A stretch of 64,000 bases of DNA from Burkholderiales bacterium (GTDB lineage: Bacteria; Pseudomonadota; Gammaproteobacteria; Burkholderiales; Ga0077523), in contig JALHMS010000015.1 of assembly GCA_022843925.1 (NCBI GenBank), positions 43,205 to 107,204 on the forward strand. Direction: 5' to 3'. Both the position numbers and the translations under genes were made by a program. The notes beneath the pieces were generated by a model. That model was not told where the DNA came from. It ran no database searches and saw only the letters and a list, made by a program, of their open reading frames with translations. Within the stretch, counting starts at the first letter, position 1; every line of letters starts with the position of its first letter. Shown piece by piece: positions 1-64,000 of this stretch.

Positions 1-28
1 CGCTGTGGGAATGGGCCACGCGTTTTCT

Positions 29-118
29 GTAGGAGCGGGCCATGCCCGCGAGAGCGCCGATTCCGGTTGGAGCGCTGCCAGGGCATTCACCGCTTTCGGG
101 GCCATGGGCCCCTCCTAC
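29..118. repeat. REP family 2 inverted pair (BIME)
   Basis: The left REP begins GTAGGAGCGGGCCATGCCCG and the right REP is its diverged reverse complement ending in CTCCTAC, with about 34 bp of spacer. A GTAG head followed by an imperfect GC-rich palindrome is the known layout of RAYT-mobilised REP sequences. With the next pair it fills the space downstream of the PEP-CTERM gene that ends at 249. Confidence 0.85.
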
Positions 119-153
119 AGGGGCGGCGGATGCGCCACACTGGTCACGCTTTT

Positions 154-243
154 GTAGGAGCGGGCCATGCCCGCGAAAGCGTCGATTCCGGTTGGTACGT
201 TTCGAGTGCGCTCACCGCTTTCGCGGGCATGGTCCCCTCCTAC
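154..243. repeat. REP family 2 inverted pair (BIME)
   Basis: This is a second 90-bp copy of the same unit: a GTAGGAGCGGGCCATGCCCG head, a spacer, and a reverse-complement REP ending CCCTCCTAC. It stops five bases short of the PEP-CTERM stop codon. No gene is supported in 1-248. Confidence 0.85.
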
Positions 244-248
244 GCCGC

Positions 249-1136
249 CTACTCGGACCGTCGCCGTCCACGCGTCAGCAGGCCGATCACGCCCAGCCCC
301 GCCGCGAGCATTCCCCACGTCGCCGGTTCCGGCACCGGGGGGAGGTACTGGAACCCGGACGCCGTGACCAGCGTGTAGTCGGTGTCCGGCACGACCTGCC
401 CCCGGTGCATCACCGTGATGTTCGTCAGCGCGACCGTGTGGGAGAAATCGACGCTCGCCGTGAAGTCCCTGGCGAACTGGGTGTTCACGCCGGAGCCGAG
501 CGTCACCTTGAAGCTGAACGGGTCGCCGACGCGGAAGGTGTGGGTCCAGAAGAGCGTGCCCCCGGTACGCGATGGATTCATGACCGCCACGCCTTCCTTG
601 TAGGCCAGGTTCGCATTCGACGTCGTGGAGTCGACGGTCGCGAGGTAACGGCCGGCTTCGTCGCTGATGAGCAGGCCCCACGCCGAGCCGGCCGTGTCGG
701 TGCTGGTGCGCGGATTCACGAGGGTTCCCGAGATGCTGAATGCCTGGGTCACCGTGATCGATTCCCCGACATGATCGCCATAGAGGAAACTCCACGAGTC
801 CTGGTAGTACCCGCTGGCCGACGCCACCATGTTCGTTTCCGTCCCGACGGCGGACGCCTCGGCGGACGTCCCGATCCGGCCGTACGACGCCGTGAACTTC
901 GCGGATCCGGAACTGGCGCCGGTGGCGCTGACCACGGTTCCGGAATCGATGGTGACCGGGAACACGGCGTCCGATCCCGACTGGAAGAAGCTGGTGGTCG
1001 GCGGCAGGAAAACCTGCACGCTTCCGCCGGCCTTGCCGGGAAGGCCGGCGTGCGCTGTCGCCGTGAGGGTCAGGCCGGTGATGAGTGCAAGCAGGATTGC
1101 CGCGCCGGATGCGCGCGGGGTCATCGGGAGATTCAT
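249..1136 (-). CDS. PEP-CTERM sorting domain protein
   Basis: This is a predicted exported protein of 295 residues. It has an N-terminal signal peptide (hydrophobic ILLALITGLTLTATAHA) and a C-terminal PEP-CTERM tripartite signal: VPEPATWG, then a hydrophobic helix and a basic tail (RGRRRSE). PEP-CTERM tails are processed by an exosortase (EpsH/XrtA type), which is not encoded in this window. The middle is a beta-rich Ser/Thr/Gly region without a recognisable catalytic domain. A GAGG ribosome site lies about ten bases before the ATG at 1136. An in-frame ATG four codons downstream is an alternative start. Confidence 0.85.
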   Translation of the reverse strand: MNLPMTPRASGAAILLALITGLTLTATAHAGLPGKAGGSVQVFLPPTTSFFQSGSDAVFPVTIDSGTVVSATGASSGSAKFTASYGRIGTSAEASAVGTETNMVASASGYYQDSWSFLYGDHVGESITVTQAFSISGTLVNPRTSTDTAGSAWGLLISDEAGRYLATVDSTTSNANLAYKEGVAVMNPSRTGGTLFWTHTFRVGDPFSFKVTLGSGVNTQFARDFTASVDFSHTVALTNITVMHRGQVVPDTDYTLVTASGFQYLPPVPEPATWGMLAAGLGVIGLLTRGRRRSE

Positions 1137-1286
1137 TCGAGGTTCCTCGGACTTGCGTGGGGACTCGGTACGCGTCGCGTGCCGTTGCTGCGAGCCCGTG
1201 TGGTGCGTGGCTCTTGCTCACCCCCACGCTAGGCGCGGCGGAAGGAAGCCCCGTTGACTCGCATCAAGGCCGACGCGGATCTACCC

Positions 1287-2735
1287 CTACAACGATTCCA
1301 GGAACGCCACCACGGCCTCCCGATCCTCCCTCGACATCGTCGCGAATCGCTCGCGCGACACCTGCGCTTCGCCGCCGTGCCACAGGATCGCCTCCACGAA
1401 ACCCCGCGCGCGGCCGTCGTGCAGGAACCCCGTGGCGCCGTTCACGCGCGCCGACAGTCCGATGCCCCAAAGGGGCGGTGTGCGCCATTCGCTACCGCTC
1501 GCGAGGAAATCGGGGCGACCGTCCGACAGCGCTTCGCCCATGTCGTGCAGCAGGAGGTCCGTGTACGGCCGGATGGTCTGGTGGGCGGCCTGCGGGAATC
1601 CCGGCGACGGGCCGGTGCGCAGCTCGGGGACGTGGCAGACCGCGCAGCGGGCTTCCGCGAACAATTGCGCGCCACGGCGGACACGCGGCTCGTCGATGTT
1701 GCGCCGTACCGGCACCGCGAGCGCCTGCAGGTACAGCTCGGTGGCCGCGAGGCGCAAGGCCGTGATCTCGGGTTTGCCGGCGACCATCTGCTCCCGGCAC
1801 GTCGCGCTGGAGGACGGACAGTTCTGCGCCTCGTAGACCGGCGTCGAGAGCCCGATGTCGTTGAGGAACGCGATGGCGATCTGCTCCCGCAGGCTACCGT
1901 GGTTCGCCTTCAGGCCGAAGCGTCCGATGGCCTCGGCGCGCCGGCTCTCGTCCCACACGCGATTCGCCTTGCCCCGGATGCCGTCGACCGGCGCGCGCGC
2001 GGCCATCGCGAGGATCGTCTCGTCCGGCACGGCTTCCAGGAGCCCGAGACCCACGAGCGGCGGGGCGAGGCGCAGGCCGGCGAGGATGTCGTTCCCGAGC
2101 GGTCCGTAGGCGAGGTGCGCGATCCGCACATGGGGCTGGCGCAGCGACACCGTCTCGCCGTCGGGCAACGTCACCGGTTGTTCGGACCATTCGATGGTGA
2201 ACGAGGCCTCCGGCGGCACCACGCCCTTCACGCCGAAGATCTGCAGCTGGTCGCCGTACTCCGGATGCAGCCGCGGTCCGCCATGGGCGTCTGTGCCCGG
2301 GAGACTCACGCGCACCACGTGGTTCGGCGCCGGCTCGAAGGGCACGGTGATGTGATGGTCGCGGGGCACGCCCTCGGCGCTCACGGAGGGCAGTGTCGGC
2401 GTGCCCGTCACCACCCCGCGGCCGTTGTTCGCGTGGCAGGTCGTGCAGGCCTGGGCGTTCGAGATGGGACCGCGACCGAACTCCGCGTTCTCGAACCAGA
2501 AGAACGCCCAGCGGTTGTTGAACATCTGGTGGCCCAGCGCGAACAGCTTCGCCTGGTTCGCATCGAGGCCCGCCGCGGGCTTCAGATAGGCGGCGTCGGA
2601 GGCGTCCGCGACGCTGAGCGCTCCGCCGGAGAGGGCTGCGTCCGGCACGTCGACGGACGGTGCCATCCATGCCATCGCGGGCAGGCACGCGATGGCGCCG
2701 AGGAGGAGTCGCAACACGAGTCGGGGAGGCGCCAT
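1287..2735 (-). CDS. Di-haem oxidoreductase (DHOR/DUF1111 family)
   Basis: This is a secreted or periplasmic c-type cytochrome of 482 residues. A hydrophobic signal peptide (LVLRLLLGAIACLPAMA) precedes two haem-binding motifs, CTTCH in the first third and CAVCH near residue 360. This architecture matches the DHOR or thiol-oxidoreductase-like family (COG3488), for which peroxidase-like activity is proposed but not generally proven. In other genomes these genes often sit beside imelysin-type proteins, but none is seen here. The 5' end faces BIME array 1, so its promoter must lie inside or next to that repeat. The protein is full length and intact. Confidence 0.85.
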   Translation of the reverse strand: MAPPRLVLRLLLGAIACLPAMAWMAPSVDVPDAALSGGALSVADASDAAYLKPAAGLDANQAKLFALGHQMFNNRWAFFWFENAEFGRGPISNAQACTTCHANNGRGVVTGTPTLPSVSAEGVPRDHHITVPFEPAPNHVVRVSLPGTDAHGGPRLHPEYGDQLQIFGVKGVVPPEASFTIEWSEQPVTLPDGETVSLRQPHVRIAHLAYGPLGNDILAGLRLAPPLVGLGLLEAVPDETILAMAARAPVDGIRGKANRVWDESRRAEAIGRFGLKANHGSLREQIAIAFLNDIGLSTPVYEAQNCPSSSATCREQMVAGKPEITALRLAATELYLQALAVPVRRNIDEPRVRRGAQLFAEARCAVCHVPELRTGPSPGFPQAAHQTIRPYTDLLLHDMGEALSDGRPDFLASGSEWRTPPLWGIGLSARVNGATGFLHDGRARGFVEAILWHGGEAQVSRERFATMSREDREAVVAFLESL

Positions 2736-2825
2736 GGCGAGTGTGCGATCGGGACTTGAACGCCCCCAGTGTAGAACGCCCCGGACAGATCAGGCAGCGT
2801 CCGGGGGGCTGCTCGCGGTACCCCC

Positions 2826-3480
2826 GTGGGTCGGGCTCCGCCCGACGCCTGCGTTCCTGGATTCGTCGTGGTGCCCAAGCCATCGCAGCGTCGAGCGATG
2901 CTCGACCCACGAAGGTCCTCGCGACTGGATGCGTAGTCGCCGGAAACAACCCCCGTGGGTCGGGCTTCGCCCGACGCCCGCGTTCATGGAGTCGTCGCTG
3001 AGCCCAAGCCGGCGCAGCGTCGAGCGATGCTCGACCCACGAAGGTCCTCGCGAATGGATGCATCGGCGCTGGAAACAACCCCCGTGGGTCGGGCTTCGCC
3101 CGACGCCCGCGTTCCTGGATTCGTTGCTGTACCCAAGCCATCGCCGCGTCGAGCGATGCTCGACCCACGAAGGTCCTCGCGAATGGATGCATCGGCGCTG
3201 GAAACAACCCCCGTGGGTCGGGCTTCGCCCGACGCCCGCGTTCATGGAGTCGTCGCTGAGCCCAAGCCGGCGCAGCGTCGAGCGATGCTCGACCCACGAA
3301 GGTCCTCGCGAATGGATGCATCGGCGCTGGAAACAACCCCCGTGGGTCGGGCTTCGCCCGACGCCCGCGTTCCTGGATTCGTTGCTGTACCCAAGCCATC
3401 GCCGCGTCGAGCGGTGCTCGACCCACGCAGGACCCCGCCATCGGACACCTCCAAGCCGGAAACGACCCCCGTGGCTTGAG
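2826..3480. repeat. BIME tandem array 1 (REP family 1, 129-bp period)
   Basis: Successive units start at 2826, 2955, 3084, 3213 and 3342, with a decayed sixth head at 3471, so the spacing is exactly 129 bp each time. Each unit holds box A (GTGGGTCGGGC TTC GCCCGAC) and, about 50 bp on, box B (GTCGAGCGATGCTCGAC CCACG). Box B resembles the reverse complement of box A, so each unit is an inverted REP pair. Because 129 is divisible by three, the array creates long false ORFs on both strands. It lies between the divergent di-haem and hemerythrin genes and explains most of 2736-3542. Confidence 0.95.
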
Positions 3481-3542
3481 CTATCGCCCGACGCCCCCCA
3501 ACTCGGCTAAAGTGCCGGCTGATTTCGAATCGGAGGCTGGTC

Positions 3543-4010
3543 ATGGCGGTCATGGAATGGAACGACGCCCTCGCGATCGACGGCGGTGTGATGGACGACA
3601 CCCACAAGGAATTCGTGGATCTGCTGAACAAGCTGGGCGACGCCGAGGGCGATGCCGTGCTGCCGCTCATCGACGAGTTCATCGCGCACACGGAGGAGCA
3701 CTTCCTCCAGGAACAGCGCTGGATGCAGTCGATCCCGTTCCCGCCGATCCAGTGCCACGTGAACGAGCACCAGGGCGTGCTCGACATCTGCCGCGAGGTC
3801 CGGACCCGCGTGGCCAACGGCGAACCGCGTTACGGCAAGGTGCTCGCGACGGCGGTGGGCGAGTGGTTCGAGACCCACGCATCGACCATGGACACCGTGC
3901 TCTCGATGGTGATGAAGGAGAAGGGCTACGAGCCCACCCGCGGTGTCGGCGACGAGCCGCTGCCCGCCCTGGCGGCAGCCGACGCCTGCGGCACGGGCAC
4001 CTGCCACTGA
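3543..4010 (+). CDS. Bacteriohemerythrin
   Basis: This soluble cytoplasmic four-helix O2-binding protein has 155 residues. All seven di-iron ligands expected for hemerythrin can be placed: H21, H53, E57, H72, H76, H112 and D117, with the canonical spacings H-x3-E, H-x3-H and H-x4-D. The family carries, stores or senses oxygen. There is no fused signalling domain, which points to an oxygen store or carrier. The C-terminal tail ends CGTGTCH, an unusual Cys/His-rich end that might bind metal (inference). The gene starts just after BIME array 1 and is followed 60 bp on by pdeM. Confidence 0.92.
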   Translation: MAVMEWNDALAIDGGVMDDTHKEFVDLLNKLGDAEGDAVLPLIDEFIAHTEEHFLQEQRWMQSIPFPPIQCHVNEHQGVLDICREVRTRVANGEPRYGKVLATAVGEWFETHASTMDTVLSMVMKEKGYEPTRGVGDEPLPALAAADACGTGTCH

Positions 4011-4069
4011 GCGTGCCCGGAGCAGCGTCCGATGCTGGTGCCTCCCCGGCGCCGCATCGCTTTCCTTCG

Positions 4070-4777
4070 ATGACGGACGCCCGTCTCGAACTGCAGGGCG
4101 AGCCGCTCCGCCTGATGCCCGAGCGGGCGCTCCACCTACCCGGGCGCGACACGCTGCTCGTGGCCGACGTGCACATCGGCAAGTCCGCCTCGTTCCGCGC
4201 GCTCGGTGTCCCGGTCCCCGGGGGCACGACGGCCGAGACCTTGACGCGACTGGATGCCGCGATCGCACGGTCCGCCGCCCGGACCGTCGTCCTCCTCGGG
4301 GATTTCCTCCACAGCCGCCTGGGCCGCTCGCCTTCGACGCTCGATTCGCTCGCGACCTGGCGCGCGCGGCACCCCGACCTCGCGCTCGTCCTGGTGCGCG
4401 GAAACCACGATCTCCACGCGGGTGACCCGCCCGCGGACCTCGCCATCCGGACCGTGGACGATGGCTGGCGCCTCGGGCCGTTCGTGTGCCGGCACGCCCC
4501 GGCATCCAGCAATGCCGGCTACGTGCTCGCCGGACATCTTCACCCGGCCGTGATGCTGCGCGGCGTCGGCGAGGGGCGCCTGCGGCTGCCGTGCTTCCAC
4601 TTCGGCACCGGCGCGGGGGTGCTCCCGGCGTTCGGTGCGTTCACCGGGTCCGCGATCGTCACCCGTACGCGGGGCGATCGCGTGTTCGCCGTGGCGGACG
4701 ATCGCGTGCTCGAAGTGCCATCGTCGGCGGGTCGACGGCGACGCAGCGGTGTGCGGTCGGTGCATCCGGCTGACTGA
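4070..4777 (+). CDS. pdeM: Ligase-associated metallophosphoesterase PdeM
   Basis: This is a calcineurin-like phosphoesterase of 235 residues. Its metal-binding motifs appear in order: DVHIGK, GDFLHS, GNHD and GHLHP. Length and motif pattern match the ligase-associated PdeM family, which usually sits in an operon with an ATP-dependent ligase, a DEXH helicase and an MBL-fold exonuclease. Here those partners lie 33 to 48 kb away in the same window. The ATG at 4070 (MTDARLEL) is the natural start, although no strong ribosome site is visible. The open frame upstream of it overlaps hemerythrin and is not coding. Confidence 0.85.
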   Translation: MTDARLELQGEPLRLMPERALHLPGRDTLLVADVHIGKSASFRALGVPVPGGTTAETLTRLDAAIARSAARTVVLLGDFLHSRLGRSPSTLDSLATWRARHPDLALVLVRGNHDLHAGDPPADLAIRTVDDGWRLGPFVCRHAPASSNAGYVLAGHLHPAVMLRGVGEGRLRLPCFHFGTGAGVLPAFGAFTGSAIVTRTRGDRVFAVADDRVLEVPSSAGRRRRSGVRSVHPAD

Positions 4778-4910
4778 CCCCGCAGACACCGCGAAATGTG
4801 ACGAACTGATACTTTCGTCCTGTTGACCCGGGGCAGGGGACTTCGGCACATTCCAACGTATGCGGGCGCCATGCATGCGCGCCCCACCGACAAGAAGATC
4901 AGGAGACTCC

Positions 4911-6938
4911 ATGGTTCGCGCCACCGCCCTCGGCATTGCCCTGTGCTCACTTTGCTCGCTGTGCCTCGCGTTACCGGCCAGCGCTGCGACAGTGCGCTGG
5001 ATCAACTCCGACGACGGCGACTGGGACGAGCCCGTGAACTGGACCGGCAACGCCGTCCCCGGCGCGGGTGACGATGTGATCGTCGACGTGGCCGGGGCAT
5101 TCCCACTGGTGACGATCCGGCAGTCCCCGCTGTCCGGGCCGCAGATCACGCAGTACTTCGCGAAAAGCGTCCTCTCCCGTGAGGCGATCCGGTACACCGG
5201 GGGATCCCTGAACGTGACCGGTGACGCCACGTTCGAGAGCAGCTTCTTCTGGAGCGGGGGCGCGTTCAACGCGTTCGTGGTGAACCCCACCGGCACGTGG
5301 ACCTTCCGCCAGGGCTTCCAGGCGAGCGGCAGCGGGCTGCTCGGCATCGGCCTCGGTAACTACGTGCTGCAGGGCACCTCCGTGCTCGGCAATGCGCGAG
5401 GCATTCTTGGCAGCGCGGGGCTGGTCCAGATCGCGAGCGGCGCCACCCTCAACATCGACGCCGGTGACCTTCTCGGACTGGGAGGCGGGTCTCTGGACAT
5501 CCGCGGCACCCTCGACCGGCGCGCGGGGGCGGGTGACTTCCTGATGCAGACGAGTGGCGGTGGCAATGCGGGTACGGTACGCGTGCGCACCGGTCGACTT
5601 CAGTACCAGAACCGCAACTTCGATGGGATCGCCCAGGGGCACACCGGCACCTTCCAGGTGGATGCCGGCGCGGTGCTCGAACTGATCGGTGCGCACGACG
5701 TCCAGGGCGTGCTGCAGGGTGACGGCGACGTGGTCTTCAACAATCCGGGCAGCCCGCCCGGCACCACGCCGATCTCGCTGCATCTCGCGAACTATGCGCT
5801 CGGCGGCACGCTGCGCTTCTCGCCCGGTGCCGTCGTGCGTCTGGTGGGCGACGGCACCATTGCGAAGGCCGATGTCGGCGGCTCGAGCATCCTCTTCGAA
5901 GGCAACGTCACGTTCGCCGAGCGGGTATCGCTGGGCCTGGTCAACACGCGCGGTGCGGCGGGCGGCGTCCTGCGCTTCGCCGACGGCATCGCAACGACGA
6001 ACGGCATCCTTCATCGCGGCGAAGGCCTGATCGATCTGGGCGGCATCACATCGCTCGCGATGGACACGCAATTCCTGGCACCTCTGGAGGCCGAGTCGCG
6101 CATCATCGTCTCGTCCGGAGCGCGGCTGAACCTGGTCGGCGGTGCGACATCGCCGGGCATCGGGATCCTCGGCGACGGCACGGTGTTGAACCGCGGCACC
6201 ATGGTCCGCGAGGGCACGGGCATGGCGCGGATCTCGACGGCGTTCGTCAACGAAGGCGAGCTCCTGGTGGAGGCGGGCGATCTCGCGTTCTTTTCGGCGG
6301 CAGCCTTCGAGAACCGTGGCCGGGTGGTGGTGGGGGGCGGCACCGTGCTCGATCGGAGTCGGGCGGTCTACCTGCAGACGGCCGGCGAGACGGTCCTCGA
6401 CGGCGTTCTCTTCGCCGACGAAGTGCGCATCGACGGTGGCGTGCTCCGCGGAAATGGCCAGATCGGCGGGGAACTCGGTGCGGCGGGCGTCCGAGGTGTC
6501 GTGGTGAACAACGGGGAGATCGCTCCGGGGAATTCGCCCGGCACCCTCGTCATCGACGGGAACTACGTCCAGGGCGCGTCGGGCGTGCTGACGATGGAAC
6601 TCGGCGACGTGTCGGACCGCCTCGTCATCGGTGGCGATGCGTCGTTCGCGGGTACGCTGGCGATCGGATTCGTGGACGGGTTCGTGCCGATGCTCGGGCA
6701 GACCTTCGAGCTGCTCACGTACCGGTCTCACACCGGTTCGATGGCATTCCGGACGCTCGGCGAGGCCTCGCGCGGCTACGCATTCGCCATCGCGTTCGGG
6801 GATCAGGCCGCCACGCTACAGGTCACGGGCCTCGCGCCGCCGATCCCGGAACCCGCGTCGATCGCGCTCGTCGGTATCGGCCTCGGGCTCGTCGCCGTCG
6901 CAGCCCGCCGGCGGAGGAGCCTCGCGGCTACTTGCTGA
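4911..6938 (+). CDS. Large PEP-CTERM protein with beta-repeat body
   Basis: This exported protein has 675 residues. A signal peptide (ALGIALCSLCSLCLALPASAA) is followed by a long Gly/Val/Asn-rich body of short beta-helix-like repeats resembling autotransporter passengers. It ends in a PEP-CTERM signal: IPEPASIALVGIGLGL followed by RRRRS. The likely role is a surface or extracellular-matrix component anchored through the exosortase pathway (family knowledge, not shown here). AGGAG six bases before the ATG at 4911 favours this start over the track start at 4860. The 3' end overlaps the convergent next gene by 11 bp. Confidence 0.87.
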   Translation: MVRATALGIALCSLCSLCLALPASAATVRWINSDDGDWDEPVNWTGNAVPGAGDDVIVDVAGAFPLVTIRQSPLSGPQITQYFAKSVLSREAIRYTGGSLNVTGDATFESSFFWSGGAFNAFVVNPTGTWTFRQGFQASGSGLLGIGLGNYVLQGTSVLGNARGILGSAGLVQIASGATLNIDAGDLLGLGGGSLDIRGTLDRRAGAGDFLMQTSGGGNAGTVRVRTGRLQYQNRNFDGIAQGHTGTFQVDAGAVLELIGAHDVQGVLQGDGDVVFNNPGSPPGTTPISLHLANYALGGTLRFSPGAVVRLVGDGTIAKADVGGSSILFEGNVTFAERVSLGLVNTRGAAGGVLRFADGIATTNGILHRGEGLIDLGGITSLAMDTQFLAPLEAESRIIVSSGARLNLVGGATSPGIGILGDGTVLNRGTMVREGTGMARISTAFVNEGELLVEAGDLAFFSAAAFENRGRVVVGGGTVLDRSRAVYLQTAGETVLDGVLFADEVRIDGGVLRGNGQIGGELGAAGVRGVVVNNGEIAPGNSPGTLVIDGNYVQGASGVLTMELGDVSDRLVIGGDASFAGTLAIGFVDGFVPMLGQTFELLTYRSHTGSMAFRTLGEASRGYAFAIAFGDQAATLQVTGLAPPIPEPASIALVGIGLGLVAVAARRRRSLAATC

Positions 6939-7362
6939 CGCCGCCGCACGACGCGATCAGCGCGAACGCCTCGTCCCACCAGGCCTCCTTCGCGGGTCCC
7001 TCTGCCTCGACGATGTAGCTCACCCCCGAGCCCGAGCGCCCGCGGTCGAACAACTCGTAGACGATCGTGCGTGTCTCCTCGGCGGGCACACCGGCATCTT
7101 CAGCCGTGAGTACCACCTCCAACCGGTGCTTCACGTACCTCGGATCGGTCGCCTGCACGTGCAGGTTGCTCGCATTGACGGACGCCGGGACGCCGTACTT
7201 CGTCCGGATGGCGTCGGCGAGACAGGGGACCACTTCGAGCATGTTGCGGTCGAACGTCGCGTCGCGACCCGCGAGCGCCTTCCGGAAAGTGTCGCGCGAT
7301 TCCGCGCAGGCCCAGAGGTGGACGACGACGATGACGGCGAGGATGAACTTGGCGATTGGCAA
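6928..7362 (-). CDS. Putative exported or lipoprotein, unknown function
   Basis: I do not recognise this protein of 144 residues. The start is inferred as TTG at 7362, preceded by CGGAG at good spacing. It yields a short signal-like helix (KFILAVIVVVHLWAC) ending in a cysteine, so a lipoprotein or secreted form is possible. The mature part contains FDRNMLEVVPCLADAI and ends with a Cys-containing segment (IASCGGVSK). The track places it in the tail of a longer ORF (6928-8511), whose N-terminal part is antisense to the UxaA gene and not real. It lies 26 bp downstream of the UxaA large subunit on the same strand. Confidence 0.6.
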   Translation of the reverse strand: MPIAKFILAVIVVVHLWACAESRDTFRKALAGRDATFDRNMLEVVPCLADAIRTKYGVPASVNASNLHVQATDPRYVKHRLEVVLTAEDAGVPAEETRTIVYELFDRGRSGSGVSYIVEAEGPAKEAWWDEAFALIASCGGVSK

Positions 7363-7388
7363 CGGGGACTCCGGGAATGCGCGCGGCG

Positions 7389-8588
7389 TCAGGCCGCGGA
7401 GGGGAAACAGGCCGGGCCGAGCGGCTCGAACGACTTGTAGGTGAGGATGAATTCCTGGTGGCCGAGCGCTTCGGACTTCGTCTGCTCGCCGTTGCCGACG
7501 CGGAGGATGAGGTCGTGGATCTCGCGGCCGACGTCGTCCAGCGTGGCACGGCCCTCCAGGATGCGGCCGGCGTCGACGTCCATGTCGTCGGCCATGCGGC
7601 GGTAGGTGTCGGGGTTCGCGCAGACCTTGATGACCGGAGCGAGCGCCGAGCCGACGACCGAACCGCGTCCCGTGGAGAACAGGATCACGTGGCTGCCGCA
7701 CGCCATGAGTTCGGCGATCTCGGCGTTGTCGCTGATGTTCGGGAAGCCGAAGCGCGGCTCGCCGTCGGGCACGACGTCGAGCAGATAGAGCCCGCCGCCG
7801 ACCGGCACGTCGCCGGGCTTGATGATGCCGTTGATGACCGACTGACCCGACTTCGCATACGCGCCGAGCGACTTCTCCTCGATGGTCGTGAGTCCACCGT
7901 CCGCGTTGCCGGGGCCGATGCTCGCGTGGCCGTAGGTCGCGTAGTACTGCGCCGCCTTCGCGACCGTCTTCACGATCTCCTCGCCCATCACGGGGTTCTG
8001 CGCGCGCTCGGCCATCCAGTGCTCCATGCCGATCAGCTCGCCGGTCTCCTCGAAGATGCACGTGGCGCCCTGCTCGACGAGGAAGTCGAACGCCCGGCCC
8101 ATCGCGGGGTTCGCTGTGAGGCCGCTCGTCGCGTCCGAGCCGCCGCAGATGGTGCCGACGACGAGTTCGTCCGGACGCATCGCGACGCGCGGCGTGTTCT
8201 CGAGCTGCGCAAGCGTCTGCTCGACCCACGCGCGACCCTCGGCGATGGTGCTGCGCGTGCCGCCGGACTCCTGGATCACGAGAAGCTTCGTCGGCCGACC
8301 GGACGCGCGGATCGTCTCGAGCAGCTTGCCCTTGTTGAACGCCTCGCAGCCGAGCGACACCAGCAGCACTGCGCCGACGTTCGGGTGCGTGCAGAGCCGT
8401 TCGAGCATCTTGTGCGAGTAGGCATTCGGGAAGCAGCCGGGGAAACCGATGAGATGCGCCCCGCGCTCGCGGAACGGATATGCGACCTCGCGCGACACGT
8501 GGTGCGCGCATTCGACGAGGTAGCAGACGGCGACGATGTTGCGGATGCCCTTGCGACCATCCGAACGAAGATAGGCCTGGATCTCCAT
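7389..8588 (-). CDS. UxaA-family dehydratase, large subunit
   Basis: This enzyme of 399 residues matches the C-terminal part of altronate/galactarate dehydratases (UxaA/GarD superfamily). Recognisable blocks are GRKGIRNIVAV, GFPGC, GTICGGSDATSG and ATCIFEETGELIG. The conserved cysteines are those expected to hold the Fe or Fe-S centre in this family. The substrate is probably a sugar acid or another hydroxy-acid, but the sequence does not specify which. The gene begins one base after the stop of the small SAF-domain subunit, so the two are translationally coupled and act together. Confidence 0.87.
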   Translation of the reverse strand: MEIQAYLRSDGRKGIRNIVAVCYLVECAHHVSREVAYPFRERGAHLIGFPGCFPNAYSHKMLERLCTHPNVGAVLLVSLGCEAFNKGKLLETIRASGRPTKLLVIQESGGTRSTIAEGRAWVEQTLAQLENTPRVAMRPDELVVGTICGGSDATSGLTANPAMGRAFDFLVEQGATCIFEETGELIGMEHWMAERAQNPVMGEEIVKTVAKAAQYYATYGHASIGPGNADGGLTTIEEKSLGAYAKSGQSVINGIIKPGDVPVGGGLYLLDVVPDGEPRFGFPNISDNAEIAELMACGSHVILFSTGRGSVVGSALAPVIKVCANPDTYRRMADDMDVDAGRILEGRATLDDVGREIHDLILRVGNGEQTKSEALGHQEFILTYKSFEPLGPACFPSAA

Positions 8589-8589
8589 G

Positions 8590-8922
8590 TCAGTGCGCCT
8601 CCGGGAGGAATTCGTGACCGGCGTCGAAGGTGTACGTCGGGATGTAGTCGCTCGTCACGTTGTGGATGTGGACGTACTCGCCCGGGGCGATGGCGGCGAT
8701 GGCGCGGCCGATGGGCGCGCCGTACTTCACGATGCGTTCGTCCTTCGGGATCGCGCGCACCGCGAACTTGTGGCCCACCTTCACGGCGTCGCCGAGCGTC
8801 ACCGTGAAGGTGCCCACGCGGACCGTCGTGCCGGCGGGCATGTCACGCACCGCGACCGCGATGTTGTCGTCGGGGGCAAGGAGAAGTGCCGGGCTCGCGC
8901 CCACCTGCTGGAAGGGTTCCAT
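8590..8922 (-). CDS. UxaA-family dehydratase, small SAF-domain subunit
   Basis: This small subunit of 110 residues starts MEPFQQVGASPALLL and contains a SAF-like beta-clip domain (DNIAVAVRDMPAGTTVRVG, IPKDERIVKYGAPIG, GEYVHIHNV). In full-length UxaA this domain is fused to the large domain. Here it is a separate protein, a common split form. The ATG at 8922 is chosen because the frame upstream runs into non-coding sequence and then REP repeats. It is the first gene of a two- or three-gene operon that begins downstream of the REP array. Confidence 0.85.
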   Translation of the reverse strand: MEPFQQVGASPALLLAPDDNIAVAVRDMPAGTTVRVGTFTVTLGDAVKVGHKFAVRAIPKDERIVKYGAPIGRAIAAIAPGEYVHIHNVTSDYIPTYTFDAGHEFLPEAH

Positions 8923-9027
8923 GGCCGATCGTGTCGTCGTTGGTGCGGGAGTCGAAGGATACATCGTGGGTCGCGGCGGGGAGTGTGCCTGTCGGGCCGT
9001 TGCCCTCCGGCGAGGGGAGAAGGTGTC

Positions 9028-9621
9028 GGTTCCGGGTGAATCGCTTCCAGGGCATTCATCGCTTTCGGGGGCATGGCCCCCTCCTACGATGAACACCGAT
9101 TCGGTCGCCATCCGCGGGGGGTGGCGCTTGTAGGAGCGGCCCATGGCTGCAAGAGCGAGGGTTCCGGGTGAAGTGTTTCCGTGCATCGACCGCTTTCGGG
9201 GCATGGCCCCCTCCTACGAGAACCGCCGCATCGGTCGTCGCCGGTGGGGTGGACCCTGTAGGAGCGGCCCATGGCCGCGAAAGCGATGGTTCCGGTTGAA
9301 GTGCTTCCGTGCATCGACCGCTTTCGGGGCATGGCCCCCTCCTACGAGAACCGCCGCATCGGTCGTCGCTGGCGGGGATGCGGACCTTGTAGGAGCGGCC
9401 CATGGCCGCGAGAGCGAGGGTTCCGGGTGAAGCGCTTCCGTGCACGGACCGCTTTCGGGGGCATGGCCCCCTCCTACGAGAACCGCCGCTTCGGTCGTCG
9501 CTGGCGGGGATGCGGACCTTGTAGGAGCGGCCCATGGCCGCGAGAGCGAGGGTTCCGGGTGAAGCGCTTCCGTGCACGGACCGATTTCGGGGGCATGGCC
9601 CCCTCCTACAGGGCCCCTCTT
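9028..9621. repeat. REP family 2 tandem array
   Basis: Four complete inverted REP pairs plus a leading half unit are present. GTAGGAGCGGCCCATGG heads occur at 9130, 9258, 9389 and 9521, with periods of 128, 131 and 132 bp, and each is followed about 60 bp later by a reverse-complement REP ending CCCTCCTAC. The spacer between units (GAACCGCCGC...GGTCGTCGC) is also conserved. The array runs to within a few bases of the cyclase stop codon at 9628 and explains nearly all of 8923-9627. Confidence 0.93.
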
Positions 9622-9627
9622 ACGAGA

Positions 9628-10413
9628 TCATCTTTCCGACACCATCGCCAGCACTCGCAACGGACTCCCGCTGCCCTGCTCGATCTTGAGCGGTGCCGCG
9701 AAGATCACGGCGCCTGTGGGTGGCAACTGGTCGAGGTTCGCGAGGCACTGCAAGCCGTAGCGGCCGGCGCCGTGCATGATCGAATGGCAGGGGTAAGGCG
9801 GGCGGAGGTGATAGCCCTGGCCGGCGTCGGTGCCGATGGCTTCGGTGCCGAAGCCGATCACGTCGCGTTGCTCGACGAGGAATCGCACGACGTCCGCATC
9901 GGGCCCTGGCGTGTGCTGCCCGGTCGCGTCGAAGTTCTGATACGCCACCGGGTCGGTCCGCTTCGACCAATCGGTGCGCATGAGCACCCAGGCGCGCGGC
10001 GGGATGCGGCCGTGGCGCGCTTCCCAGGCTTCGACGAACGGTACGGTCAGCAGGAAGTCCGCATCGGCGGCCGCTTCCTTCGAACAGTCGATGACGCACG
10101 CCGGGCCGATGAAATGCTCGACGGGGATCGTGTCGACCGCATTGTTCGGCAGGTGCCGCCCGGACACCCAGTGGATCGGCGCATCGAAGTGCGTGCCGGT
10201 GTGCTCGCCGCACGAGAAGTTGTTCCAGTACCAGCCGGGCCCGCGCTCGTCGTAGTGCGAGACCTCCTCGATGCGGAACGGCCAGCACTGGCCGAACTCC
10301 GGCGGCAGCGTGATCTGCGGGAAGGCGGGCGAGAGCGTCTGCGTGAGATCGACCACGCGGATGCTGCCGGTGGCCAGCGCGTTGGCAAAGGCAGCGAGGG
10401 TGTCCTGGGACAT
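9628..10413 (-). CDS. Cyclase family hydrolase (kynurenine formamidase-like)
   Basis: This metal-dependent hydrolase of 261 residues has the signature HTGTHFDAPIH at residues 71-81. The motif supplies zinc ligands in the cyclase/kynurenine formamidase (COG1878) family. Members hydrolyse amides, lactones or cyclic intermediates. The substrate here is unknown, and neither a kynureninase nor a dioxygenase of the tryptophan pathway is nearby. It is the last gene of the dioxygenase/acyl-CoA ligase/thiolase-like operon and starts 24 bp after the DUF35-SDR gene, which suggests a role in that pathway. Confidence 0.85.
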   Translation of the reverse strand: MSQDTLAAFANALATGSIRVVDLTQTLSPAFPQITLPPEFGQCWPFRIEEVSHYDERGPGWYWNNFSCGEHTGTHFDAPIHWVSGRHLPNNAVDTIPVEHFIGPACVIDCSKEAAADADFLLTVPFVEAWEARHGRIPPRAWVLMRTDWSKRTDPVAYQNFDATGQHTPGPDADVVRFLVEQRDVIGFGTEAIGTDAGQGYHLRPPYPCHSIMHGAGRYGLQCLANLDQLPPTGAVIFAAPLKIEQGSGSPLRVLAMVSER

Positions 10414-10437
10414 GGGCCGGGTCTCGTGGGATTTGGG

Positions 10438-11676
10438 TTACAGCGACAGCTCGCGTTCGAGCGCCTTCGGGTCGTCGCGCCAGCGGGCGAGCCAGTCCTG
10501 CGCGACCTCGCCGGGGAAGACATCCTCCACGCCGTCGCGCAACGCCTTCACGATGGCCGAAGCCAGGGCGGACGGTGCGAGCTTCGGCGGCGGGACGAGC
10601 TGGTTCCATTCATCGTCGACCGGGCCGGGGAACACGTTGACGACGCGCACGCCCGACGCCCGCATCTCGGCGCGCAGGCACTGCGCAAGCGAGTACGCGG
10701 CGGCCTTCGATGCCGAGAACGTGCCGTGCGCCGGGAAGTTGGCGAGAGCGTAGACCGACAGGACGTTGACCCACGCGCATGCGCCCGTGTCGCCGTCGGC
10801 CGCACGGGCCTTCAGGGCCGGTCCGAAGTCCTGCGCGAGGCGCAGCAGGCCGAAGTAGTTGATGTCCATCTCGGCGCGCGCGGCATCGAGCCCGCGGCGA
10901 TCGCCGATGCCGAACGTGCGATGGTGCTCGGCGGTGTTCACCACGATGTCGACCTTCCCGCCGATCTGCGCGGCGAGCGATGACACGGCGCGCGAGTCGG
11001 TGAGATCCAGCGGCACGGGCGTCACGGCGTGCAGACCCGCGATGGCGTCGAAGCCCGCGTACTGCTTCCACGGTTCGGCGTGCCCCACCCAGACGAGGTC
11101 CGCACCGGCATCGACCAGGGCACGGACGACGGCCTGTCCCGTGGGCGTCTTCCCGTCGGTGACGAGGACCTTGCGGTACTGCGGATCGCACGTCATCTCG
11201 CGCAACTGGCGATCGTCGGCCATGTCTTTCGTCTCCTGTTCGGGGAATGCCACGAGGACGGCCTGCCCGGCGCGATCGAGTCTCGCACCTACGCGGACCC
11301 GCGCCGGTGCGTCACCCACATCGCCGTGGACGTGCGCGACCACGGAGGGGCCCGCGTCGAGCCGCACCATGCCGAGCCGCCAGGGCAATCGTTCGCGGAA
11401 GTACAGATCGTTGCTGTGCGTAAGCACCGTGTCGGCGATCAGTTCGCCCGCGCCATCCTGCGCGGTCCATCGCAGTCGCTCGGACAGGCATGCGTGGCAG
11501 GCCTCCCGCGGTGGGTACTGCACCGTCCCGCAATCCCGACACACCTGCAGCTCGAGCCGCCCGAGCGCGGCCGCCGTGGTGAGCCCGAGTGCAACGCGCG
11601 ACCGCCCGCCCGGTGGTGTCGTGGGCGCGCGCGTGCGAAGGATCGGGTTCTTCTTCGGGGGACGGGGGAGGGACAT
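10438..11676 (-). CDS. DUF35 (Zn-ribbon/OB-fold)-SDR fusion protein
   Basis: This two-domain protein has 412 residues. Residues about 40-140 are a DUF35 acyl-CoA-associated Zn-ribbon (CRDCG...CHAC) plus OB fold. The remainder is an SDR Rossmann domain. The SDR part looks catalytically altered: the glycine motif reads TDGKTPTGQ, and the expected YxxxK reads FSASK, so the catalytic Tyr is Phe. An internal ATG at 11223 begins the SDR half and is preceded by AGGAGA at ribosome-site spacing, so the SDR may also be made alone. The ATG at 11676 is preferred to the TTG at 11682. It lies 20 bp downstream of the thiolase-fold gene, its probable partner. Confidence 0.85.
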   Translation of the reverse strand: MSLPRPPKKNPILRTRAPTTPPGGRSRVALGLTTAAALGRLELQVCRDCGTVQYPPREACHACLSERLRWTAQDGAGELIADTVLTHSNDLYFRERLPWRLGMVRLDAGPSVVAHVHGDVGDAPARVRVGARLDRAGQAVLVAFPEQETKDMADDRQLREMTCDPQYRKVLVTDGKTPTGQAVVRALVDAGADLVWVGHAEPWKQYAGFDAIAGLHAVTPVPLDLTDSRAVSSLAAQIGGKVDIVVNTAEHHRTFGIGDRRGLDAARAEMDINYFGLLRLAQDFGPALKARAADGDTGACAWVNVLSVYALANFPAHGTFSASKAAAYSLAQCLRAEMRASGVRVVNVFPGPVDDEWNQLVPPPKLAPSALASAIVKALRDGVEDVFPGEVAQDWLARWRDDPKALERELSL

Positions 11677-11696
11677 CGGCAAGCCGTGGCGAGGGT

Positions 11697-12929
11697 TCAG
11701 GGGCCGGCTCGGACGGCAGCCGTCGAGCCGGTGTCAGGTGCGCGGGGCTTGCTTCCGGTCGTGGATGAAGTGTCAGCCAGCACCACCGCTCCACTGCACA
11801 GCCCGCGATCGTAGTTGATCATGCCGAATCCGCTCACGAGACCGATGCGCGCATCCGGAACGGTACTGCCGAGCGGACGGCCGGTGAGTTGTCGCAGCGC
11901 CTCGACGAGGCCGAGGTAACCGCCCGCCGCGCCGGCCTGGCCCACCGAGAGTTGCCCCCCCGACGTGTTCATCGGGAACGATCCGTCGTTCGTGAAGGTG
12001 TGCCGCCGCACGAAGGCCGGACCATCGCCCTTCGCGCAGAAGCCGAGGTCCTCGATCTGCATCAGCGAGATCACCGGGTAGTCGTCGTACGTCTGCAGGA
12101 AATCGATGTCCTCGGGCCCGACGCCCGCCTGCGCATAGAGGTCGTCGATGTCCATCGCCCAGCCGCCGCGGAGCTGGATGGGGTCCTCGGGAAACGCGTT
12201 GTGGCGCTCGATGGTGCCGAGGATGCGCACGCCCGGCAGGCCCAGCCGCTTCGCACGGTCCGCCGTCATCACGAGGAACGCTTCGGCGCCGGCGCAAGGC
12301 ATCACGCAGTCGAACAGATGGATCGGCGCGGCAACGGCCCGCGCGGCGAGATAGGCGTCGAGCGTGAGCGGCTTCTTCATGAGCGCGTGCGGGAAGGCGA
12401 GGGCGTTCTGCCGCTGCGCGACGCACAGGTGGCCGAAGTCCTCGCGCGTCGCGCCGTACGTCCGCATGTAGGCAGCGGTGAGGAACGCGAAGCTCGCGTT
12501 CGGTCCGCCGGCACCGTACGGGTACACCGCATCGCGCGCGAACTGGCTGAAGTTTCCCAGCATCAGACGGAAGGACTCCACGTGGTTCGTGTCGCCCGCG
12601 AGGCAGGCAACCACGTCGGCATCGCCCGCCTGCACCGCGCGTGCCGCGCGACGCAGCGCGACGATGCCCGACGCGCCGCCCATCGGGATGTGGTCGAGCC
12701 AGCGTGGACTCATCCCCAGATGCTGCGTGAGACCCACCGCAGTATCCGGCGCGAGCGAGAAGCTCGACACGCAAAGGCCGTCGACGTCGGACTTCGCGAG
12801 GCCCGCCGTGGCGATCAATTCCCTCAGCGCACGTGCGAGGAACCAGTGCGCACCACGGATCGAATGGCGTACGTAGGGCACCGTCACCGGGACGCAGGCG
12901 ACGACGCCGTCGTATTTCGCGCGGTTCAT
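11697..12929 (-). CDS. Thiolase-fold protein lacking canonical Cys/His residues
   Basis: This thiolase-superfamily protein has 410 residues and is full length. The nucleophile region reads MGGASG where canonical thiolases have CxSG or CxTG. The second site reads SVGQAGAAGG where a GHPxG motif is expected. The nucleophilic Cys and the active-site His therefore seem absent, as in Ltp2-type thiolase-fold aldolases that work with a DUF35 partner. A DUF35 protein is the next gene, so a lyase or aldolase complex is a fair inference. The start ATG overlaps the stop of the acyl-CoA ligase (TGATG). Confidence 0.83.
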   Translation of the reverse strand: MNRAKYDGVVACVPVTVPYVRHSIRGAHWFLARALRELIATAGLAKSDVDGLCVSSFSLAPDTAVGLTQHLGMSPRWLDHIPMGGASGIVALRRAARAVQAGDADVVACLAGDTNHVESFRLMLGNFSQFARDAVYPYGAGGPNASFAFLTAAYMRTYGATREDFGHLCVAQRQNALAFPHALMKKPLTLDAYLAARAVAAPIHLFDCVMPCAGAEAFLVMTADRAKRLGLPGVRILGTIERHNAFPEDPIQLRGGWAMDIDDLYAQAGVGPEDIDFLQTYDDYPVISLMQIEDLGFCAKGDGPAFVRRHTFTNDGSFPMNTSGGQLSVGQAGAAGGYLGLVEALRQLTGRPLGSTVPDARIGLVSGFGMINYDRGLCSGAVVLADTSSTTGSKPRAPDTGSTAAVRAGP

Positions 12930-14560
12930 CAGTTCTTGCGGCGCTTGAGCGCGCGCGTGTCGATGCATTCTGGCCGGCCGGGCAGCGCGTGCGCCAGCGT
13001 CTTCAGCGCACCGCGCTGCACCTTCTGCGTCGGCGTGAGCGGAAGGGCATCCACGAATGCCACCCAGCCCGGCGCCTTGTAGTAGGCGAGCCTCTCCAGG
13101 CAGAAGTGCACGAGGTCCGCGGCGATCGCCTCTCGGCATTCGGCGGCGACCGACGTTCGCGGCACGATGCACGCGAGGACCTCGTCGCCGCGGATGGGGT
13201 CGGGCGTGGCGGCGACGGCCACATCGTGGATCGCCGGGTGCTGGCGCAACACCGTCTCGACCTCCACCGCAGAGATGTTCTCGCCGCTCCGCCGGATGAC
13301 GTTCTTCTTCCGATCGACGAACCGGAAGTTCCCTTCCGCGTCGCGCCGCACGATGTCGCCGGTGTGGAACCAACCACCGGCCCAGGCCTCGGCCGTCGCC
13401 TCCGGTTCCTTGAGGTACTCGCGGAAGAAGCCGAAGCGCGACGCGGGGCCGGCGGCGCGCACGAGCAGTTCCCCCGGTTCGTCGTCGGCAACGTCATGAC
13501 CGGCGTCGTCGACGATCCGCGCCTCGACCTCGGGTGTGGCGCGACCGAAGCACGCGCTGCCCACGTGGCGGGGTTCGCGGTTGGCGATGACGACCGCACC
13601 CGCACCGGTCTCGGTCATGGCCCAGGCCTCCAGCAGCGGGAATCCGAACCGGTCCTCGAAGCGCGCGTGCAGGCCGCGATCGACGCCGGCGCCGAAGCCG
13701 AACCGCACGGCGTGATCGCGATCCTCCGGCGCGGGAGGCGCGGACATCAGCATCGGCGGCATCACCCCGAGGTAGTGGACGATCGTCGCGCGCGATTCGC
13801 GCACGGCCTGCCACCACGACTTCGGATGGAACCGGTCCAGGGGCACGACGCATCCGCCGGACACGATCATCGCCATCGTCGAGTAGGCCATTGCGTTCAT
13901 GTGGACCATGGGCAGCGGCGTGATCAGGCGTTCCTCGCCGTGCCGCAGCGTGCAGAGTCCACCGATCGTGTCGTACCAATGCCCCGCGTGCAGGTAGTAC
14001 TCGTTCGGCAGCACGCAGCCCTTGGGGCGCCCGGTCGTGCCGGAGGTGTAGAGAAGGCCGCACTCGGTGTCGGCGTCGGGTGCGCGGTCGTGGGGCGCCG
14101 GCGACGGCGCGGCCGGGATGTCGTCTGCGTCCGCCGGGATCACGCCCACCCTGGTGCCGGCGCTGAGCGCGGCGGCTTCGATGTCGCGGATGCGGTCGGG
14201 CCGGCTGATCGCGATCTGCATGCCGCTGTGGCCGACGAGGTACTCGAGATCGGACGATCGCAGGTCCGCGTTGATCGGGACCACCGAGACGCCGAGGCTG
14301 TTGAGCGCCAGCCAGTGGAAGAAGAACGCCGGGCGGTTGTCGAGCAGCAGCCCGGCGCGATGGCCGTGGCCGTGGCCGGCGGCGCGGTAGCGGGTCGCGA
14401 GTTGCTCGATGGTGACTGCCGCGTCGCGGTAGGTGATCTCGCCGGCGTCGATGCCATAGGCGTCGGCCACCGACGGGAGGATGTGGAGGAAGGGCTGGTC
14501 GGGGAAGCGCGCAGCGGTCGCGGCGAAGGCGGCGTGGACGGTGGGGTGGGGGAGGGTCAT
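12929..14560 (-). CDS. AMP-dependent acyl-CoA synthetase/ligase
   Basis: This ANL-superfamily adenylate-forming enzyme has 543 residues. The P-loop reads LLYTSGTTGRPKG, the A5 motif is EAWAMTETG, the ATP-ribose motif is WFHTGDIV, and the C-terminal lysine region is PLTPTQKVQRGALK. It should activate a carboxylic acid to its CoA thioester for the neighbouring thiolase-fold and DUF35 proteins. Acid specificity cannot be read from sequence. The ATG overlaps the TGA of the DUF559 gene by four bases, and its stop overlaps the thiolase-like ATG, so it is mid-operon. Confidence 0.9.
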   Translation of the reverse strand: MTLPHPTVHAAFAATAARFPDQPFLHILPSVADAYGIDAGEITYRDAAVTIEQLATRYRAAGHGHGHRAGLLLDNRPAFFFHWLALNSLGVSVVPINADLRSSDLEYLVGHSGMQIAISRPDRIRDIEAAALSAGTRVGVIPADADDIPAAPSPAPHDRAPDADTECGLLYTSGTTGRPKGCVLPNEYYLHAGHWYDTIGGLCTLRHGEERLITPLPMVHMNAMAYSTMAMIVSGGCVVPLDRFHPKSWWQAVRESRATIVHYLGVMPPMLMSAPPAPEDRDHAVRFGFGAGVDRGLHARFEDRFGFPLLEAWAMTETGAGAVVIANREPRHVGSACFGRATPEVEARIVDDAGHDVADDEPGELLVRAAGPASRFGFFREYLKEPEATAEAWAGGWFHTGDIVRRDAEGNFRFVDRKKNVIRRSGENISAVEVETVLRQHPAIHDVAVAATPDPIRGDEVLACIVPRTSVAAECREAIAADLVHFCLERLAYYKAPGWVAFVDALPLTPTQKVQRGALKTLAHALPGRPECIDTRALKRRKN

Positions 14561-15096
14561 GGCTTGGATCCAGCGGGGTTGTTCCTCACGCCATCTTTTC
14601 CCCTCACCCTGCCCTGTTCCCGCAGGCGGGGCGAGGGTTCCTCGTTGGGCATCGTCACTTCCGCGGAAGCATCCATTCCCGCCCGCTCCCTCGCCCCGTC
14701 TACGGGGAGAGGGTTGGGGTGAGGGGCGGGGTTGGAGTCAGTGGGCCGGGCGTCCTCCAGCGCCAATCGAATCACTTCGAGCACCGCATCCAACGCATTC
14801 AACACCTGCCCATCATCGAACCGCATCACGCGAAACCCTTTCGACTCGATGAACCGCGTCCGCGCATCATCTCTCGCGCGCTGCTCCGCGTGATGTGCAC
14901 CGTCCACTTCCACCACCAGCCTCCCAGGCAGACAAACGAAGTCCGCGACGAACGGCCCCACGGGATGCTGGCGACGGAACTTCCAACCCCTCAGCTGGCG
15001 ACTCCGCAGCGCTTGCCACAACCGCATCTCGGCATCGGCATCCGTGCGGCGCAGCGAACGTGCGCGTTCCAGGCGACTCGGGGTGTAGTCCCTCAC
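14557..15096 (-). CDS. DUF559 endonuclease-like protein with repeat-derived tail
   Basis: This protein has 179 residues. Residues 1 to about 113 are a DUF559 domain related to VSR/MutH-type nucleases (TDAEMRLWQALRSRQL, KFRRQHPVGPFVADFVC, LVVEVDGAHH, RVMRFDD). The remaining 65 residues (APHPNPLPVDG and onwards) are translated from an inverted interspersed repeat, not from a conserved domain. It starts at GTG 15096, 16 bp after the dioxygenase beta stop, and its stop overlaps the ligase ATG. A nuclease has no obvious role in a catabolic operon, so it looks like an inserted cassette. The function in the cell is unknown. Confidence 0.85.
   Translation of the reverse strand: MRDYTPSRLERARSLRRTDADAEMRLWQALRSRQLRGWKFRRQHPVGPFVADFVCLPGRLVVEVDGAHHAEQRARDDARTRFIESKGFRVMRFDDGQVLNALDAVLEVIRLALEDARPTDSNPAPHPNPLPVDGARERAGMDASAEVTMPNEEPSPRLREQGRVRGKDGVRNNPAGSKP
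14600..14727. repeat. Interspersed CCCTCACCC/GGGTGAGGG inverted repeat
   Basis: The left arm CCCCTCACCCTGCCCTGTTC and the right arm ending GAGGGTTGGGGTGAGGGG are inverted relatives separated by about 80 bp. Each arm carries its own smaller palindrome (CCCGCAGGCGGG; CCCCGTCTACGGGG). The element lies entirely within the 3' part of the DUF559 gene. Repeats of this type are common in proteobacterial genomes and often abut DUF559 genes (general knowledge, not checked here). Confidence 0.75.
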
Positions 15097-15112
15097 GTCG
15101 GCCGTCCCCTGC

Positions 15113-15598
15113 TCACGGAAAGAGCTGGATCGACGGCAGCGCGGCGTCGCAGTTCAGGAGATTCACGCGCTTCAGCCGCAACCGCAGCGCGCCCTCCACG
15201 ACCGCGAGCGTGTGGAACACGGTGCCCGCGAGATGGATCTGCGCGTCGCCCTGCGCCTCGGTGTACACGAACTGGGTCCGCGTGACGTAAGCGTTCGCGG
15301 CGACGTCCATGCGTTCGACCTCGGGCGTCTGCAGCAGATGATGCGAACGGCTGGGCGGTTGCTGGGAGAAGGCGCGCGGGCTGCGCAGACGTTCGACACG
15401 CAACTGGCGCAACAGGGCGTCTTCGTAGGCGAGCGACGCGTGCAGCACGGGGTCGGTCTGATCGCGGGCGAGCGGCACCCAGTAGTGGCCGTCGTCGGTG
15501 AAGAGGGCGAGCCATTCCTCGTAGCGCTGCTCGTCGAGCAGTCGGGCCTCGCGGAGGACGAAGCGGATCAGGTTCTGCTCGGAGTCCGCCGTGCTCAT
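15113..15598 (-). CDS. Aromatic-ring-hydroxylating dioxygenase, beta subunit
   Basis: This small subunit of 161 residues belongs to Rieske non-haem iron oxygenases and has a cone-shaped NTF2-like fold. Recognisable parts are the EARLLDEQRYEEWLALFTDDGHYWVPL opening and a C-terminal LKRVNLLNCD segment. It has a structural role and holds the alpha hexamer together. The ATG at 15598 overlaps the stop of the alpha gene by four bases, so the two are coupled. Ferredoxin and reductase partners are not in this cluster and must come from elsewhere. Confidence 0.9.
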   Translation of the reverse strand: MSTADSEQNLIRFVLREARLLDEQRYEEWLALFTDDGHYWVPLARDQTDPVLHASLAYEDALLRQLRVERLRSPRAFSQQPPSRSHHLLQTPEVERMDVAANAYVTRTQFVYTEAQGDAQIHLAGTVFHTLAVVEGALRLRLKRVNLLNCDAALPSIQLFP

Positions 15599-16917
15599 GG
15601 TTGCTTCTCCTGGTGCGTCATGAACTTCACCCACGCCCGGAACTGGTTCCGCATCGAGATCTCGGAGAGTCCGTTGGTCGAGAGATCGCGCTGGCCGATC
15701 TCCGCCGGGTCGAAGTTGCGATGCAGGCTCACCCACTCGTTGCCCTGTGCGCGCAGGCCGGCCTGGATCGCGCGGTACGCGTGGAGGTCGTCGTGCCCGA
15801 CCACCGACATCGGCGAGTTGATGAGCCGCGAGTACGTGAGCGTGCGCGCGAGCAGCTCGTCGGGAGCGCCCTTGAGGCGGAAGGTCCAGGATTCGATGAC
15901 CGTGCGGTCGACGGCCACCGGACGCACCACGCGGATCCCCTGGATCGCGCCCTTGATGGTGAGGCTGGGGTAGTAGACCGTGTTGTGGCGCGCGGTGCCG
16001 AGGATCTGCGCGGCGCGTTCATCACCCCACGCCAGCTTCATCGCGACTTCGTACTCCGGCACGCTCGAGTAGCTCGAATGGATCGAGAAGTTCACGCCGG
16101 TCCAGCCATGGCCGTTCTCGAAGACGCGCACGCCCATGTCGTCGAAGAACTGGTAGTCCGACACGAAGGGCACGAACTGCTCGACCGCCATCGGCTTCGG
16201 CAGATCGGCGCTCTGGTCCGCCCACAACCGCTTCGCCGTGCCCGCCGACGACTCGTGCACCACCATCGGATGCATGGTGTCGTTGAGGTTCTCGACGAAC
16301 ATCTTCCAGTTGCAGTCGTGCGTGTAGCGCAGCACGCCGCCGGCGATCTCCAGCTCGCCCTCGGGCGAGCGGTCGGCCATGTTGTCGATGGACGACAACG
16401 ACTCTCCGAAGTACGCCGCGAAGTCGGGGCCCTCGTCGGACAGCTTTGCGAAGACGAAGCCGCGGTGCGTGGCGACGTTGGGCAGTGCGACGAGCCCGCG
16501 GCCGGCTTCGCACGCGCGCATCCGCGTGCCTTCGTAGCCCTGATGGCGGGGCACGGCATACAGCGCCCCGTCGGTCTCGTACGCCCACGCGTGGTACGGG
16601 CAGCGGAAGAAACGCCCCGTGCTGCCCGACGGGCTCGACACGACCTTCGCGCCCTTGTGTGCGCAGCGGTTCATCAAAACGCGCACGGTGCCGTCGGTGT
16701 GGCGGACCAGGATCACCGGCTGCGTCGCGAGGTCCGTCGTGATGTAGTCCCCCGGCTGCGGCACCTGGCTCGTGTGCCCCACGTACAGCCACGTGCGCGA
16801 CCAGAGGCGGGACATCTCGAGATCGAAGATCGCGGGGTCGGTGTAGACGTCGCGATGCACGCGGTCGTCCTCGACGAGCGAGCGCAGGGCAGGGATATCG
16901 ATGGGCGTGCGGGACAT
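15595..16917 (-). CDS. Aromatic-ring-hydroxylating dioxygenase, alpha subunit
   Basis: This catalytic subunit has 440 residues. The Rieske [2Fe-2S] ligands are C85, H87, C106 and H109 (CAHKG...CPYH). The mononuclear iron site is recognisable as ENLNDTMHPMVVH, giving H216 and H221 with D213 as the likely electron bridge. The enzyme should insert O2 into an aromatic acid or related compound, but the substrate is not predictable. It is the first gene of the minus-strand catabolic operon. Its start ATG at 16917 faces the PEP-CTERM phosphodiesterase across 241 bp that should hold divergent promoters. Confidence 0.92.
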   Translation of the reverse strand: MSRTPIDIPALRSLVEDDRVHRDVYTDPAIFDLEMSRLWSRTWLYVGHTSQVPQPGDYITTDLATQPVILVRHTDGTVRVLMNRCAHKGAKVVSSPSGSTGRFFRCPYHAWAYETDGALYAVPRHQGYEGTRMRACEAGRGLVALPNVATHRGFVFAKLSDEGPDFAAYFGESLSSIDNMADRSPEGELEIAGGVLRYTHDCNWKMFVENLNDTMHPMVVHESSAGTAKRLWADQSADLPKPMAVEQFVPFVSDYQFFDDMGVRVFENGHGWTGVNFSIHSSYSSVPEYEVAMKLAWGDERAAQILGTARHNTVYYPSLTIKGAIQGIRVVRPVAVDRTVIESWTFRLKGAPDELLARTLTYSRLINSPMSVVGHDDLHAYRAIQAGLRAQGNEWVSLHRNFDPAEIGQRDLSTNGLSEISMRNQFRAWVKFMTHQEKQP

Positions 16918-17158
16918 GTGCGATCGAGGATGAAGTGGTTGGCGACTGGAGGAAGGGCCCGTAAGGATCTTAACGCCTCGCGCCTTGGCGGCGCAGGGTA
17001 TGCGTGCCGGGATGGTGGGTCGCGGACCGATGATCCGAATGGCATGCGATGCGGTGCCGCTCGCGCGAATGGAGATCACGTTGTTCGTCCATGGTGTGGC
17101 CGAGCGTGCGCCTCCCGGCGCGCCGTCACGCGAACCCGAACCACCAATGGAGAACCCC

Positions 17159-18412
17159 ATGCGCAAGACCCTGACCATCGCCCTGGCCGTGGCCGGTCTC
17201 TCGACCGCGATCGTCGCCGAGGCCGCCACCCCGTACAACACGCTCTCGGGCGCCGCGCCGCTCGTGATCGGCCACCGCGGCGCCTCGGGCTATCGCCCGG
17301 AGCACACGCTGGAGGCCTACACGCTCGCCATCGAGCAGGGCGCGAACTACATCGAACCCGATCTCGTGATGACGAAGGACGGCGAGCTGCTCGCGCGGCA
17401 CGAGCCGATGCTCGCCCGCGTGAATCTGAATCCGGACGGCACGATCGCGCGGGATGCTTCCAACAATCCGGTTCTGCATCGGACGGACTCGAGCACGAAC
17501 GTCTGGATGCAGGCCAAATACGCGGATCGCCTCACGGTGAAGACGCTGGACGGCGTCCAGGTGGGCGGTTGGTTCGCCGAGGACTTCACGGCCGCCGAGA
17601 TCCGCGCGGACATCCGTGCCCAGGAGCGGCTTCGCGACCTGCGCGTGGCGAACAACGCCTACAACGACCAGTACGTGATCCCGACGCTGCAGGAGGTCAT
17701 CGACCTCGCCAAGGCGAAGTCGATCGAGACGGGCCGCACGATCGGCATCTACCCCGAGACGAAGCACCCGACCTACTTCCTCGCGCACACGCAGGCGAAC
17801 GGCCTCACGCGCATGGAAGACCGGTTGGTCGAGATCCTCCACGCCAACTACGGCAACACCGCAACCGCACCGGTGTTCATCCAGTCGTTCGAAGTGAGCA
17901 ACCTCCAGTACCTGAATGGCCAGACGGACATCCAGATCGCCCAGTTGCTGAGTTCCGGTGGCCGGCCCTTCGACTTCACCGTGAGCGGGGATACCCGGAC
18001 GTACGCCAGCCTCGCGACTGCCGCGGGTCTCGACTTCATCGACGACTACGCCGATGGCGTCGGCGCCAACAAGGCGCTCATGATCCCCACCGTCGGCGGT
18101 GTCCTGGGTGCCCCGACCACGCTGATCGACGATGCCCACGCGCGCGGCCTGATCGTGCATGGCTGGACCTTCCGTGCCGAGAACATCTTCCTGCCGGGCG
18201 AGTTCCGGGTCGGGACGGATCCCGCGGCCCTGGGCGATGCGCAGGGCGAGATCAGCGCCTTCCTGGCGCTCGGCATGGACGGCTTCTTCACCGACCATCC
18301 GGACACCGGTGTGGCCGCCGTGGCTGCGATCCCGGAGCCGGGCACGTGGGCGATGATGGCCGGCGGCCTCGCGCTCCTCGGGTTTGCGTCGCGCCGGCAG
18401 GTCCGCCGATAG
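17159..18412 (+). CDS. Glycerophosphodiester phosphodiesterase with PEP-CTERM anchor
   Basis: This exported enzyme has 417 residues. The signal peptide (MRKTLTIALAVAGLSTAIVAEA) is followed by a GDPD TIM-barrel domain: GHRGASGYRPEHT supplies the first His and Arg, NYIEPDLVMT the metal-binding Glu and Asp, and ARHEP the second His. The domain hydrolyses glycerophosphodiesters to glycerol-3-phosphate and an alcohol. The C-terminus is a PEP-CTERM signal (IPEPGTWAMMAGGLALLGF...RRQVRR), so the enzyme is probably processed by exosortase and surface-directed. GGAG six bases before the ATG at 17159 decides the start against the longer track ORF. Confidence 0.88.
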   Translation: MRKTLTIALAVAGLSTAIVAEAATPYNTLSGAAPLVIGHRGASGYRPEHTLEAYTLAIEQGANYIEPDLVMTKDGELLARHEPMLARVNLNPDGTIARDASNNPVLHRTDSSTNVWMQAKYADRLTVKTLDGVQVGGWFAEDFTAAEIRADIRAQERLRDLRVANNAYNDQYVIPTLQEVIDLAKAKSIETGRTIGIYPETKHPTYFLAHTQANGLTRMEDRLVEILHANYGNTATAPVFIQSFEVSNLQYLNGQTDIQIAQLLSSGGRPFDFTVSGDTRTYASLATAAGLDFIDDYADGVGANKALMIPTVGGVLGAPTTLIDDAHARGLIVHGWTFRAENIFLPGEFRVGTDPAALGDAQGEISAFLALGMDGFFTDHPDTGVAAVAAIPEPGTWAMMAGGLALLGFASRRQVRR

Positions 18413-18419
18413 GTCCGTA

Positions 18420-18463
18420 CGGCCCCCCGGGATCCTCGATCGGTTCCCGGGGGGCCGTTTCTT
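18420..18463. terminator. Strong intrinsic terminator between phosphodiesterase and iorB
   Basis: A 13-bp perfect stem, CGGCCCCCCGGGA paired with TCCCGGGGGGCCG, has a 12-base loop and is followed by TTTCTT. It sits seven bases after the plus-strand phosphodiesterase stop and touches the iorB stop codon. It probably ends both convergent transcripts. Confidence 0.85.
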
Positions 18464-19989
18464 CAGGCCGTCGCCGTTGCGGCGGCCGGCGCGATCGACA
18501 TTGCCGCCACGGCCGCGGCGAGCTTCGACCCCTGTTCGTCGGCGAGCGCTGCATCGCGCAGCCGACGGAGCGTTGCCGCCGCGTCGGGATGACCGTTCAG
18601 TCTCGGCACCTGCGCGATCACCGTGTTGTAGTTCGCCAGGCCCCGCGCGTGGGTGTCGCCGTACCCCTTCACGAGCCGCTGGCACTCGGCGATCGCGATG
18701 GCGAGCTCCGCATCGGATGCCGCCGTCCCGCCCACCAGGGCGAGCCACGCGTCGATGCGCGAATGTTCCTCGACGAATCGCAGCGTGGAGCGCCGGATGC
18801 GCCGGAGGCTCGCCACCGCGTAGAGCATCAGGAAGCCGCGGACCGAACTCGTCCGGACGATCCGACCCTTCGATGCGACGCGCTCGACGCCGCGTCGTGC
18901 CCATCCGGTTGCGAGCAGCCAGCGGCCGAGCCCGGCGGGCAGGGTGTCGGCGATCTCCTGCACGCGCGGATGCAGATACTCGTGGATGTCGAGCAGCTGA
19001 TCCTTCGCGAGGCGCACTTCGCCACGGACGCGGTCGAAACGCGTCGCGCGGGTCTTCAGGTCGGCGACGCGGATGGTGTCCTCGTACGACATCCAGAGCG
19101 CCAGGTACCGTGCCACGGTCTCGACGAGACGGTCGGTGCATCCGCGCGCGACGCGCAGCGTCTCGAGCCGCTGCACGTAGGCCTCGGCGTAGGCGACGTC
19201 CTGATAGTCGGCGAGCCGCAGCAGACCGTGGAGGATGATCGGCACCGTGCCCGTGGGAAAGGTGGCGCGCACGCGGGCCGCGAGCGGCGCGAGGCGCGGG
19301 CCGACCGGGGGTTCCGCCATCGCAGGTGCAGCTGGTTTCGGTGGCAGCGGTGAGATGACCAGGCCCTCGCCGGCGGCAAAGGCTTTCAGGCTCGGTTCGA
19401 CGCCCACGCCTGCGCGGCGGATGGCGTCCTCGAACTGCGGCCGGGTGAAGGGCAGGCATCCCGCGCCCGCGATGGCGCCGAAGAGCGACGCGCCGATCAC
19501 GCTGCCGACGGATTCCGCCGCAAGCGCGAAGTCGCCAAAGCACGCACGTTTCGCGGCGGCACGGCCGGCGGCGACGAGTGCATCCGCATCGACGCGGCCG
19601 TCGCCCATCGCGGTCTTCTCGGTCATCGAGTACACGCGATGGGTCGACGCGATCAGCGTCGTACGCTCTGCCGTGACCAGGCCGCGCTGGAGCGCGCGAC
19701 CGGCCTCCATGAGTTCCGAGGCGATGACCACGTCCACCTCGCCGGGGAACGGCATGAGCGCGAGGACGGGTCTCGGGGCGTCGGGCGCGCCGCCGGGGAA
19801 CAGTTCGACGTAGTAGATCGTGGCGCCCGTGCGCTGCGCGACGCCGGGCACGGACGTGGTCTGTGCGATCCAGCCGGCGTGTTCGGCGAGGTCCACGAGC
19901 CAGTCGGCGAGCACCCCGCCACCTTCCCCACCCATGGCGAGGATGGCGATGTTGATGGTGCGTGGCGCCTCCGCCGGCGAACCGCTCAC
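18463..19989 (-). CDS. iorB: Indolepyruvate ferredoxin oxidoreductase beta-type subunit
   Basis: This protein has 508 residues. The first ~190 residues form the 2-oxoacid:ferredoxin oxidoreductase gamma domain (INIAILAMGGEGGGVLADWL, FGDFALAAESVGSVIGASLFGA). The long C-terminal part is a helical domain of the DUF6537 type found in large bacterial IorB proteins. It works with IorA to oxidise aryl-pyruvates to aryl-acetyl-CoA with reduction of ferredoxin. The GTG start at 19989 overlaps the iorA stop (GTGA). The 1073-aa track ORF (18463-21684) adds an upstream half that is antisense-frame reading of iorA and is not real. Confidence 0.88.
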   Translation of the reverse strand: MSGSPAEAPRTINIAILAMGGEGGGVLADWLVDLAEHAGWIAQTTSVPGVAQRTGATIYYVELFPGGAPDAPRPVLALMPFPGEVDVVIASELMEAGRALQRGLVTAERTTLIASTHRVYSMTEKTAMGDGRVDADALVAAGRAAAKRACFGDFALAAESVGSVIGASLFGAIAGAGCLPFTRPQFEDAIRRAGVGVEPSLKAFAAGEGLVISPLPPKPAAPAMAEPPVGPRLAPLAARVRATFPTGTVPIILHGLLRLADYQDVAYAEAYVQRLETLRVARGCTDRLVETVARYLALWMSYEDTIRVADLKTRATRFDRVRGEVRLAKDQLLDIHEYLHPRVQEIADTLPAGLGRWLLATGWARRGVERVASKGRIVRTSSVRGFLMLYAVASLRRIRRSTLRFVEEHSRIDAWLALVGGTAASDAELAIAIAECQRLVKGYGDTHARGLANYNTVIAQVPRLNGHPDAAATLRRLRDAALADEQGSKLAAAVAAMSIAPAAATATA

Positions 19990-22133
19990 GGGCCGATCCC
20001 CGCGAGGCGGCGCTCGATCCGCCGTTGGAAGAATCCGATGACCCGGGCGCGCACGCCTGCGACGAAGCGGTCCCATCTGGTGGGGTTGTGGATCAGCGCG
20101 GCGCGGTAGAACGACGGACACAGCACGGCGGCGTGCGAGACCTCGCCGCACAGGCCGCAGCCCACGCAACTGTCGATGACGGCCGCCACCGGGTCGGTGC
20201 GCAGCGGATCGGGGTTGTCGCGGATGGTGAGCGACGGGCAACCCGAGAGGCGGATGCACGAGTGGTCGCCCGTGCAGGTGTCGGGGTCCACGCCGAAGCG
20301 CTCGCGCACCGCGCGCTGCCCGCTCTTCACGAGCTGGCGGAACGCGGGCTTCTCGCGGCGCTGACGGTTCAGCATGCATTCGCTCTGCGCGATCACCACC
20401 TTCGGACCCTTCACCGGCGTCGTGAGCGCCTCGCGGAGCGTGTCGCGCATCTCGGCGACGCTGTACGTGTGCGTGACCGTCCGCACCCACTCGACCCCCA
20501 CCCCGCGCACCGCCTTCTCGATGGAGTTGCGCGTGGCGCGGATCGGGTTGTCGGCGCGCGACGAGAGGATGTCCTGGCCGCCCGTCGCGGCGGAGTAGCT
20601 GTTGTCGACGATGACCAGCACGTTGTCGGTCTTGTTGAAGACTGCGTTGCCGACGCCGCTCGTCAAGCCGTTGTGCCAGAAGCCGCCGTCCCCCATGAAG
20701 CTCAGCGTGCGCTTGCGCGTCTCCGTCGTGTTGAGCGCCGCGGCGCCGGCCCAGCCGAGTCCGTAGCCCATGGTCGTGGCGCCGAGCTCGAACGGCGGCA
20801 GGATCGAGAAGAGATGGCAGCCGATGTCGCAGCTCACGTGGTGCGGTCCGAGTTCCCGCTCGACCAGTTTCATCGCGGTGAAGATGGGGCGCTCCGGGCA
20901 GCCGGTGCAGAACGACGGCGGGCGCGGGTGGACCTCCTTCGCCGCCGGCACGGGGGCCGTCGCGGGCTTCGCCGCGCGGGGCAGGGGGCGGCCTTCGAGC
21001 AGGGACGGTGCGACCTGCTCGATGAACTTCGTGATCCCCTGGAGCATCACGCCGCCGGTGTACTCGCCGGCCATCGGCAGGCAGTCCTTGCCGTGCACAC
21101 GGGTCTGCACGTCCGCACGGCGAAGGGTCGTGTTGACCTGCTGCTCGATGAAGTCGGGCTGGCCTTCCTCCACCATCAGCACCGCGCGCTTGCCGGCGCA
21201 GAAGCGGGTCAGTTCCTCGTCGACGATCGGATACGTGACGTTCATCACGTACAACGGCACGCGCGAATGACCCCAGGCGTCGGCGAGACCCAGCAGTTCG
21301 AGTGCGCGGATCACGTTGTTGTACATGCCGCCCTGCAGGACGATGCCGAAGTCCTGGGCGCCTTCCGCGAAGAACTCGTTCAGACCGTGGTCGCGGATGT
21401 ATTGCACCGCGGCGGGCCAGCGCTGCGTGATCTTCTCCTGCTCGTGCAGATAGCTCGCGGGCGGCAGCACGATGCGGCTGGTGTCGCGCAGTGGCCGCTC
21501 GATGGCGTCCTTCAGCGTGTAGGCAGGGCGCACGTTGTCCTTCGCGACGAAGCTGCCGTGCACGTGGCACGCGCGGATGCGCAGTTCCAGCATCACGGGC
21601 GTCCGGCTCGCTTCCGACAGCGCGAAGCCGTGCTGCACGGCCGCCACGATGCACGGCAGATTCGGTCGCGGATCGAGCAGCCACACCTGAGACTTCATCG
21701 CGAAGGCGTGGGACCGCTCCTGCATGATCGACGACCCCTCGCCGTAGTCCTCGCCCACGATGATGAGTGCGCCGCCGGTCACGCCGCCCGAGGCGAGATT
21801 CGCGAGTGCGTCGGAGGCGACATTGGTCCCGACCGTGGACTTGAAGGTGACGGCGCCGCGAAGCGGCGTGTGGACCGAGGCGGCGAGTGTCGCGGTGGCG
21901 GTGGCCTCGGACGCGCTGTGCTCGAAGTGCACGCCCAGCTCGGCGAGGATGTCGTTGGCGTCGGCCAGGACGTCCATGAGATGCGAGATCGGTGCGCCCT
22001 GATAGCCGGCGACGTAGCTCACCCCGGATTCGAGCAGCGCCTTGGTGACGGCGAGGATGCCTTCACCCCGGAATTCCTCGCCGGCGCCGAGGCGGAGTTT
22101 CTGGACTTCGGTCTTGAAGGAGCGTTCAGCCAT
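19986..22133 (-). CDS. iorA: Indolepyruvate ferredoxin oxidoreductase alpha subunit
   Basis: This cytoplasmic TPP enzyme subunit has 715 residues. The domain order is pyrimidine-binding domain (EEFRGEGILAVTKALLESGV), TPP-binding motif GDGGFWHNGLTSGVGNAV...VIVDNS, and a C-terminal two-[4Fe-4S] ferredoxin region (CTGDHSCIRLSGCP and CVGCGLCGEVSHAAVLCP). The first cluster motif deviates from plain CxxCxxCxxxCP. With IorB it converts indolepyruvate or phenylpyruvate to the acyl-CoA. It begins an operon of two genes downstream of REP repeats. Confidence 0.92.
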   Translation of the reverse strand: MAERSFKTEVQKLRLGAGEEFRGEGILAVTKALLESGVSYVAGYQGAPISHLMDVLADANDILAELGVHFEHSASEATATATLAASVHTPLRGAVTFKSTVGTNVASDALANLASGGVTGGALIIVGEDYGEGSSIMQERSHAFAMKSQVWLLDPRPNLPCIVAAVQHGFALSEASRTPVMLELRIRACHVHGSFVAKDNVRPAYTLKDAIERPLRDTSRIVLPPASYLHEQEKITQRWPAAVQYIRDHGLNEFFAEGAQDFGIVLQGGMYNNVIRALELLGLADAWGHSRVPLYVMNVTYPIVDEELTRFCAGKRAVLMVEEGQPDFIEQQVNTTLRRADVQTRVHGKDCLPMAGEYTGGVMLQGITKFIEQVAPSLLEGRPLPRAAKPATAPVPAAKEVHPRPPSFCTGCPERPIFTAMKLVERELGPHHVSCDIGCHLFSILPPFELGATTMGYGLGWAGAAALNTTETRKRTLSFMGDGGFWHNGLTSGVGNAVFNKTDNVLVIVDNSYSAATGGQDILSSRADNPIRATRNSIEKAVRGVGVEWVRTVTHTYSVAEMRDTLREALTTPVKGPKVVIAQSECMLNRQRREKPAFRQLVKSGQRAVRERFGVDPDTCTGDHSCIRLSGCPSLTIRDNPDPLRTDPVAAVIDSCVGCGLCGEVSHAAVLCPSFYRAALIHNPTRWDRFVAGVRARVIGFFQRRIERRLAGIGP

Positions 22134-22318
22134 GCGGTTCCCGGTGCGGCCGCTTGCCGTGAGGACGGCCTGCGGTGGTGGTGTTCAGCGGTCGAAGTAT
22201 AGGCGGGGGGGCACTTCGCAGGCGCGGGCCATGGCCGGCTCTCGGGCCATTCAGTCCGCGGTGGCTTGGTTGCGTGGCGTACGAACAAGGGGAGGACCCG
22301 TTGTATCTCCCGTCTTTG

Positions 22319-22570
22319 CCATGCCCGCGAAAGCGTCGGTTCCGGGTGAGGCGTTTCCCTGCATTGACCGCTTTCGGGGCCATGGGCCCCTCCTACCGGA
22401 ACCGTCGCCTCGGTTGCCCCCGTGGATGTTGCACCCTGTAGGAGCGGGCCATGCCCTTGTAGGAGCGGGCCATGCCCGCGAAAGCGTTCGTTCCGGTTGA
22501 TACGTTCCCTCGCATTGACCGCGTTCGGGGCCACGCGCCCCTCCTACAAGGCCATGGGTCCCTCCTGCAA
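22319..22570. repeat. REP family 2 cluster with nested heads
   Basis: A half BIME (22319-22396) is followed by a second pair (22438-22570). The second pair has doubled heads: GTAGGAGCGGGCCATGCCC starts at 22438 and again at 22459, and the opposite end has CTCCTAC followed 21 bp later by CTCCTGC. The cluster separates iorA from the GlcG gene and accounts for most of 22134-22576. Confidence 0.9.
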
Positions 22571-22576
22571 CTTCGG

Positions 22577-22987
22577 CTATCCCGCCAGCACGGCCGCCGC
22601 CATCGCGTCCGTGATCGTCTGGTCTTCGGCCGAGGTCAGGCCGCTCACGCCGATGGCGCCTAGCAGTTTGCCGTCCGAGTTCTTGATGGGCGAACCGCCG
22701 GGCATCGCCGTCAGGTCCGGGTCGCAGAAGTAGCTCACCTCGATCTGTTCGCGGTGGATCCGCGCGAGCAGCGCTTCCGTCGTCACGCCGAGACGGGCGC
22801 TCGTGTAGGCCTTCCCCTGCGAGATGCGGATGCTGCGGACCGGCGCGCCGGCCATTCGTGCGAAGGCGAGGAGGAAGCCCTTGTCGTCGCACACCGCGAC
22901 GCAGATGGGGCGGCCATAGTCCTTCGTGGCCTTGGCCATGGCGTTCTGCGCGAGGGTCTGGGCGTGTTCGAGCGTGAGGTCCTGCAT
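22577..22987 (-). CDS. GlcG/HbpS family haem-binding-like protein
   Basis: This protein of 136 residues belongs to the GlcG/HbpS (formerly DUF336) fold. Typical segments are TLEHAQTLAQNAMAKA, CVAVCDDKGFLLAFARMAGAP, SQGKAYTSARLG and a C-terminal IGVSGLTSAEDQTITDAM. Some homologues bind haem or corrinoids, and others accompany glycolate or diol catabolism. The role is not fixed by sequence. No signal peptide is evident, so it is probably cytoplasmic. It is transcribed away from the dehydrogenase gene at 23188, with 200 bp between for shared regulation. Confidence 0.87.
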   Translation of the reverse strand: MQDLTLEHAQTLAQNAMAKATKDYGRPICVAVCDDKGFLLAFARMAGAPVRSIRISQGKAYTSARLGVTTEALLARIHREQIEVSYFCDPDLTAMPGGSPIKNSDGKLLGAIGVSGLTSAEDQTITDAMAAAVLAG

Positions 22988-23187
22988 GCGGCGACTCCTG
23001 GTGTGTGGGATGGCGGCGGATGGTGCCTTGGTGCCGCGATCGAGGAAAGCCCCGCACGCGCGACGCCGAGCGACAGCCGGCGCGGGGGATGTTGCGATAA
23101 AGTCGGCGACTGACCTGCCCGTCGGGCGACCCCTTCGTCGGTTCTGTCGCCGCAGCCAGGGCCGCTCCCACCATCATCGAGACCGCC

Positions 23188-24276
23188 ATGAACAAGACGC
23201 ATCGCATCGCCACCATCCCCGGGGACGGTATCGGCAAGGAAGTCATCCCCGCGGGTCGGCAGGTGCTGGAGGCCATGGCTGCCGCAGACCCGTCGCTCGC
23301 ATTCGAGTTCGAGGATTTCCCCTGGGGTGGCGACTACTACCGCGCCCACGGCCGGATGATGCCGGCGGACGGCCTCGACCGGTTGCGCGACAAGGACGCC
23401 ATCCTGTTCGGTTCCGCCGGCGACCCGCACATCCCCGACCACGTGACGCTGTGGGGCCTGCGCCTCGCCATCTGCCAGGGCTTCGACCAGTACGCGAACG
23501 TGCGTCCGACCCGCATCCTGCCGGGCATCGACGGCCCGCTGAAGCGCTGCACGCCCGAGCAGCTCGACTGGGTGATCGTCCGCGAGAACACCGAGGGCGA
23601 GTACTCCGGCGCGGGCGGCCGGGTGCACCAGGGCCATCCGATCGAAGCCGCGACGGACGTCACGATCATGACCCGCGCGGGCGTCGAGCGGATCCTCCGC
23701 TACGCCTTCCGCCTCGCGCAGTCCCGGCCGCGGAAGCTGCTCACGGTGGTGAGCAAGTCGAACGCGCAGCGCCACGCGATGGTGATGTGGGACGAGATCA
23801 CGATCCAGATCGCGGCCGAGTTTCCCGACGTGAAATGGGACAAGGAACTCGTCGACGCCGCGACCGCGCGCATGGTGAACCGGCCGGCGACGCTCGATAC
23901 GATCGTCGCGACGAACCTCCACGCGGACATCCTGAGCGATCTCGCCGCGGCGCTCGCCGGGAGCCTCGGTATCGCGCCGACCGGCAACATCGACCCCGAG
24001 CGACGGTATCCTTCGATGTTCGAGCCCATCCACGGCTCCGCCTTCGACATCATGGGCAAGGGGCTCGCGAATCCGGTGGGGACGTTCTGGTCCGCCGTGA
24101 TGATGCTGGAGCATCTTGGAGAGAATGCAGCCGCACGACGGCTGATGCGTGCGATCGAGCAGGTGACGGCCCGGCCGGCCCTGCACACGCGCGATCTGGG
24201 CGGGAGCGCCACGACAGCCGAGGTCACCGCCGCGGTCTGCCGGGCCGTGACCGCCGATGCGGGGATCCCCGCTTGA
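23188..24276 (+). CDS. Tartrate/D-malate dehydrogenase family
   Basis: This NAD-dependent beta-decarboxylating dehydrogenase has 362 residues and belongs to the isopropylmalate/tartrate group. The motifs are IPGDGIGKEV at the N-terminus, RENTEGEYSGAGG in the substrate loop, a metal-binding TNLHADILSDLAAAL and the NAD-site FEPIHGSA. The loop lacks the typical leuB pattern, which favours tartrate, D-malate or a related hydroxy-acid. A leucine-pathway role is unlikely because no leu genes are nearby. It is followed 31 bp on by the Tat-exported dehalogenase. Confidence 0.87.
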   Translation: MNKTHRIATIPGDGIGKEVIPAGRQVLEAMAAADPSLAFEFEDFPWGGDYYRAHGRMMPADGLDRLRDKDAILFGSAGDPHIPDHVTLWGLRLAICQGFDQYANVRPTRILPGIDGPLKRCTPEQLDWVIVRENTEGEYSGAGGRVHQGHPIEAATDVTIMTRAGVERILRYAFRLAQSRPRKLLTVVSKSNAQRHAMVMWDEITIQIAAEFPDVKWDKELVDAATARMVNRPATLDTIVATNLHADILSDLAAALAGSLGIAPTGNIDPERRYPSMFEPIHGSAFDIMGKGLANPVGTFWSAVMMLEHLGENAAARRLMRAIEQVTARPALHTRDLGGSATTAEVTAAVCRAVTADAGIPA

Positions 24277-24307
24277 CGCAGTCAGTTTCACGAGGAGAAA
24301 ACAAGAA

Positions 24308-25132
24308 ATGAGTTCGACACCACGCCGCCGGTTCCTTCGCCAGGCGGGCACCCTTGCCGTGGCAGGTGCGGCAGCAGTCACCGGAGTGCTCGGGAGTCCC
24401 CGGGCGTATGCACAGACAGGGAAACCCATGGAAAACGTGAAGGCGCTGTTCTTCGATGTATTCGGCACGCTGGTCGACTGGCGTACGGGTGTTGCGCGCG
24501 AGTCGAAGGCCATCCTCGAACCGCTCGGCTACAAGCTCGACTGGATCGCGTTCGCCGATGCCTGGCGCGCCGAGTACCAGCCCGGCATGGAAGAGATCCG
24601 CGCCGGTCGCCAGCCGTTCTCCCGCCTCGACGTCGTCCATCGCGGCATGCTCGAGCGCATCCGTCCGCGCTTCGGCCTCGAGAAGGTGTCCGAGCCCGTG
24701 TTGGCCGAACTGAACCTCGCGTGGCACAAGCTCGACGCCTGGCCCGACGTCCCCGCGGCCATGAAGCGTCTGCGCACCCGGTATCTGCTCGCCCCCGTCT
24801 CGAACGGCAACATCGCGCTGATGGCGGATCTCGCCCGCCGCAACGGCTTCCACTGGGATGCCATCCTCGGCGCCGAGATCGCGCGCGACTACAAGCCGAA
24901 GCTGCGCGTCTACCAGATCGCGGCGGAATCGCTGAACCTCGAGCACGGCCAGACGATGATGTGCGCGGCGCACAGTGGCGACCTCGAAGCTGCGGCCACC
25001 GCCGGACTGCGGACGGGGTTCATCGCGCAGGTCGACGAGTTCGGCAAGGGCACCGGTGAAGCCGTGGCGAACGTGCCGGTCGATGTCACCGCGAGCAACT
25101 TCACCGAGTTCGCGACGAAGATGGGGACCTGA
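24308..25132 (+). CDS. Haloacid dehalogenase type II with Tat signal peptide
   Basis: This HAD-superfamily protein has 274 residues. A Tat leader (PRRRFLRQAGTLAVAGAAAV...AYA) precedes the HAD domain. Motif I is FFDVFGTLVDW with the nucleophilic Asp, motif II is APVSNGN, and motif III/IV spans DYKPKLRVYQ to MMCAAHSGDLEAA. Type II haloacid dehalogenases hydrolyse 2-haloacids and are normally cytoplasmic, so predicted export is unusual. An internal ATG at 24429 (MENVKALFFDVFGTL) would give the usual soluble form, but I see no strong ribosome site for it. GAGGAG before the 24308 ATG supports the long form. Confidence 0.85.
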   Translation: MSSTPRRRFLRQAGTLAVAGAAAVTGVLGSPRAYAQTGKPMENVKALFFDVFGTLVDWRTGVARESKAILEPLGYKLDWIAFADAWRAEYQPGMEEIRAGRQPFSRLDVVHRGMLERIRPRFGLEKVSEPVLAELNLAWHKLDAWPDVPAAMKRLRTRYLLAPVSNGNIALMADLARRNGFHWDAILGAEIARDYKPKLRVYQIAAESLNLEHGQTMMCAAHSGDLEAAATAGLRTGFIAQVDEFGKGTGEAVANVPVDVTASNFTEFATKMGT

Positions 25133-25156
25133 GCGGCGTTGGCCTGACCTTGCAAT

Positions 25157-25185
25157 ACCTCCGATCGCGCCCTGCGGTCGGAGGT
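25157..25185. terminator. Intergenic hairpin between convergent genes
   Basis: ACCTCCGA pairs with TCGGAGGT, with a short inner CGC/GCG extension. It lies between the dehalogenase stop (25132) and the RlmN-like stop (25211). There is no clean T-tract, so it may be a weak or bidirectional terminator. Confidence 0.5.
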
Positions 25186-25210
25186 CACTCCGCCGGTTTC
25201 GTCGCCGTAC

Positions 25211-26233
25211 TCAAATGCGGCTGGCGGCGAGTTCCTTCGAGACGGCCCGGGCACGCAGCTGCCCGCATCCGCCGTCCACGTCCTGCCCCGCCGACTGCCG
25301 AAGCTTCGTCAGGATGCCGTGCCGGTGCAGGTGCAGTGCCATCGCCTCGGCGTGTTCACCGCTCGGCCGCCGGAATGCAAGCCCCTCCCCGGCGTTGAAC
25401 GGGATGAAGTTCATCACCGCGTACTTTCCCGATAGCAGCGACACGATCCCCGCGAGTTCCTCGTCGGTGTCGTTGATGCCTTCGAGCAGAGTCCACTGGT
25501 ACTGGATCGGGTAGCCGGTCGCGCGCGCGTATCTTTCGCCCGCCTCGACGAGGTCGGCGGGATCGATCCGTGGCGCCCTGGGCAGGAGAGTGGTGCGCAG
25601 ATCGGCACGCGTGGTGTGCAGCGAGAGCGCCAGCGCCGGTTTCACCGGGCCCCGCGGCAACCGCTCGAAGACGCGCGGATCGCCTACGGTGGAGAACACC
25701 AGATTCTTGTGGCCGATGTCGCCGACCGTACCGAGCAGCTCGATGGCGTCCATCACGTTGTCGAGGTTGTGCGCGGGTTCGCCCATGCCCATGAAGACGA
25801 CCTTGCGCACGGTCCGATGCCGCCGCGCCAGCACCACCTGAGCGACGATCTCCGCGCTGCCGACGTGCCGGCGAAGGCCCTCACGACCGGTCATGCAGAA
25901 CACGCATCCGACGGCGCATCCGACCTGCGACGACACGCAGACGCCGTCGCGCGGGAGCAGCACGCTCTCGACGGTCTGCCCGTCGCCCAGTTGCACCAGG
26001 AGGCGCGCAGAGCCGTCGGCGCTGGGGTGCTCGGATTGCTTCCGCGCGATATCGGCCATTTCTGCCTCGATGGCCGGCAGCGCGGCACGCACCGCCGCGG
26101 GAAAGAACTGCGCGGGGTCACCGCGACAGGTGTCCAGCGGCCACGCGCGCGTCCAGGCCTTGAGGACAGCCTGCTCGTGCAGGGGCTTGGCGCCCAGTGC
26201 GCGCAGGCGCTGGCGGATGTCGTCGATCTGCAT
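25211..26233 (-). CDS. RlmN-like radical SAM methyltransferase paralogue
   Basis: This radical SAM protein of 340 residues belongs to the RlmN/Cfr family. The cluster motif CxxxCxxC is C106-AVG-C110-VF-C113. Also seen are GMGEP, FSTVG and a C-terminal GQDVDGGCGQLRA holding the second catalytic cysteine. RlmN methylates C2 of A2503 in 23S rRNA and some tRNAs. This protein has a divergent N-terminal region, so it may be a paralogue with a different RNA target. The real start is ATG 26233 (MQIDDIRQRL), because the track extension to 26389 reads through a REP pair. Confidence 0.82.
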   Translation of the reverse strand: MQIDDIRQRLRALGAKPLHEQAVLKAWTRAWPLDTCRGDPAQFFPAAVRAALPAIEAEMADIARKQSEHPSADGSARLLVQLGDGQTVESVLLPRDGVCVSSQVGCAVGCVFCMTGREGLRRHVGSAEIVAQVVLARRHRTVRKVVFMGMGEPAHNLDNVMDAIELLGTVGDIGHKNLVFSTVGDPRVFERLPRGPVKPALALSLHTTRADLRTTLLPRAPRIDPADLVEAGERYARATGYPIQYQWTLLEGINDTDEELAGIVSLLSGKYAVMNFIPFNAGEGLAFRRPSGEHAEAMALHLHRHGILTKLRQSAGQDVDGGCGQLRARAVSKELAASRI

Positions 26234-26313
26234 GGGGCGGGATGGTGCCTCGAAGCGGGGGCGGTGGCGAGGGTTGATGCAGCACCCGCCATGGCGATGG
26301 GCCAAGCATTTTT

Positions 26314-26402
26314 GTAGGAGCGGGCCATGCCCGCGAAAGCGATGGTTCCGGGTGAAGCGTTTCCTTGCATCGACCGCTTTCGCGGGCATGGCCCGCTCCT
26401 AC
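26314..26402. repeat. REP family 2 inverted pair (single BIME)
   Basis: This is a near-perfect pair: GTAGGAGCGGGCCATGCCCG at the left and CGGGCATGGCCCGCTCCTAC at the right, 89 bp overall. It lies between the divergent RlmN-like gene and the hypothetical gene at 26550. The two arms can pair with each other almost completely. Confidence 0.93.
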
Positions 26403-26549
26403 AAGAGCATCGCCCGAAGCCACGAGGGGACGTGCAATGGGCCCGCCGCTTGTTTTTGCGGCCCACGGCCGACCCGCTCCGACGCAACGACGCCCATGGA
26501 TTCCCGGCGTACGATCGGGGCAACGTCACCTGTCCCCCGGCGCACCCCC

Positions 26550-27005
26550 ATGCTCAACTCCTCGACCCTCCTCACGGCGCTCCAGACCTTCCTCGATCAG
26601 CGGCGCGTCGACGTCGAGCGCCTGACGGCCGAACCGATGGTGATGGCGATGTTCGACTGGATGCGTTTCGCCAAGGTGGCGTCCGTCGAAGGGCCACCGG
26701 TGGCCGACGTGCTCGTCTACCGCTACGGCGGCTGGTCGGAGGGTTGCGCGACCGGCTTCAAGCTCAGCCTGCTCCGCCGCGTCTCGGAGCGCGATGCCGA
26801 GGGCCAGGTCACCGACTGGTACGCGGGCATCACCCTCATGTTCGAGCCCAGCCGGTATGCGGGCCTCGCGCCCTTCAGCACCGTCTCCACCGATTGGCCC
26901 TCGATCGAGGCGTTCCTGCACGCGATCGAGAGCTCGCCCGCCTACAAGGCGTCCGCCTCGACGATGCCCATGGGTGTCGTGATGGAGAGCGGTGGCCTTC
27001 GGTAG
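26550..27005 (+). CDS. Hypothetical protein
   Basis: I do not recognise this protein of 151 residues. It begins MLNSSTLLTALQTFLDQRRV and looks soluble, with no signal peptide or membrane segment. The middle is rich in aromatic residues (YRYGGWSEGCATGFKL, TDWYAGITLMFEP), and the C-terminus has a serine/methionine-rich segment (SASTMPMGVVMESGG). ATG 26550 is the first start compatible with leaving the REP pair outside the gene. It stands alone between that pair and the inverted-repeat element at 27070. Confidence 0.65.
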   Translation: MLNSSTLLTALQTFLDQRRVDVERLTAEPMVMAMFDWMRFAKVASVEGPPVADVLVYRYGGWSEGCATGFKLSLLRRVSERDAEGQVTDWYAGITLMFEPSRYAGLAPFSTVSTDWPSIEAFLHAIESSPAYKASASTMPMGVVMESGGLR

Positions 27006-27069
27006 CCGGTGCCGATCGATGCGATGAACGTCGCCCCGCGGGTGTACGCTCGGGCGGGTAATCCCGATC

Positions 27070-27239
27070 GCTAGGCGCCTGTCGGACTTGGGTGATCGAT
27101 AGCGAAACGGCGGGCGAGCGAGGACAGATTTTGACGATTTCGACGAACGTATCGGGAATACGTGAGGAGAAAGCGGCGGAATATGGACCGCTCTCCCACC
27201 GTTGCAGCCGAATCATCGCAAGTCCGACAGACGCCTAGC
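27070..27239. repeat. 170-bp inverted-repeat element upstream of HNH gene
   Basis: The ends are 21-bp inverted repeats with one mismatch: GCTAGGCGCCTGTCGGACTT at the left and the complement of GCTAGGCGTCTGTCGGACTT at the right. A second inner pair (AACGGCGGGCGAGCG versus AACGGTGGGAGAGCG) extends the symmetry, and the centre holds ACGTAT CGGGA ATACGT, a perfect small hairpin. The whole could fold as a rod with a terminal loop. It ends 24 bp before the HNH start, so it could be a MITE-like element or a structured 5' leader. Confidence 0.8.
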
Positions 27240-27263
27240 CACGCCCCCGCAGGAGGCAGTCGC

Positions 27264-27827
27264 ATGATCCGATGGATTCTTGCCCTCGACACCGCCGGCA
27301 CACCCCGCAACTGGGTGAGCGCGGAGACCGCAGTGGGCTACTACGCGCGGTCGCTCGTCGTCTACGGCATCGGCAAACGGCAGCTCGTCTTCCGTGGCGG
27401 GCGACAGCGCAACGGCGAGCGGTCCGTGATCCGGGTGGACAACATCATCGCGGTGCGCGGCGTCGATCACGCCAGCGCGATGTACCAGGGCGTCCCGCGG
27501 CTCTCGAATCCCAAGCTGTTCGCGCGCGACCGGCGCCTGTGCGCCTACTGCGGTGGTCGGTTCCGCACGAGCACGCTGTCCCGGGAGCACGTGGTGCCGG
27601 TGTCCCGCGGTGGACGTGACGTCTGGACGAACGTGGTGACGGCCTGCCGCGACTGCAACGCCCGCAAGAGCGACCGCACCCCCGAGGAATCCGGGATGCG
27701 GCTTCTCTACCTGCCCTACGTGCCGTCGCGCTGGGAGGACTTCATCCTCGCCAATCGCGACATCCGTGCTGACCAGATGGAGTACCTGCTGGCCAAGGTG
27801 CCGGCGGAGAGCCGGCTCAGGAACTGA
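27264..27827 (+). CDS. HNH endonuclease
   Basis: This protein has 187 residues. The HNH core lies near residues 90-140, with a zinc pair CAYC, then SREHVVPVSRGGRDVWTNVV and CRDCNARK. This gives the Cys4-zinc-supported HNH arrangement of McrA-like nucleases. The N-terminal ~85 residues (MIRWILALDTAGTPRNWV) form a separate, unrecognised domain. AGGAGG eight bases before the ATG at 27264 fixes the start. The gene lies directly after the 170-bp inverted-repeat element and has no methylase neighbour, so it is not an obvious restriction system. The target is unknown. Confidence 0.88.
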   Translation: MIRWILALDTAGTPRNWVSAETAVGYYARSLVVYGIGKRQLVFRGGRQRNGERSVIRVDNIIAVRGVDHASAMYQGVPRLSNPKLFARDRRLCAYCGGRFRTSTLSREHVVPVSRGGRDVWTNVVTACRDCNARKSDRTPEESGMRLLYLPYVPSRWEDFILANRDIRADQMEYLLAKVPAESRLRN

Positions 27828-27832
27828 TCGAT

Positions 27833-27856
27833 CGCGGACAGGTATCCGCGAATTTC
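27833..27856 (+). terminator. Probable intrinsic terminator after HNH gene
   Basis: CGCGGA pairs with TCCGCG around a six-base loop and is followed by AATTTCCC. It starts six bases after the HNH stop codon. The stem is short, so the call is moderate. Confidence 0.55.
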
Positions 27857-27975
27857 CCTCGCCGGACTGCAGCCGGCGCTCCGGGCAGACCCGCGGCGCC
27901 CTTCGGTTGACTTCGAAATCATCCGCGTGCATAAGGCCGGGGTTCCTCCGGCACCGGCCGGATTCCGGGAGTCCC

Positions 27976-29055
27976 ATGCGCACAGCCATCCTCGGCGGCG
28001 GCCACGGTTGTTACGCGGCCGCGGCCGATCTTTCCGAACAGGGCCACGAGGTGCGTCTCTGGCGGCGTGACGCGGCGGCGCTCGCCCCGCTCCTCGCCGA
28101 CCCGGTCATCGGGTTGAAGGACATCGACGGTCACCGCGGCGTCCGCATCGCGCTTGCCACGGTCGACATCGGCGAGGCCCTGCGCGGCGCGCGATTGATC
28201 GTGATTCCGTCGCCCGCGCTCGCGCAGGACGACATCGCGCGCGCCATGGCGCCACACCTCGTCGATGGCCAGGTCGTCTTCCTCCCGCCGGGCACCTTCG
28301 GCAGTGTCGCGATGGCCCGGGCCGTCCGTGCGGCGGGCTGCACGGCCGACGTGCTCTGGGCCGAGACCGGCACGCTGCCCTATCTCGCGCGGAAGCACGG
28401 CCCCGCAGAGGTTGCGATCACCATCCGCGCCGTCCGTCTTCCCACGGGCGTGTACCCTGCGCAGCGATCGGAAGAGGCCCTGGCGGTGATCCGCGAGGTG
28501 TACCCGGCGGTGGTGCCGTGCGGCGACGCGCTCTCCGGGGCCCTCATGAACGCCGGGCCGATCATCCACCCGCCGCTCATCCTGATGAACGCCGCCCCGC
28601 TGCAGCACTTCGAGAGCTGGGACATCCACCACGAAGGCACCACGCCCGCCGTGCGCGCGGTGACCGACCGCCTCGACGCCGAACGCATCGCGGTGCGCGA
28701 AGCCCTCGGCTACGGTGCCCCGCACTTCCCGCTCGCGGATCACTACACGGGCGATCGCTGGATGTACGGCGACGCCCACAAGCGCCTCGTCGATTCCGGC
28801 GACTGGCGCGAGCACATCGACCTGCACACGCATCGCTACATGACCGAGGACGTCGTGATGGGGCTGGCGTTCCTCGCCTCCGTCGCACGCTGGGCCGGCT
28901 GCGATGCGCCGGTGGCGCACGGCCTGCTGGCCGTGGCGGGCGGTATCCTGGGGCGGGATCTCCGGACCGGGCCCCGGACCCTGGAAGCCATGGGACTCTA
29001 CGGTCTCGATCGCGACGCGATGGCCGTCGCACTCGCAGAGGGTTTCACATCATGA
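27976..29055 (+). CDS. Octopine/nopaline dehydrogenase family protein
   Basis: This NAD(P)-dependent oxidoreductase has 359 residues. The N-terminal Rossmann motif is AILGGGHGCYAAAADL. The C-terminal half carries the opine-dehydrogenase-type helical domain, with the conserved INAGPIIHPP-like segment read here as MNAGPIIHPPLILMN. Family members reduce imines formed from 2-oxo acids and amino acids, or run the reverse oxidation. The substrate here is unknown. The stop overlaps the next ATG by four bases (ATGA), and the following genes are a hydroxyacyl-CoA dehydrogenase and a TRAP transporter, so a catabolic operon is likely. Confidence 0.83.
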   Translation: MRTAILGGGHGCYAAAADLSEQGHEVRLWRRDAAALAPLLADPVIGLKDIDGHRGVRIALATVDIGEALRGARLIVIPSPALAQDDIARAMAPHLVDGQVVFLPPGTFGSVAMARAVRAAGCTADVLWAETGTLPYLARKHGPAEVAITIRAVRLPTGVYPAQRSEEALAVIREVYPAVVPCGDALSGALMNAGPIIHPPLILMNAAPLQHFESWDIHHEGTTPAVRAVTDRLDAERIAVREALGYGAPHFPLADHYTGDRWMYGDAHKRLVDSGDWREHIDLHTHRYMTEDVVMGLAFLASVARWAGCDAPVAHGLLAVAGGILGRDLRTGPRTLEAMGLYGLDRDAMAVALAEGFTS

Positions 29056-30035
29056 AGGTGGACCGACCGCATATCGCGATCGCCGGTGCCGGCCGCATGG
29101 GCCGCAGCATCGCGGTGGCATTCGCCCACGGTGGCTACGAGGTCGACGTCATCGACTTCAAGCCCCGGCCGGATGACGAGTTCGAATGGCTGGCCGGGGA
29201 GGCGCGCGCCGAGATCATGGCGACGCTCCACGCTCTCGCCGCGCTCGATGCCATCCCGCGCGATGCCGTCGATGCCGTGGCGCGGCGCGTGACGCTGCTG
29301 CCCCAGCGCGCCTCGGAGGTCGTGCTGCAGCGGGCCGACGTGGTGTTCGAGGCGGTTCCGGAAACGCTGGAGGCCAAGCGCGATGCCCTCGGCCGCATCG
29401 CCGCCGCGGTGGGGCCCGGTGCGACTATCGCCTCGACGACGTCCACGATCCTGTCGACCGAACTGGCCGGCTTCGTGGCGCGGCCGGAGCGCTTCCTGAA
29501 CGCGCACTGGCTGAACCCCGCGTTCCTCGTGCCCCTCGTCGAGTTGAGCCCGCACGCGACCACGTCGCGCCACGTCGTCGCCTGGCTCCGCGCGATGCTC
29601 GAGGACATCGGCAAGGTGCCGGTGGAGTGCGCACCGTCGCCCGGGTACATCGTGCCGCGGTTGCAGGCGCTGATCATGAACGAGGCGGCGCGGATGGTGG
29701 AGGAGGGCGTCGCCACCGCCGAGGAGATCGACCGCGCGACGCGCTTCGGCCTCGGCCTGCGTTTCGCCTCCGTGGGCGTGCTGGAGTTCATCGACTACGG
29801 CGGCAACGACATCCTCTATCACGCGAGCCGCTATCTGGCGGAGCGCGTGTCGCACGAGCGCTTCTCGCCGCCGGACATCGTCGACCGGAACATGAAGGAT
29901 GGCCGCAACGGCATGAAGAGCGGCGAAGGCTTCTTCGATCACAAGGCGCGCGACGGGGCCGCGTATCGTCAGGACGTGCTGGCGCGGACCCTCGGGATGC
30001 TGCGACACTTCGGGCTGCACCGGCCACCGCGCTGA
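29052..30035 (+). CDS. 3-hydroxyacyl-CoA dehydrogenase family protein
   Basis: This protein of 327 residues resembles the 3-hydroxybutyryl-CoA dehydrogenases. It has the NAD-binding GAGRMGRSIAVAFAHGGYEV, the STTSTILSTELA segment, the HWLNPAFLVPLVEL active-site region containing the catalytic His, and C-terminal SPGYIVPRLQALIMNEA. It should oxidise a 3-hydroxyacyl group, on CoA or a free acid, with NAD. It is coupled to the opine-dehydrogenase-like gene and lies 48 bp before dctP, which points to breakdown of the compound brought in by the transporter. Confidence 0.88.
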   Translation: MKVDRPHIAIAGAGRMGRSIAVAFAHGGYEVDVIDFKPRPDDEFEWLAGEARAEIMATLHALAALDAIPRDAVDAVARRVTLLPQRASEVVLQRADVVFEAVPETLEAKRDALGRIAAAVGPGATIASTTSTILSTELAGFVARPERFLNAHWLNPAFLVPLVELSPHATTSRHVVAWLRAMLEDIGKVPVECAPSPGYIVPRLQALIMNEAARMVEEGVATAEEIDRATRFGLGLRFASVGVLEFIDYGGNDILYHASRYLAERVSHERFSPPDIVDRNMKDGRNGMKSGEGFFDHKARDGAAYRQDVLARTLGMLRHFGLHRPPR

Positions 30036-30083
30036 GGTTGCGCCCCCGCGACGGGCGGCGAGACATTCGGAGACAGGACACCC

Positions 30084-31085
30084 ATGACCCCATCGACCCC
30101 CGCCCGCAAGCGCCTGCGGGCGATCCTCGGCGCAGCCGTCGTCGCGCTGACTGCGACGCTGACCGCGTCACTGCCCGCCGCGGCCCAGGAGATCACGCTC
30201 CGCGCCGCGAACGCCTTCCAGGAGGGCACGTACTACGCGCGGAACTTCGAGCGCTTCGTGAAGAAGGTGAACGAGGAGGGCAAGGGCCTCGTGCAGGTCA
30301 ACTACGTGGGCGGTCCGAAGGCGATCCCCACGTTCGAGCTGGCGAACGCCGTGCGCGGCGGTGTCGTCGACCTCGCGAATACGACCACGTCGTTCACCAC
30401 GAGCGTCGTCCCCGAGGGTCTCGCCTTCAACTACACGCATCTCACGATGGCCGAGATGCGGAAGAACGGCACGCTCGACTACCTGAACCGGATCTTCATG
30501 GAGAAGGGGCTGTACTACTACGCCCGCACCGGCGAGGGCATCCAGTACTACATCTACACGAACCGGAGGATCGACCGCGCCGACCTCACCGGTTTCAAGA
30601 TGCGCATCGCGCCCATCTACCGCGACTTCTTCCAGAAGCTCGGCGCGCAGGTGGTGCAGATCGCCCCGGGCGAGGTCTACACCGCGCTGGAACGCGGCGT
30701 CGTCGACGGCTACGGCTGGCCGCTCATCGGCATCTTCGATCTCGGCTGGCACGAGCGCACTAAGTACCGCGTCGAGCCCGGCTTCTACGCGATCGAGCTG
30801 GGCGTGATCTTCAACGCGAATACGTGGAAGCGCCTCAACCCGCAGCAGCGCCAGTTCCTCGAGAAGCAGGCCCAGTGGCTCGAGAGCCTCAACGTCGACA
30901 TGGGCGGCAAGGATGCCCAGGCCGAGCTGAAGCGCCAGCAGGACGCCAACATCCAGGTGATCAAGCTCGACGACGCGCAGGCGAAGCTGCTCGTGAAGAC
31001 GGCCAACGATGCCGCGTGGGCCGCCATCGTGGCGTCCAGCCCCGCGCACGGCGCGAAGCTCCGGGAGATGATGGCGCCGAAGTGA
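30084..31085 (+). CDS. dctP: TRAP transporter solute-binding protein (DctP)
   Basis: This periplasmic binding protein has 333 residues. A signal peptide (LRAILGAAVVALTATLTASLPAAAQ) is followed by the DctP fold. The family features FKMRIAPIYRDFFQKLGAQVV and APGEVYTALERGVVDGYGWPLIG contain the Arg and the helix that bind a carboxylate. The aromatic/Tyr-rich pocket region GLYYYARTGEGIQYYIYTNRR may reflect a larger ligand. It delivers substrate to the DctQ/DctM pair encoded directly downstream. Confidence 0.9.
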   Translation: MTPSTPARKRLRAILGAAVVALTATLTASLPAAAQEITLRAANAFQEGTYYARNFERFVKKVNEEGKGLVQVNYVGGPKAIPTFELANAVRGGVVDLANTTTSFTTSVVPEGLAFNYTHLTMAEMRKNGTLDYLNRIFMEKGLYYYARTGEGIQYYIYTNRRIDRADLTGFKMRIAPIYRDFFQKLGAQVVQIAPGEVYTALERGVVDGYGWPLIGIFDLGWHERTKYRVEPGFYAIELGVIFNANTWKRLNPQQRQFLEKQAQWLESLNVDMGGKDAQAELKRQQDANIQVIKLDDAQAKLLVKTANDAAWAAIVASSPAHGAKLREMMAPK

Positions 31086-31155
31086 GGGCGGGTCCGCGCT
31101 GCCGGTGACGGCGGCGCGCGATGATCACCACCGGTCCTCCGGCCGCTCTTCCGAC

Positions 31156-31656
31156 ATGCCGCCGACACCCATGCGTGCCTGGTCCGTCCTGATGAATGCC
31201 TGCGGCGTGCTCGCCGCGCTGGTGATCGGCGCCATCGCAGCCGCGGTGAGTTACGACGTCATCGGCCGCAACGTCGGCCTGCCGAGTCTGCCGTGGATCG
31301 TCGAAGTCTCGGAGATGGCGCTGCCGCTCGCCACGCTGCTCGCCGCGCCGTGGCTCCTGCATCGCAACCAGCACGTCCGGCTCGACATCCTCGACGCCCG
31401 CCTGTCGCCCGGCTGGCGCGCCGCGATGGATCGCCTCGTGGCCCTCGTCGGACTGGTCGTTTGTGCCGTCATCGTCTGGTACGCGGTCGCCGTGATCCGA
31501 GACAACATCGCCATCGGTGCGATGGTGATGAAGAGCCTCGTCTTCCCCGAATGGTGGCTGTACGTGCCGGTCCCGCTCAGCTTCGGGCTGATGACCGTGG
31601 AGTTCGCGCGACGTCTCGTGATGCCGACCGCGCGTGCGTCACGGGCGGGGGCCTGA
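31156..31656 (+). CDS. dctQ: TRAP transporter small membrane subunit (DctQ)
   Basis: This integral membrane protein has 166 residues and four predicted helices, including VLAALVIGAIAAAVSYDVIG and VALVGLVVCAVIVWYAVAVI. The DctQ signature is around EVSEMALPLATLLAAPWLLHRNQHVRLDIL. It forms the scaffold of the TRAP transporter. The ATG at 31156 is chosen over the track's GTG at 31105. The ATG five codons later (31171) is also possible. The stop lies two bases before the dctM ATG, so the permease genes are coupled. Confidence 0.87.
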   Translation: MPPTPMRAWSVLMNACGVLAALVIGAIAAAVSYDVIGRNVGLPSLPWIVEVSEMALPLATLLAAPWLLHRNQHVRLDILDARLSPGWRAAMDRLVALVGLVVCAVIVWYAVAVIRDNIAIGAMVMKSLVFPEWWLYVPVPLSFGLMTVEFARRLVMPTARASRAGA

Positions 31657-31658
31657 CG

Positions 31659-32975
31659 ATGCTCTGGTGGCAGACCCTCGCGATGCTCTTCGGCATCCTC
31701 ACGGTGCTGCTGCTCGTGGGGATGCCTGCAGCCTTTGCCTTCCTGGCGATCAACCTCGTGGGCGCCATCGTCTATCTCGGCGGTGAGCCGGGGCTGATGC
31801 AGGTGGTGCGCAACGGCGTCGCCGCCATCACCAACTTCTCGCTCACGCCGATTCCGCTCTTCGTGCTGATGGGCGAGGTGCTGTTCCACACGGGCGTCGC
31901 GATGAAGGCGATCGATGCCTTCGACCAGCTCATCTGGCGCGTGCCCGGCCGGCTCGCCGTCGTGGCGGTCGTGGCCGGCACAGTGTTCTCCGCGATCTCG
32001 GGGTCGACCATCGCCACGACCGCACTGCTGGGCGGTCTTCTGCTGCCCGAGATGCTGAAGCGGGGCTACCATCCGCGCATGGCGATGGGCCCGATCATGG
32101 CCATCGGCGGTGTCGACATGCTGATTCCGCCGTCGGCGCTCACGGTGCTGCTGGGCAGTCTGTCGGGCATCTCGATCTCGGGGCTGCTCATCGCGGGCGT
32201 CGTGCCCGGCATCCTCCTCGCGGCGCTCTTCGTCGGATACATCGTGCTCCGCGCGAAGCTCGATCCGTCGCTCGCGCCGCGCTTCGAGCACACGCGCCTG
32301 CACGGTTGGGCGCGGTGGCGGCCGCTGGTCGTGTACGTCACGCCGCTCGTGGCGATCTTCGTGGTGGTGATCGTCGCGATGTCCGCGGGGTGGGCGACGC
32401 CCACGGAGTCCGCAGCGATCGGTGCGCTGGCGACGGTGATCGTGTCCGTGCTCTACCGGTCGCTCACGTGGGGGTCGCTGCTCGAGGCACTGAAGGGCAC
32501 CGCGGCCATCTCGGGCGTGATCCTCTTCATCATCGTGGGTGCGACCACGTTCTCGCAGATCCTGTCGTTCTCTGGTGCGACGAACGGGCTCGTGACGCTG
32601 GTGCAGGACGCCGCGCTCCAACGGTGGATGGTGCTGGCGATCATGATGGGCATCCTGCTGGTGCTGGGCTGCTTCCTCGACCAGGTGAGCATGATGCTCA
32701 TCACGCTGCCGTTCTACCTGCCACTAGCGCAGCACTTCCAGTTCGACATGCTGTGGTTCGGCGTGATGTTCCTGATCTGCATGCAGCTCGGCCTGCTGAC
32801 GCCGCCGTTCGGCATGCTGCTCTTCACCATGCGCAGCGTGGCACCCGCATCGGTGCAGACCAGCGAGATTTTCCGCGCAGTGATGCCGTATGTGCTGTTC
32901 GGGTTGGTGATGCTGGGACTGGTGGCGTTCGTGCCGGCGGTGGCGACGTGGTTGCCGGGGGTGTTGTTGAAGTAG
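31659..32975 (+). CDS. dctM: TRAP transporter large membrane subunit (DctM)
   Basis: This inner-membrane transport subunit has 438 residues and about 12 hydrophobic helices. Family marks include TPIPLFVLMGEVLFHTGVA, ISGSTIATTALLGGLLLPEM, IPPSALTVLLGSLSGISI and the C-terminal LLTPPFGMLLFTMR. Na+-coupled uptake of an organic acid is the family function. The gene ends about 15 bp before BIME array 2, which fills the whole gap to the convergent copA. Confidence 0.93.
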   Translation: MLWWQTLAMLFGILTVLLLVGMPAAFAFLAINLVGAIVYLGGEPGLMQVVRNGVAAITNFSLTPIPLFVLMGEVLFHTGVAMKAIDAFDQLIWRVPGRLAVVAVVAGTVFSAISGSTIATTALLGGLLLPEMLKRGYHPRMAMGPIMAIGGVDMLIPPSALTVLLGSLSGISISGLLIAGVVPGILLAALFVGYIVLRAKLDPSLAPRFEHTRLHGWARWRPLVVYVTPLVAIFVVVIVAMSAGWATPTESAAIGALATVIVSVLYRSLTWGSLLEALKGTAAISGVILFIIVGATTFSQILSFSGATNGLVTLVQDAALQRWMVLAIMMGILLVLGCFLDQVSMMLITLPFYLPLAQHFQFDMLWFGVMFLICMQLGLLTPPFGMLLFTMRSVAPASVQTSEIFRAVMPYVLFGLVMLGLVAFVPAVATWLPGVLLK

Positions 32976-32984
32976 GGGTGGGGG

Positions 32985-34110
32985 ACAGCGGCGCGATCGA
33001 CGCGCGCGTTCCTGGACGCGCTGCTGCGCCAAAGCCATCGCGGCGTCGAGCGAAGCTCGACCCACGAAGGACCTTCGCCACTGGATTCCGCGATGCTGGA
33101 AACAACCCCCGTGGGTCGGGCTTCGCCCGACGCCTGCGCGCCCGGATTCATCGCTGCGTCCAAGCCATCGCCGCGTCGAGCGAAGCTCGACCCACGAAGG
33201 ACCTTCGCCACTGGATTCCGCGATGCTGGAAACAACCCCCGTGGGTCGGGCTCCGCCCGACGCCCGAGTTCCCGGATTCGCAGCTGAGCCCAAGCCATCG
33301 CCGCGTCGAGCGAAGCTCGACCCACGAAGGACCTTCGCCACTGGATTCCGCGATGCTGGAAACAACCCCCGTGGGTCGGGCTCCGCCCGACGCCCGAGTT
33401 CCTGGATTCGCAGCTGAGCCCAAGCCATCGCCGCGTCGAGCGAAGCTCGACCCACGAAGGACCTTCGCCACTGGATTCCGCGATGCTGGAAACAACCCCC
33501 GTGGGTCGGGCTCCGCCCGACGCCCGAGTTCCTGGATTCGCAGCTGAGCCCAAGCCATCGCCGCGTCGAGCGATGCTCGACCGACGAAGGACCTTCGCCA
33601 CTGGATTCCGCGATGCTGGAAACAACCCCCGTGGGTCGGGCTCCGCCCGACGCCCGCGTTTCTGGATTCACTGCTGTGCCCAAGCCATCGCCGCGTCGAG
33701 CGAAGCTCGACCCACGAAGGACCTTCGCCACTGGATTCCGCGATGCTGGAAACAACCCCCGTGGGTCGGGCTCCGCCCGACGCCCGCGTTCCCGGATTCG
33801 CTGCTGAGCCCAAGCCATCGCCGCGTCGAGCGATGCTCGATCCACGAAGGACCTTCGCCACTGGATTCCGCGATGCTGGAAACAACCCCCGTGGGTCGGG
33901 CTCCGCCCGACGCCCGAGTTCCTGGATTCGCAGCTGAGCCCAAGCCATCGCCGCGTCGAGCGAAGCTCGACCCACGAAAGAAGTCGCTCCTGGATTCGTT
34001 GGCGCTGGAAACAACCCCCGTGGGTCGGGCTCCGCCCGACGCCCGAGTTCCTGGATTCGCAGCTGAGCCCAAGCCATCGCCGCGTCGAGCGATGCTCGAC
34101 CCACGAAGGG
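32985..34110. repeat. BIME tandem array 2 (REP family 1, 130-bp period)
   Basis: Box A heads (GTGGGTCGGG) start at 33111, 33241, 33371, 33501, 33631, 33761 and 33891, exactly 130 bp apart, then at 34020 after 129 bp. A partial unit precedes them. Box B appears as GTCGAGCGAAGCTCGAC or GTCGAGCGATGCTCGAC, both perfect palindromes. Orientation matches array 1. The array occupies all of the gap between the convergent dctM and copA. No gene inside it is credible. Confidence 0.95.
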
Positions 34111-34123
34111 CTTCTCAACGCTT

Positions 34124-36601
<2,478 letters not shown>

Positions 36602-36688
36602 TGCCTCTGCGGATCACGCTGTCTCGGGGATGTGGAGTATGGACCGGTCGCGAGGGGCGTGTCCGCAGCGGATGCGCCATCATGTTTC

Positions 36689-36816
36689 GGAGCGGGCCAT
36701 GCTTTTGTAGGAGCGGGCCATGCCCGCGAAAGCGTCGGTTCCGGTTGAAGCGTTTCCTCGCGCTCATCGCTTTCGGGGCCATGGGCCCCTCCTACAAGGG
36801 CATGGCCCGCTCCTAC
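36689..36816. repeat. REP family 2 pair with nested heads at both ends
   Basis: A GGAGCGGGCCATGC fragment at 36689 is followed 21 bp later by a full GTAGGAGCGGGCCATGCCCG REP. At the other end CTCCTAC (36789-36795) is repeated 21 bp later. The pair lies between the divergent copA and ligase genes, so it occupies their promoter region (36602-36895). Confidence 0.9.
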
Positions 36817-36895
36817 AGGCCCATGGCCGGCACAGCGGGCCGACGATCCGTGATGGCCATGGCCCGTTCGGCCACCGGCGAGCCACAATCCCCCC

Positions 36896-38506
36896 ATGCA
36901 ACGCTTCGCCGCCCTCTACGCCGCGCTCGACGCGACCACCTCCACCCAGGCCAAGGTGGCGGCCATGGCCGACTACTTCGCCGCGGTCGACGACGCCGAT
37001 GCCGCCTGGGCCGTCTTCATCCTCGCGGGCGGGAAGCTCCGGCAGGTCGTGCCGACGCGGCTGCTGCGGGAGGTCGCGATGCGCGAGGCCGGTGTCCCGG
37101 ACTGGCTGTTCGAGGAGTCCTACCAGGCCGTCGGCGATCTCGCCGAGACCATCGCCCATCTGCTGCCCGGTGGCGGGCAGGGGGACGGCGCGTCGCTCAC
37201 GGCGTGGATCGAGGGACGCCTGCTGCCGCTGCGCGGAGTTCCGCCCGACGAGGCCGGGGCCGGTCTGGTCGCCGCCTGGCGGGACCTCGACGCGCTCGGC
37301 CGGTTCGTCTGGAACAAGCTGATCACCGGTGGCCTGCGCGTCGGTGTCGCGAAGCCGCTGGTCGCGCGCGCCGTCGCGAAGGCCGCGGGCATCGAGGCGC
37401 GCCTTGTCGTCGAACGCATGATGGGCGAGTTCGCGCCCGAGCCCGCCCGCTATCGCGCGCTGCTCGCCGACGAAGGTGCGGACGAGCGCGCCGGGCGGCC
37501 GTATCCGTTCTTCCTCGCGCATCCGATCGCCGCCGAGCCGGCCTCGCTGGGACCCGTCGACGATTGGCAGGCGGAATGGAAATGGGACGGCATCCGCGCC
37601 CAGGTCGTTCGCCGCGCGGAACGCATCTACCTCTGGTCGCGCGGCGAGGAACTCGTGACCGACATCTTTCCGGAGGTCTCGACGGCCTCCGCGTGGCTGC
37701 CCGAGGGCACCGTCATCGACGGCGAGCTGCTCGCCTGGCGGGACGGCGCGCCACTGCCCTTCGCGATGCTGCAGCAGCGGCTCGGCCGCAAGAACTTCAC
37801 CGCGAAGGTGCTGAAGGAAGTTCCCGTCGCGCTCGTCGCGTACGACCTCATGGAGGTCGACGGGGTCGATATCCGGTCGCAGCCGCTCGACGTCCGCCGG
37901 GCGCGGCTGGAGGCGCTCGTGGCGGCCCTGGACGACGCCCGCATCGTGGTGTCGCCGATCGTCACGGCGGATTCGTGGGCGACCCTGGCCGAGGCCCGTG
38001 CCGGCGCCCGCGGTCTGGGTGTCGAGGGTCTGATGCTCAAGCGCCGCGACTCCGCGTACGGCGCCGGCCGCGTCAAGCTCGGTCCCGGCGGCGAGTGGTG
38101 GAAGTGGAAGCTCGACCCCTACAGCGTCGACGCCGTGCTCGTGTACGCCCAGCGCGGCCACGGCCGGCGCGCGAGCCTCTACACCGACTACACCTTCGCC
38201 GTGTGGCGGGATGCGGAACTCGTGCCGTTCGCGAAGGCCTATTCGGGCCTGACCGACGCGGAGATCGCCGAGGTGGACAAGTTCGTGCGCGCGAACACGC
38301 GGGAGAAGTTCGGCCCGGTGCGCAGCGTCACGCCGCAGATCGTGATGGAGATCGGCTTCGAAGGCATCCAGCGATCGCCGCGCCACAAGAGCGGGGTGGC
38401 GGTGCGATTCCCGCGCATGCTGCGCCTCCGCCCCGACAAGTCCGCCGCGGAGGCCGACCGCCTCGATGCCCTGCACGCACTACTGAACGCTCCGGAGCCC
38501 CCATGA
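36896..38506 (+). CDS. ATP-dependent DNA ligase (bacterial ligase/helicase cluster type)
   Basis: This protein has 536 residues. An N-terminal helical DNA-binding domain is followed by the nucleotidyltransferase core. The adenylated lysine is K229 in EWKWDGIRAQ, and other ligase motifs include RGEELV, DGELLAW, EGLMLKRRDSAYGAG and KWKLDP near the start of the OB fold. This three-domain type (TIGR04120-like) is a repair ligase additional to NAD-dependent LigA. It is followed by a 108-aa protein and the DEXH helicase with overlapping ends, while the exonuclease and PdeM partners lie elsewhere in the window. Confidence 0.92.
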   Translation: MQRFAALYAALDATTSTQAKVAAMADYFAAVDDADAAWAVFILAGGKLRQVVPTRLLREVAMREAGVPDWLFEESYQAVGDLAETIAHLLPGGGQGDGASLTAWIEGRLLPLRGVPPDEAGAGLVAAWRDLDALGRFVWNKLITGGLRVGVAKPLVARAVAKAAGIEARLVVERMMGEFAPEPARYRALLADEGADERAGRPYPFFLAHPIAAEPASLGPVDDWQAEWKWDGIRAQVVRRAERIYLWSRGEELVTDIFPEVSTASAWLPEGTVIDGELLAWRDGAPLPFAMLQQRLGRKNFTAKVLKEVPVALVAYDLMEVDGVDIRSQPLDVRRARLEALVAALDDARIVVSPIVTADSWATLAEARAGARGLGVEGLMLKRRDSAYGAGRVKLGPGGEWWKWKLDPYSVDAVLVYAQRGHGRRASLYTDYTFAVWRDAELVPFAKAYSGLTDAEIAEVDKFVRANTREKFGPVRSVTPQIVMEIGFEGIQRSPRHKSGVAVRFPRMLRLRPDKSAAEADRLDALHALLNAPEPP

Positions 38507-38829
38507 AGACTCTTCCCTATCGCGCGGTCACGTCGTCCGGTGCCGTGATCGACTGCCAGTTCGAGCTGCATCCCGAGACGGTGTCCCCCGGTGACGTCGC
38601 CCGCCTCGTGGGGGCGGTGCTCGACGCGCTGGACGTGAACATCGAAGGGCGGCCGCCGCTCTCGAACGGCGACGTGCTGCAGGCGGTGGCCATGGCGCTC
38701 GCGCTGCGCACCGAGATGCTCGCCGCGTCGCGCGCCATGAAGGACGCCCTGGCCCGCGACGTCGTCGAGCGCGCGCTGCGGAGCGTCGCCGACGCCAAGT
38801 ACACGCGGTCTGGTGTCGGCCACGCCTGA
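38503..38829 (+). CDS. Unknown small protein between DNA ligase and helicase
   Basis: I do not recognise this protein of 108 residues. It begins [20 protein letters not shown], has an N-terminal beta-rich part and a mostly helical C-terminal part ([38 protein letters not shown]), and appears soluble. Its ATG overlaps the ligase stop (ATGA), and its 3' end overlaps the helicase reading frame, so it is translated between the two. The position makes it a candidate accessory factor of the ligase/helicase pathway (inference). It is not one of the four usual ligase-associated families. Confidence 0.75.
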
Positions 38830-41299
38830 TGCGTCGGTGAGCGCGTCGCGCCGAAAGGCCGCGTCCGCCCCCGTCGACGCCTGGTTCGCCGAACGTGGCT
38901 GGAAGCCCTTCCCGTTCCAGCGCGAGGTGTGGGACGCCTGTGGTGAGGGTGCCTCCGGCCTCCTGCACGCGACGACCGGAGCGGGGAAGACCTACGCCGT
39001 GTGGTTCGGCGCGATGCGCCACGTGGTGCCGGCCGTCGCCGGTGTCCGCGGGGCGCCGCCGCTGTCCGTCGTCTGGCTGACGCCGATGCGCGCGCTCGCG
39101 GCCGACACCGTGCGCGCCCTCGAAGCGACGTTGCCCGGCCTTGCACCTGCGTGGACCGTCGGCAGCCGCACCGGCGACACCTCGTCCGCCGAACGCGCGC
39201 GGCAGTCGAAGCGTCTGCCCACGGCGCTCGTCACGACGCCTGAGAGCCTGTCGCTCCTGCTCACGCGGGCCGATGCGCGGGAGCGGCTCGGCGGCGTGCG
39301 GGCGGTGATCGTCGACGAGTGGCACGAACTCATGGGCAACAAGCGCGGCGTGCAGGTGCAGCTCGCCATAGCGCGACTGCGGCGGTGGAACCCCGGGCTG
39401 ATCGTCTGGGGGCTATCGGCGACGCTCGGCAACCTCGACGAGGCGCGCGACGTCCTGCTGGGGCCGGGGGTGGGAGGGCGGCTGGTGCAGGGCAAGGTCG
39501 CGAAGCGCATCGAGATCGACACGCTGATTCCGAAGACCATCGAACGGTTCCCGTGGGCGGGTCACCTGGGCGTGCGACAGCGCGATGCGGTCGTACGCGA
39601 GATCGACGCCGCGGGCACCTCGCTGCTCTTCACCAACACGCGCTCGCAGGCGGAGCTGTGGTACCAGGCGCTGCTCGAAGCGCGACCCGACTGGGCGGGT
39701 CTCATCGCCCTGCACCACGGATCGCTCGATCGCGGGCTGCGCGACTGGGTGGAGGCGGGGCTCAAGGCCGGCACGTTGAAGGCCTGCGTCTGCACGTCGA
39801 GTCTCGATCTAGGAGTCGACTTCCTGCCCGTCGAGCGCGTGCTGCAGCTCGGCAGTCCGAAGGGTGTCGCGCGCCTAACGCAGCGGGCCGGGCGATCGGG
39901 GCATGCGCCGGGTCGCGTGTCGCGCGTCACGTGCATCCCGACGCACGCCCTCGAACTCGTCGAGGCCGCCGCCGCGCGTCGCGCTTCGAAGGCCGGCCGC
40001 ATCGAGTCGCGCCGGCCGCCGTCGAAGCCGATGGACGTCCTCGTCCAGCATCTCGTGACCGTCGCCCTCGGCGGCGGCTTCACGGCGGACGGACTGCTCG
40101 CGGAGATCCGGACGACGCACGCCTACCGCGACATCACCGACGACGAGTGGCGATGGGTGCTCGCGTTCGTCGTGCACGGTGGTGCGACGCTGGGCGCGTA
40201 TCCCGAGTACCACCGCGTGGTGCCGGACGACGCGGGCGTCCACGGCGTGCCGGATGCGCAGATCGCGAAGCGGCATCGCATGGGCATCGGCACGATCGTC
40301 AGCGACGCGTCGATGGAGGTGAAGTGGTTCTCCGGCGGGCGCATCGGCCACGTGGAGGAATCGTTCATCGCGATGATGAAGCCCGGCGACTGCTTCCTCT
40401 TCGCGGGGCGCCGTCTCGAGCTGGTGCGCGTGCACGAGATGTCCGCCCTGGTCCGCAAGGCGTCGTCCGACAAGGGCGCGGTGCCGCGGTGGCAGGGCGG
40501 CAAGATGCCCCTGTCGTCGGAACTCGCCGAGGCCGTCGTGGCGATCCTCGATGCTGCCGCCGACGGGCGCGTGGAGGATCCCGAAGTGGCGGCACTCTCG
40601 CCGCTCTTCGAGATCCAGCATCGGTGGTCGCATCTGCCGGGCTCGCGCGCGCTGCTGGTCGAGACCGTGAAGACGCGCGAGGGCCATCACCTCTTCTGCT
40701 TCCCGTTCGGCGGTCGGCACGTCCACACGGGCCTCGCGAACCTCGTGGCCTGGCGCATCGCGCGCGAGACGCCGGTGACGTTCTCGATCTGCGTGAACGA
40801 CTACGGCTTCGAGCTGCTGTCACCGGTGCCGGTGGACTGGCAGGGCGCCATCGGGCGAGGACTGTTCTCTGCCGACCGTCTGCTGGACGACATCCTGGAG
40901 AGCCTGAACGCGGGGCAGCTCGCGCGGGGCCGTTTTCGCGAGATCGCGCGCGTGGCGGGGCTCGTGTTCCAGGGGTTTCCCGGGCAGCCGAAGAGCACGC
41001 GGCAGCTGCAGGCGTCGAGCGAACTCTTCTTCGACGTCTTCCGGAAGTACGACCCCGACAATCTCCTGCTGCGTCAGGCGCAGCGCGAGGTGCTCGAGCA
41101 GGAACTGGAACTGACCCGGATGGAGCGGGTGCTGCGGGGCATCGCCGAACGGCCCGTGGCGTTCATGCGGCCACCGTACCCGACGCCGTTCGCGTTCCCC
41201 CTGATGATCGAGCGGATCCGCGAGAAGCTCAGCACCGAGAAGGTGGGCGATCGCGTGCAGCGGATGCTGGCGGAGATGGAGAAGCGTGCGGGTGGCTGA
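38813..41299 (+). CDS. Ligase-associated DEXH-box helicase (Lhr-like)
   Basis: This superfamily 2 helicase has 828 residues. Walker A is TTGAGKT, motif II is DEWH ([10 protein letters not shown]), motif III is SATLGN and motif VI is [12 protein letters not shown]. The large C-terminal region matches the Lhr-core type found beside ATP-dependent ligases (TIGR04121-like). It should be a 3'-5' DNA translocase in repair. The track start is GTG 38813. GTG 38837 (VSASRRK), eight codons on and just after the preceding stop, is an alternative. It ends the operon and is followed by a strong hairpin. Confidence 0.92.
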
Positions 41300-41340
41300 A
41301 CGCAAGCGCGCAGTCCCGGTGTCCGGGGTCCGAATGCAAG

Positions 41341-41370
41341 AGGGCCGGCGCCCCTCCGGACGCCGGCCCT
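41341..41370. terminator. Bidirectional hairpin between helicase and PepSY genes
   Basis: AGGGCCGGCG pairs perfectly with CGCCGGCCCT around a ten-base loop. It lies between the convergent helicase (stop 41299) and PepSY (stop 41408) genes. The minus-strand side continues CTTGCATT, a modest T-rich run, and the plus side has none. Confidence 0.65.
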
Positions 41371-41407
41371 CCCGGTATCGCAGTCCCGCGCCGTCGCGGG
41401 CCGAATA

Positions 41408-41914
41408 TCAGTCGACACCGATCTGGTAGGTCTCGCGCTCCACTTCGACGATCTTGCCGGTCATCGCGTCGACCTCCACTTCCCACTCGACGCCGTCCTC
41501 ACCGACGATGTCGAATTCGTAAGAGGATGAGCCGTCGGACTCGACGCTGAACTCCGTCTCGACGATTTTTCCGGGCTTCGCCTTGAGCGCGATCTCCTGC
41601 GCTTCCTCGAGGCTGATCTTCGCCTTGAAAGCAGGATCGTCCGCGGAAGCGACTTCCTGTTCCTCCTCGGTGATCTTGCCGGTCTTGGCGTCGCACTCGA
41701 CCTCCCATTCCTTGCCGTCGTCGCCCAGGATGTCGAATTCGTAGATGGGCCTGCCCTTCTCGATCTCGGCTTCGAGCGAGACCACCTTGCCCGGGTGCTT
41801 GGCCAGCGCCGCCTTCATGCACGCTTCCATCTTCCCGTTGTGGGCATGGACGATCTGGGTGAAACCGCCGCAGAGCAGGGCGGTGGCGAGTGCGGCGACA
41901 TGCTTGATCTTCAT
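41408..41914 (-). CDS. Exported protein with two PepSY-like domains
   Basis: This exported protein has 168 residues. The signal peptide is MKIKHVAALATALLCGGFTQIVHA. Two similar PepSY-type modules follow. The first covers KHPGKVVSLEAEIEKGRPIYEFDILGDDGKEWEVECDAKTGKI. The second covers KAKPGKIVETEFSVESDGSSSYEFDIVGEDGVEWEVEVDAMTGKI. The clear internal similarity indicates duplication. PepSY domains are periplasmic and often act as inhibitors or binders. This protein is very acidic. AGGAG before ATG 41914 fixes the start. A copper or protease link cannot be shown here. Confidence 0.87.
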   Translation of the reverse strand: MKIKHVAALATALLCGGFTQIVHAHNGKMEACMKAALAKHPGKVVSLEAEIEKGRPIYEFDILGDDGKEWEVECDAKTGKITEEEQEVASADDPAFKAKISLEEAQEIALKAKPGKIVETEFSVESDGSSSYEFDIVGEDGVEWEVEVDAMTGKIVEVERETYQIGVD

Positions 41915-42305
41915 GGAGACTCCTTGGACAGTGGTTCCGCCGACATGCGGATGCGATCGGCAGGTGTTCGCGTGTCTCCCCCCTGTCAACCCACGGGATG
42001 GTGCGTCTTGCGCACGGTTCTCCGTCACCGTCTGTGCGATATGGATTGCTTCATCGATGGCGTCATCCCGCGCTTGGGCGCTGGCAACGCATCGATGTTC
42101 CCGATCTTATTCCTGCCAGTCTGGCGTTGCATTCCCGGCGGACGCGGGAAAAAATCATAGCTGCATAGGAATACAGTTGTCCGGTCTCCGGGCGCGGCCG
42201 GTGGTCTCGTCGTAGCCTTCCTTGCGGACGCTCCCGGCGAGGCGGTCCGCGACCGCACGTCCGCCGTCGGGGATAATGCGGGTCCGTCCCTATTCCCGAG
42301 CCCGC
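41915..42305. other. Intergenic region between divergent PepSY and rbgA genes
   Basis: I see no credible gene in these 391 bp. On the minus strand a TTGACA hexamer (41984-41989) could be a -35 element for the PepSY gene, but the -10 at 17 bp is poor. A small TTCCCG/CGGGAA stem followed by an A-run lies around 42131-42154. Promoters for both neighbours should be here. Confidence 0.5.
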
Positions 42306-43226
42306 ATGGCCATCCAGTGGTTCCCCGGACACATGACCACCGCCCGCGACAAGGCGGCCGAGACCATGGAGCGCACCGACGTGGTCATCGAGGTGGTCGA
42401 TGCGCGTCTTCCGGAAGCGAGCACCAACCCGATGATCCGCGCCCTGCGCGAGCATCGGCAGCGGCCCTGTCTCGAGGTGCTGAACAAGTCCGACCTCGCC
42501 GACCCGGTCGCAACGCGCGCGTGGCTCGAGCACTACAACGCACAGAAGGGCGTCACCGCGGTGGCGATCTCGTGCAAGAACCCGTCGGATGTCGCTAAGG
42601 TGCTGCCGCTCTGCCGGAAGATCGCCCCGCACCGCGATTCCGCGGCGAAGCCGCTGCGACTCATGATCATGGGCATCCCGAACGTGGGGAAGTCGACGTT
42701 GATGAACGCGCTCCTGAAGCGTCGCGTCGCGAAGGTCGGCGACGAACCGGCCGTGACGAAATCGCAGCAGAGCCTCGAACTCGACGTGCGTACGCTCCTC
42801 ACCGATACCCCCGGTCTGATGTGGCCGAAGATCCGCTACGACAGTGACGGCTTCATGCTGGCGGCGAGTCACGCGGTCGGCACCAACGCGGTGATCGAGG
42901 AGGAGGTCGCGACCTTCCTCGCGGCGAATCTTCTCGAACGGTATCCGGCGTTGCTGACGGCGCGCTACGGATTCAAGACGGAGGGCATGGACGCCGTGGC
43001 CGTCGTGGAGGCGGTGGGAAGGCGCCGCGGATGCCAGCTGCGCGGCGGCGGGCTCGATCTCGAGAAGGCAGCGCTGATCCTGCTCACCGACTATCGCCAG
43101 GGATCCCTGGGGCGCATCAGTCTGGAGACGCCCAAGACCCGGCGGGCGATGATCGCGGCCAACGAGATCGTGGTCGCGCCGGTCGCGGGGCAGGAGCCGC
43201 TCGAGGATGCCGACGGGGAGGCGTAG
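42306..43226 (+). CDS. rbgA: Ribosome biogenesis GTPase YlqF/RbgA
   Basis: This circularly permuted GTPase has 306 residues. The start MAIQWFPGHMTTARDKA is the family signature. The G4 motif (NKSDLAD) precedes G1 (GIPNVGKST), then G3 (DTPG), which is the permuted order of RbgA/YlqF. RbgA acts in late assembly of the large ribosomal subunit. The first ATG giving the conserved N-terminus is 42306. The track's longer start adds unrelated residues. The gene abuts BIME array 3, which begins about eight bases after the stop. Confidence 0.93.
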   Translation: MAIQWFPGHMTTARDKAAETMERTDVVIEVVDARLPEASTNPMIRALREHRQRPCLEVLNKSDLADPVATRAWLEHYNAQKGVTAVAISCKNPSDVAKVLPLCRKIAPHRDSAAKPLRLMIMGIPNVGKSTLMNALLKRRVAKVGDEPAVTKSQQSLELDVRTLLTDTPGLMWPKIRYDSDGFMLAASHAVGTNAVIEEEVATFLAANLLERYPALLTARYGFKTEGMDAVAVVEAVGRRRGCQLRGGGLDLEKAALILLTDYRQGSLGRISLETPKTRRAMIAANEIVVAPVAGQEPLEDADGEA

Positions 43227-43231
43227 TTGAT

Positions 43232-43965
43232 TTCGTGGGTCGAGCACCGCTCGACGCGGCGTCGGCTTGGGTGCTTCGACGAATCCAGGAACGCGCGCGT
43301 CGGGCGGAGCCCGACCCACGGGGGTGTTCTCGGCGCCGACGAGTCCAGTGGCGAGGATATTCGTGGGTCGAGCACCGCTCGACGCGGCGTCGGCTTGGGT
43401 GCTTCGACGAATCCAGGAACGCGCGCGTCGGGCGAAGCCCGACCCACGGGGGTTGTTTTCAGCGCCGCAGGTTCCAGTCGCGATGACTTTCGTGGGTCGA
43501 GCACCGCTCGACGCGGCGTCGGCTCGGGTGCTTCGACGAATCCAGGAACGCGCGCGTCGGGCGAAGCCCGACCCACGGGGGTTGTTTTCAGCGCCGCAGG
43601 TTCCAGTCGCGATGACTTTCGTGGGTCGAGCACCGCTCGACACGGCGTCGGCTCGGGTGCTTCGACGAATCCAGGAACGCGCGCGTCGGGCGAAGCCCGA
43701 CCCACGGGGGTTGTCTTCAGCGCCGGAGGCATCCAGTGGCGATGCCATTGCGTGGGTCGAGCACCGCTCGACGCGGCGTCGGCTCGGGTGCTTCGACGAA
43801 TCCAGGAACGCGCGCGTCGGGCGAAGCCCGACCCACGGGGGTTGTTTTCAGCGCTGGAGGTTCCATTCGCGACGACTTTCGTGGGTCGAGCACCGCTCGA
43901 CGCGGCGTGGCCTTGGGCATCTCGACGAATCCAGGAACGCACGCGTCGGACGGAGCCCGCCCACC
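43232..43965. repeat. BIME tandem array 3 (REP family 1, inverted orientation)
   Basis: Units headed GTGGGTCGAGC start at 43235, 43363, 43492, 43621, 43752 and 43881, so periods are 128, 129, 129, 131 and 129 bp. This head is the complement of box B, and box A follows as GTCGGGCGAAGCCCGACCCAC. The array is therefore in the opposite orientation to arrays 1 and 2. It fills the gap between the convergent rbgA (stop 43226) and the regulator gene (stop 43981). Confidence 0.95.
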
Positions 43966-43980
43966 CCGTCCTGCCTCGAC

Positions 43981-44631
43981 CTACCAAGCCTTCGGTGGCG
44001 CCCTCAGGATCACGGCACAGGTGGCTTCCTGGGCGATGTATCCGCCCCGCTTCAGGTCCGCGATGATGCGACCCACCATTTCGCGGGACGCGCCGATCCG
44101 CTTCGCGATGTCCACGTTCGTGAGCCTGCCGGGGATCATCAGCCGGCCGTTCTCCTCGACGGCCGCGTCGAGCAGGTGACGGGCGACGCGGCCATAGACG
44201 TCGAGCAACGCCAGGTTGCCCACGGTGCGGGTGAGGACGCGCACGCGCCCGATGAGCATGCGAGCGAGGGCGGATGCCGCCTTCGGATTCGCCTCCAGGT
44301 AGGCCTCCAACTCCTCGCGGGTGAGGACGGAACAGCGGGTCGGTTCCATCGTGGCGACCGACGCTGATCGGGGACCATGGTCCAGCATCATTTCCCCGAA
44401 GTGCTCGCCGGCGCCGTGCTCCCCCAGCAGCACCTCGCGTCCATCCTCGTCCGCGAGGTAGACCCGCACGCGGCCCGAGAGCACCACGAACATCGTGTCG
44501 CCGTGGTCCCCCTCCTGGATGACGACGGTGTTCCGGGCGTAGCTGCGAACGGTACCGATCGCGGCGAGGGCTTCGACGGTGTCCCGCGGCAGTTGCCAGA
44601 GCGGGTGCTCGGAAGGTGGTGGCTTCGTCAT
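43981..44631 (-). CDS. Crp/Fnr family transcriptional regulator
   Basis: This regulator has 216 residues. The N-terminal cyclic-nucleotide-binding-like barrel includes VIQEGDHGDTMFVVLSGRVRVY and GAGEHFGEMMLDHGPRSASV. The C-terminal Crp-type winged helix-turn-helix is LTNVDIAKRIGASREMVGRIIADLKRGGYI. No FNR-type cysteine cluster is present, so an Fe-S oxygen sensor is unlikely, but whether it binds cAMP cannot be said. ATG 44631 (MTKPPPSEHPLW) is the natural start. The target genes are not evident from this window. Confidence 0.88.
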   Translation of the reverse strand: MTKPPPSEHPLWQLPRDTVEALAAIGTVRSYARNTVVIQEGDHGDTMFVVLSGRVRVYLADEDGREVLLGEHGAGEHFGEMMLDHGPRSASVATMEPTRCSVLTREELEAYLEANPKAASALARMLIGRVRVLTRTVGNLALLDVYGRVARHLLDAAVEENGRLMIPGRLTNVDIAKRIGASREMVGRIIADLKRGGYIAQEATCAVILRAPPKAW

Positions 44632-44668
44632 GGGGATGGGAGGGTCGGCGAGGTCCCGGGTCGCGCCG

Positions 44669-45442
44669 CTATGGCGCCTTCGACGCGTCGCGCCGGGCGG
44701 CAAGGAAGCGGGCCATCGCGGCCTGCGGCTCACCGCTTGCGTACGCGGTACGTTGGGCGACGATGGCGGCATCCAGCGCACCTTCGAACGCGGCGTCGGT
44801 CTGGGCGCGGAAGCGCTGCTTGGTGAGGCGCATGGCGGTCACCGGCTGCGCGGCGAGGCGTTCGGCGAGACCGAGGGCGGTCGGGAACACGTCGGCCTGC
44901 GGCACGAGGCGACTCAGGAGCCCCATCTCCCACGCCCGCTGCCCGGTCACGAGGTCCCCCAGCAGCGACAATTCCACGTTGTGACCGAGCGTCGTGTGCC
45001 ACGCCATCATCTGCGAGCCCACGATCGATGCGAGGCCGGCGCGGATTTCCGGCTGTCCGATGCGCATCTCCGGATAGCCCACGCGGAGATCGCAGCACAG
45101 GCCGATCTGGAAGCCGGCGCCCGCCGCGGTGCCGTTGAAGGCGGCGACCGCGGGCTTGTCCAGCGCGCGCACGGCGCGGTACATCCGATGGTTGGCGGTG
45201 AGCCATGCAGCGACATCGTCGATGCCGTAGGTGGCGGTCTCGCCGAGATCCTGCCCGCTGCAGAACGCACGTTCCCCGGCCCCCGTGATGATCACCGCCC
45301 TGATCGCGTCGTCGGCATCCGCCGCGGCCAGCGCAGCGATCAGGCGGTCGCGCAGCGCGGTGTCGATCGCGTTCATCGACGCCGGGCGATGCAGTGTCAG
45401 GACGCGTACGCTTCCGTGGGTGTCTTCGAGGAGGGAGTCCAT
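44669..45442 (-). CDS. Enoyl-CoA hydratase/isomerase family protein
   Basis: This crotonase-fold protein has 257 residues. The oxyanion-hole segments are AGERAFCSGQDLGE and AAFNGTAAGAGFQIGLCCDLRVG, and the FPTALGLAERLAAQPVTAMRLTKQRF C-terminal region is typical. The gap between the two oxyanion regions is shorter than in classical hydratases. One catalytic Glu position reads QPEIRAGLAS, which keeps a Glu. It probably hydrates or isomerises an enoyl-CoA in acid or aromatic degradation. It is not in a tight operon: 37 bp separate it from the regulator gene and 32 bp from the FKBP gene. Confidence 0.88.
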   Translation of the reverse strand: MDSLLEDTHGSVRVLTLHRPASMNAIDTALRDRLIAALAAADADDAIRAVIITGAGERAFCSGQDLGETATYGIDDVAAWLTANHRMYRAVRALDKPAVAAFNGTAAGAGFQIGLCCDLRVGYPEMRIGQPEIRAGLASIVGSQMMAWHTTLGHNVELSLLGDLVTGQRAWEMGLLSRLVPQADVFPTALGLAERLAAQPVTAMRLTKQRFRAQTDAAFEGALDAAIVAQRTAYASGEPQAAMARFLAARRDASKAP

Positions 45443-45474
45443 CGTCGTCCGATCGTCGGATGGGGAGGGAGGCG

Positions 45475-45951
45475 CTACTTCACGTTCCGCTCGGCGACCA
45501 CGTCGATCAGCCGGACCTCGAAGATCAGCGTGGAGTTCGGCGGCACTTCCCCGAACGCGAGCCGGTCGCCGTAGCCCATGCGCGGCGGAATCACGAGCGT
45601 GCGTTCGCCACCGACCTTCATCCCGAGGACGCCGCGATCGACACCGCTGATCATCCGCCCCACGCCGATCAACACCGACAGCGGGACGCCTCGCTCGATG
45701 GAGCTGTCGAAGCGTGCGCCCTTGCGCTCCGGCTTCGTGAGGTCGTAGACGAAGCCCTCGTAATCGATGACCACGAACTTGCCGGGCTCGGCCTCGGGAC
45801 CGTCGCCCACCTTGCGCTCGATCACGACGGTCTTCTTCTGGACGCTGTCGGGCAGCGTGTCCGTGAACTGCAGCTGGCGGTCCTGGGCGACCCCGGGCAA
45901 CGGCAGGCCGGCGGCGAGGACGAGCAGCAGAATGACGAAACGGCGTGGCAC
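45475..45951 (-). CDS. FKBP-type peptidyl-prolyl isomerase, exported
   Basis: This protein has 158 residues. A signal peptide (RFVILLLVLAAGLPLPGVAQ) precedes one FKBP domain: KFVVIDYEGFVYD, ARFDSSIERGVPLSVLIGVGRMISGVDRGVLGMKVGGERTLVIPP and a closing STLIFEVRLIDV. The order is as expected for periplasmic FkpA/FklB-type foldases, but it lacks an N-terminal dimerisation domain. GTG 45951 is the start, with CGGAG before it. It probably helps fold exported proteins. Confidence 0.9.
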   Translation of the reverse strand: MPRRFVILLLVLAAGLPLPGVAQDRQLQFTDTLPDSVQKKTVVIERKVGDGPEAEPGKFVVIDYEGFVYDLTKPERKGARFDSSIERGVPLSVLIGVGRMISGVDRGVLGMKVGGERTLVIPPRMGYGDRLAFGEVPPNSTLIFEVRLIDVVAERNVK

Positions 45952-46021
45952 GGCGATGCTCCGGGCGGAAATGGTCCGGGTCGAGGATACCGCAGGGGCT
46001 GTGGAGTGTCCCTGGACGGCC

Positions 46022-46675
46022 TCAGTCGAGCGCGAGGAGCGCGCGGACCGCGTCGCGCCGCGGCAGGCGTTCCGGGTCGATGACGACGTGGCGCAGGCCG
46101 GCGCGCGCGAGGGTCGTGCTCACGGCGGCAGGGGGGCCTTCCGGCGTTGCGAGATCCGCGAGGGCGACGACGGCGAGGTCGGGGCGGCAGACGACGAGCG
46201 TGAAGACGTGGCCGCGCGCGATCCCGGCGTCCGCGACGATCTCGCCGAGGGAGACCCGGGCGAACACGAGGTGATCGGGGAGCGCGGTGCGGAACACCAG
46301 AAAGGCCAGCTTCGCGGGGCCCGACAGCAGTGGTGCCGCTTTCGCGGCGGACGGGGGCGCGGCTGGTGATGCCGGTGGCAATGCCCGCGGTCCCGACGGT
46401 GCGGCGACTGCGGATGGCGTCGGCGGCAAGGCGCCCGTGGCCGGGCGAGCGGCCTCCGTGACAGTCTCCGGCGGCAGCGGCGCATCGCCCACGCGGTGCG
46501 TCGCGACGAACTGTTCGAGTTCGTTCGCGCGCTCGTCGCGGCGGGCCTTGCCCTTCGGGAGGTCCAGCTTCATGCCGCTGCCGCCCTCGCCCTTGAGGTG
46601 CCGCATCAGCCGATACCACCCGATGAGCACCCCGCCCATCAGGATGAAACCGATCACGACGTTCATCCAGTCCAT
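46022..46675 (-). CDS. Membrane-tethered protein with degenerate DUF2726-like domain
   Basis: This protein has 217 residues. An N-terminal transmembrane helix (MNVVIGFILMGGVLIGWYRLM) is followed by a basic segment, an Ala/Pro-rich linker of about 60 residues, and a C-terminal domain (LSGPAKLAFLVFRTALPDHLVFARVSLGEIV). That domain resembles DUF2726, a VSR-like nuclease fold. The expected acidic ELD/H motif is replaced by ALADLATP, so nuclease activity is doubtful. The family call is tentative, based on pattern only. It lies 70 bp upstream of the FKBP gene on the same strand. Confidence 0.65.
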   Translation of the reverse strand: MDWMNVVIGFILMGGVLIGWYRLMRHLKGEGGSGMKLDLPKGKARRDERANELEQFVATHRVGDAPLPPETVTEAARPATGALPPTPSAVAAPSGPRALPPASPAAPPSAAKAAPLLSGPAKLAFLVFRTALPDHLVFARVSLGEIVADAGIARGHVFTLVVCRPDLAVVALADLATPEGPPAAVSTTLARAGLRHVVIDPERLPRRDAVRALLALD

Positions 46676-46787
46676 GGTTTTCGAGGAAGGTGGCGACGGG
46701 TTCGAGTGTAGCCGGACAACGATCCTGCCTTTCGGCGGTCGTCTCCCTTAGAATCGAGGGTCTACCCACCCACCACGAGGAGCACAC

Positions 46788-46916
46788 ATGGGCGCTGGCG
46801 ACGTACGTACGCGGAAGGGCAAGATCAAGAACGGCAGCTATGGCAAGACCCGTCCGGGACGCAACAAGAAGGCGCCGCCGCCTTTGAAGCCGGGGCTGCG
46901 TCCCCGCGCGAAGTAA
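46788..46916 (+). CDS. 30S ribosomal protein bTHX
   Basis: This 42-residue, very basic protein is missing from the ORF track because of its size. It begins MGAGDVRTRKGKIKNGSYGK, which follows the Thx pattern MGxGDxRTxxGKIxxGSYGxxRP. Thx binds at the head of the small ribosomal subunit. GAGGAG six bases before the ATG supports translation. The last ~14 residues (APPPLKPGLRPRAK) extend beyond the usual short Thx length. It stands alone between divergent and downstream genes. Confidence 0.85.
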   Translation: MGAGDVRTRKGKIKNGSYGKTRPGRNKKAPPPLKPGLRPRAK

Positions 46917-47045
46917 GGCGCCGGGCCGGGGCTGCGCCGCGGCTCGAAGCAGGGCGGGCAGCCGCGGGGTCAGGTGCCCGCATCGCCCGGCTCCGCGTGC
47001 CGGCCTTCGATACCTGCCCCCTTCTCCTCCCATCCTCCTCGCACC

Positions 47046-48734
47046 GTGGCCTTCGATCGCTATCTCCGTCATGCGGATCTGGTCGCGGCGCTCCGTGCGC
47101 TCGTGGCCGATCACCCGGATCTCTTCGGTATCGAGACCATCGGCCACAGCCACGAGGGGCGCGAGATCCTGGCGGTCACGGCCACCTGCATCCGCACGGG
47201 TCCGGCCGCGGACAAGCCCGCCTTCTGGGTCGACGGCAACATCCACGCGACCGAGGTCGCCGGCTCGATGGCGTGTCTATACTTCCTGCAGCACCTCGCC
47301 CGGGAGTACGGCCGCGATCCCGAGGTGACGCGCGCACTCGACACGCGCGCTTTCTACGTCGCACCACGCCTGAACCCCGACGGCGCCGAGTGGGCGCTGG
47401 CCGATGTCCCGAAGCTCATCCGGTCGTCCACGCGCCCGTATCCGTACGACGAAACTCCCGTGGGCGGGCTCCGCCGGGAGGACATCGACGGTGACGGGCG
47501 TGTCCTCACGATGCGCCTGCGCGACGACAACGGTCCGTGGAAGGTGAGCGATCGCGATCCGCGGCTGCTTGTGCGTCGCGATCCGGTCGAGACCGGCGGG
47601 ACCTACTACCGCTTGCTGCCCGAGGGCTTCGTCGACGAGCACGACGGCGTCACGATCGGCATGCAGGCCATCCGCGAAGGGCTCGACCTCAACCGGAACT
47701 TCCCGGCGCACTGGCGGCAGGAACACGAACAGCACGGCGCGGGCCCGTTCCCGACCTCCGAGCCCGAAGTGCGGGCCTCCGTCGCGTTCATCGCGTCGCA
47801 TCCGAACATCACCGGCGGCGTCGCCTTCCACACCTACAGCGGCGTGCTGCTGCGTCCGTATTCCCACCTCGCCGACGACACCCTGCCGGCCGAGGACCTC
47901 TGGACGTACCAGAAGCTCGGCGCGAAGGGGACCGAACTCACGGGCTATCCGAACATCTCGGTCTTCCACGACTTCCGCTATCACCCGAAGGAGGTCATCA
48001 CCGGCTCCTTCGACGACTGGCTCTACGAGCACGCCGGCGTCTTCGCCTGGACGGTCGAGATCTGGAGCCCGCAGCGCGAGGCCGGCATCTCGGACTACCG
48101 GTTCATCGAGTGGTACCGCGAGCATCCGGTCGAGGACGACCTCGCGTTGCTCGCCTGGAACGACGGTCCGCTGAAGGGCGAAGGCTTCGTGCCGTGGTAT
48201 CCCTTCGAGCATCCGCAGCTGGGGCCGGTCGAGCTGGGTGGCTGGAACGCCCTCTACACGTGGAGCAATCCGCCCCGCGCGATGCTCGAGCGCGAAGTGG
48301 CGCGCTTCCCGGCGTGGCTCGTCTGGCATGCGCTGGTCTCGCCGAGACTCGAACTCTTCCGCGCTGACGTCGAGGCGCTCGGCCCCGACACATGGCGCGT
48401 GCGCCTCGTGGTGCACAACACCGGCTGGCTGCCCACGTACGTGACGAAGCGGGGCCTCGCGAACAAGCTCTGCCGCGGGGTCGTCGCCACGATCGCACTG
48501 CCGGACGGTGTCGCACTCGTCACCGGCGCGGCGCGGACCGAAGCGGGCCAGCTGGAAGGCCGCGCCTACAAGTCGTCCGCACCCTCCGCATGGTCGGGGT
48601 GGGGCGGCGACACCACCGCCGATCGCGCGAAGTTCGAATGGGTCGTCCGCGGCCCAGGCGGCAGCCGGCTGCAGCTCGCTGCCCGCCATGACCGTGCGGG
48701 GGCGGTCAGCGTCGACATCGTTCTCCAGGCCTGA
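47046..48734 (+). CDS. M14-family zinc carboxypeptidase
   Basis: This protein has 562 residues. The M14 zinc site is GNIHATEVAGS (His and Glu ligands) with the third ligand in GGVAFHTYSG. The catalytic Glu lies in FAWTVEIWSP, and LDLNRNFP is the conserved substrate-binding Asn-Arg. The C-terminal ~150 residues (PRLELFRADVEALG and onwards) form a beta-rich domain. No signal peptide is seen from the chosen GTG start at 47046, so it may be cytoplasmic. The track start at 46974 has only a poor leader. A peptidase role in peptide use or cell-wall turnover is possible. Confidence 0.85.
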   Translation: MAFDRYLRHADLVAALRALVADHPDLFGIETIGHSHEGREILAVTATCIRTGPAADKPAFWVDGNIHATEVAGSMACLYFLQHLAREYGRDPEVTRALDTRAFYVAPRLNPDGAEWALADVPKLIRSSTRPYPYDETPVGGLRREDIDGDGRVLTMRLRDDNGPWKVSDRDPRLLVRRDPVETGGTYYRLLPEGFVDEHDGVTIGMQAIREGLDLNRNFPAHWRQEHEQHGAGPFPTSEPEVRASVAFIASHPNITGGVAFHTYSGVLLRPYSHLADDTLPAEDLWTYQKLGAKGTELTGYPNISVFHDFRYHPKEVITGSFDDWLYEHAGVFAWTVEIWSPQREAGISDYRFIEWYREHPVEDDLALLAWNDGPLKGEGFVPWYPFEHPQLGPVELGGWNALYTWSNPPRAMLEREVARFPAWLVWHALVSPRLELFRADVEALGPDTWRVRLVVHNTGWLPTYVTKRGLANKLCRGVVATIALPDGVALVTGAARTEAGQLEGRAYKSSAPSAWSGWGGDTTADRAKFEWVVRGPGGSRLQLAARHDRAGAVSVDIVLQA

Positions 48735-48858
48735 TCGCAGGCCCTCCGCGCCGGGGCCGGGAGGCGGGCCTCTCAAGCGATGGGACGCGGCACCGTTATC
48801 TCCTCCCGGGCGCGCATGCTTTGCGGTGTGGGCGGGCCGCGAACCGAGGAGAACGAAC

Positions 48859-49839
48859 TTGCAGACGACGGTAGACACCGGGACGGCCCGGGTGATCGAG
48901 CCCTTCGCCCCGCCCCTCCTGGCGCCGGACGACGAGTGGAAACTTTCCGACCTGTTCCTCAACTGGCACCGCCTCGCCCAGGGCGGTGATCTCGTGCTGC
49001 CCATCTCGCCTCTGGCGATCCGGCTGATCACCGTGGACCCCGACGATGCCGCCGCCCCCGCCCAGGTCGTCGAGATCATCGAGAGCGACCCCATCCTCAC
49101 GGCCCGCATCCTCGGCCTGGCGAATGCCGCGGTCTTCGCCGGTTCCGGACGACCGATCCTCGACATCCGTACCGCGGTGATGCGTCTCGGGCTCCAGACC
49201 GCGTTGCGAGTGGCCCTCGCCCAGCTCGCCGCCATCTGGATGCGCAAGTCGACCACGATGCCCGACCGCCGCCTGCTGCGCGGCCTGTGGCACGAGTACC
49301 TCCGCACGGCCTTCTGCGCCCACGAGATGGCGCGGGCGCTGCACCTCGAGGGTGGCGTGCCCGGGATGGCGTACGCCGGCGGTCTGCTCCACGACGTCGG
49401 CACCCTCGCGCTCTGCAGCGCGCTGCCGGAACCCATGACCCGATTCATCCGCGCCGGCATGTGCAAGGGCACACCGCTCTACCGCGAGTTCGTCGAGGCG
49501 CACACCTGCCTCGGCGAGGAACTCCTCATCTCCTGTGGCGCGCCGGCCGAGCTGGCCGAGGCGGCACGGCGGCACCACGATGGCCTCGCCCTCGACGCCG
49601 CCGTCTCCACGCTGCTGGTGCTGCTGGCGGACCACCTGCACGACGCAGTCCTTGCGCACGCCGCCAGCACCGCGATGCCGCTTCCCGACGATCTGCCCGC
49701 CACATGCTTCGACGCACCGACCCGCGCGGTGAGCGACACGGTGGAAAGCCTGGGCCTCGACATGCAGCTCGACGACATCGTGGTCGCGGTCGCCCGCGAT
49801 CTGGAGCGGATCGACGCGCTGGCCGGGGACTTCCTCTAG
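48859..49839 (+). CDS. HDOD domain signalling protein
   Basis: This protein has 326 residues. The HDOD domain occupies most of it: LPISPLAIRLITVDPDD..., VVEIIESDPILTARILGLANAAVF, RTAVMRLGLQTALRVALAQ and GMAYAGGLLHDVGTLAL. HDOD proteins resemble HD phosphohydrolases and act in signalling and c-di-GMP or stress pathways. There is no receiver or GGDEF/EAL domain. The start is a TTG at 48859 preceded by GAGGAG, and no ATG or GTG in frame has comparable support. The track N-terminus (48508) is antisense-like filler. Confidence 0.82.
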   Translation: MQTTVDTGTARVIEPFAPPLLAPDDEWKLSDLFLNWHRLAQGGDLVLPISPLAIRLITVDPDDAAAPAQVVEIIESDPILTARILGLANAAVFAGSGRPILDIRTAVMRLGLQTALRVALAQLAAIWMRKSTTMPDRRLLRGLWHEYLRTAFCAHEMARALHLEGGVPGMAYAGGLLHDVGTLALCSALPEPMTRFIRAGMCKGTPLYREFVEAHTCLGEELLISCGAPAELAEAARRHHDGLALDAAVSTLLVLLADHLHDAVLAHAASTAMPLPDDLPATCFDAPTRAVSDTVESLGLDMQLDDIVVAVARDLERIDALAGDFL

Positions 49840-49914
49840 GGAGCCTCTGCACGGCCCGCGCTGATCGCGTTGCTCTCGGAATCGATGGGTGGCAGGGCGC
49901 TAGAGAGACTCTGA

Positions 49915-50370
<456 letters not shown>

Positions 50371-50396
50371 AGCGTCGTCGCCGCACGCCCATCAAG

Positions 50397-51512
50397 ATGT
50401 CCACTCAGATGTCCACCCCGATGTCCACCCGGAAAGACACCCCCTTCGCACGACTGCGCGAGATCGGCCAGAGCATCTGGCTCGACAACCTCTCCCGCGG
50501 TTTCATCCAGAGCGGCGAGCTCGCCCGCATGGTGAGCGCCGGCGAAGCCACCGGCATCACCACCAACCCCGCCATCTTCCGCAACGCCATCGCCAACGGC
50601 GACGCCTATCGCGCTGCGCTCGACGCGCTGCGTACCGCCGAGCCGGATGCCGAGCGCCGCTACGAGCGCCTCGCCGTCGGCGACGTCCAGGCGGCGTGCG
50701 ACGTGATGCGGGGCGTGTTCGATGCGACCCGCGGCGACGATGGCTTCGTGAGTCTGGAAGTGTCGCCGCGCCTCGCGGCGGACGCCGCCGGGACCCTCGC
50801 CGCGGCGCGCCGCCTGAAGGCCGAAGTCGCCCGCGACAACGTCCTCATCAAGATTCCCGGCACACCCGAGGGCGCACAGGCCTTCGAGGACTGCATCGCC
50901 GAAGGCATCAGCGTGAACATCACGCTCCTCTTCTCGCTCCCGCAGATGGATCGCATCTTCGCGGCCTACCAGCGCGGGCTCGAGCGTCTGCGGGCATCAG
51001 GCGGTGACGTCTCCCGCCCGAAGGCCGTCGCGAGCTTCTTCATGAGCCGGATCGATTCGCTGGTCGACAAACGGCTCGACGCCATCGGGACACCGGAAGC
51101 CCTCGCGCTTCGCGGCAAGGCTGCAGTGGCCATCGGCAAGATCGCCTATCAGCGCTATGTCGAAGCGTTCGGTGTCCCGTTCGCCGGCCTGCGAGCCGCG
51201 GGCGCCCGCCCGCAGTACCTGCTCTGGGCGAGCACGAGCACCAAGAATCCGTCGTACCCCGATCTCCTGTACGTGGAGCCGCTCGTGGGGCCCGAGACCA
51301 TCAACACGCTGCCCGACGCGACGCTCGCGGCGCTGCGCGATCACGGCAATCCCTTGCTTTCGATCAGCGACGGCGTGGACGACGCGAAGGTCGTCCTCGC
51401 AGACCTGCGGGCGCTGGGTATCGACCCCGTGGCCGTGGGCGAGCAGCTGCAGACCGAAGGCCTGAAGCTCTTCGACGACGCGTACGCAGCGCTGCTCGAC
51501 GCCGTGAAGTAA
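50397..51512 (+). CDS. tal: Transaldolase
   Basis: This cytoplasmic pentose-phosphate pathway enzyme has 371 residues. The family motifs include SIWLDNLSRGFI and GITTNPAIF. The Schiff-base lysine is in NVLIKIPGT, and SVNITLLFS and SKNPSY-like STSTKNPSYPDLLYV follow. The long form fits the bacterial TalB-related type 2 group. Three in-frame ATG-TCC-AC codon runs open the gene (50397, 50409, 50421), so the exact start is ambiguous. The last would give MSTRKDTPFARLREIG. It follows glnB by 27 bp. Confidence 0.92.
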   Translation: MSTQMSTPMSTRKDTPFARLREIGQSIWLDNLSRGFIQSGELARMVSAGEATGITTNPAIFRNAIANGDAYRAALDALRTAEPDAERRYERLAVGDVQAACDVMRGVFDATRGDDGFVSLEVSPRLAADAAGTLAAARRLKAEVARDNVLIKIPGTPEGAQAFEDCIAEGISVNITLLFSLPQMDRIFAAYQRGLERLRASGGDVSRPKAVASFFMSRIDSLVDKRLDAIGTPEALALRGKAAVAIGKIAYQRYVEAFGVPFAGLRAAGARPQYLLWASTSTKNPSYPDLLYVEPLVGPETINTLPDATLAALRDHGNPLLSISDGVDDAKVVLADLRALGIDPVAVGEQLQTEGLKLFDDAYAALLDAVK

Positions 51513-51596
51513 CGGCGCCGGGATGTCCTGCCAGTCAGCATTCCGCCACGGCGCGTTCGGGCGCCGTGCGCGTTTCTGCGTCCTCGCATCGAAGGC

Positions 51597-52643
51597 ATGA
51601 ACCGACCCGATCTCGTCCGCCAGACCGATCGCGGGCTCTACTGCGAAGCCGGCGACTTCTACGTCGACCCCTGGCGCCCCGTCGACCGGGCCGTCATCAC
51701 CCATGCCCACGCCGACCACGCGCGCCGCGGTCACGTGCGATACCTCGCCAACTCTGCGAGCGAGCAGGTGCTCAAGCGACGACTGGGCGACGTGAGCCTC
51801 CAGTGCGCCGCATACGGCGAACCGGTGATGATCAACGGCGTGCGAGTCTCATTGCATCCGGCCGGACACGTGCTGGGTTCCGCCCAGGTGCGCATCGAGC
51901 ACCGCGGCGAGGTCTGGGCGCTCTCCGGCGACTACAAGGTGGGGCCCGATCCGACGTGTGCGCCCTTCGAGCCGGTGCGGGCCCACGTGTTCGTGACGGA
52001 GTCGACCTTCGGCCTGCCGGTCTATCGCTGGCAGTCGCACGCGACGCTCTTCGCGGAGATCGATGCCTGGTGGCGCGGCAATGCCGAGGCCGGACGCGCG
52101 AGCGTGGTGTACGCGTACTCGTTCGGGAAGGCCCAGCGCATCCTGGCAGGCGTCGATGCCGGCATCGGTCCGATCGTCTGCCACGGTGCCGTGCAGACGC
52201 TGAACGAAGCGTATCGATCGTCGGGCGTGCCGCTGCCCGCCACGCAACTGGTCTCGGAGATCGCGGACAAGGCATCGTTACGCCGGGCGTTGGTGATCGC
52301 ACCGCCATCAGCCCAGGGGACGTCGTGGCTAGGGCGTTTCGGGGATGCCGGCGATGCGTTCGCGTCGGGCTGGATGCAGCTCCGCGGCGCGCGGCGGCGG
52401 CGCTCGGTGGATCGGGGTTTCGTGCTGTCGGACCACGCCGACTGGCCCGGGCTGCAGCAGGCGATCGCCGCGACCGGCGCCAACCGCGTGTTCGTGACCC
52501 ACGGCTACGTGCCGGTGATGGTCCGCTGGCTGGCGTCGCAGGGCTACGACGCGCAGGCGTTCGACACGGAGTACGGGGGCGAGGACGACTCTGACGAGAC
52601 TCCGCAGGGGGTGGTCGGCAGCGAGCCGCCCGGCGCCCCCTGA
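51597..52643 (+). CDS. Ligase-associated DNA exonuclease (MBL fold)
   Basis: This protein has 348 residues. The metallo-beta-lactamase/beta-CASP core is recognised by HAHADH at residues 36-41, LHPAGHVLGSAQ, and later SGDYKVGPDPTC, TESTFGLP and SDHADW. It matches the exonuclease family (TIGR04122-like) that accompanies the ATP-dependent ligase and DEXH helicase. Those partners are at 36.9-41.3 kb here. The start ATG 51597 gives MNRPDLVRQTDRGLYC, a typical family start. It is convergent with livF, whose stop is only four bases away. Confidence 0.9.
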   Translation: MNRPDLVRQTDRGLYCEAGDFYVDPWRPVDRAVITHAHADHARRGHVRYLANSASEQVLKRRLGDVSLQCAAYGEPVMINGVRVSLHPAGHVLGSAQVRIEHRGEVWALSGDYKVGPDPTCAPFEPVRAHVFVTESTFGLPVYRWQSHATLFAEIDAWWRGNAEAGRASVVYAYSFGKAQRILAGVDAGIGPIVCHGAVQTLNEAYRSSGVPLPATQLVSEIADKASLRRALVIAPPSAQGTSWLGRFGDAGDAFASGWMQLRGARRRRSVDRGFVLSDHADWPGLQQAIAATGANRVFVTHGYVPVMVRWLASQGYDAQAFDTEYGGEDDSDETPQGVVGSEPPGAP

Positions 52644-52647
52644 CGCA

Positions 52648-53343
52648 TCACACCTCCAGCCACTCCTTCCGCACCGCCTCGTTCGCGCGGAGATCATCGG
52701 GCGTGCCTTCGAACACGATCTGCCCGTGGCCCATCACGTACACGCGCTGCGAGATGCGCAGGGCGATCGTGAGCTTCTGCTCCACGAGCAGGATGGAGAT
52801 CCCGCGCTTGGCGATCTCGTCGAAGAGGTTCGCGACCTGGTCGACGATCTTCGGCGCGAGACCTTCGGTGGGCTCGTCGATCATCACGAGATCGGGGTCG
52901 CCCATCAGCGTGCGGCAGAGCGTGAGCATCTGCTGCTCGCCGCCGGACATCACGCCCGCGGGCGCTTCGGCGCGCTCGCGCAGGCGCGGGAAGATGTTGA
53001 ACATGTCCTCCATGCTCCAGCGACCGGATTCCTTGCGGCCCTTCTGGCCCAGGAGGAGGTTCTGACGCACTGTGAGCGAGGGGAAGATGTCGCGGTTCTC
53101 GGGCACGTAGCCCAGGCCCTTGCGCGCCACCATGTAGGCCTTGTTCCCCATCAGCTCCTCGCCCTTGAACTGGACCGAGCCGCTGGACTGGACCTGACCC
53201 ATGATCGCCTTGATCGTGGTCGACCGGCCGACGCCGTTGCGACCCAGCAGGCTCACGATCTCGCCCTGGCGGACGGACAGGTGCACCCCGTGGAGGATGT
53301 GGCTCTTGCCGTAGTAGGCGTGGAGATCCTTGACTTCGAGCAT
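52648..53343 (-). CDS. livF: Branched-chain amino acid ABC transporter ATPase LivF
   Basis: This cytoplasmic ATPase has 231 residues. The Walker A reads GRNGVGRSTT, with Arg where Lys is nearly invariant. The signature is MSGGEQQML and Walker B is LVMIDEPTEGLAP. It powers LivHM with LivG. The Arg codon is clear in the sequence. I have the impression that similar GRSTT variants occur in other proteobacterial LivF proteins, so it may be tolerated, but this was not checked. The gene is last of the liv operon, two bases after livG. Confidence 0.9.
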   Translation of the reverse strand: MLEVKDLHAYYGKSHILHGVHLSVRQGEIVSLLGRNGVGRSTTIKAIMGQVQSSGSVQFKGEELMGNKAYMVARKGLGYVPENRDIFPSLTVRQNLLLGQKGRKESGRWSMEDMFNIFPRLRERAEAPAGVMSGGEQQMLTLCRTLMGDPDLVMIDEPTEGLAPKIVDQVANLFDEIAKRGISILLVEQKLTIALRISQRVYVMGHGQIVFEGTPDDLRANEAVRKEWLEV

Positions 53344-53344
53344 G

Positions 53345-54094
53345 TCAGTGTTGCTCCGTCCCGAGGTAGGCTTCCTGCACGGCCTTGTTGCCGCGGATCT
53401 CCTGCGGGGTGCCGGTGGCGATGACCTGCCCGTACACCAGCACCGAGATGCGATCCGCGAGGCCGAAGACCACGCTCATGTCGTGTTCCACCATCACGAG
53501 CGTCTTGCCCACCGTCACGCTGCGGATCAGCGCGACCGCATCGGCGGTTTCGGTGTTGCTCATGCCTGCCGTGGGTTCGTCGAGCAGGATCACGTCGGCC
53601 CCGCCCGCGATGGTCACGCCGATCTCGAGTGCCCGCTGCTCGGCATACGAGAGCACGCCCGCCGGCGTGTCGCGACGCTTGCCGAGGTTGATCTGCTGCA
53701 CCAGTTCGTCGCAGCGTTCCGTGACGTCGCGGAGACCGCCGACGCGCTGCCAGAACGAATAGCGGTAGCCGGTGGCCCACAGCACGGCGCAGCGGATGTT
53801 CTCGAAGACCGACAGCTTCGGGAAGATGTTGGTGATCTGGAAGCTGCGGGCGAGGCCGCGGCGGCTGATGTCCTGGGGCGGCAGACCGGTGATCTCGCGA
53901 TCGTTCAGCGAGATCGTGCCGGACGTCACGGGGAAGCGGCCGCTGATCAGGTTGAAGAGGGTCGACTTCCCGGCGCCGTTCGGGCCGATCACCGCGTGGC
54001 GTTCGCCCTTCTCGATGGCAAGGTTCACACCGTTGATGATCGCGGTCTTGCCGAAGCTCTTGCGGACGTCGCGCAGTTCGAGGGCGGCGGGCAT
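53345..54094 (-). CDS. livG: Branched-chain amino acid ABC transporter ATPase LivG
   Basis: This ATPase has 249 residues. It has a normal Walker A (GPNGAGKSTLFNLISG), the long LivG insertion QITNIFPKLSVFENI, the signature LSYAEQRALEI and Walker B DVILLDEPTAGM. It pairs with LivF, and because LivG retains a full Walker A lysine, one competent site is assured. It starts two bases after the livM stop. Confidence 0.93.
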   Translation of the reverse strand: MPAALELRDVRKSFGKTAIINGVNLAIEKGERHAVIGPNGAGKSTLFNLISGRFPVTSGTISLNDREITGLPPQDISRRGLARSFQITNIFPKLSVFENIRCAVLWATGYRYSFWQRVGGLRDVTERCDELVQQINLGKRRDTPAGVLSYAEQRALEIGVTIAGGADVILLDEPTAGMSNTETADAVALIRSVTVGKTLVMVEHDMSVVFGLADRISVLVYGQVIATGTPQEIRGNKAVQEAYLGTEQH

Positions 54095-54095
54095 C

Positions 54096-55361
54096 TCAGG
54101 CTCCCCGTTTTGCGTTGATGGCGATCGTTACCTGCTGCCAGCTCGCCCGCACCAGGCGGGAGGCGCCCCAGAGGAGCGCGGCACCCACGGCCATCGTGGC
54201 GAGGGAGCCGATCCAGGGGCCGGCATTGGCGGCGTCGAAGGTGAGGCCGAAGAGATTCATCACCGTGCCGGACTGCTCCTTCTTGGTCTCGACCTGGTAG
54301 ATCATTTCGATCAGCGCGATCAGCCCCGCCAGGACCACGAGCGACGCGGCACCGGCGGCGATGTACGACGGCACCAGACGTTTCAACTGCCCGACGTCCC
54401 AGGCCGGCTTGTGCATCGCCAGCAGGCTTGCGATGCCGCCCGGCGCGAACAGGATCATCACCAGGAAGAAGAGGCCGAAGTACAGCAGCCATGCGAGGGT
54501 GTAGTTCGACAGCGCCGATTGCAGGTACGTGACGAGCACGGCGCCGATGATCGGGCCGAAGAAGTGACCCACGCCGCCGATGAACGACATCAGCAACACG
54601 TTCCCCGAAGCCACGACGCCCAGGCTCTCGGCCGTCACCAATTCGTAGTTGATCACCGCGAGTCCGCCCGCGATGCCGGCGAAGAACGACGACAGGATCA
54701 GCATCGTGTAGCGCACGCGGGTCGGGTTGTAGCCGACGAAGCGGGCGCGCTCCGCGTTGTCGCGCACCGCGTTGGCCATCCGGCCGAGCGGTGTCTGCGT
54801 CAGCGCGAACATGGCGATCATGCACACGAAGCACCAGCCGGCGATGAGGTAGTAGACCTGCCGGCCCTGGCCGTAGGTGATGCCCATGACGGCCTCGCCG
54901 ACCACGCGGTCGGTGGAGATGCCGCCTTCGCCGCCGAAGAAGCTCGGGAACATCAGCGAGCAGGCCGCGACCATCTCGGCGATGCCGAGGGAGATCATCG
55001 CGAACGGCGTACCGGAGTGCTTGGTCGTCACGTAGCCGAACACCACGCCGAAGGCGAGACCTGCAACGCCACCCACCAGCGGCAGGAACGTGACGGGCAG
55101 CCCCAGATTGCCGGCACCGATCATGTTGAGCGCGTGCGCCGAGAAGAAGGCACCGAGGCCGAAGTACACCGCGTGCCCGAACGACAGCATGCCGGTCTGA
55201 CCCAGAAGCATGTTGTAGGAGAGCGCGAAGATCACCGCGATGCCCATCTGCGACAGCATCGAGATGGCGAAGCTCTGCGTGAGCACGAGGGGCAGGGCGA
55301 TCATCACCACGGCGGTGATGGCCCAGAGGGCGAGGCGTCGGATATGGAAGAAGGAGGTCAT
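54096..55361 (-). CDS. livM: Branched-chain amino acid ABC permease LivM
   Basis: This inner-membrane permease has 421 residues and about ten hydrophobic helices. The LivM pattern includes LSYNMLLGQTGMLSFGHAVYFGLGAF, FGYVTTKHSGTPFAMISLGIAEM and NAVRDNAERARFVGYNPTRVRY. The C-terminal ~90 residues add two further hydrophobic stretches, longer than the E. coli protein core. GGAGG precedes ATG 55361. It forms the channel with LivH. Confidence 0.92.
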   Translation of the reverse strand: MTSFFHIRRLALWAITAVVMIALPLVLTQSFAISMLSQMGIAVIFALSYNMLLGQTGMLSFGHAVYFGLGAFFSAHALNMIGAGNLGLPVTFLPLVGGVAGLAFGVVFGYVTTKHSGTPFAMISLGIAEMVAACSLMFPSFFGGEGGISTDRVVGEAVMGITYGQGRQVYYLIAGWCFVCMIAMFALTQTPLGRMANAVRDNAERARFVGYNPTRVRYTMLILSSFFAGIAGGLAVINYELVTAESLGVVASGNVLLMSFIGGVGHFFGPIIGAVLVTYLQSALSNYTLAWLLYFGLFFLVMILFAPGGIASLLAMHKPAWDVGQLKRLVPSYIAAGAASLVVLAGLIALIEMIYQVETKKEQSGTVMNLFGLTFDAANAGPWIGSLATMAVGAALLWGASRLVRASWQQVTIAINAKRGA

Positions 55362-55368
55362 GGTCGTG

Positions 55369-56316
55369 TCAGCCTTCGCGGGTGCCCATGAGGCCCTTGG
55401 GTCGGACGATGAGCATGAGCACCATCAGGACGTACGGCAGGACGGGCGCCGCCTGGGCGATGGTCACCTTCCAGAGTTCGTACCAGGCCGATTCGGGATC
55501 GAGCTGGACGCCCATGCCTGTGAGGATCGACGCGAGCGAGTAGTCGAAGGCCACCGAGAAGGTCTGCACCGCGCCGATGATGAGCGACGCGATGAAGGCA
55601 CCGGCGAGGGACCCCATGCCGCCGAAAACCACTACGACGAACACGATGGTGCCGACGCTCGCCGCCATGCCGGGTTCCGTCACGAACGCGTTGCCGCCGA
55701 TGACACCCGCCAGCCCTGCGAGTGCCGCGCCGCCCGCGAACACCGTCATGAAGACGCGCGGCACGTTGTGGCCGAGGGCCTCGACCATGTCGGGATGCGT
55801 GAGCGACGCCTGGATGATCAGGCCGATGCGGGTGCGGGTGAGGGCGAGGTACAGCGCCGCGAGCATCGCCACCGACACCAGCATCATGAAGACGCGGTAG
55901 GCAGGGTACTGCGTGGTGTAGATCGAGAAGGCCGAGAAATCGAGGATCGGCGGGATGCGGTACTCCACCGGTGCCCGACCCCAGAGCAGGTGCACGAACT
56001 CCTCGATGATGTAGGCGAGGCCGAAGGTGAACAGCAGTTCGGCCACGTGACCGAACTTGTGCACGGTCCGCAGTCCGTAACGCTCGGTGAGCGCACCGAG
56101 AAACGCCACGGCCGCCGGCGCGACGATCAGTGCCGGCCAGAAACCCAGGTACGTGCTGGTCTGATACGCGAAGTAGGCACCGAGCATGTAGAAGCTCGCA
56201 TGCGCGAAATTGAGCACACCCATCATGCTGAAGATGAGCGTGAGACCCGAAGACAGCATGAACAGCAGGAGCCCGTAGGACAGGCTGTTCAGCATCGTGA
56301 CGAGAAAGAATTCCAC
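55369..56316 (-). CDS. livH: Branched-chain amino acid ABC permease LivH
   Basis: This inner-membrane permease has 315 residues. It starts with VEFFLVTMLNSLSYGLLLFMLSSGLTLIFS and contains the family segments MGVLNFAHASFYMLGAYFAY and FVVVVFGGMGSLAGAFIASLIIG. The start is GTG 56316. An ATG seven codons on (56295) is possible, since the ribosome site is weak. The gene begins downstream of a terminator-like hairpin that separates it from livK, so permease genes may be expressed below the binding protein. Confidence 0.9.
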   Translation of the reverse strand: MEFFLVTMLNSLSYGLLLFMLSSGLTLIFSMMGVLNFAHASFYMLGAYFAYQTSTYLGFWPALIVAPAAVAFLGALTERYGLRTVHKFGHVAELLFTFGLAYIIEEFVHLLWGRAPVEYRIPPILDFSAFSIYTTQYPAYRVFMMLVSVAMLAALYLALTRTRIGLIIQASLTHPDMVEALGHNVPRVFMTVFAGGAALAGLAGVIGGNAFVTEPGMAASVGTIVFVVVVFGGMGSLAGAFIASLIIGAVQTFSVAFDYSLASILTGMGVQLDPESAWYELWKVTIAQAAPVLPYVLMVLMLIVRPKGLMGTREG

Positions 56317-56350
56317 CTGTGACCCCGCGCAACCGACCCCGTCAAACGAA

Positions 56351-56374
56351 AGGGGCGTCCCGGGGGGCGCCCCT
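56351..56374 (-). terminator. Attenuator-type terminator between livK and livH
   Basis: AGGGGCG pairs with CGCCCCT around a ten-base loop, and the minus-strand continuation is TTCGTTTGAC. It lies between the binding-protein stop (56398) and the livH start (56316), the usual place for partial termination that keeps binding protein in excess. Confidence 0.7.
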
Positions 56375-56397
56375 CGCTACACCGACTCGTTCCGACC

Positions 56398-57663
56398 TCA
56401 GCCCTTCGGCCGCTGGAACTTGCAGGTCGTGGGCAGGACGGTGTCCTTGGCCTCGATCCGCGCGTCGGTCTTGAAGCCGAAGCCCGTCCGCTCGACATCG
56501 AATTTCACGTCCTTGCCGTTCGACTTGCTGAACGTGGACACGAAGATGGGCTGCACGAGTTGGTGGTTGTCGGCACGCATGTAGGCTTCGCCGGTGACCT
56601 GGTCGACTTTCATGTTTTCCATCGCGAGCGCCACCTTCGTCGGATCGGTCGACTTCGTCTGTTCCATGGACCGCGTCAGCATGTCGACGGCGGCCATGAT
56701 GGAGGTCCAGTAGAAGTCGTCCTTTGCATCGGGGAAGCGTTTCCGGTAGCCGTTGACTTCATCGGCCGTCCGGCTGCCGCCGATGTTAGAGTGGAACACC
56801 GTGACCTGCTTGAGGTGTCCGACGCCCGCCTCGCCGATCACGGGCGGGGTGCCGAGGCCGCCCGCGTAGTACGTGAAGAACTCGGCCGTGAGACCGGCTT
56901 CCTTCGACGCCTTGATGAGCAGCGCGATGTCGTTGCCCCAGTTGCCGCTCACCACCGCATCGGCACCGGAGGCCTTGATCTTCGCGATGTAGGGGGCGAA
57001 GTCCTTGACCTTGCCGAGCGGGTGGAGGTCGTCGCCGACGATCTCGATGTCGGCCCGCTTCTTCGTCAACATCGCCCGGGCGGCCTTGGCGACCGATTGG
57101 CCGAAGGCGTAGTCCTGATTGATCAGGTAGACCTTCTTGATGTCCTTCTGCTGGACCATGTAGTTGGTCATGGCCTGCATCTTCATGTCGACGTCCGCGT
57201 CGAAGCGGAAGTGGTAGAAGTTGCACTTGTCGTTCGTGAGGCTGGGGTCCACCGCGCCGTAGTTCATGTACAGCACGGTCTTCTCGGGCTCCCGGCTGTT
57301 GTGCTTCGCGAGGGCTTCGGTCAGGGCAATGGCCACGGCGGACCCGTTGCCCTGCATCATGTAGCGGATGCCCTGGTCGACCAGCTGCTTGAACACGAGC
57401 TGCGCTTCCTGCGGGCTCGTCTTCGTGTCGAACGGGATGACTTCCAGCTTCTGGCCGAGCACGCCGCCCTTGGCATTGACGCGGTCCGCAGCGTACTGGA
57501 GGTGCCGGAGACCCACCTCACCCACGTTGGCGAAGGGGCCGGAGAGGCCTTCGAGGTAGGCGATCTTGATGGTGCCCTCGGCGTGGGCGCCGAGGGAAAA
57601 GAGGGCGCTCGAAAATACGACAACGGCGCCCGCGATCGCGGTACGCGAGATCTTGCTCAGCAT
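56398..57663 (-). CDS. livK: Liv-type ABC transporter substrate-binding protein
   Basis: This periplasmic protein has 421 residues. The signal peptide (AIAGAVVVFSSALFSLGAHA) is followed by a LivK-type domain: GTIKIAYLEGLSGPFANVGEVGLRHLQYA, GNGSAVAIALTEALAKHN, DYAFGQSVAKAARAML and HPLGKVKDFAPYIAKIKASGADAV. The family imports amino acids and also aromatic or amide compounds. The ligand cannot be assigned, and the long form is often associated with non-leucine ligands. GGAGGAG before ATG 57663 fixes the start. The track start at 57786 is upstream filler. Confidence 0.92.
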   Translation of the reverse strand: MLSKISRTAIAGAVVVFSSALFSLGAHAEGTIKIAYLEGLSGPFANVGEVGLRHLQYAADRVNAKGGVLGQKLEVIPFDTKTSPQEAQLVFKQLVDQGIRYMMQGNGSAVAIALTEALAKHNSREPEKTVLYMNYGAVDPSLTNDKCNFYHFRFDADVDMKMQAMTNYMVQQKDIKKVYLINQDYAFGQSVAKAARAMLTKKRADIEIVGDDLHPLGKVKDFAPYIAKIKASGADAVVSGNWGNDIALLIKASKEAGLTAEFFTYYAGGLGTPPVIGEAGVGHLKQVTVFHSNIGGSRTADEVNGYRKRFPDAKDDFYWTSIMAAVDMLTRSMEQTKSTDPTKVALAMENMKVDQVTGEAYMRADNHQLVQPIFVSTFSKSNGKDVKFDVERTGFGFKTDARIEAKDTVLPTTCKFQRPKG

Positions 57664-58120
57664 GCGTTTCTCCTCCAGTTCCGATGACGGGTGTCCGGAT
57701 GTCCGGACCCCGGCCCAACGCCTCGGTGCCGTGCCGCGCTGACCACTTTCGCCCGGGCGCATGCCGCCGGGTGGATGGGATGTCACGCGTCTGCCTTGCG
57801 GGCCTGCGCCGGGCCCTGCCCGCCATCATGCCCGCCACGGATTCCCCAGCGCGCGGTGCTCCACGCGCTTCGTGAGCCGCGTGCCCATGATCGACGCCAC
57901 ATGGCCGCGCACTGTCCGCTCAATGCCCCGATGCCTCTCCGGAAGATCCCAGTTGTCGGGATTTACCCTCCGAGGTCGGCGGATTCTGCCGTATCGCCCC
58001 CCCGATGTAAACGAGCCTCGCCGAGGGGCGAGCAGTCCCGTGCAACCCTCCGCAGGCGGGTCCGGTCCCGGGGTTCCGGGCTAGAATCGGGCGCCCGATC
58101 ACCCCCAGGAGAAGCGGTCC
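57664..58120. other. Divergent promoter region between livK and acyl-CoA synthetase
   Basis: These 457 bp contain no credible gene. The ORFs on both strands here are composition artefacts with no ribosome sites or family motifs. I see no REP copy and no clear inverted repeat. Promoters for livK and for the acyl-CoA synthetase are expected here. Confidence 0.6.
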
Positions 58121-59743
58121 ATGCACGGCCTCATGATGAACCTGCCGCTCAACATCTCGGCGCTCATTCAGCACGCCGATCGTTGCCACGGCGACACGGA
58201 GATCGTGTCCCGGACGGTGGAAGGCGGCATCCACCGCTACACCTACTCGGACGCCCATCGACGTTCCCGCCAGCTCGCGAACGCCCTGACCGCCCTCGGT
58301 GTGAAGGCCTCCGACCGCATCGGGACGCTCGCCTGGAACGGCTATCGACACCTCGAGATCTACTTCGGGTCGTCGGGCATCGGCGCGGTGTGCCACACCG
58401 TCAATCCGCGCCTCTTTCCCGAGCAGATCACCTACATCGTCAATCACGCCGAGGACACCTTCCTCTTCTTCGACCTGACGTTCCTTCCGCTCGTAGAGAA
58501 GCTGGCACCGCACTGCAAGGGCGTGCGCGGCTGGGTGGCGATGACCGACCGGGCGCACATGCCCACCTCCAGCCTCGATCTGCTCTGCTACGAAGACCTC
58601 GTCAACGCCCACTCCGACGATTTCGAATGGCCTGTTCTGGACGAGAACTTGGCTTCATCGCTCTGCTACACGTCGGGGACGACGGGCAACCCCAAGGGTG
58701 TGCTGTACAGCCATCGCTCCACGATCCTGCATGCGTACGCCGCGTGCCTCCCGGACGCGCTCAACCTCTCGGCCCGGGACGTCGTCCTGCCCGTCGTGCC
58801 GATGTTCCATGTGAATGCATGGGGGCTTCCCTACAGCGCGCCCCTCGTGGGCGCCAAGCTCGTCTTTCCCGGCGCCCAGCTGGATGGCGCGAGCCTCGTG
58901 GAACTCTTCGAGTCGGAGAAGGTGACCTGCTCGGCCGGCGTTCCCACCATCTGGCTCGGTCTGCTCCAGCACGTGAAGGCCAAGGGCATCGGGTTCGGAA
59001 CGCTTAAGCGCACGGTGATCGGCGGCTCGGCCTGCCCGCCGGCGATGATCCGGACCTTCGAGGACGAATACGGCGTCCAGGTCCTCCACGCCTGGGGGAT
59101 GACCGAGCTGAGTCCGCTCGGGACGGTCAACACGTTCAAGAGCCGTCACCTCGAATGGTCCGAGGCCGAACGCCACGCGCTGCAGAACAAGCAGGGTCGC
59201 GCCATCTTCGGCGTCGAGATGAAGATCGTCGACGACGAGGGCCGCGAGCTGCCCCGCGACGGCAAGGCCTTCGGGGACCTCCTGGTACGTGGCCCCTGGA
59301 TCACGCGCGAGTACTTCCGCGGCGAGGGCGGGGATCCCCTCGCCGACGGCTGGTTCCCCACGGGCGACGTCGCGACCCTCGACCAGGACGGCTTCATGCA
59401 GATCACCGACCGGTCGAAGGACGTCATCAAGTCGGGCGGGGAATGGATCAGTTCCATCGATCTCGAGAACGCCGCGATGGCGCATCCGTCAGTGGCGGAA
59501 GCCGCGGTCATCGGCATCGCGCACCCCAAGTGGGACGAGCGTCCGCTGCTCCTGGTCAGGCTGAAGGAAGGTGCCGCGACGACCCGCGAGGACATGCTCA
59601 AGTTTTTCGAGGGCAGGGTCGCAAAATGGTGGATTCCCGACGACGTCGTGTTCGTTGAAAACCTGCCGCACACGGCCACCGGGAAGCTGCTCAAGACCAA
59701 GTTGCGCGAGGACTTCAAGGCCCACAAGCTGCCCGGCGCCTGA
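58121..59743 (+). CDS. Long-chain-type fatty-acid/acyl-CoA synthetase
   Basis: This ANL-family ligase has 540 residues. The P-loop is CYTSGTTGNPKGVLYSH, the A5 motif LHAWGMTELSPLG, the hinge DRSKDVIKSGGEWISSIDLEN and the C-terminal lysine LPHTATGKLLKTKLRE. It is close to AlkK-like medium/long-chain enzymes. It makes acyl-CoA for beta-oxidation or an aryl-CoA. AGGAGA eight bases before ATG 58121 supports the start. Divergent Liv genes may share control. The next genes are unrelated DUF4124 proteins. Confidence 0.92.
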   Translation: MHGLMMNLPLNISALIQHADRCHGDTEIVSRTVEGGIHRYTYSDAHRRSRQLANALTALGVKASDRIGTLAWNGYRHLEIYFGSSGIGAVCHTVNPRLFPEQITYIVNHAEDTFLFFDLTFLPLVEKLAPHCKGVRGWVAMTDRAHMPTSSLDLLCYEDLVNAHSDDFEWPVLDENLASSLCYTSGTTGNPKGVLYSHRSTILHAYAACLPDALNLSARDVVLPVVPMFHVNAWGLPYSAPLVGAKLVFPGAQLDGASLVELFESEKVTCSAGVPTIWLGLLQHVKAKGIGFGTLKRTVIGGSACPPAMIRTFEDEYGVQVLHAWGMTELSPLGTVNTFKSRHLEWSEAERHALQNKQGRAIFGVEMKIVDDEGRELPRDGKAFGDLLVRGPWITREYFRGEGGDPLADGWFPTGDVATLDQDGFMQITDRSKDVIKSGGEWISSIDLENAAMAHPSVAEAAVIGIAHPKWDERPLLLVRLKEGAATTREDMLKFFEGRVAKWWIPDDVVFVENLPHTATGKLLKTKLREDFKAHKLPGA

Positions 59744-59775
59744 GCGGTCGCGCGCACCCACGCGGAGGAAGTGCC

Positions 59776-60078
59776 ATGAGGTTCCCGCAGGCTGCCCTTG
59801 CCGCAGCCGTGATCGCCGTCGTTCCCGCCGCCGAAGCCGGCCTCGTGAAATGCAAGGGGCCCGGTGGCGCCGTCATCTACTCCGACGAGCCCTGCGCCGC
59901 GGTGGGCGCTCGCGAGGAGAAGGCCTTCAAGAAGTCGGAACTGCGCGGGAACGAGATGCGCATGCGTCCGCGCCCGCCCCAGGGCGACGGCACCGCGCCC
60001 GAGTTCGGCGGCGGTTCCAGCTTCAAGGGCTCGGCGCCCGACAAGGCCTCCGGGCCCCGCCCGCAGGCCGGCAAGTGA
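59776..60078 (+). CDS. DUF4124 domain protein, first of a tandem pair
   Basis: This exported protein has 100 residues. The signal peptide (MRFPQAALAAAVIAVVPAAEA) precedes a DUF4124 module: GLVKCKGPGGAVIYSDEPC, with the Cys pair and a KAFKKSELR stretch. The function of DUF4124 is not established. The tail is Pro/Arg/Gly-rich and of low complexity. GGAGGA before ATG 59776 supports the start. Its stop shares one base with the ATG of the paralogue that follows. Confidence 0.85.
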   Translation: MRFPQAALAAAVIAVVPAAEAGLVKCKGPGGAVIYSDEPCAAVGAREEKAFKKSELRGNEMRMRPRPPQGDGTAPEFGGGSSFKGSAPDKASGPRPQAGK

Positions 60079-60458
60079 TGCGGGGGCGATTCGTGCGAAC
60101 CCGCATCGCGTCGCTGATCGTTCTCGCTGCGGCGCTGCCGACGCAGGCGCTGGCTGGGGTCTACAAGTGTGCCGGCGCCGACGGCCGTGTCCTCTACTCC
60201 AATGAACCCTGCGAAGACCAGGGCGCGAAGACCGCGAAGACCTTCAAGAAGTCCGAACTGAAGCCCAACACGGTGAAGATGCCGAAGGCGCCGCCTCCCC
60301 CCGAGGAGGACAAGGCCGGTGGCAGCGGCTTCATCGAATCGCTCCGGCAGAAGCCCATCGACATCGATCAGCGCATGCGCGAGGGCAACCCCGACGAGCA
60401 CCCCAAGGCGGGCAAGAAGGTGAACCCGCTCATCGAGAAGCTGCTCGGCAAGAAGTAG
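60078..60458 (+). CDS. DUF4124 domain protein, second of a tandem pair
   Basis: This exported protein has 126 residues. After a signal peptide (IASLIVLAAALPTQALA) it has the module GVYKCAGADGRVLYSNEPC and the shared KTFKKSELK element, then an acidic/proline linker and a basic C-terminus (NPLIEKLLGKK). It parallels its neighbour in order and motif, which suggests a local duplication with diverged tails. Start ATG 60078 overlaps the preceding stop (TGATG). Confidence 0.85.
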   Translation: MRGRFVRTRIASLIVLAAALPTQALAGVYKCAGADGRVLYSNEPCEDQGAKTAKTFKKSELKPNTVKMPKAPPPPEEDKAGGSGFIESLRQKPIDIDQRMREGNPDEHPKAGKKVNPLIEKLLGKK

Positions 60459-60465
60459 GCGTCGT

Positions 60466-62067
60466 TCACGGATCGATCAGCACCCCGGGGTTCAGCAGTC
60501 CCTTCGGATCGAGCGCCTGCTTCGCCGCCCGCAGCGCCGTCGCGAAGAGTTCCGGACGCTGCCGGTCGTACCACGGGCGATGGTCGCGCCCGATCGCGTG
60601 GTGGTGCGTGATGGTGCCGCCCGCCGCGATGAGCGCCTCCGATGCCGCCTGCTTGATCTCCCGCCACTGTTCCAGTTCCGACCCGCGCTTCGGCAGGCAG
60701 TAGAAGCTGAAGTAGGGCGCCGGACCATCCGGGTAGAGATGCGTGAAGCGGCAGCTCACCGAACCCTCCCGGCCGGTGACTTCGCGGATCGCGCGATGCA
60801 CGGCGCCGGTGACGTCGGCGTAAAGCGCGTCGAAGCGGTCCCACGTGATCGCGGTCTCGAAGGTGTCGTACATCGCCCCGAAGCCCGTCAGCACCTCCCG
60901 GTAGTAGGGGGCGCGCAGGAAGGCATTGCGCCACGCACCCGACTCGCCGCTGCGATGCCCGTCGGTGGCCGGCGCGGCACCGGTGTCCCACTCCCCCCCT
61001 GCACCTCCCGCGATCTCCAGAGCACGCGCCATCCACGCTTCGACGGGATGGTCGGCGCTCTCGAAGGCGAGCACGAGGATCGCCGCGCTGCCGTCGCCCG
61101 CCCGGGTCATCGCGGCCTCCTCGGCATCGATGATCCGGCAGTTCGAAGGCGAGAGGCCCGACTGCGACAGCAGGCGCACGGCGGCCACCCCGCGATGCCA
61201 GTCGCGGAACCGTACGGCGGTTCCCGCGCGGAACACGGGTCGCGCCTGGAGCCGCATCCAAGCCTCGGTGATCACGCCGAGGATCCCCTCCGACCCGATG
61301 AACATCCGGTCCGGACTCGGGCCCGCGCCGGAGCCGGGCAGCCGCCGTGATTCGCAGACGCCCCGCGGCGTCACGACCCGCGTGTTCTCGACGAGATCGT
61401 CGATGTGCGTGAGGACGGTCGCGAAATGTCCGCCGGCCCGCGTCGCGATCCAGCCGCCGAGAGACGAGTACTCGAACGACTGCGGATAGTGGCGCAGCGT
61501 GAGGCCGTACGGCTTCAGCTGCGCTTCGAGATGGGGGCCGAGCACACCGGCCTGGATGCGCGCGGCGCGCGAGACCGTGTCGACCTCCAGAACGCGATCG
61601 AGCGCCTGCAGGTCGAGCGAGATCACACCCGCGTAGTCGCCACGGACCGCAGGCTCGACGCCTCCCACGACCGACGAGCCGCCGCCGAAGGGGATCACGG
61701 CGGCACCGACGCTGTCGGCGTGATCGAGCACCGCGATCACGTCGGCCTCGTTCGCGGGATGCGCCACGAGATCGGGCGGATGGGGATACTGCCTCGCGAA
61801 CGCGCGGACGCTGTCGGGATACGACTTTCCGTAGCTGTGGATCAGACGGTCCTCGTGATCGGCCGTCAGGACGTCGGCGAGCGTCGCGGGGATGCCGAGC
61901 CGCGGAGGCGGCAGCGTGATCTCGTCGGCGCGGGGCGGTGCCATCTCGTCGCCGTTCATCGTGCCGAAGCGGAGGAGCATGTGGGCCTTCAGGCCTGCAC
62001 GCTCCTCGGCGGTGGCCTCCTCGCCGACCCGTCCCCAGCCCCAGAACTTGTAGCGGTTCGCGTCCAT
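60466..62067 (-). CDS. Alkyldihydroxyacetonephosphate-synthase-like FAD oxidase
   Basis: This FAD-linked VAO/GlcD-family protein has 533 residues. It starts MDANRYKFWGWGRVG, the FWGWG opening known from alkyl-DHAP synthase (AGPS). The FAD domain has PFGGGSSVVGGVEP and YPQSFEYSSLGGWIATRAGGH. The C-terminus has ITHHHAIGRDHRPWY, the AGPS-type His motif. AGPS makes ether lipids in eukaryotes; bacterial relatives may act on other substrates. No acyl-DHAP transferase is adjacent. GGAGGAG before ATG 62067 fixes the start. It is convergent with the DUF4124 pair. Confidence 0.87.
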   Translation of the reverse strand: MDANRYKFWGWGRVGEEATAEERAGLKAHMLLRFGTMNGDEMAPPRADEITLPPPRLGIPATLADVLTADHEDRLIHSYGKSYPDSVRAFARQYPHPPDLVAHPANEADVIAVLDHADSVGAAVIPFGGGSSVVGGVEPAVRGDYAGVISLDLQALDRVLEVDTVSRAARIQAGVLGPHLEAQLKPYGLTLRHYPQSFEYSSLGGWIATRAGGHFATVLTHIDDLVENTRVVTPRGVCESRRLPGSGAGPSPDRMFIGSEGILGVITEAWMRLQARPVFRAGTAVRFRDWHRGVAAVRLLSQSGLSPSNCRIIDAEEAAMTRAGDGSAAILVLAFESADHPVEAWMARALEIAGGAGGEWDTGAAPATDGHRSGESGAWRNAFLRAPYYREVLTGFGAMYDTFETAITWDRFDALYADVTGAVHRAIREVTGREGSVSCRFTHLYPDGPAPYFSFYCLPKRGSELEQWREIKQAASEALIAAGGTITHHHAIGRDHRPWYDRQRPELFATALRAAKQALDPKGLLNPGVLIDP

Positions 62068-62164
62068 CGTTTTGTCTCCTCCCCCGTGCGGATCGAGGCT
62101 GGAGTGTAGCCAGATCGCCCGCGTGCGGCGTGTAGACTCGCCGCCGATCTTCGGGAGGAATCGC

Positions 62165-63148
62165 ATGCGCATCATCGTCATCGGGGCCGGCGCCATGGGC
62201 GGCATCTACGGCGGCCGACTGGCACTCGCGGGGCACGAGGTTGCCTTCATCGACCGCCGCCGCGAGCACGTTGAAGCCATCCGTCGCGACGGTCTCGTGC
62301 TCGAAGGCATCGGCGGGGACCACGTGCTGCGAGTGGCGGCGCAGACCGCACCCGACGGCATGGCGCCTGCAGACCTCGTGATCGTCTTCACCGACGCCAA
62401 CGGCACTGCAGACGCCGCGCAGGCCGCCGCCGGACTGCTCGCACCCGCCGGCATCGCGCTCACGCTGCAGAACGGCATCGGCAACGTCGAGGCGCTGACC
62501 GCGGTGCTCGGCGCGGACCGCGCCCTGGCGGGTGTCAGCATGAACAGCGGCATGAGCCCCGGCCCCGGCCGCGTGCGTCACACCAACGCGGGTTCCACGT
62601 CGATCGGCGAACTCGACGGTGCTGCAACCGCCCGGGTGCGGTCGCTGGCCGACGCCCTCACCGCGGCGGGGCTCGAGACCCTGGTGGTCGAGGATCCTAT
62701 CGCGATGATCTGGAGCAAGTTCGTGCTGAACTGCGGCGTGAATGCGATCAGTGCCATCACGGGCCTGCGGCTCGGCGAGGTCGCCCGCACCCCGGAGGTC
62801 GATGTGCTGCAGGACCGCATGATCGACGAGATCCTCGCGGTGGTGGCCGCCAAGGGCGTGCGTCTCGACGATCCCGACCCACGCGGATCCATCAAGAGGA
62901 TCTGCCGGCTCCGCTACAACAAGCCGTCGATGTTCCAGCACCTGGAAGCGGGCCGCCGCACCGAGATCGATGCGATCAACGGGGCGCTCGTGCGCGAGGC
63001 CCGCGCGCTCGGCATCGCGGTCCCGTACAACGAGGCCGTCGTCGCCATCGTGAAGGGGCAGGAGCGCAGCCGCCGACAGGCGCTCCACGAGCCGCCGATC
63101 GACTACGCAGCGCTCGAAGCCGCGGCGGCGCGCGAGGAAGGGGCATGA
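62165..63148 (+). CDS. 2-dehydropantoate 2-reductase family protein
   Basis: This NADP-dependent reductase of 327 residues belongs to the PanE/ApbA family. It has GAGAMGGIYGGRLALAGHEV at the start, the TLQNGIGNVEAL segment, and WSKFVLNCGVNAISAITG with the catalytic Lys/Asn region. Biosynthetic PanE makes pantoate, but many paralogues act on other 2-keto acids. The overlap with an SDR-type reductase suggests a catabolic paralogue. The stop overlaps the next ATG by four bases (ATGA), so the two proteins are made together. Confidence 0.85.
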   Translation: MRIIVIGAGAMGGIYGGRLALAGHEVAFIDRRREHVEAIRRDGLVLEGIGGDHVLRVAAQTAPDGMAPADLVIVFTDANGTADAAQAAAGLLAPAGIALTLQNGIGNVEALTAVLGADRALAGVSMNSGMSPGPGRVRHTNAGSTSIGELDGAATARVRSLADALTAAGLETLVVEDPIAMIWSKFVLNCGVNAISAITGLRLGEVARTPEVDVLQDRMIDEILAVVAAKGVRLDDPDPRGSIKRICRLRYNKPSMFQHLEAGRRTEIDAINGALVREARALGIAVPYNEAVVAIVKGQERSRRQALHEPPIDYAALEAAAAREEGA

Positions 63149-64000
63149 ACACGAAACGCAAGGCGCTGATCACCGGCGCGACGGGTGTGGTGGGCCGGTA
63201 CCTCCTGCAGCATCTGCTCGACATCGGAGGCTGGGACATCGTGGCCGTGTCGCGGCGCGTACCCGACATCGCTGGCCGCTTCGCCCACATCGCGGTGGAT
63301 CTCGAGGATCCCGCCGACTGCCGCGCGAAGCTCGGCGGATTACGGGACGTCACCCACGTCTTCTACACGGCGTTCGTGCAGGACGCGGACCCCGCGAAGC
63401 ACGCGGTACGCAACACGGCGATGCTCGTGAATCTCATCGATGCGGTCGAGTCGGCGAGCCCCGCGCTCGCGCACGTGAACCTCGTCGAGGGCACCAAGTG
63501 GTACGGCAGCCATCTCGGGCCCTTCACGACCCCGGCGAAGGAATGGCATCCGCGGCATGCCGGGACGAACTTCTACTTCGACCAGCAGGACTGGCTGGAA
63601 GCGCGTCAGCGGGGGCGGGGTTGGACATGGTCCGCCGTCCGCCCGCATGCCGTGTGCGGCTTCTCGCTGGGCAGCCCGATGAACCTCGCTCTGGTGCTCG
63701 CGACGTACGCGTCCGTCTGCCGTGAACTGGGCGAGCCGTTCGCCCATCCGGGGGCGCCGGGGAACTGGTCGGCGCTGTACCAGCTCACGGACTCCACCCT
63801 GCTCGCGAAGGCGATGGTCTGGATGGCAACGGAACCGCGCTGCGCGAACGAAGTCTTCAACATCACCAACGGCGATCTGATCCGCTGGTGCAACCTGTGG
63901 CCGCGCATGGCGGCGTTCTTCGATGTCCCGGTGGCCGACGCCGACCCGGCGCCCCGCAAGCTCACGGCGTTCATGGCGGACAAGGGGCCGGTGTGGGACC
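63145..64000 (+). CDS. PRISE-type SDR (progesterone 5-beta-reductase-like), truncated by window end
   Basis: The gene runs off the window, so it is absent from the ORF track. About 285 residues are visible. It is an atypical extended SDR: TGATGVVGRYLLQHLL nucleotide motif, VNLVEGTKWYGSHLGPF with the catalytic Lys region, NFYFDQQDWL with the active-site Tyr, and RPHAVCGFSLGSPMNLAL. These are the PRISE features of plant and bacterial enone reductases. It probably reduces an activated C=C bond with NADPH. It is coupled by ATGA overlap to the ketopantoate-reductase-like gene. Confidence 0.85.
   Translation, partial: MNTKRKALITGATGVVGRYLLQHLLDIGGWDIVAVSRRVPDIAGRFAHIAVDLEDPADCRAKLGGLRDVTHVFYTAFVQDADPAKHAVRNTAMLVNLIDAVESASPALAHVNLVEGTKWYGSHLGPFTTPAKEWHPRHAGTNFYFDQQDWLEARQRGRGWTWSAVRPHAVCGFSLGSPMNLALVLATYASVCRELGEPFAHPGAPGNWSALYQLTDSTLLAKAMVWMATEPRCANEVFNITNGDLIRWCNLWPRMAAFFDVPVADADPAPRKLTAFMADKGPVWD

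Follow-up and report, generated by a model that had tools for sequence, protein, structure and literature searches.

MITEs are usually seen as a pair of ends to which a transposase binds, with dispensable DNA between them, and ERIC, NEMIS and REPIN-type repeats are palindromes found between genes at high copy number, whose transcripts would fold. ISPse1, a member of the IS1182 family, is 1653 bp long with inverted repeats matching 16/16 and a 4-bp repeat (PMC3281130). The archaeon Methanosarcina acetivorans has MITEs related to IS1182, 160 and 169 bp long (IR 25-26), with ISMac2 as partner (PMC3852290). MITEPsy1 of Pseudomonas syringae, an element of 100 nt for which transposition has been shown, duplicates 4 nt at CTAG or YTAA (PMC3189936). 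The window analysed here, a stretch of 64,000 nucleotides from a Burkholderiales bacterium, contains a 168-bp unit in which a core of 128 bp lies between a 16-bp terminal repeat (SAGCCTGTCGGACTTG) and its inverted copy, with CTAG at either outer end. We consider it highly probable that this unit is an IS1182-type MITE with a non-arbitrary folded core, standing beside an HNH gene by chance.

Like IS1182-family insertion sequences, the element has CTAG on both sides, the 4-bp duplication length of ISPse1, and the terminal repeat found at six IS1182 loci, but it is only 168 bp long, lacks a transposase, and has an interior without visible similarity to IS subterminal DNA. It resembles the M. acetivorans MITEs, compared by description, in size, partner family, terminal repeats and, for one of them, a 4-bp repeat, whereas theirs is an archaeal host and the passages describing them report no conserved fold (PMC3852290). 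With MITEPsy1 it shares the non-autonomous nature, the CTAG target and the 4-nt duplication, whereas MITEPsy1 has IS5-type ends, a shorter length and few copies (PMC3189936). It is a high-copy intergenic palindrome that would fold if transcribed, as are ERIC, NEMIS and REPIN-type repeats, but sequences and ends differ, and REPs have a Y1 transposase partner (REPs: PMC2817692). The element has no Rfam match at gathering score, the only sub-threshold matches being long eukaryotic hairpin or lncRNA models, and a literature search with the arm sequence returned nothing related. At the sequence level, then, the original prediction was right that no described family fits; IS1182-related MITEs of 160-169 bp are nevertheless on record in Methanosarcina (PMC3852290).

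The 21-nt arms at 27070-27090 and 27219-27239 are 95% complementary at a spacing of 128 nt, and the RNA fold of 27070-27239 reaches -103.1 kcal/mol, as against -71.6 +/- 4.7 for shuffled sequences (z -6.7); folding with DNA parameters gives z -7.3. The inner pairs and the central hairpin (~27147-27163) within the palindrome are real. Thus arm complementarity and fold bear out the palindrome originally described, with its terminal repeats, inner pair and central hairpin. Its description as one symmetrical unit needs only a correction of the bounds, which alignment with other copies places at 27071-27238, from CTAG to CTAG. The left CTAG (27071-27074) is the putative target site and left copy of a 4-bp direct duplication, as indicated by the agreement of flanking 4-mers and by CTAG flanking IS1182 elements. 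It is followed on the forward strand by the left terminal inverted repeat (27075-27090; here GCGCCTGTCGGACTTG, consensus SAGCCTGTCGGACTTG), the same repeat that bounds IS1182-family transposase genes, and by the folded core (27091-27218), matched by model R1 at 27091-27219 with 102.8 bits and folding better on the strand as written. Within the core, again on the forward strand, lie a conserved loop segment on the left side (27098-27105; consensus G.AGCGA, window GATAGCGA; columns 29-36 of alignment A1, up to 100% identical), the apical hairpin ACGTATCGGGAATACGT (27147-27163; helix 5, 94.6% of cells paired, with compensatory changes among copies), and, opposite the left loop segment, a conserved GCAG segment (27204-27207; columns 143-146, 91-97% identical). 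The right terminal inverted repeat (27219-27234) lies on the reverse strand, as judged from arm complementarity and aligned copies, and the right CTAG (27235-27238) is the putative right copy of the duplication, a reading based on the flanking 4-mers and on the corresponding site in G006, a genome of the same genus.

The genome of the window itself (G000) contains about 27 copies with 77-95% identity to the window copy by DNA search, of full or partial length and including some fragments. Three of its copies stand in tandem at G000:C24:8060-8540; the period of this array is 164 bp, which we infer to be 168 minus one shared CTAG. Copies are also present in the relatives G006 (15 matches) and G010 and in the more distant G055 (>100) and G034. 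When the 21-bp arm was searched for in other genomes, as had been proposed with the original prediction, matches were found in 72 of 399 genomes of the order, including >200 in G055 and 19 in the complete genome G053; each Extensimonas genome gave ~100 or more with a query that held two kinds of element. A spaced two-arm pattern found at least 120 stretches in named genomes, belonging to Betaproteobacteria, Gammaproteobacteria, Zetaproteobacteria and, in a few records, to organisms given as Deltaproteobacteria, Nitrospirae, Lentisphaeria and Prosthecobacter. Such taxonomic labels are uncertain for draft metagenome bins, and the Prosthecobacter stretch lacks the typical length. No copy was found in plasmid records, phage records or viral contigs. 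The element is thus dispersed mobile DNA, with hundreds of copies elsewhere, in Proteobacteria and in a few other phyla. Many of the copies in G055 (e.g. L055, L057, L066) are a 205-bp version with a 39-bp insertion in the GCGGGTCAGGCAGGCAAGCCGCGTAGCGGCTGCTCG region.

Aligned copies read CTAG, then S AGCCTGTCGGACTT, core, inverse, and CTAG. With a pattern tolerating 154-184 bp, 116 of 125 copies measured 167-169 bp. The flanking 4-mers agreed at 0.89 in 122 copies, a value inflated by the preference for CTAG, as compared with 0.02-0.27 at other lengths. Direct pairs that are not palindromic were CGAG (twice), CAAG, CTTG and CTGG, against two inverted pairs. Judged from these flanks, CTAG is the 4-bp target duplication. 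At L137, an empty site for this family in Extensimonas, the sequence agrees with a short target but is highly diverged. The element therefore combines the features by which MITEs are recognized, namely terminal inverted repeats, short length, no coding capacity, many dispersed copies, target-site duplication, and ends common with an autonomous partner. Of the readings offered originally, it is the MITE that held, through the dispersed copies, the 4-bp duplication, and the terminal repeats common to IS1182-family elements.

A second CTAG-target element was seen in Extensimonas, with ends TGTAGTGTTCGACGC, at L199 3266-3434 and other loci. It is bracketed by two CTAGs at a place where E. perlucida shows a single CTAG, and a clean empty site for it is present in G399. 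It often abuts the window-type element, apparently with a CTAG in common.

Transposase genes were traced in G384 and G269 from pairs of arms spaced as in an insertion sequence; their products match the IS1182 family model NF033551 (that of G269 above the cut-off) and PF01609/PF13751. With the G269 protein as query, matches were obtained in 6 of 34 genomes, and all six loci carry the terminal repeat of the element beside CTAG: both ends in G269, G384 and G207 (where the gene is damaged), and one end in G055, G305 and G296. Because transposase genes of the IS1182 family in six genomes are bordered by the same terminal repeats and by CTAG, a MITE of an IS1182-type transposase is the best reading. 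Most likely, then, the element is mobilised by such a transposase, the ends and insertion signature being read from sequence and the movement inferred. Generic IS1182 elements were considered as partner and rejected since the ends of 30 other IS1182 loci differ, those of the element being absent from all 30. No IS1182 gene bearing these ends was found in the genome of the window, nor in the complete genome G053 despite its 19 arm matches. By a hand count, any IS1182 gene occurs in 16 of 36 element-rich genomes and in 97 of 362 others, only a modest enrichment.

The fold of the core was examined in an alignment of 34 copies <80% identical to each other. RNAalifold predicts 66 pairs, 52 of which show changes on both sides, so that the covariation check proposed originally is strongly positive. 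In a direct count 91.3% of cells are paired, as compared with 72.2 +/- 0.6 for shuffles and 33-49% for slid partners, and the covariation score is 0.522 against 0.180; the structure was derived from the same sequences and is thereby favoured over its slid versions, and shuffling takes no account of relatedness; even so, the margins are very large. Internal loops contain many highly conserved residues (G29, G35, A36, A54, G143, C144, A145). An interior which keeps one covarying fold across many bacteria, with paired base changes numbering in the hundreds, is unusual for MITE-type elements. According to the original prediction, scattered copies far from any HNH gene and with target duplications would make this an ordinary MITE; such copies are found, and it is the covarying fold of the core that keeps the element from being ordinary.

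The fold also depends on the strand. The strand as written has the more stable fold in 32 of 34 copies and, in a larger set, in 186 of 195, the difference being ~13 kcal/mol. On internal strand-neutral pairs, predicted from both strands, parsimony counts 48 changes from Watson-Crick to GU and 19 to AC (p 5e-4), or 14 against 4 when counted by pair (p 0.03), statistics which are weakened by the shared descent of the copies. The GU excess and the strand bias point to one strand being used in single-stranded form. Furthermore, a covariance model built from the core without the ends detects full-length elements, with matches in 48 of the phylum's genomes out of 399 searched. Most of its matches have the same ends, and in other genomes four or more loci have ends of the kind CTAGGAGGCTGTCCGAGAATAGA, so that the core is kept while the ends change; no IS-length pair of such variant ends was present among the matches listed.

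These observations bear on the possible, though in our view doubtful, alternative that the element is an ordinary MITE whose palindrome is maintained by template-switch correction between its arms, with the fold unused. Such correction yields compensatory-looking changes without selection and agrees with the absence of gene orientation bias, but the conserved internal loops stay uncorrected to perfect pairing, strand-neutral pairs show more GU than AC intermediates, and the core also occurs with another kind of terminal repeat. A dispersed host regulatory or small RNA gene is an unlikely alternative: it would account for covariation and loop conservation as in structured RNA, and for a model without ends still finding full-length elements, but not for the variable position and neighbours, the insertion signature, the patchy presence, and the location inside terminal repeats wherever flanks are readable. 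Nor are the copies biased in orientation to neighbouring genes, with 56 co-directional and 41 opposed at n=195 (p 0.16), a trend at n=130 (45 vs 28, p 0.06) having weakened; the unbiased orientation gives no support for a role within host transcripts. Copies close to genes on both sides lie between converging pairs in 32 cases and between diverging pairs in 11, as expected if promoter insertions are lost. Still less probable is movement of the element as single-stranded DNA through a Y1/HUH transposase (of the REPIN/RAYT or IS200-like kind). Although this would explain a strand-biased structure that is palindromic and present in many copies, REPIN/RAYT-type insertion leaves no target duplication, whereas the 4-mers at both ends match here and include non-palindromic direct repeats, which Y1 transposition does not make, and the ends of the element also bound a DDE transposase.

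For the IS1182-type MITE, we propose that a DDE transposase of this family, whose gene lies elsewhere or was once present in the host, would recognise the SAGCCTGTCGGACTT ends and insert the 160-bp body at CTAG, doubling those 4 bp. The 128-bp core is no arbitrary remnant; it is retained in the shape of a rod whose internal loops are defined and which forms better on one strand. Because it is kept in this strand-biased form, some step of the life cycle very probably uses a single-stranded form, either read-through RNA or single-stranded DNA. As a first guess, read-through transcription might yield an RNA rod that limits harm to the host or is shielded from it. It is tempting to speculate, and we do so tentatively, that the core may represent a new class of structured nucleic acid, a strand-specific rod of ~130 nt with conserved internal loops, which serves across Proteobacteria as a module of MITEs whose terminal repeats are of two or more kinds, and which is required, in the form of RNA or single-stranded DNA, if the element is to spread or be tolerated by the host. 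The kept length, loops and strand-biased fold, in many bacterial lineages and at up to ~100 copies per genome, suggest that the interior has a function, and the family offers a testable case for the success of some bacterial MITEs. The core model is searchable and annotates repeats which a first reading would otherwise credit to the adjoining gene.

The adjoining gene in the window encodes an HNH endonuclease (PF14279/PF01844; 27264-27827, forward strand) and lies outside the element. As originally noted, the element ends close before its start, ~25 bp from the ATG at 27264, with AGGAGG at 27251-27256. In G006, an HNH protein 99.5% identical and its leader, which in the window runs from 27239 on, are present without the element, so that the unit is not joined to the leader as had been thought. 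The G006 flanks abut as ..GATCGCATGGCCACGCC.., where the window reads ..GATCGCTAG, element, CTAGCCACGCC... This empty site has CATGG in place of the expected CTAG and shows the absence of the element but no exact duplication, because the target itself has diverged. Seventeen other HNH homologues in element-bearing genomes have no element within 1.5 kb, which leaves the window as the sole case in 18. Among the element loci at hand, an HNH homologue is nearby only in the window copy and in L230 (1-770), a Comamonadaceae contig where the element lies ~45 bp before it, as in the window; one such coincidence is tolerable because ~125 elements from named genomes were examined. The proposed co-occurrence with HNH genes is therefore not consistent, and the element beside this gene is a chance insertion. 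A functional tie to the HNH gene, as a structured leader RNA or as a cleavage site, is hardly tenable, since the short distance of the element from the start codon in the window and in L230 is outweighed by the G006 gene and leader without the element, the 0 of 17 other HNH loci, and the nearly universal lack of a nearby HNH homologue among copies, which already refute a general link. Neither the origin-like site cut by the HNH protein nor the leader RNA of the original prediction is thus supported; what survives of the structured element it envisaged is the covarying fold.

Two other repeats were observed in the window. A REP/REPIN-like unit occurs at 26312-26404 and 22437-22569, with a perfect 30-bp inverted repeat TTGTAGGAGCGGGCCATGCCCGCGAAAGCG and, at 26312, a 33-bp spacer; it reaches very high copy in G000 and G006, including tandem arrays with a period of ~136 bp (e.g. 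G000:C7:57948-58737). At 32998-34077, a tandem array of ~8 copies of a 130-bp unit, mostly 91-93% identical and with internal inverted repeats, is flanked by genes which, from the reading of their ORFs, were named as those of a TRAP transporter and a metal-transporting ATPase.
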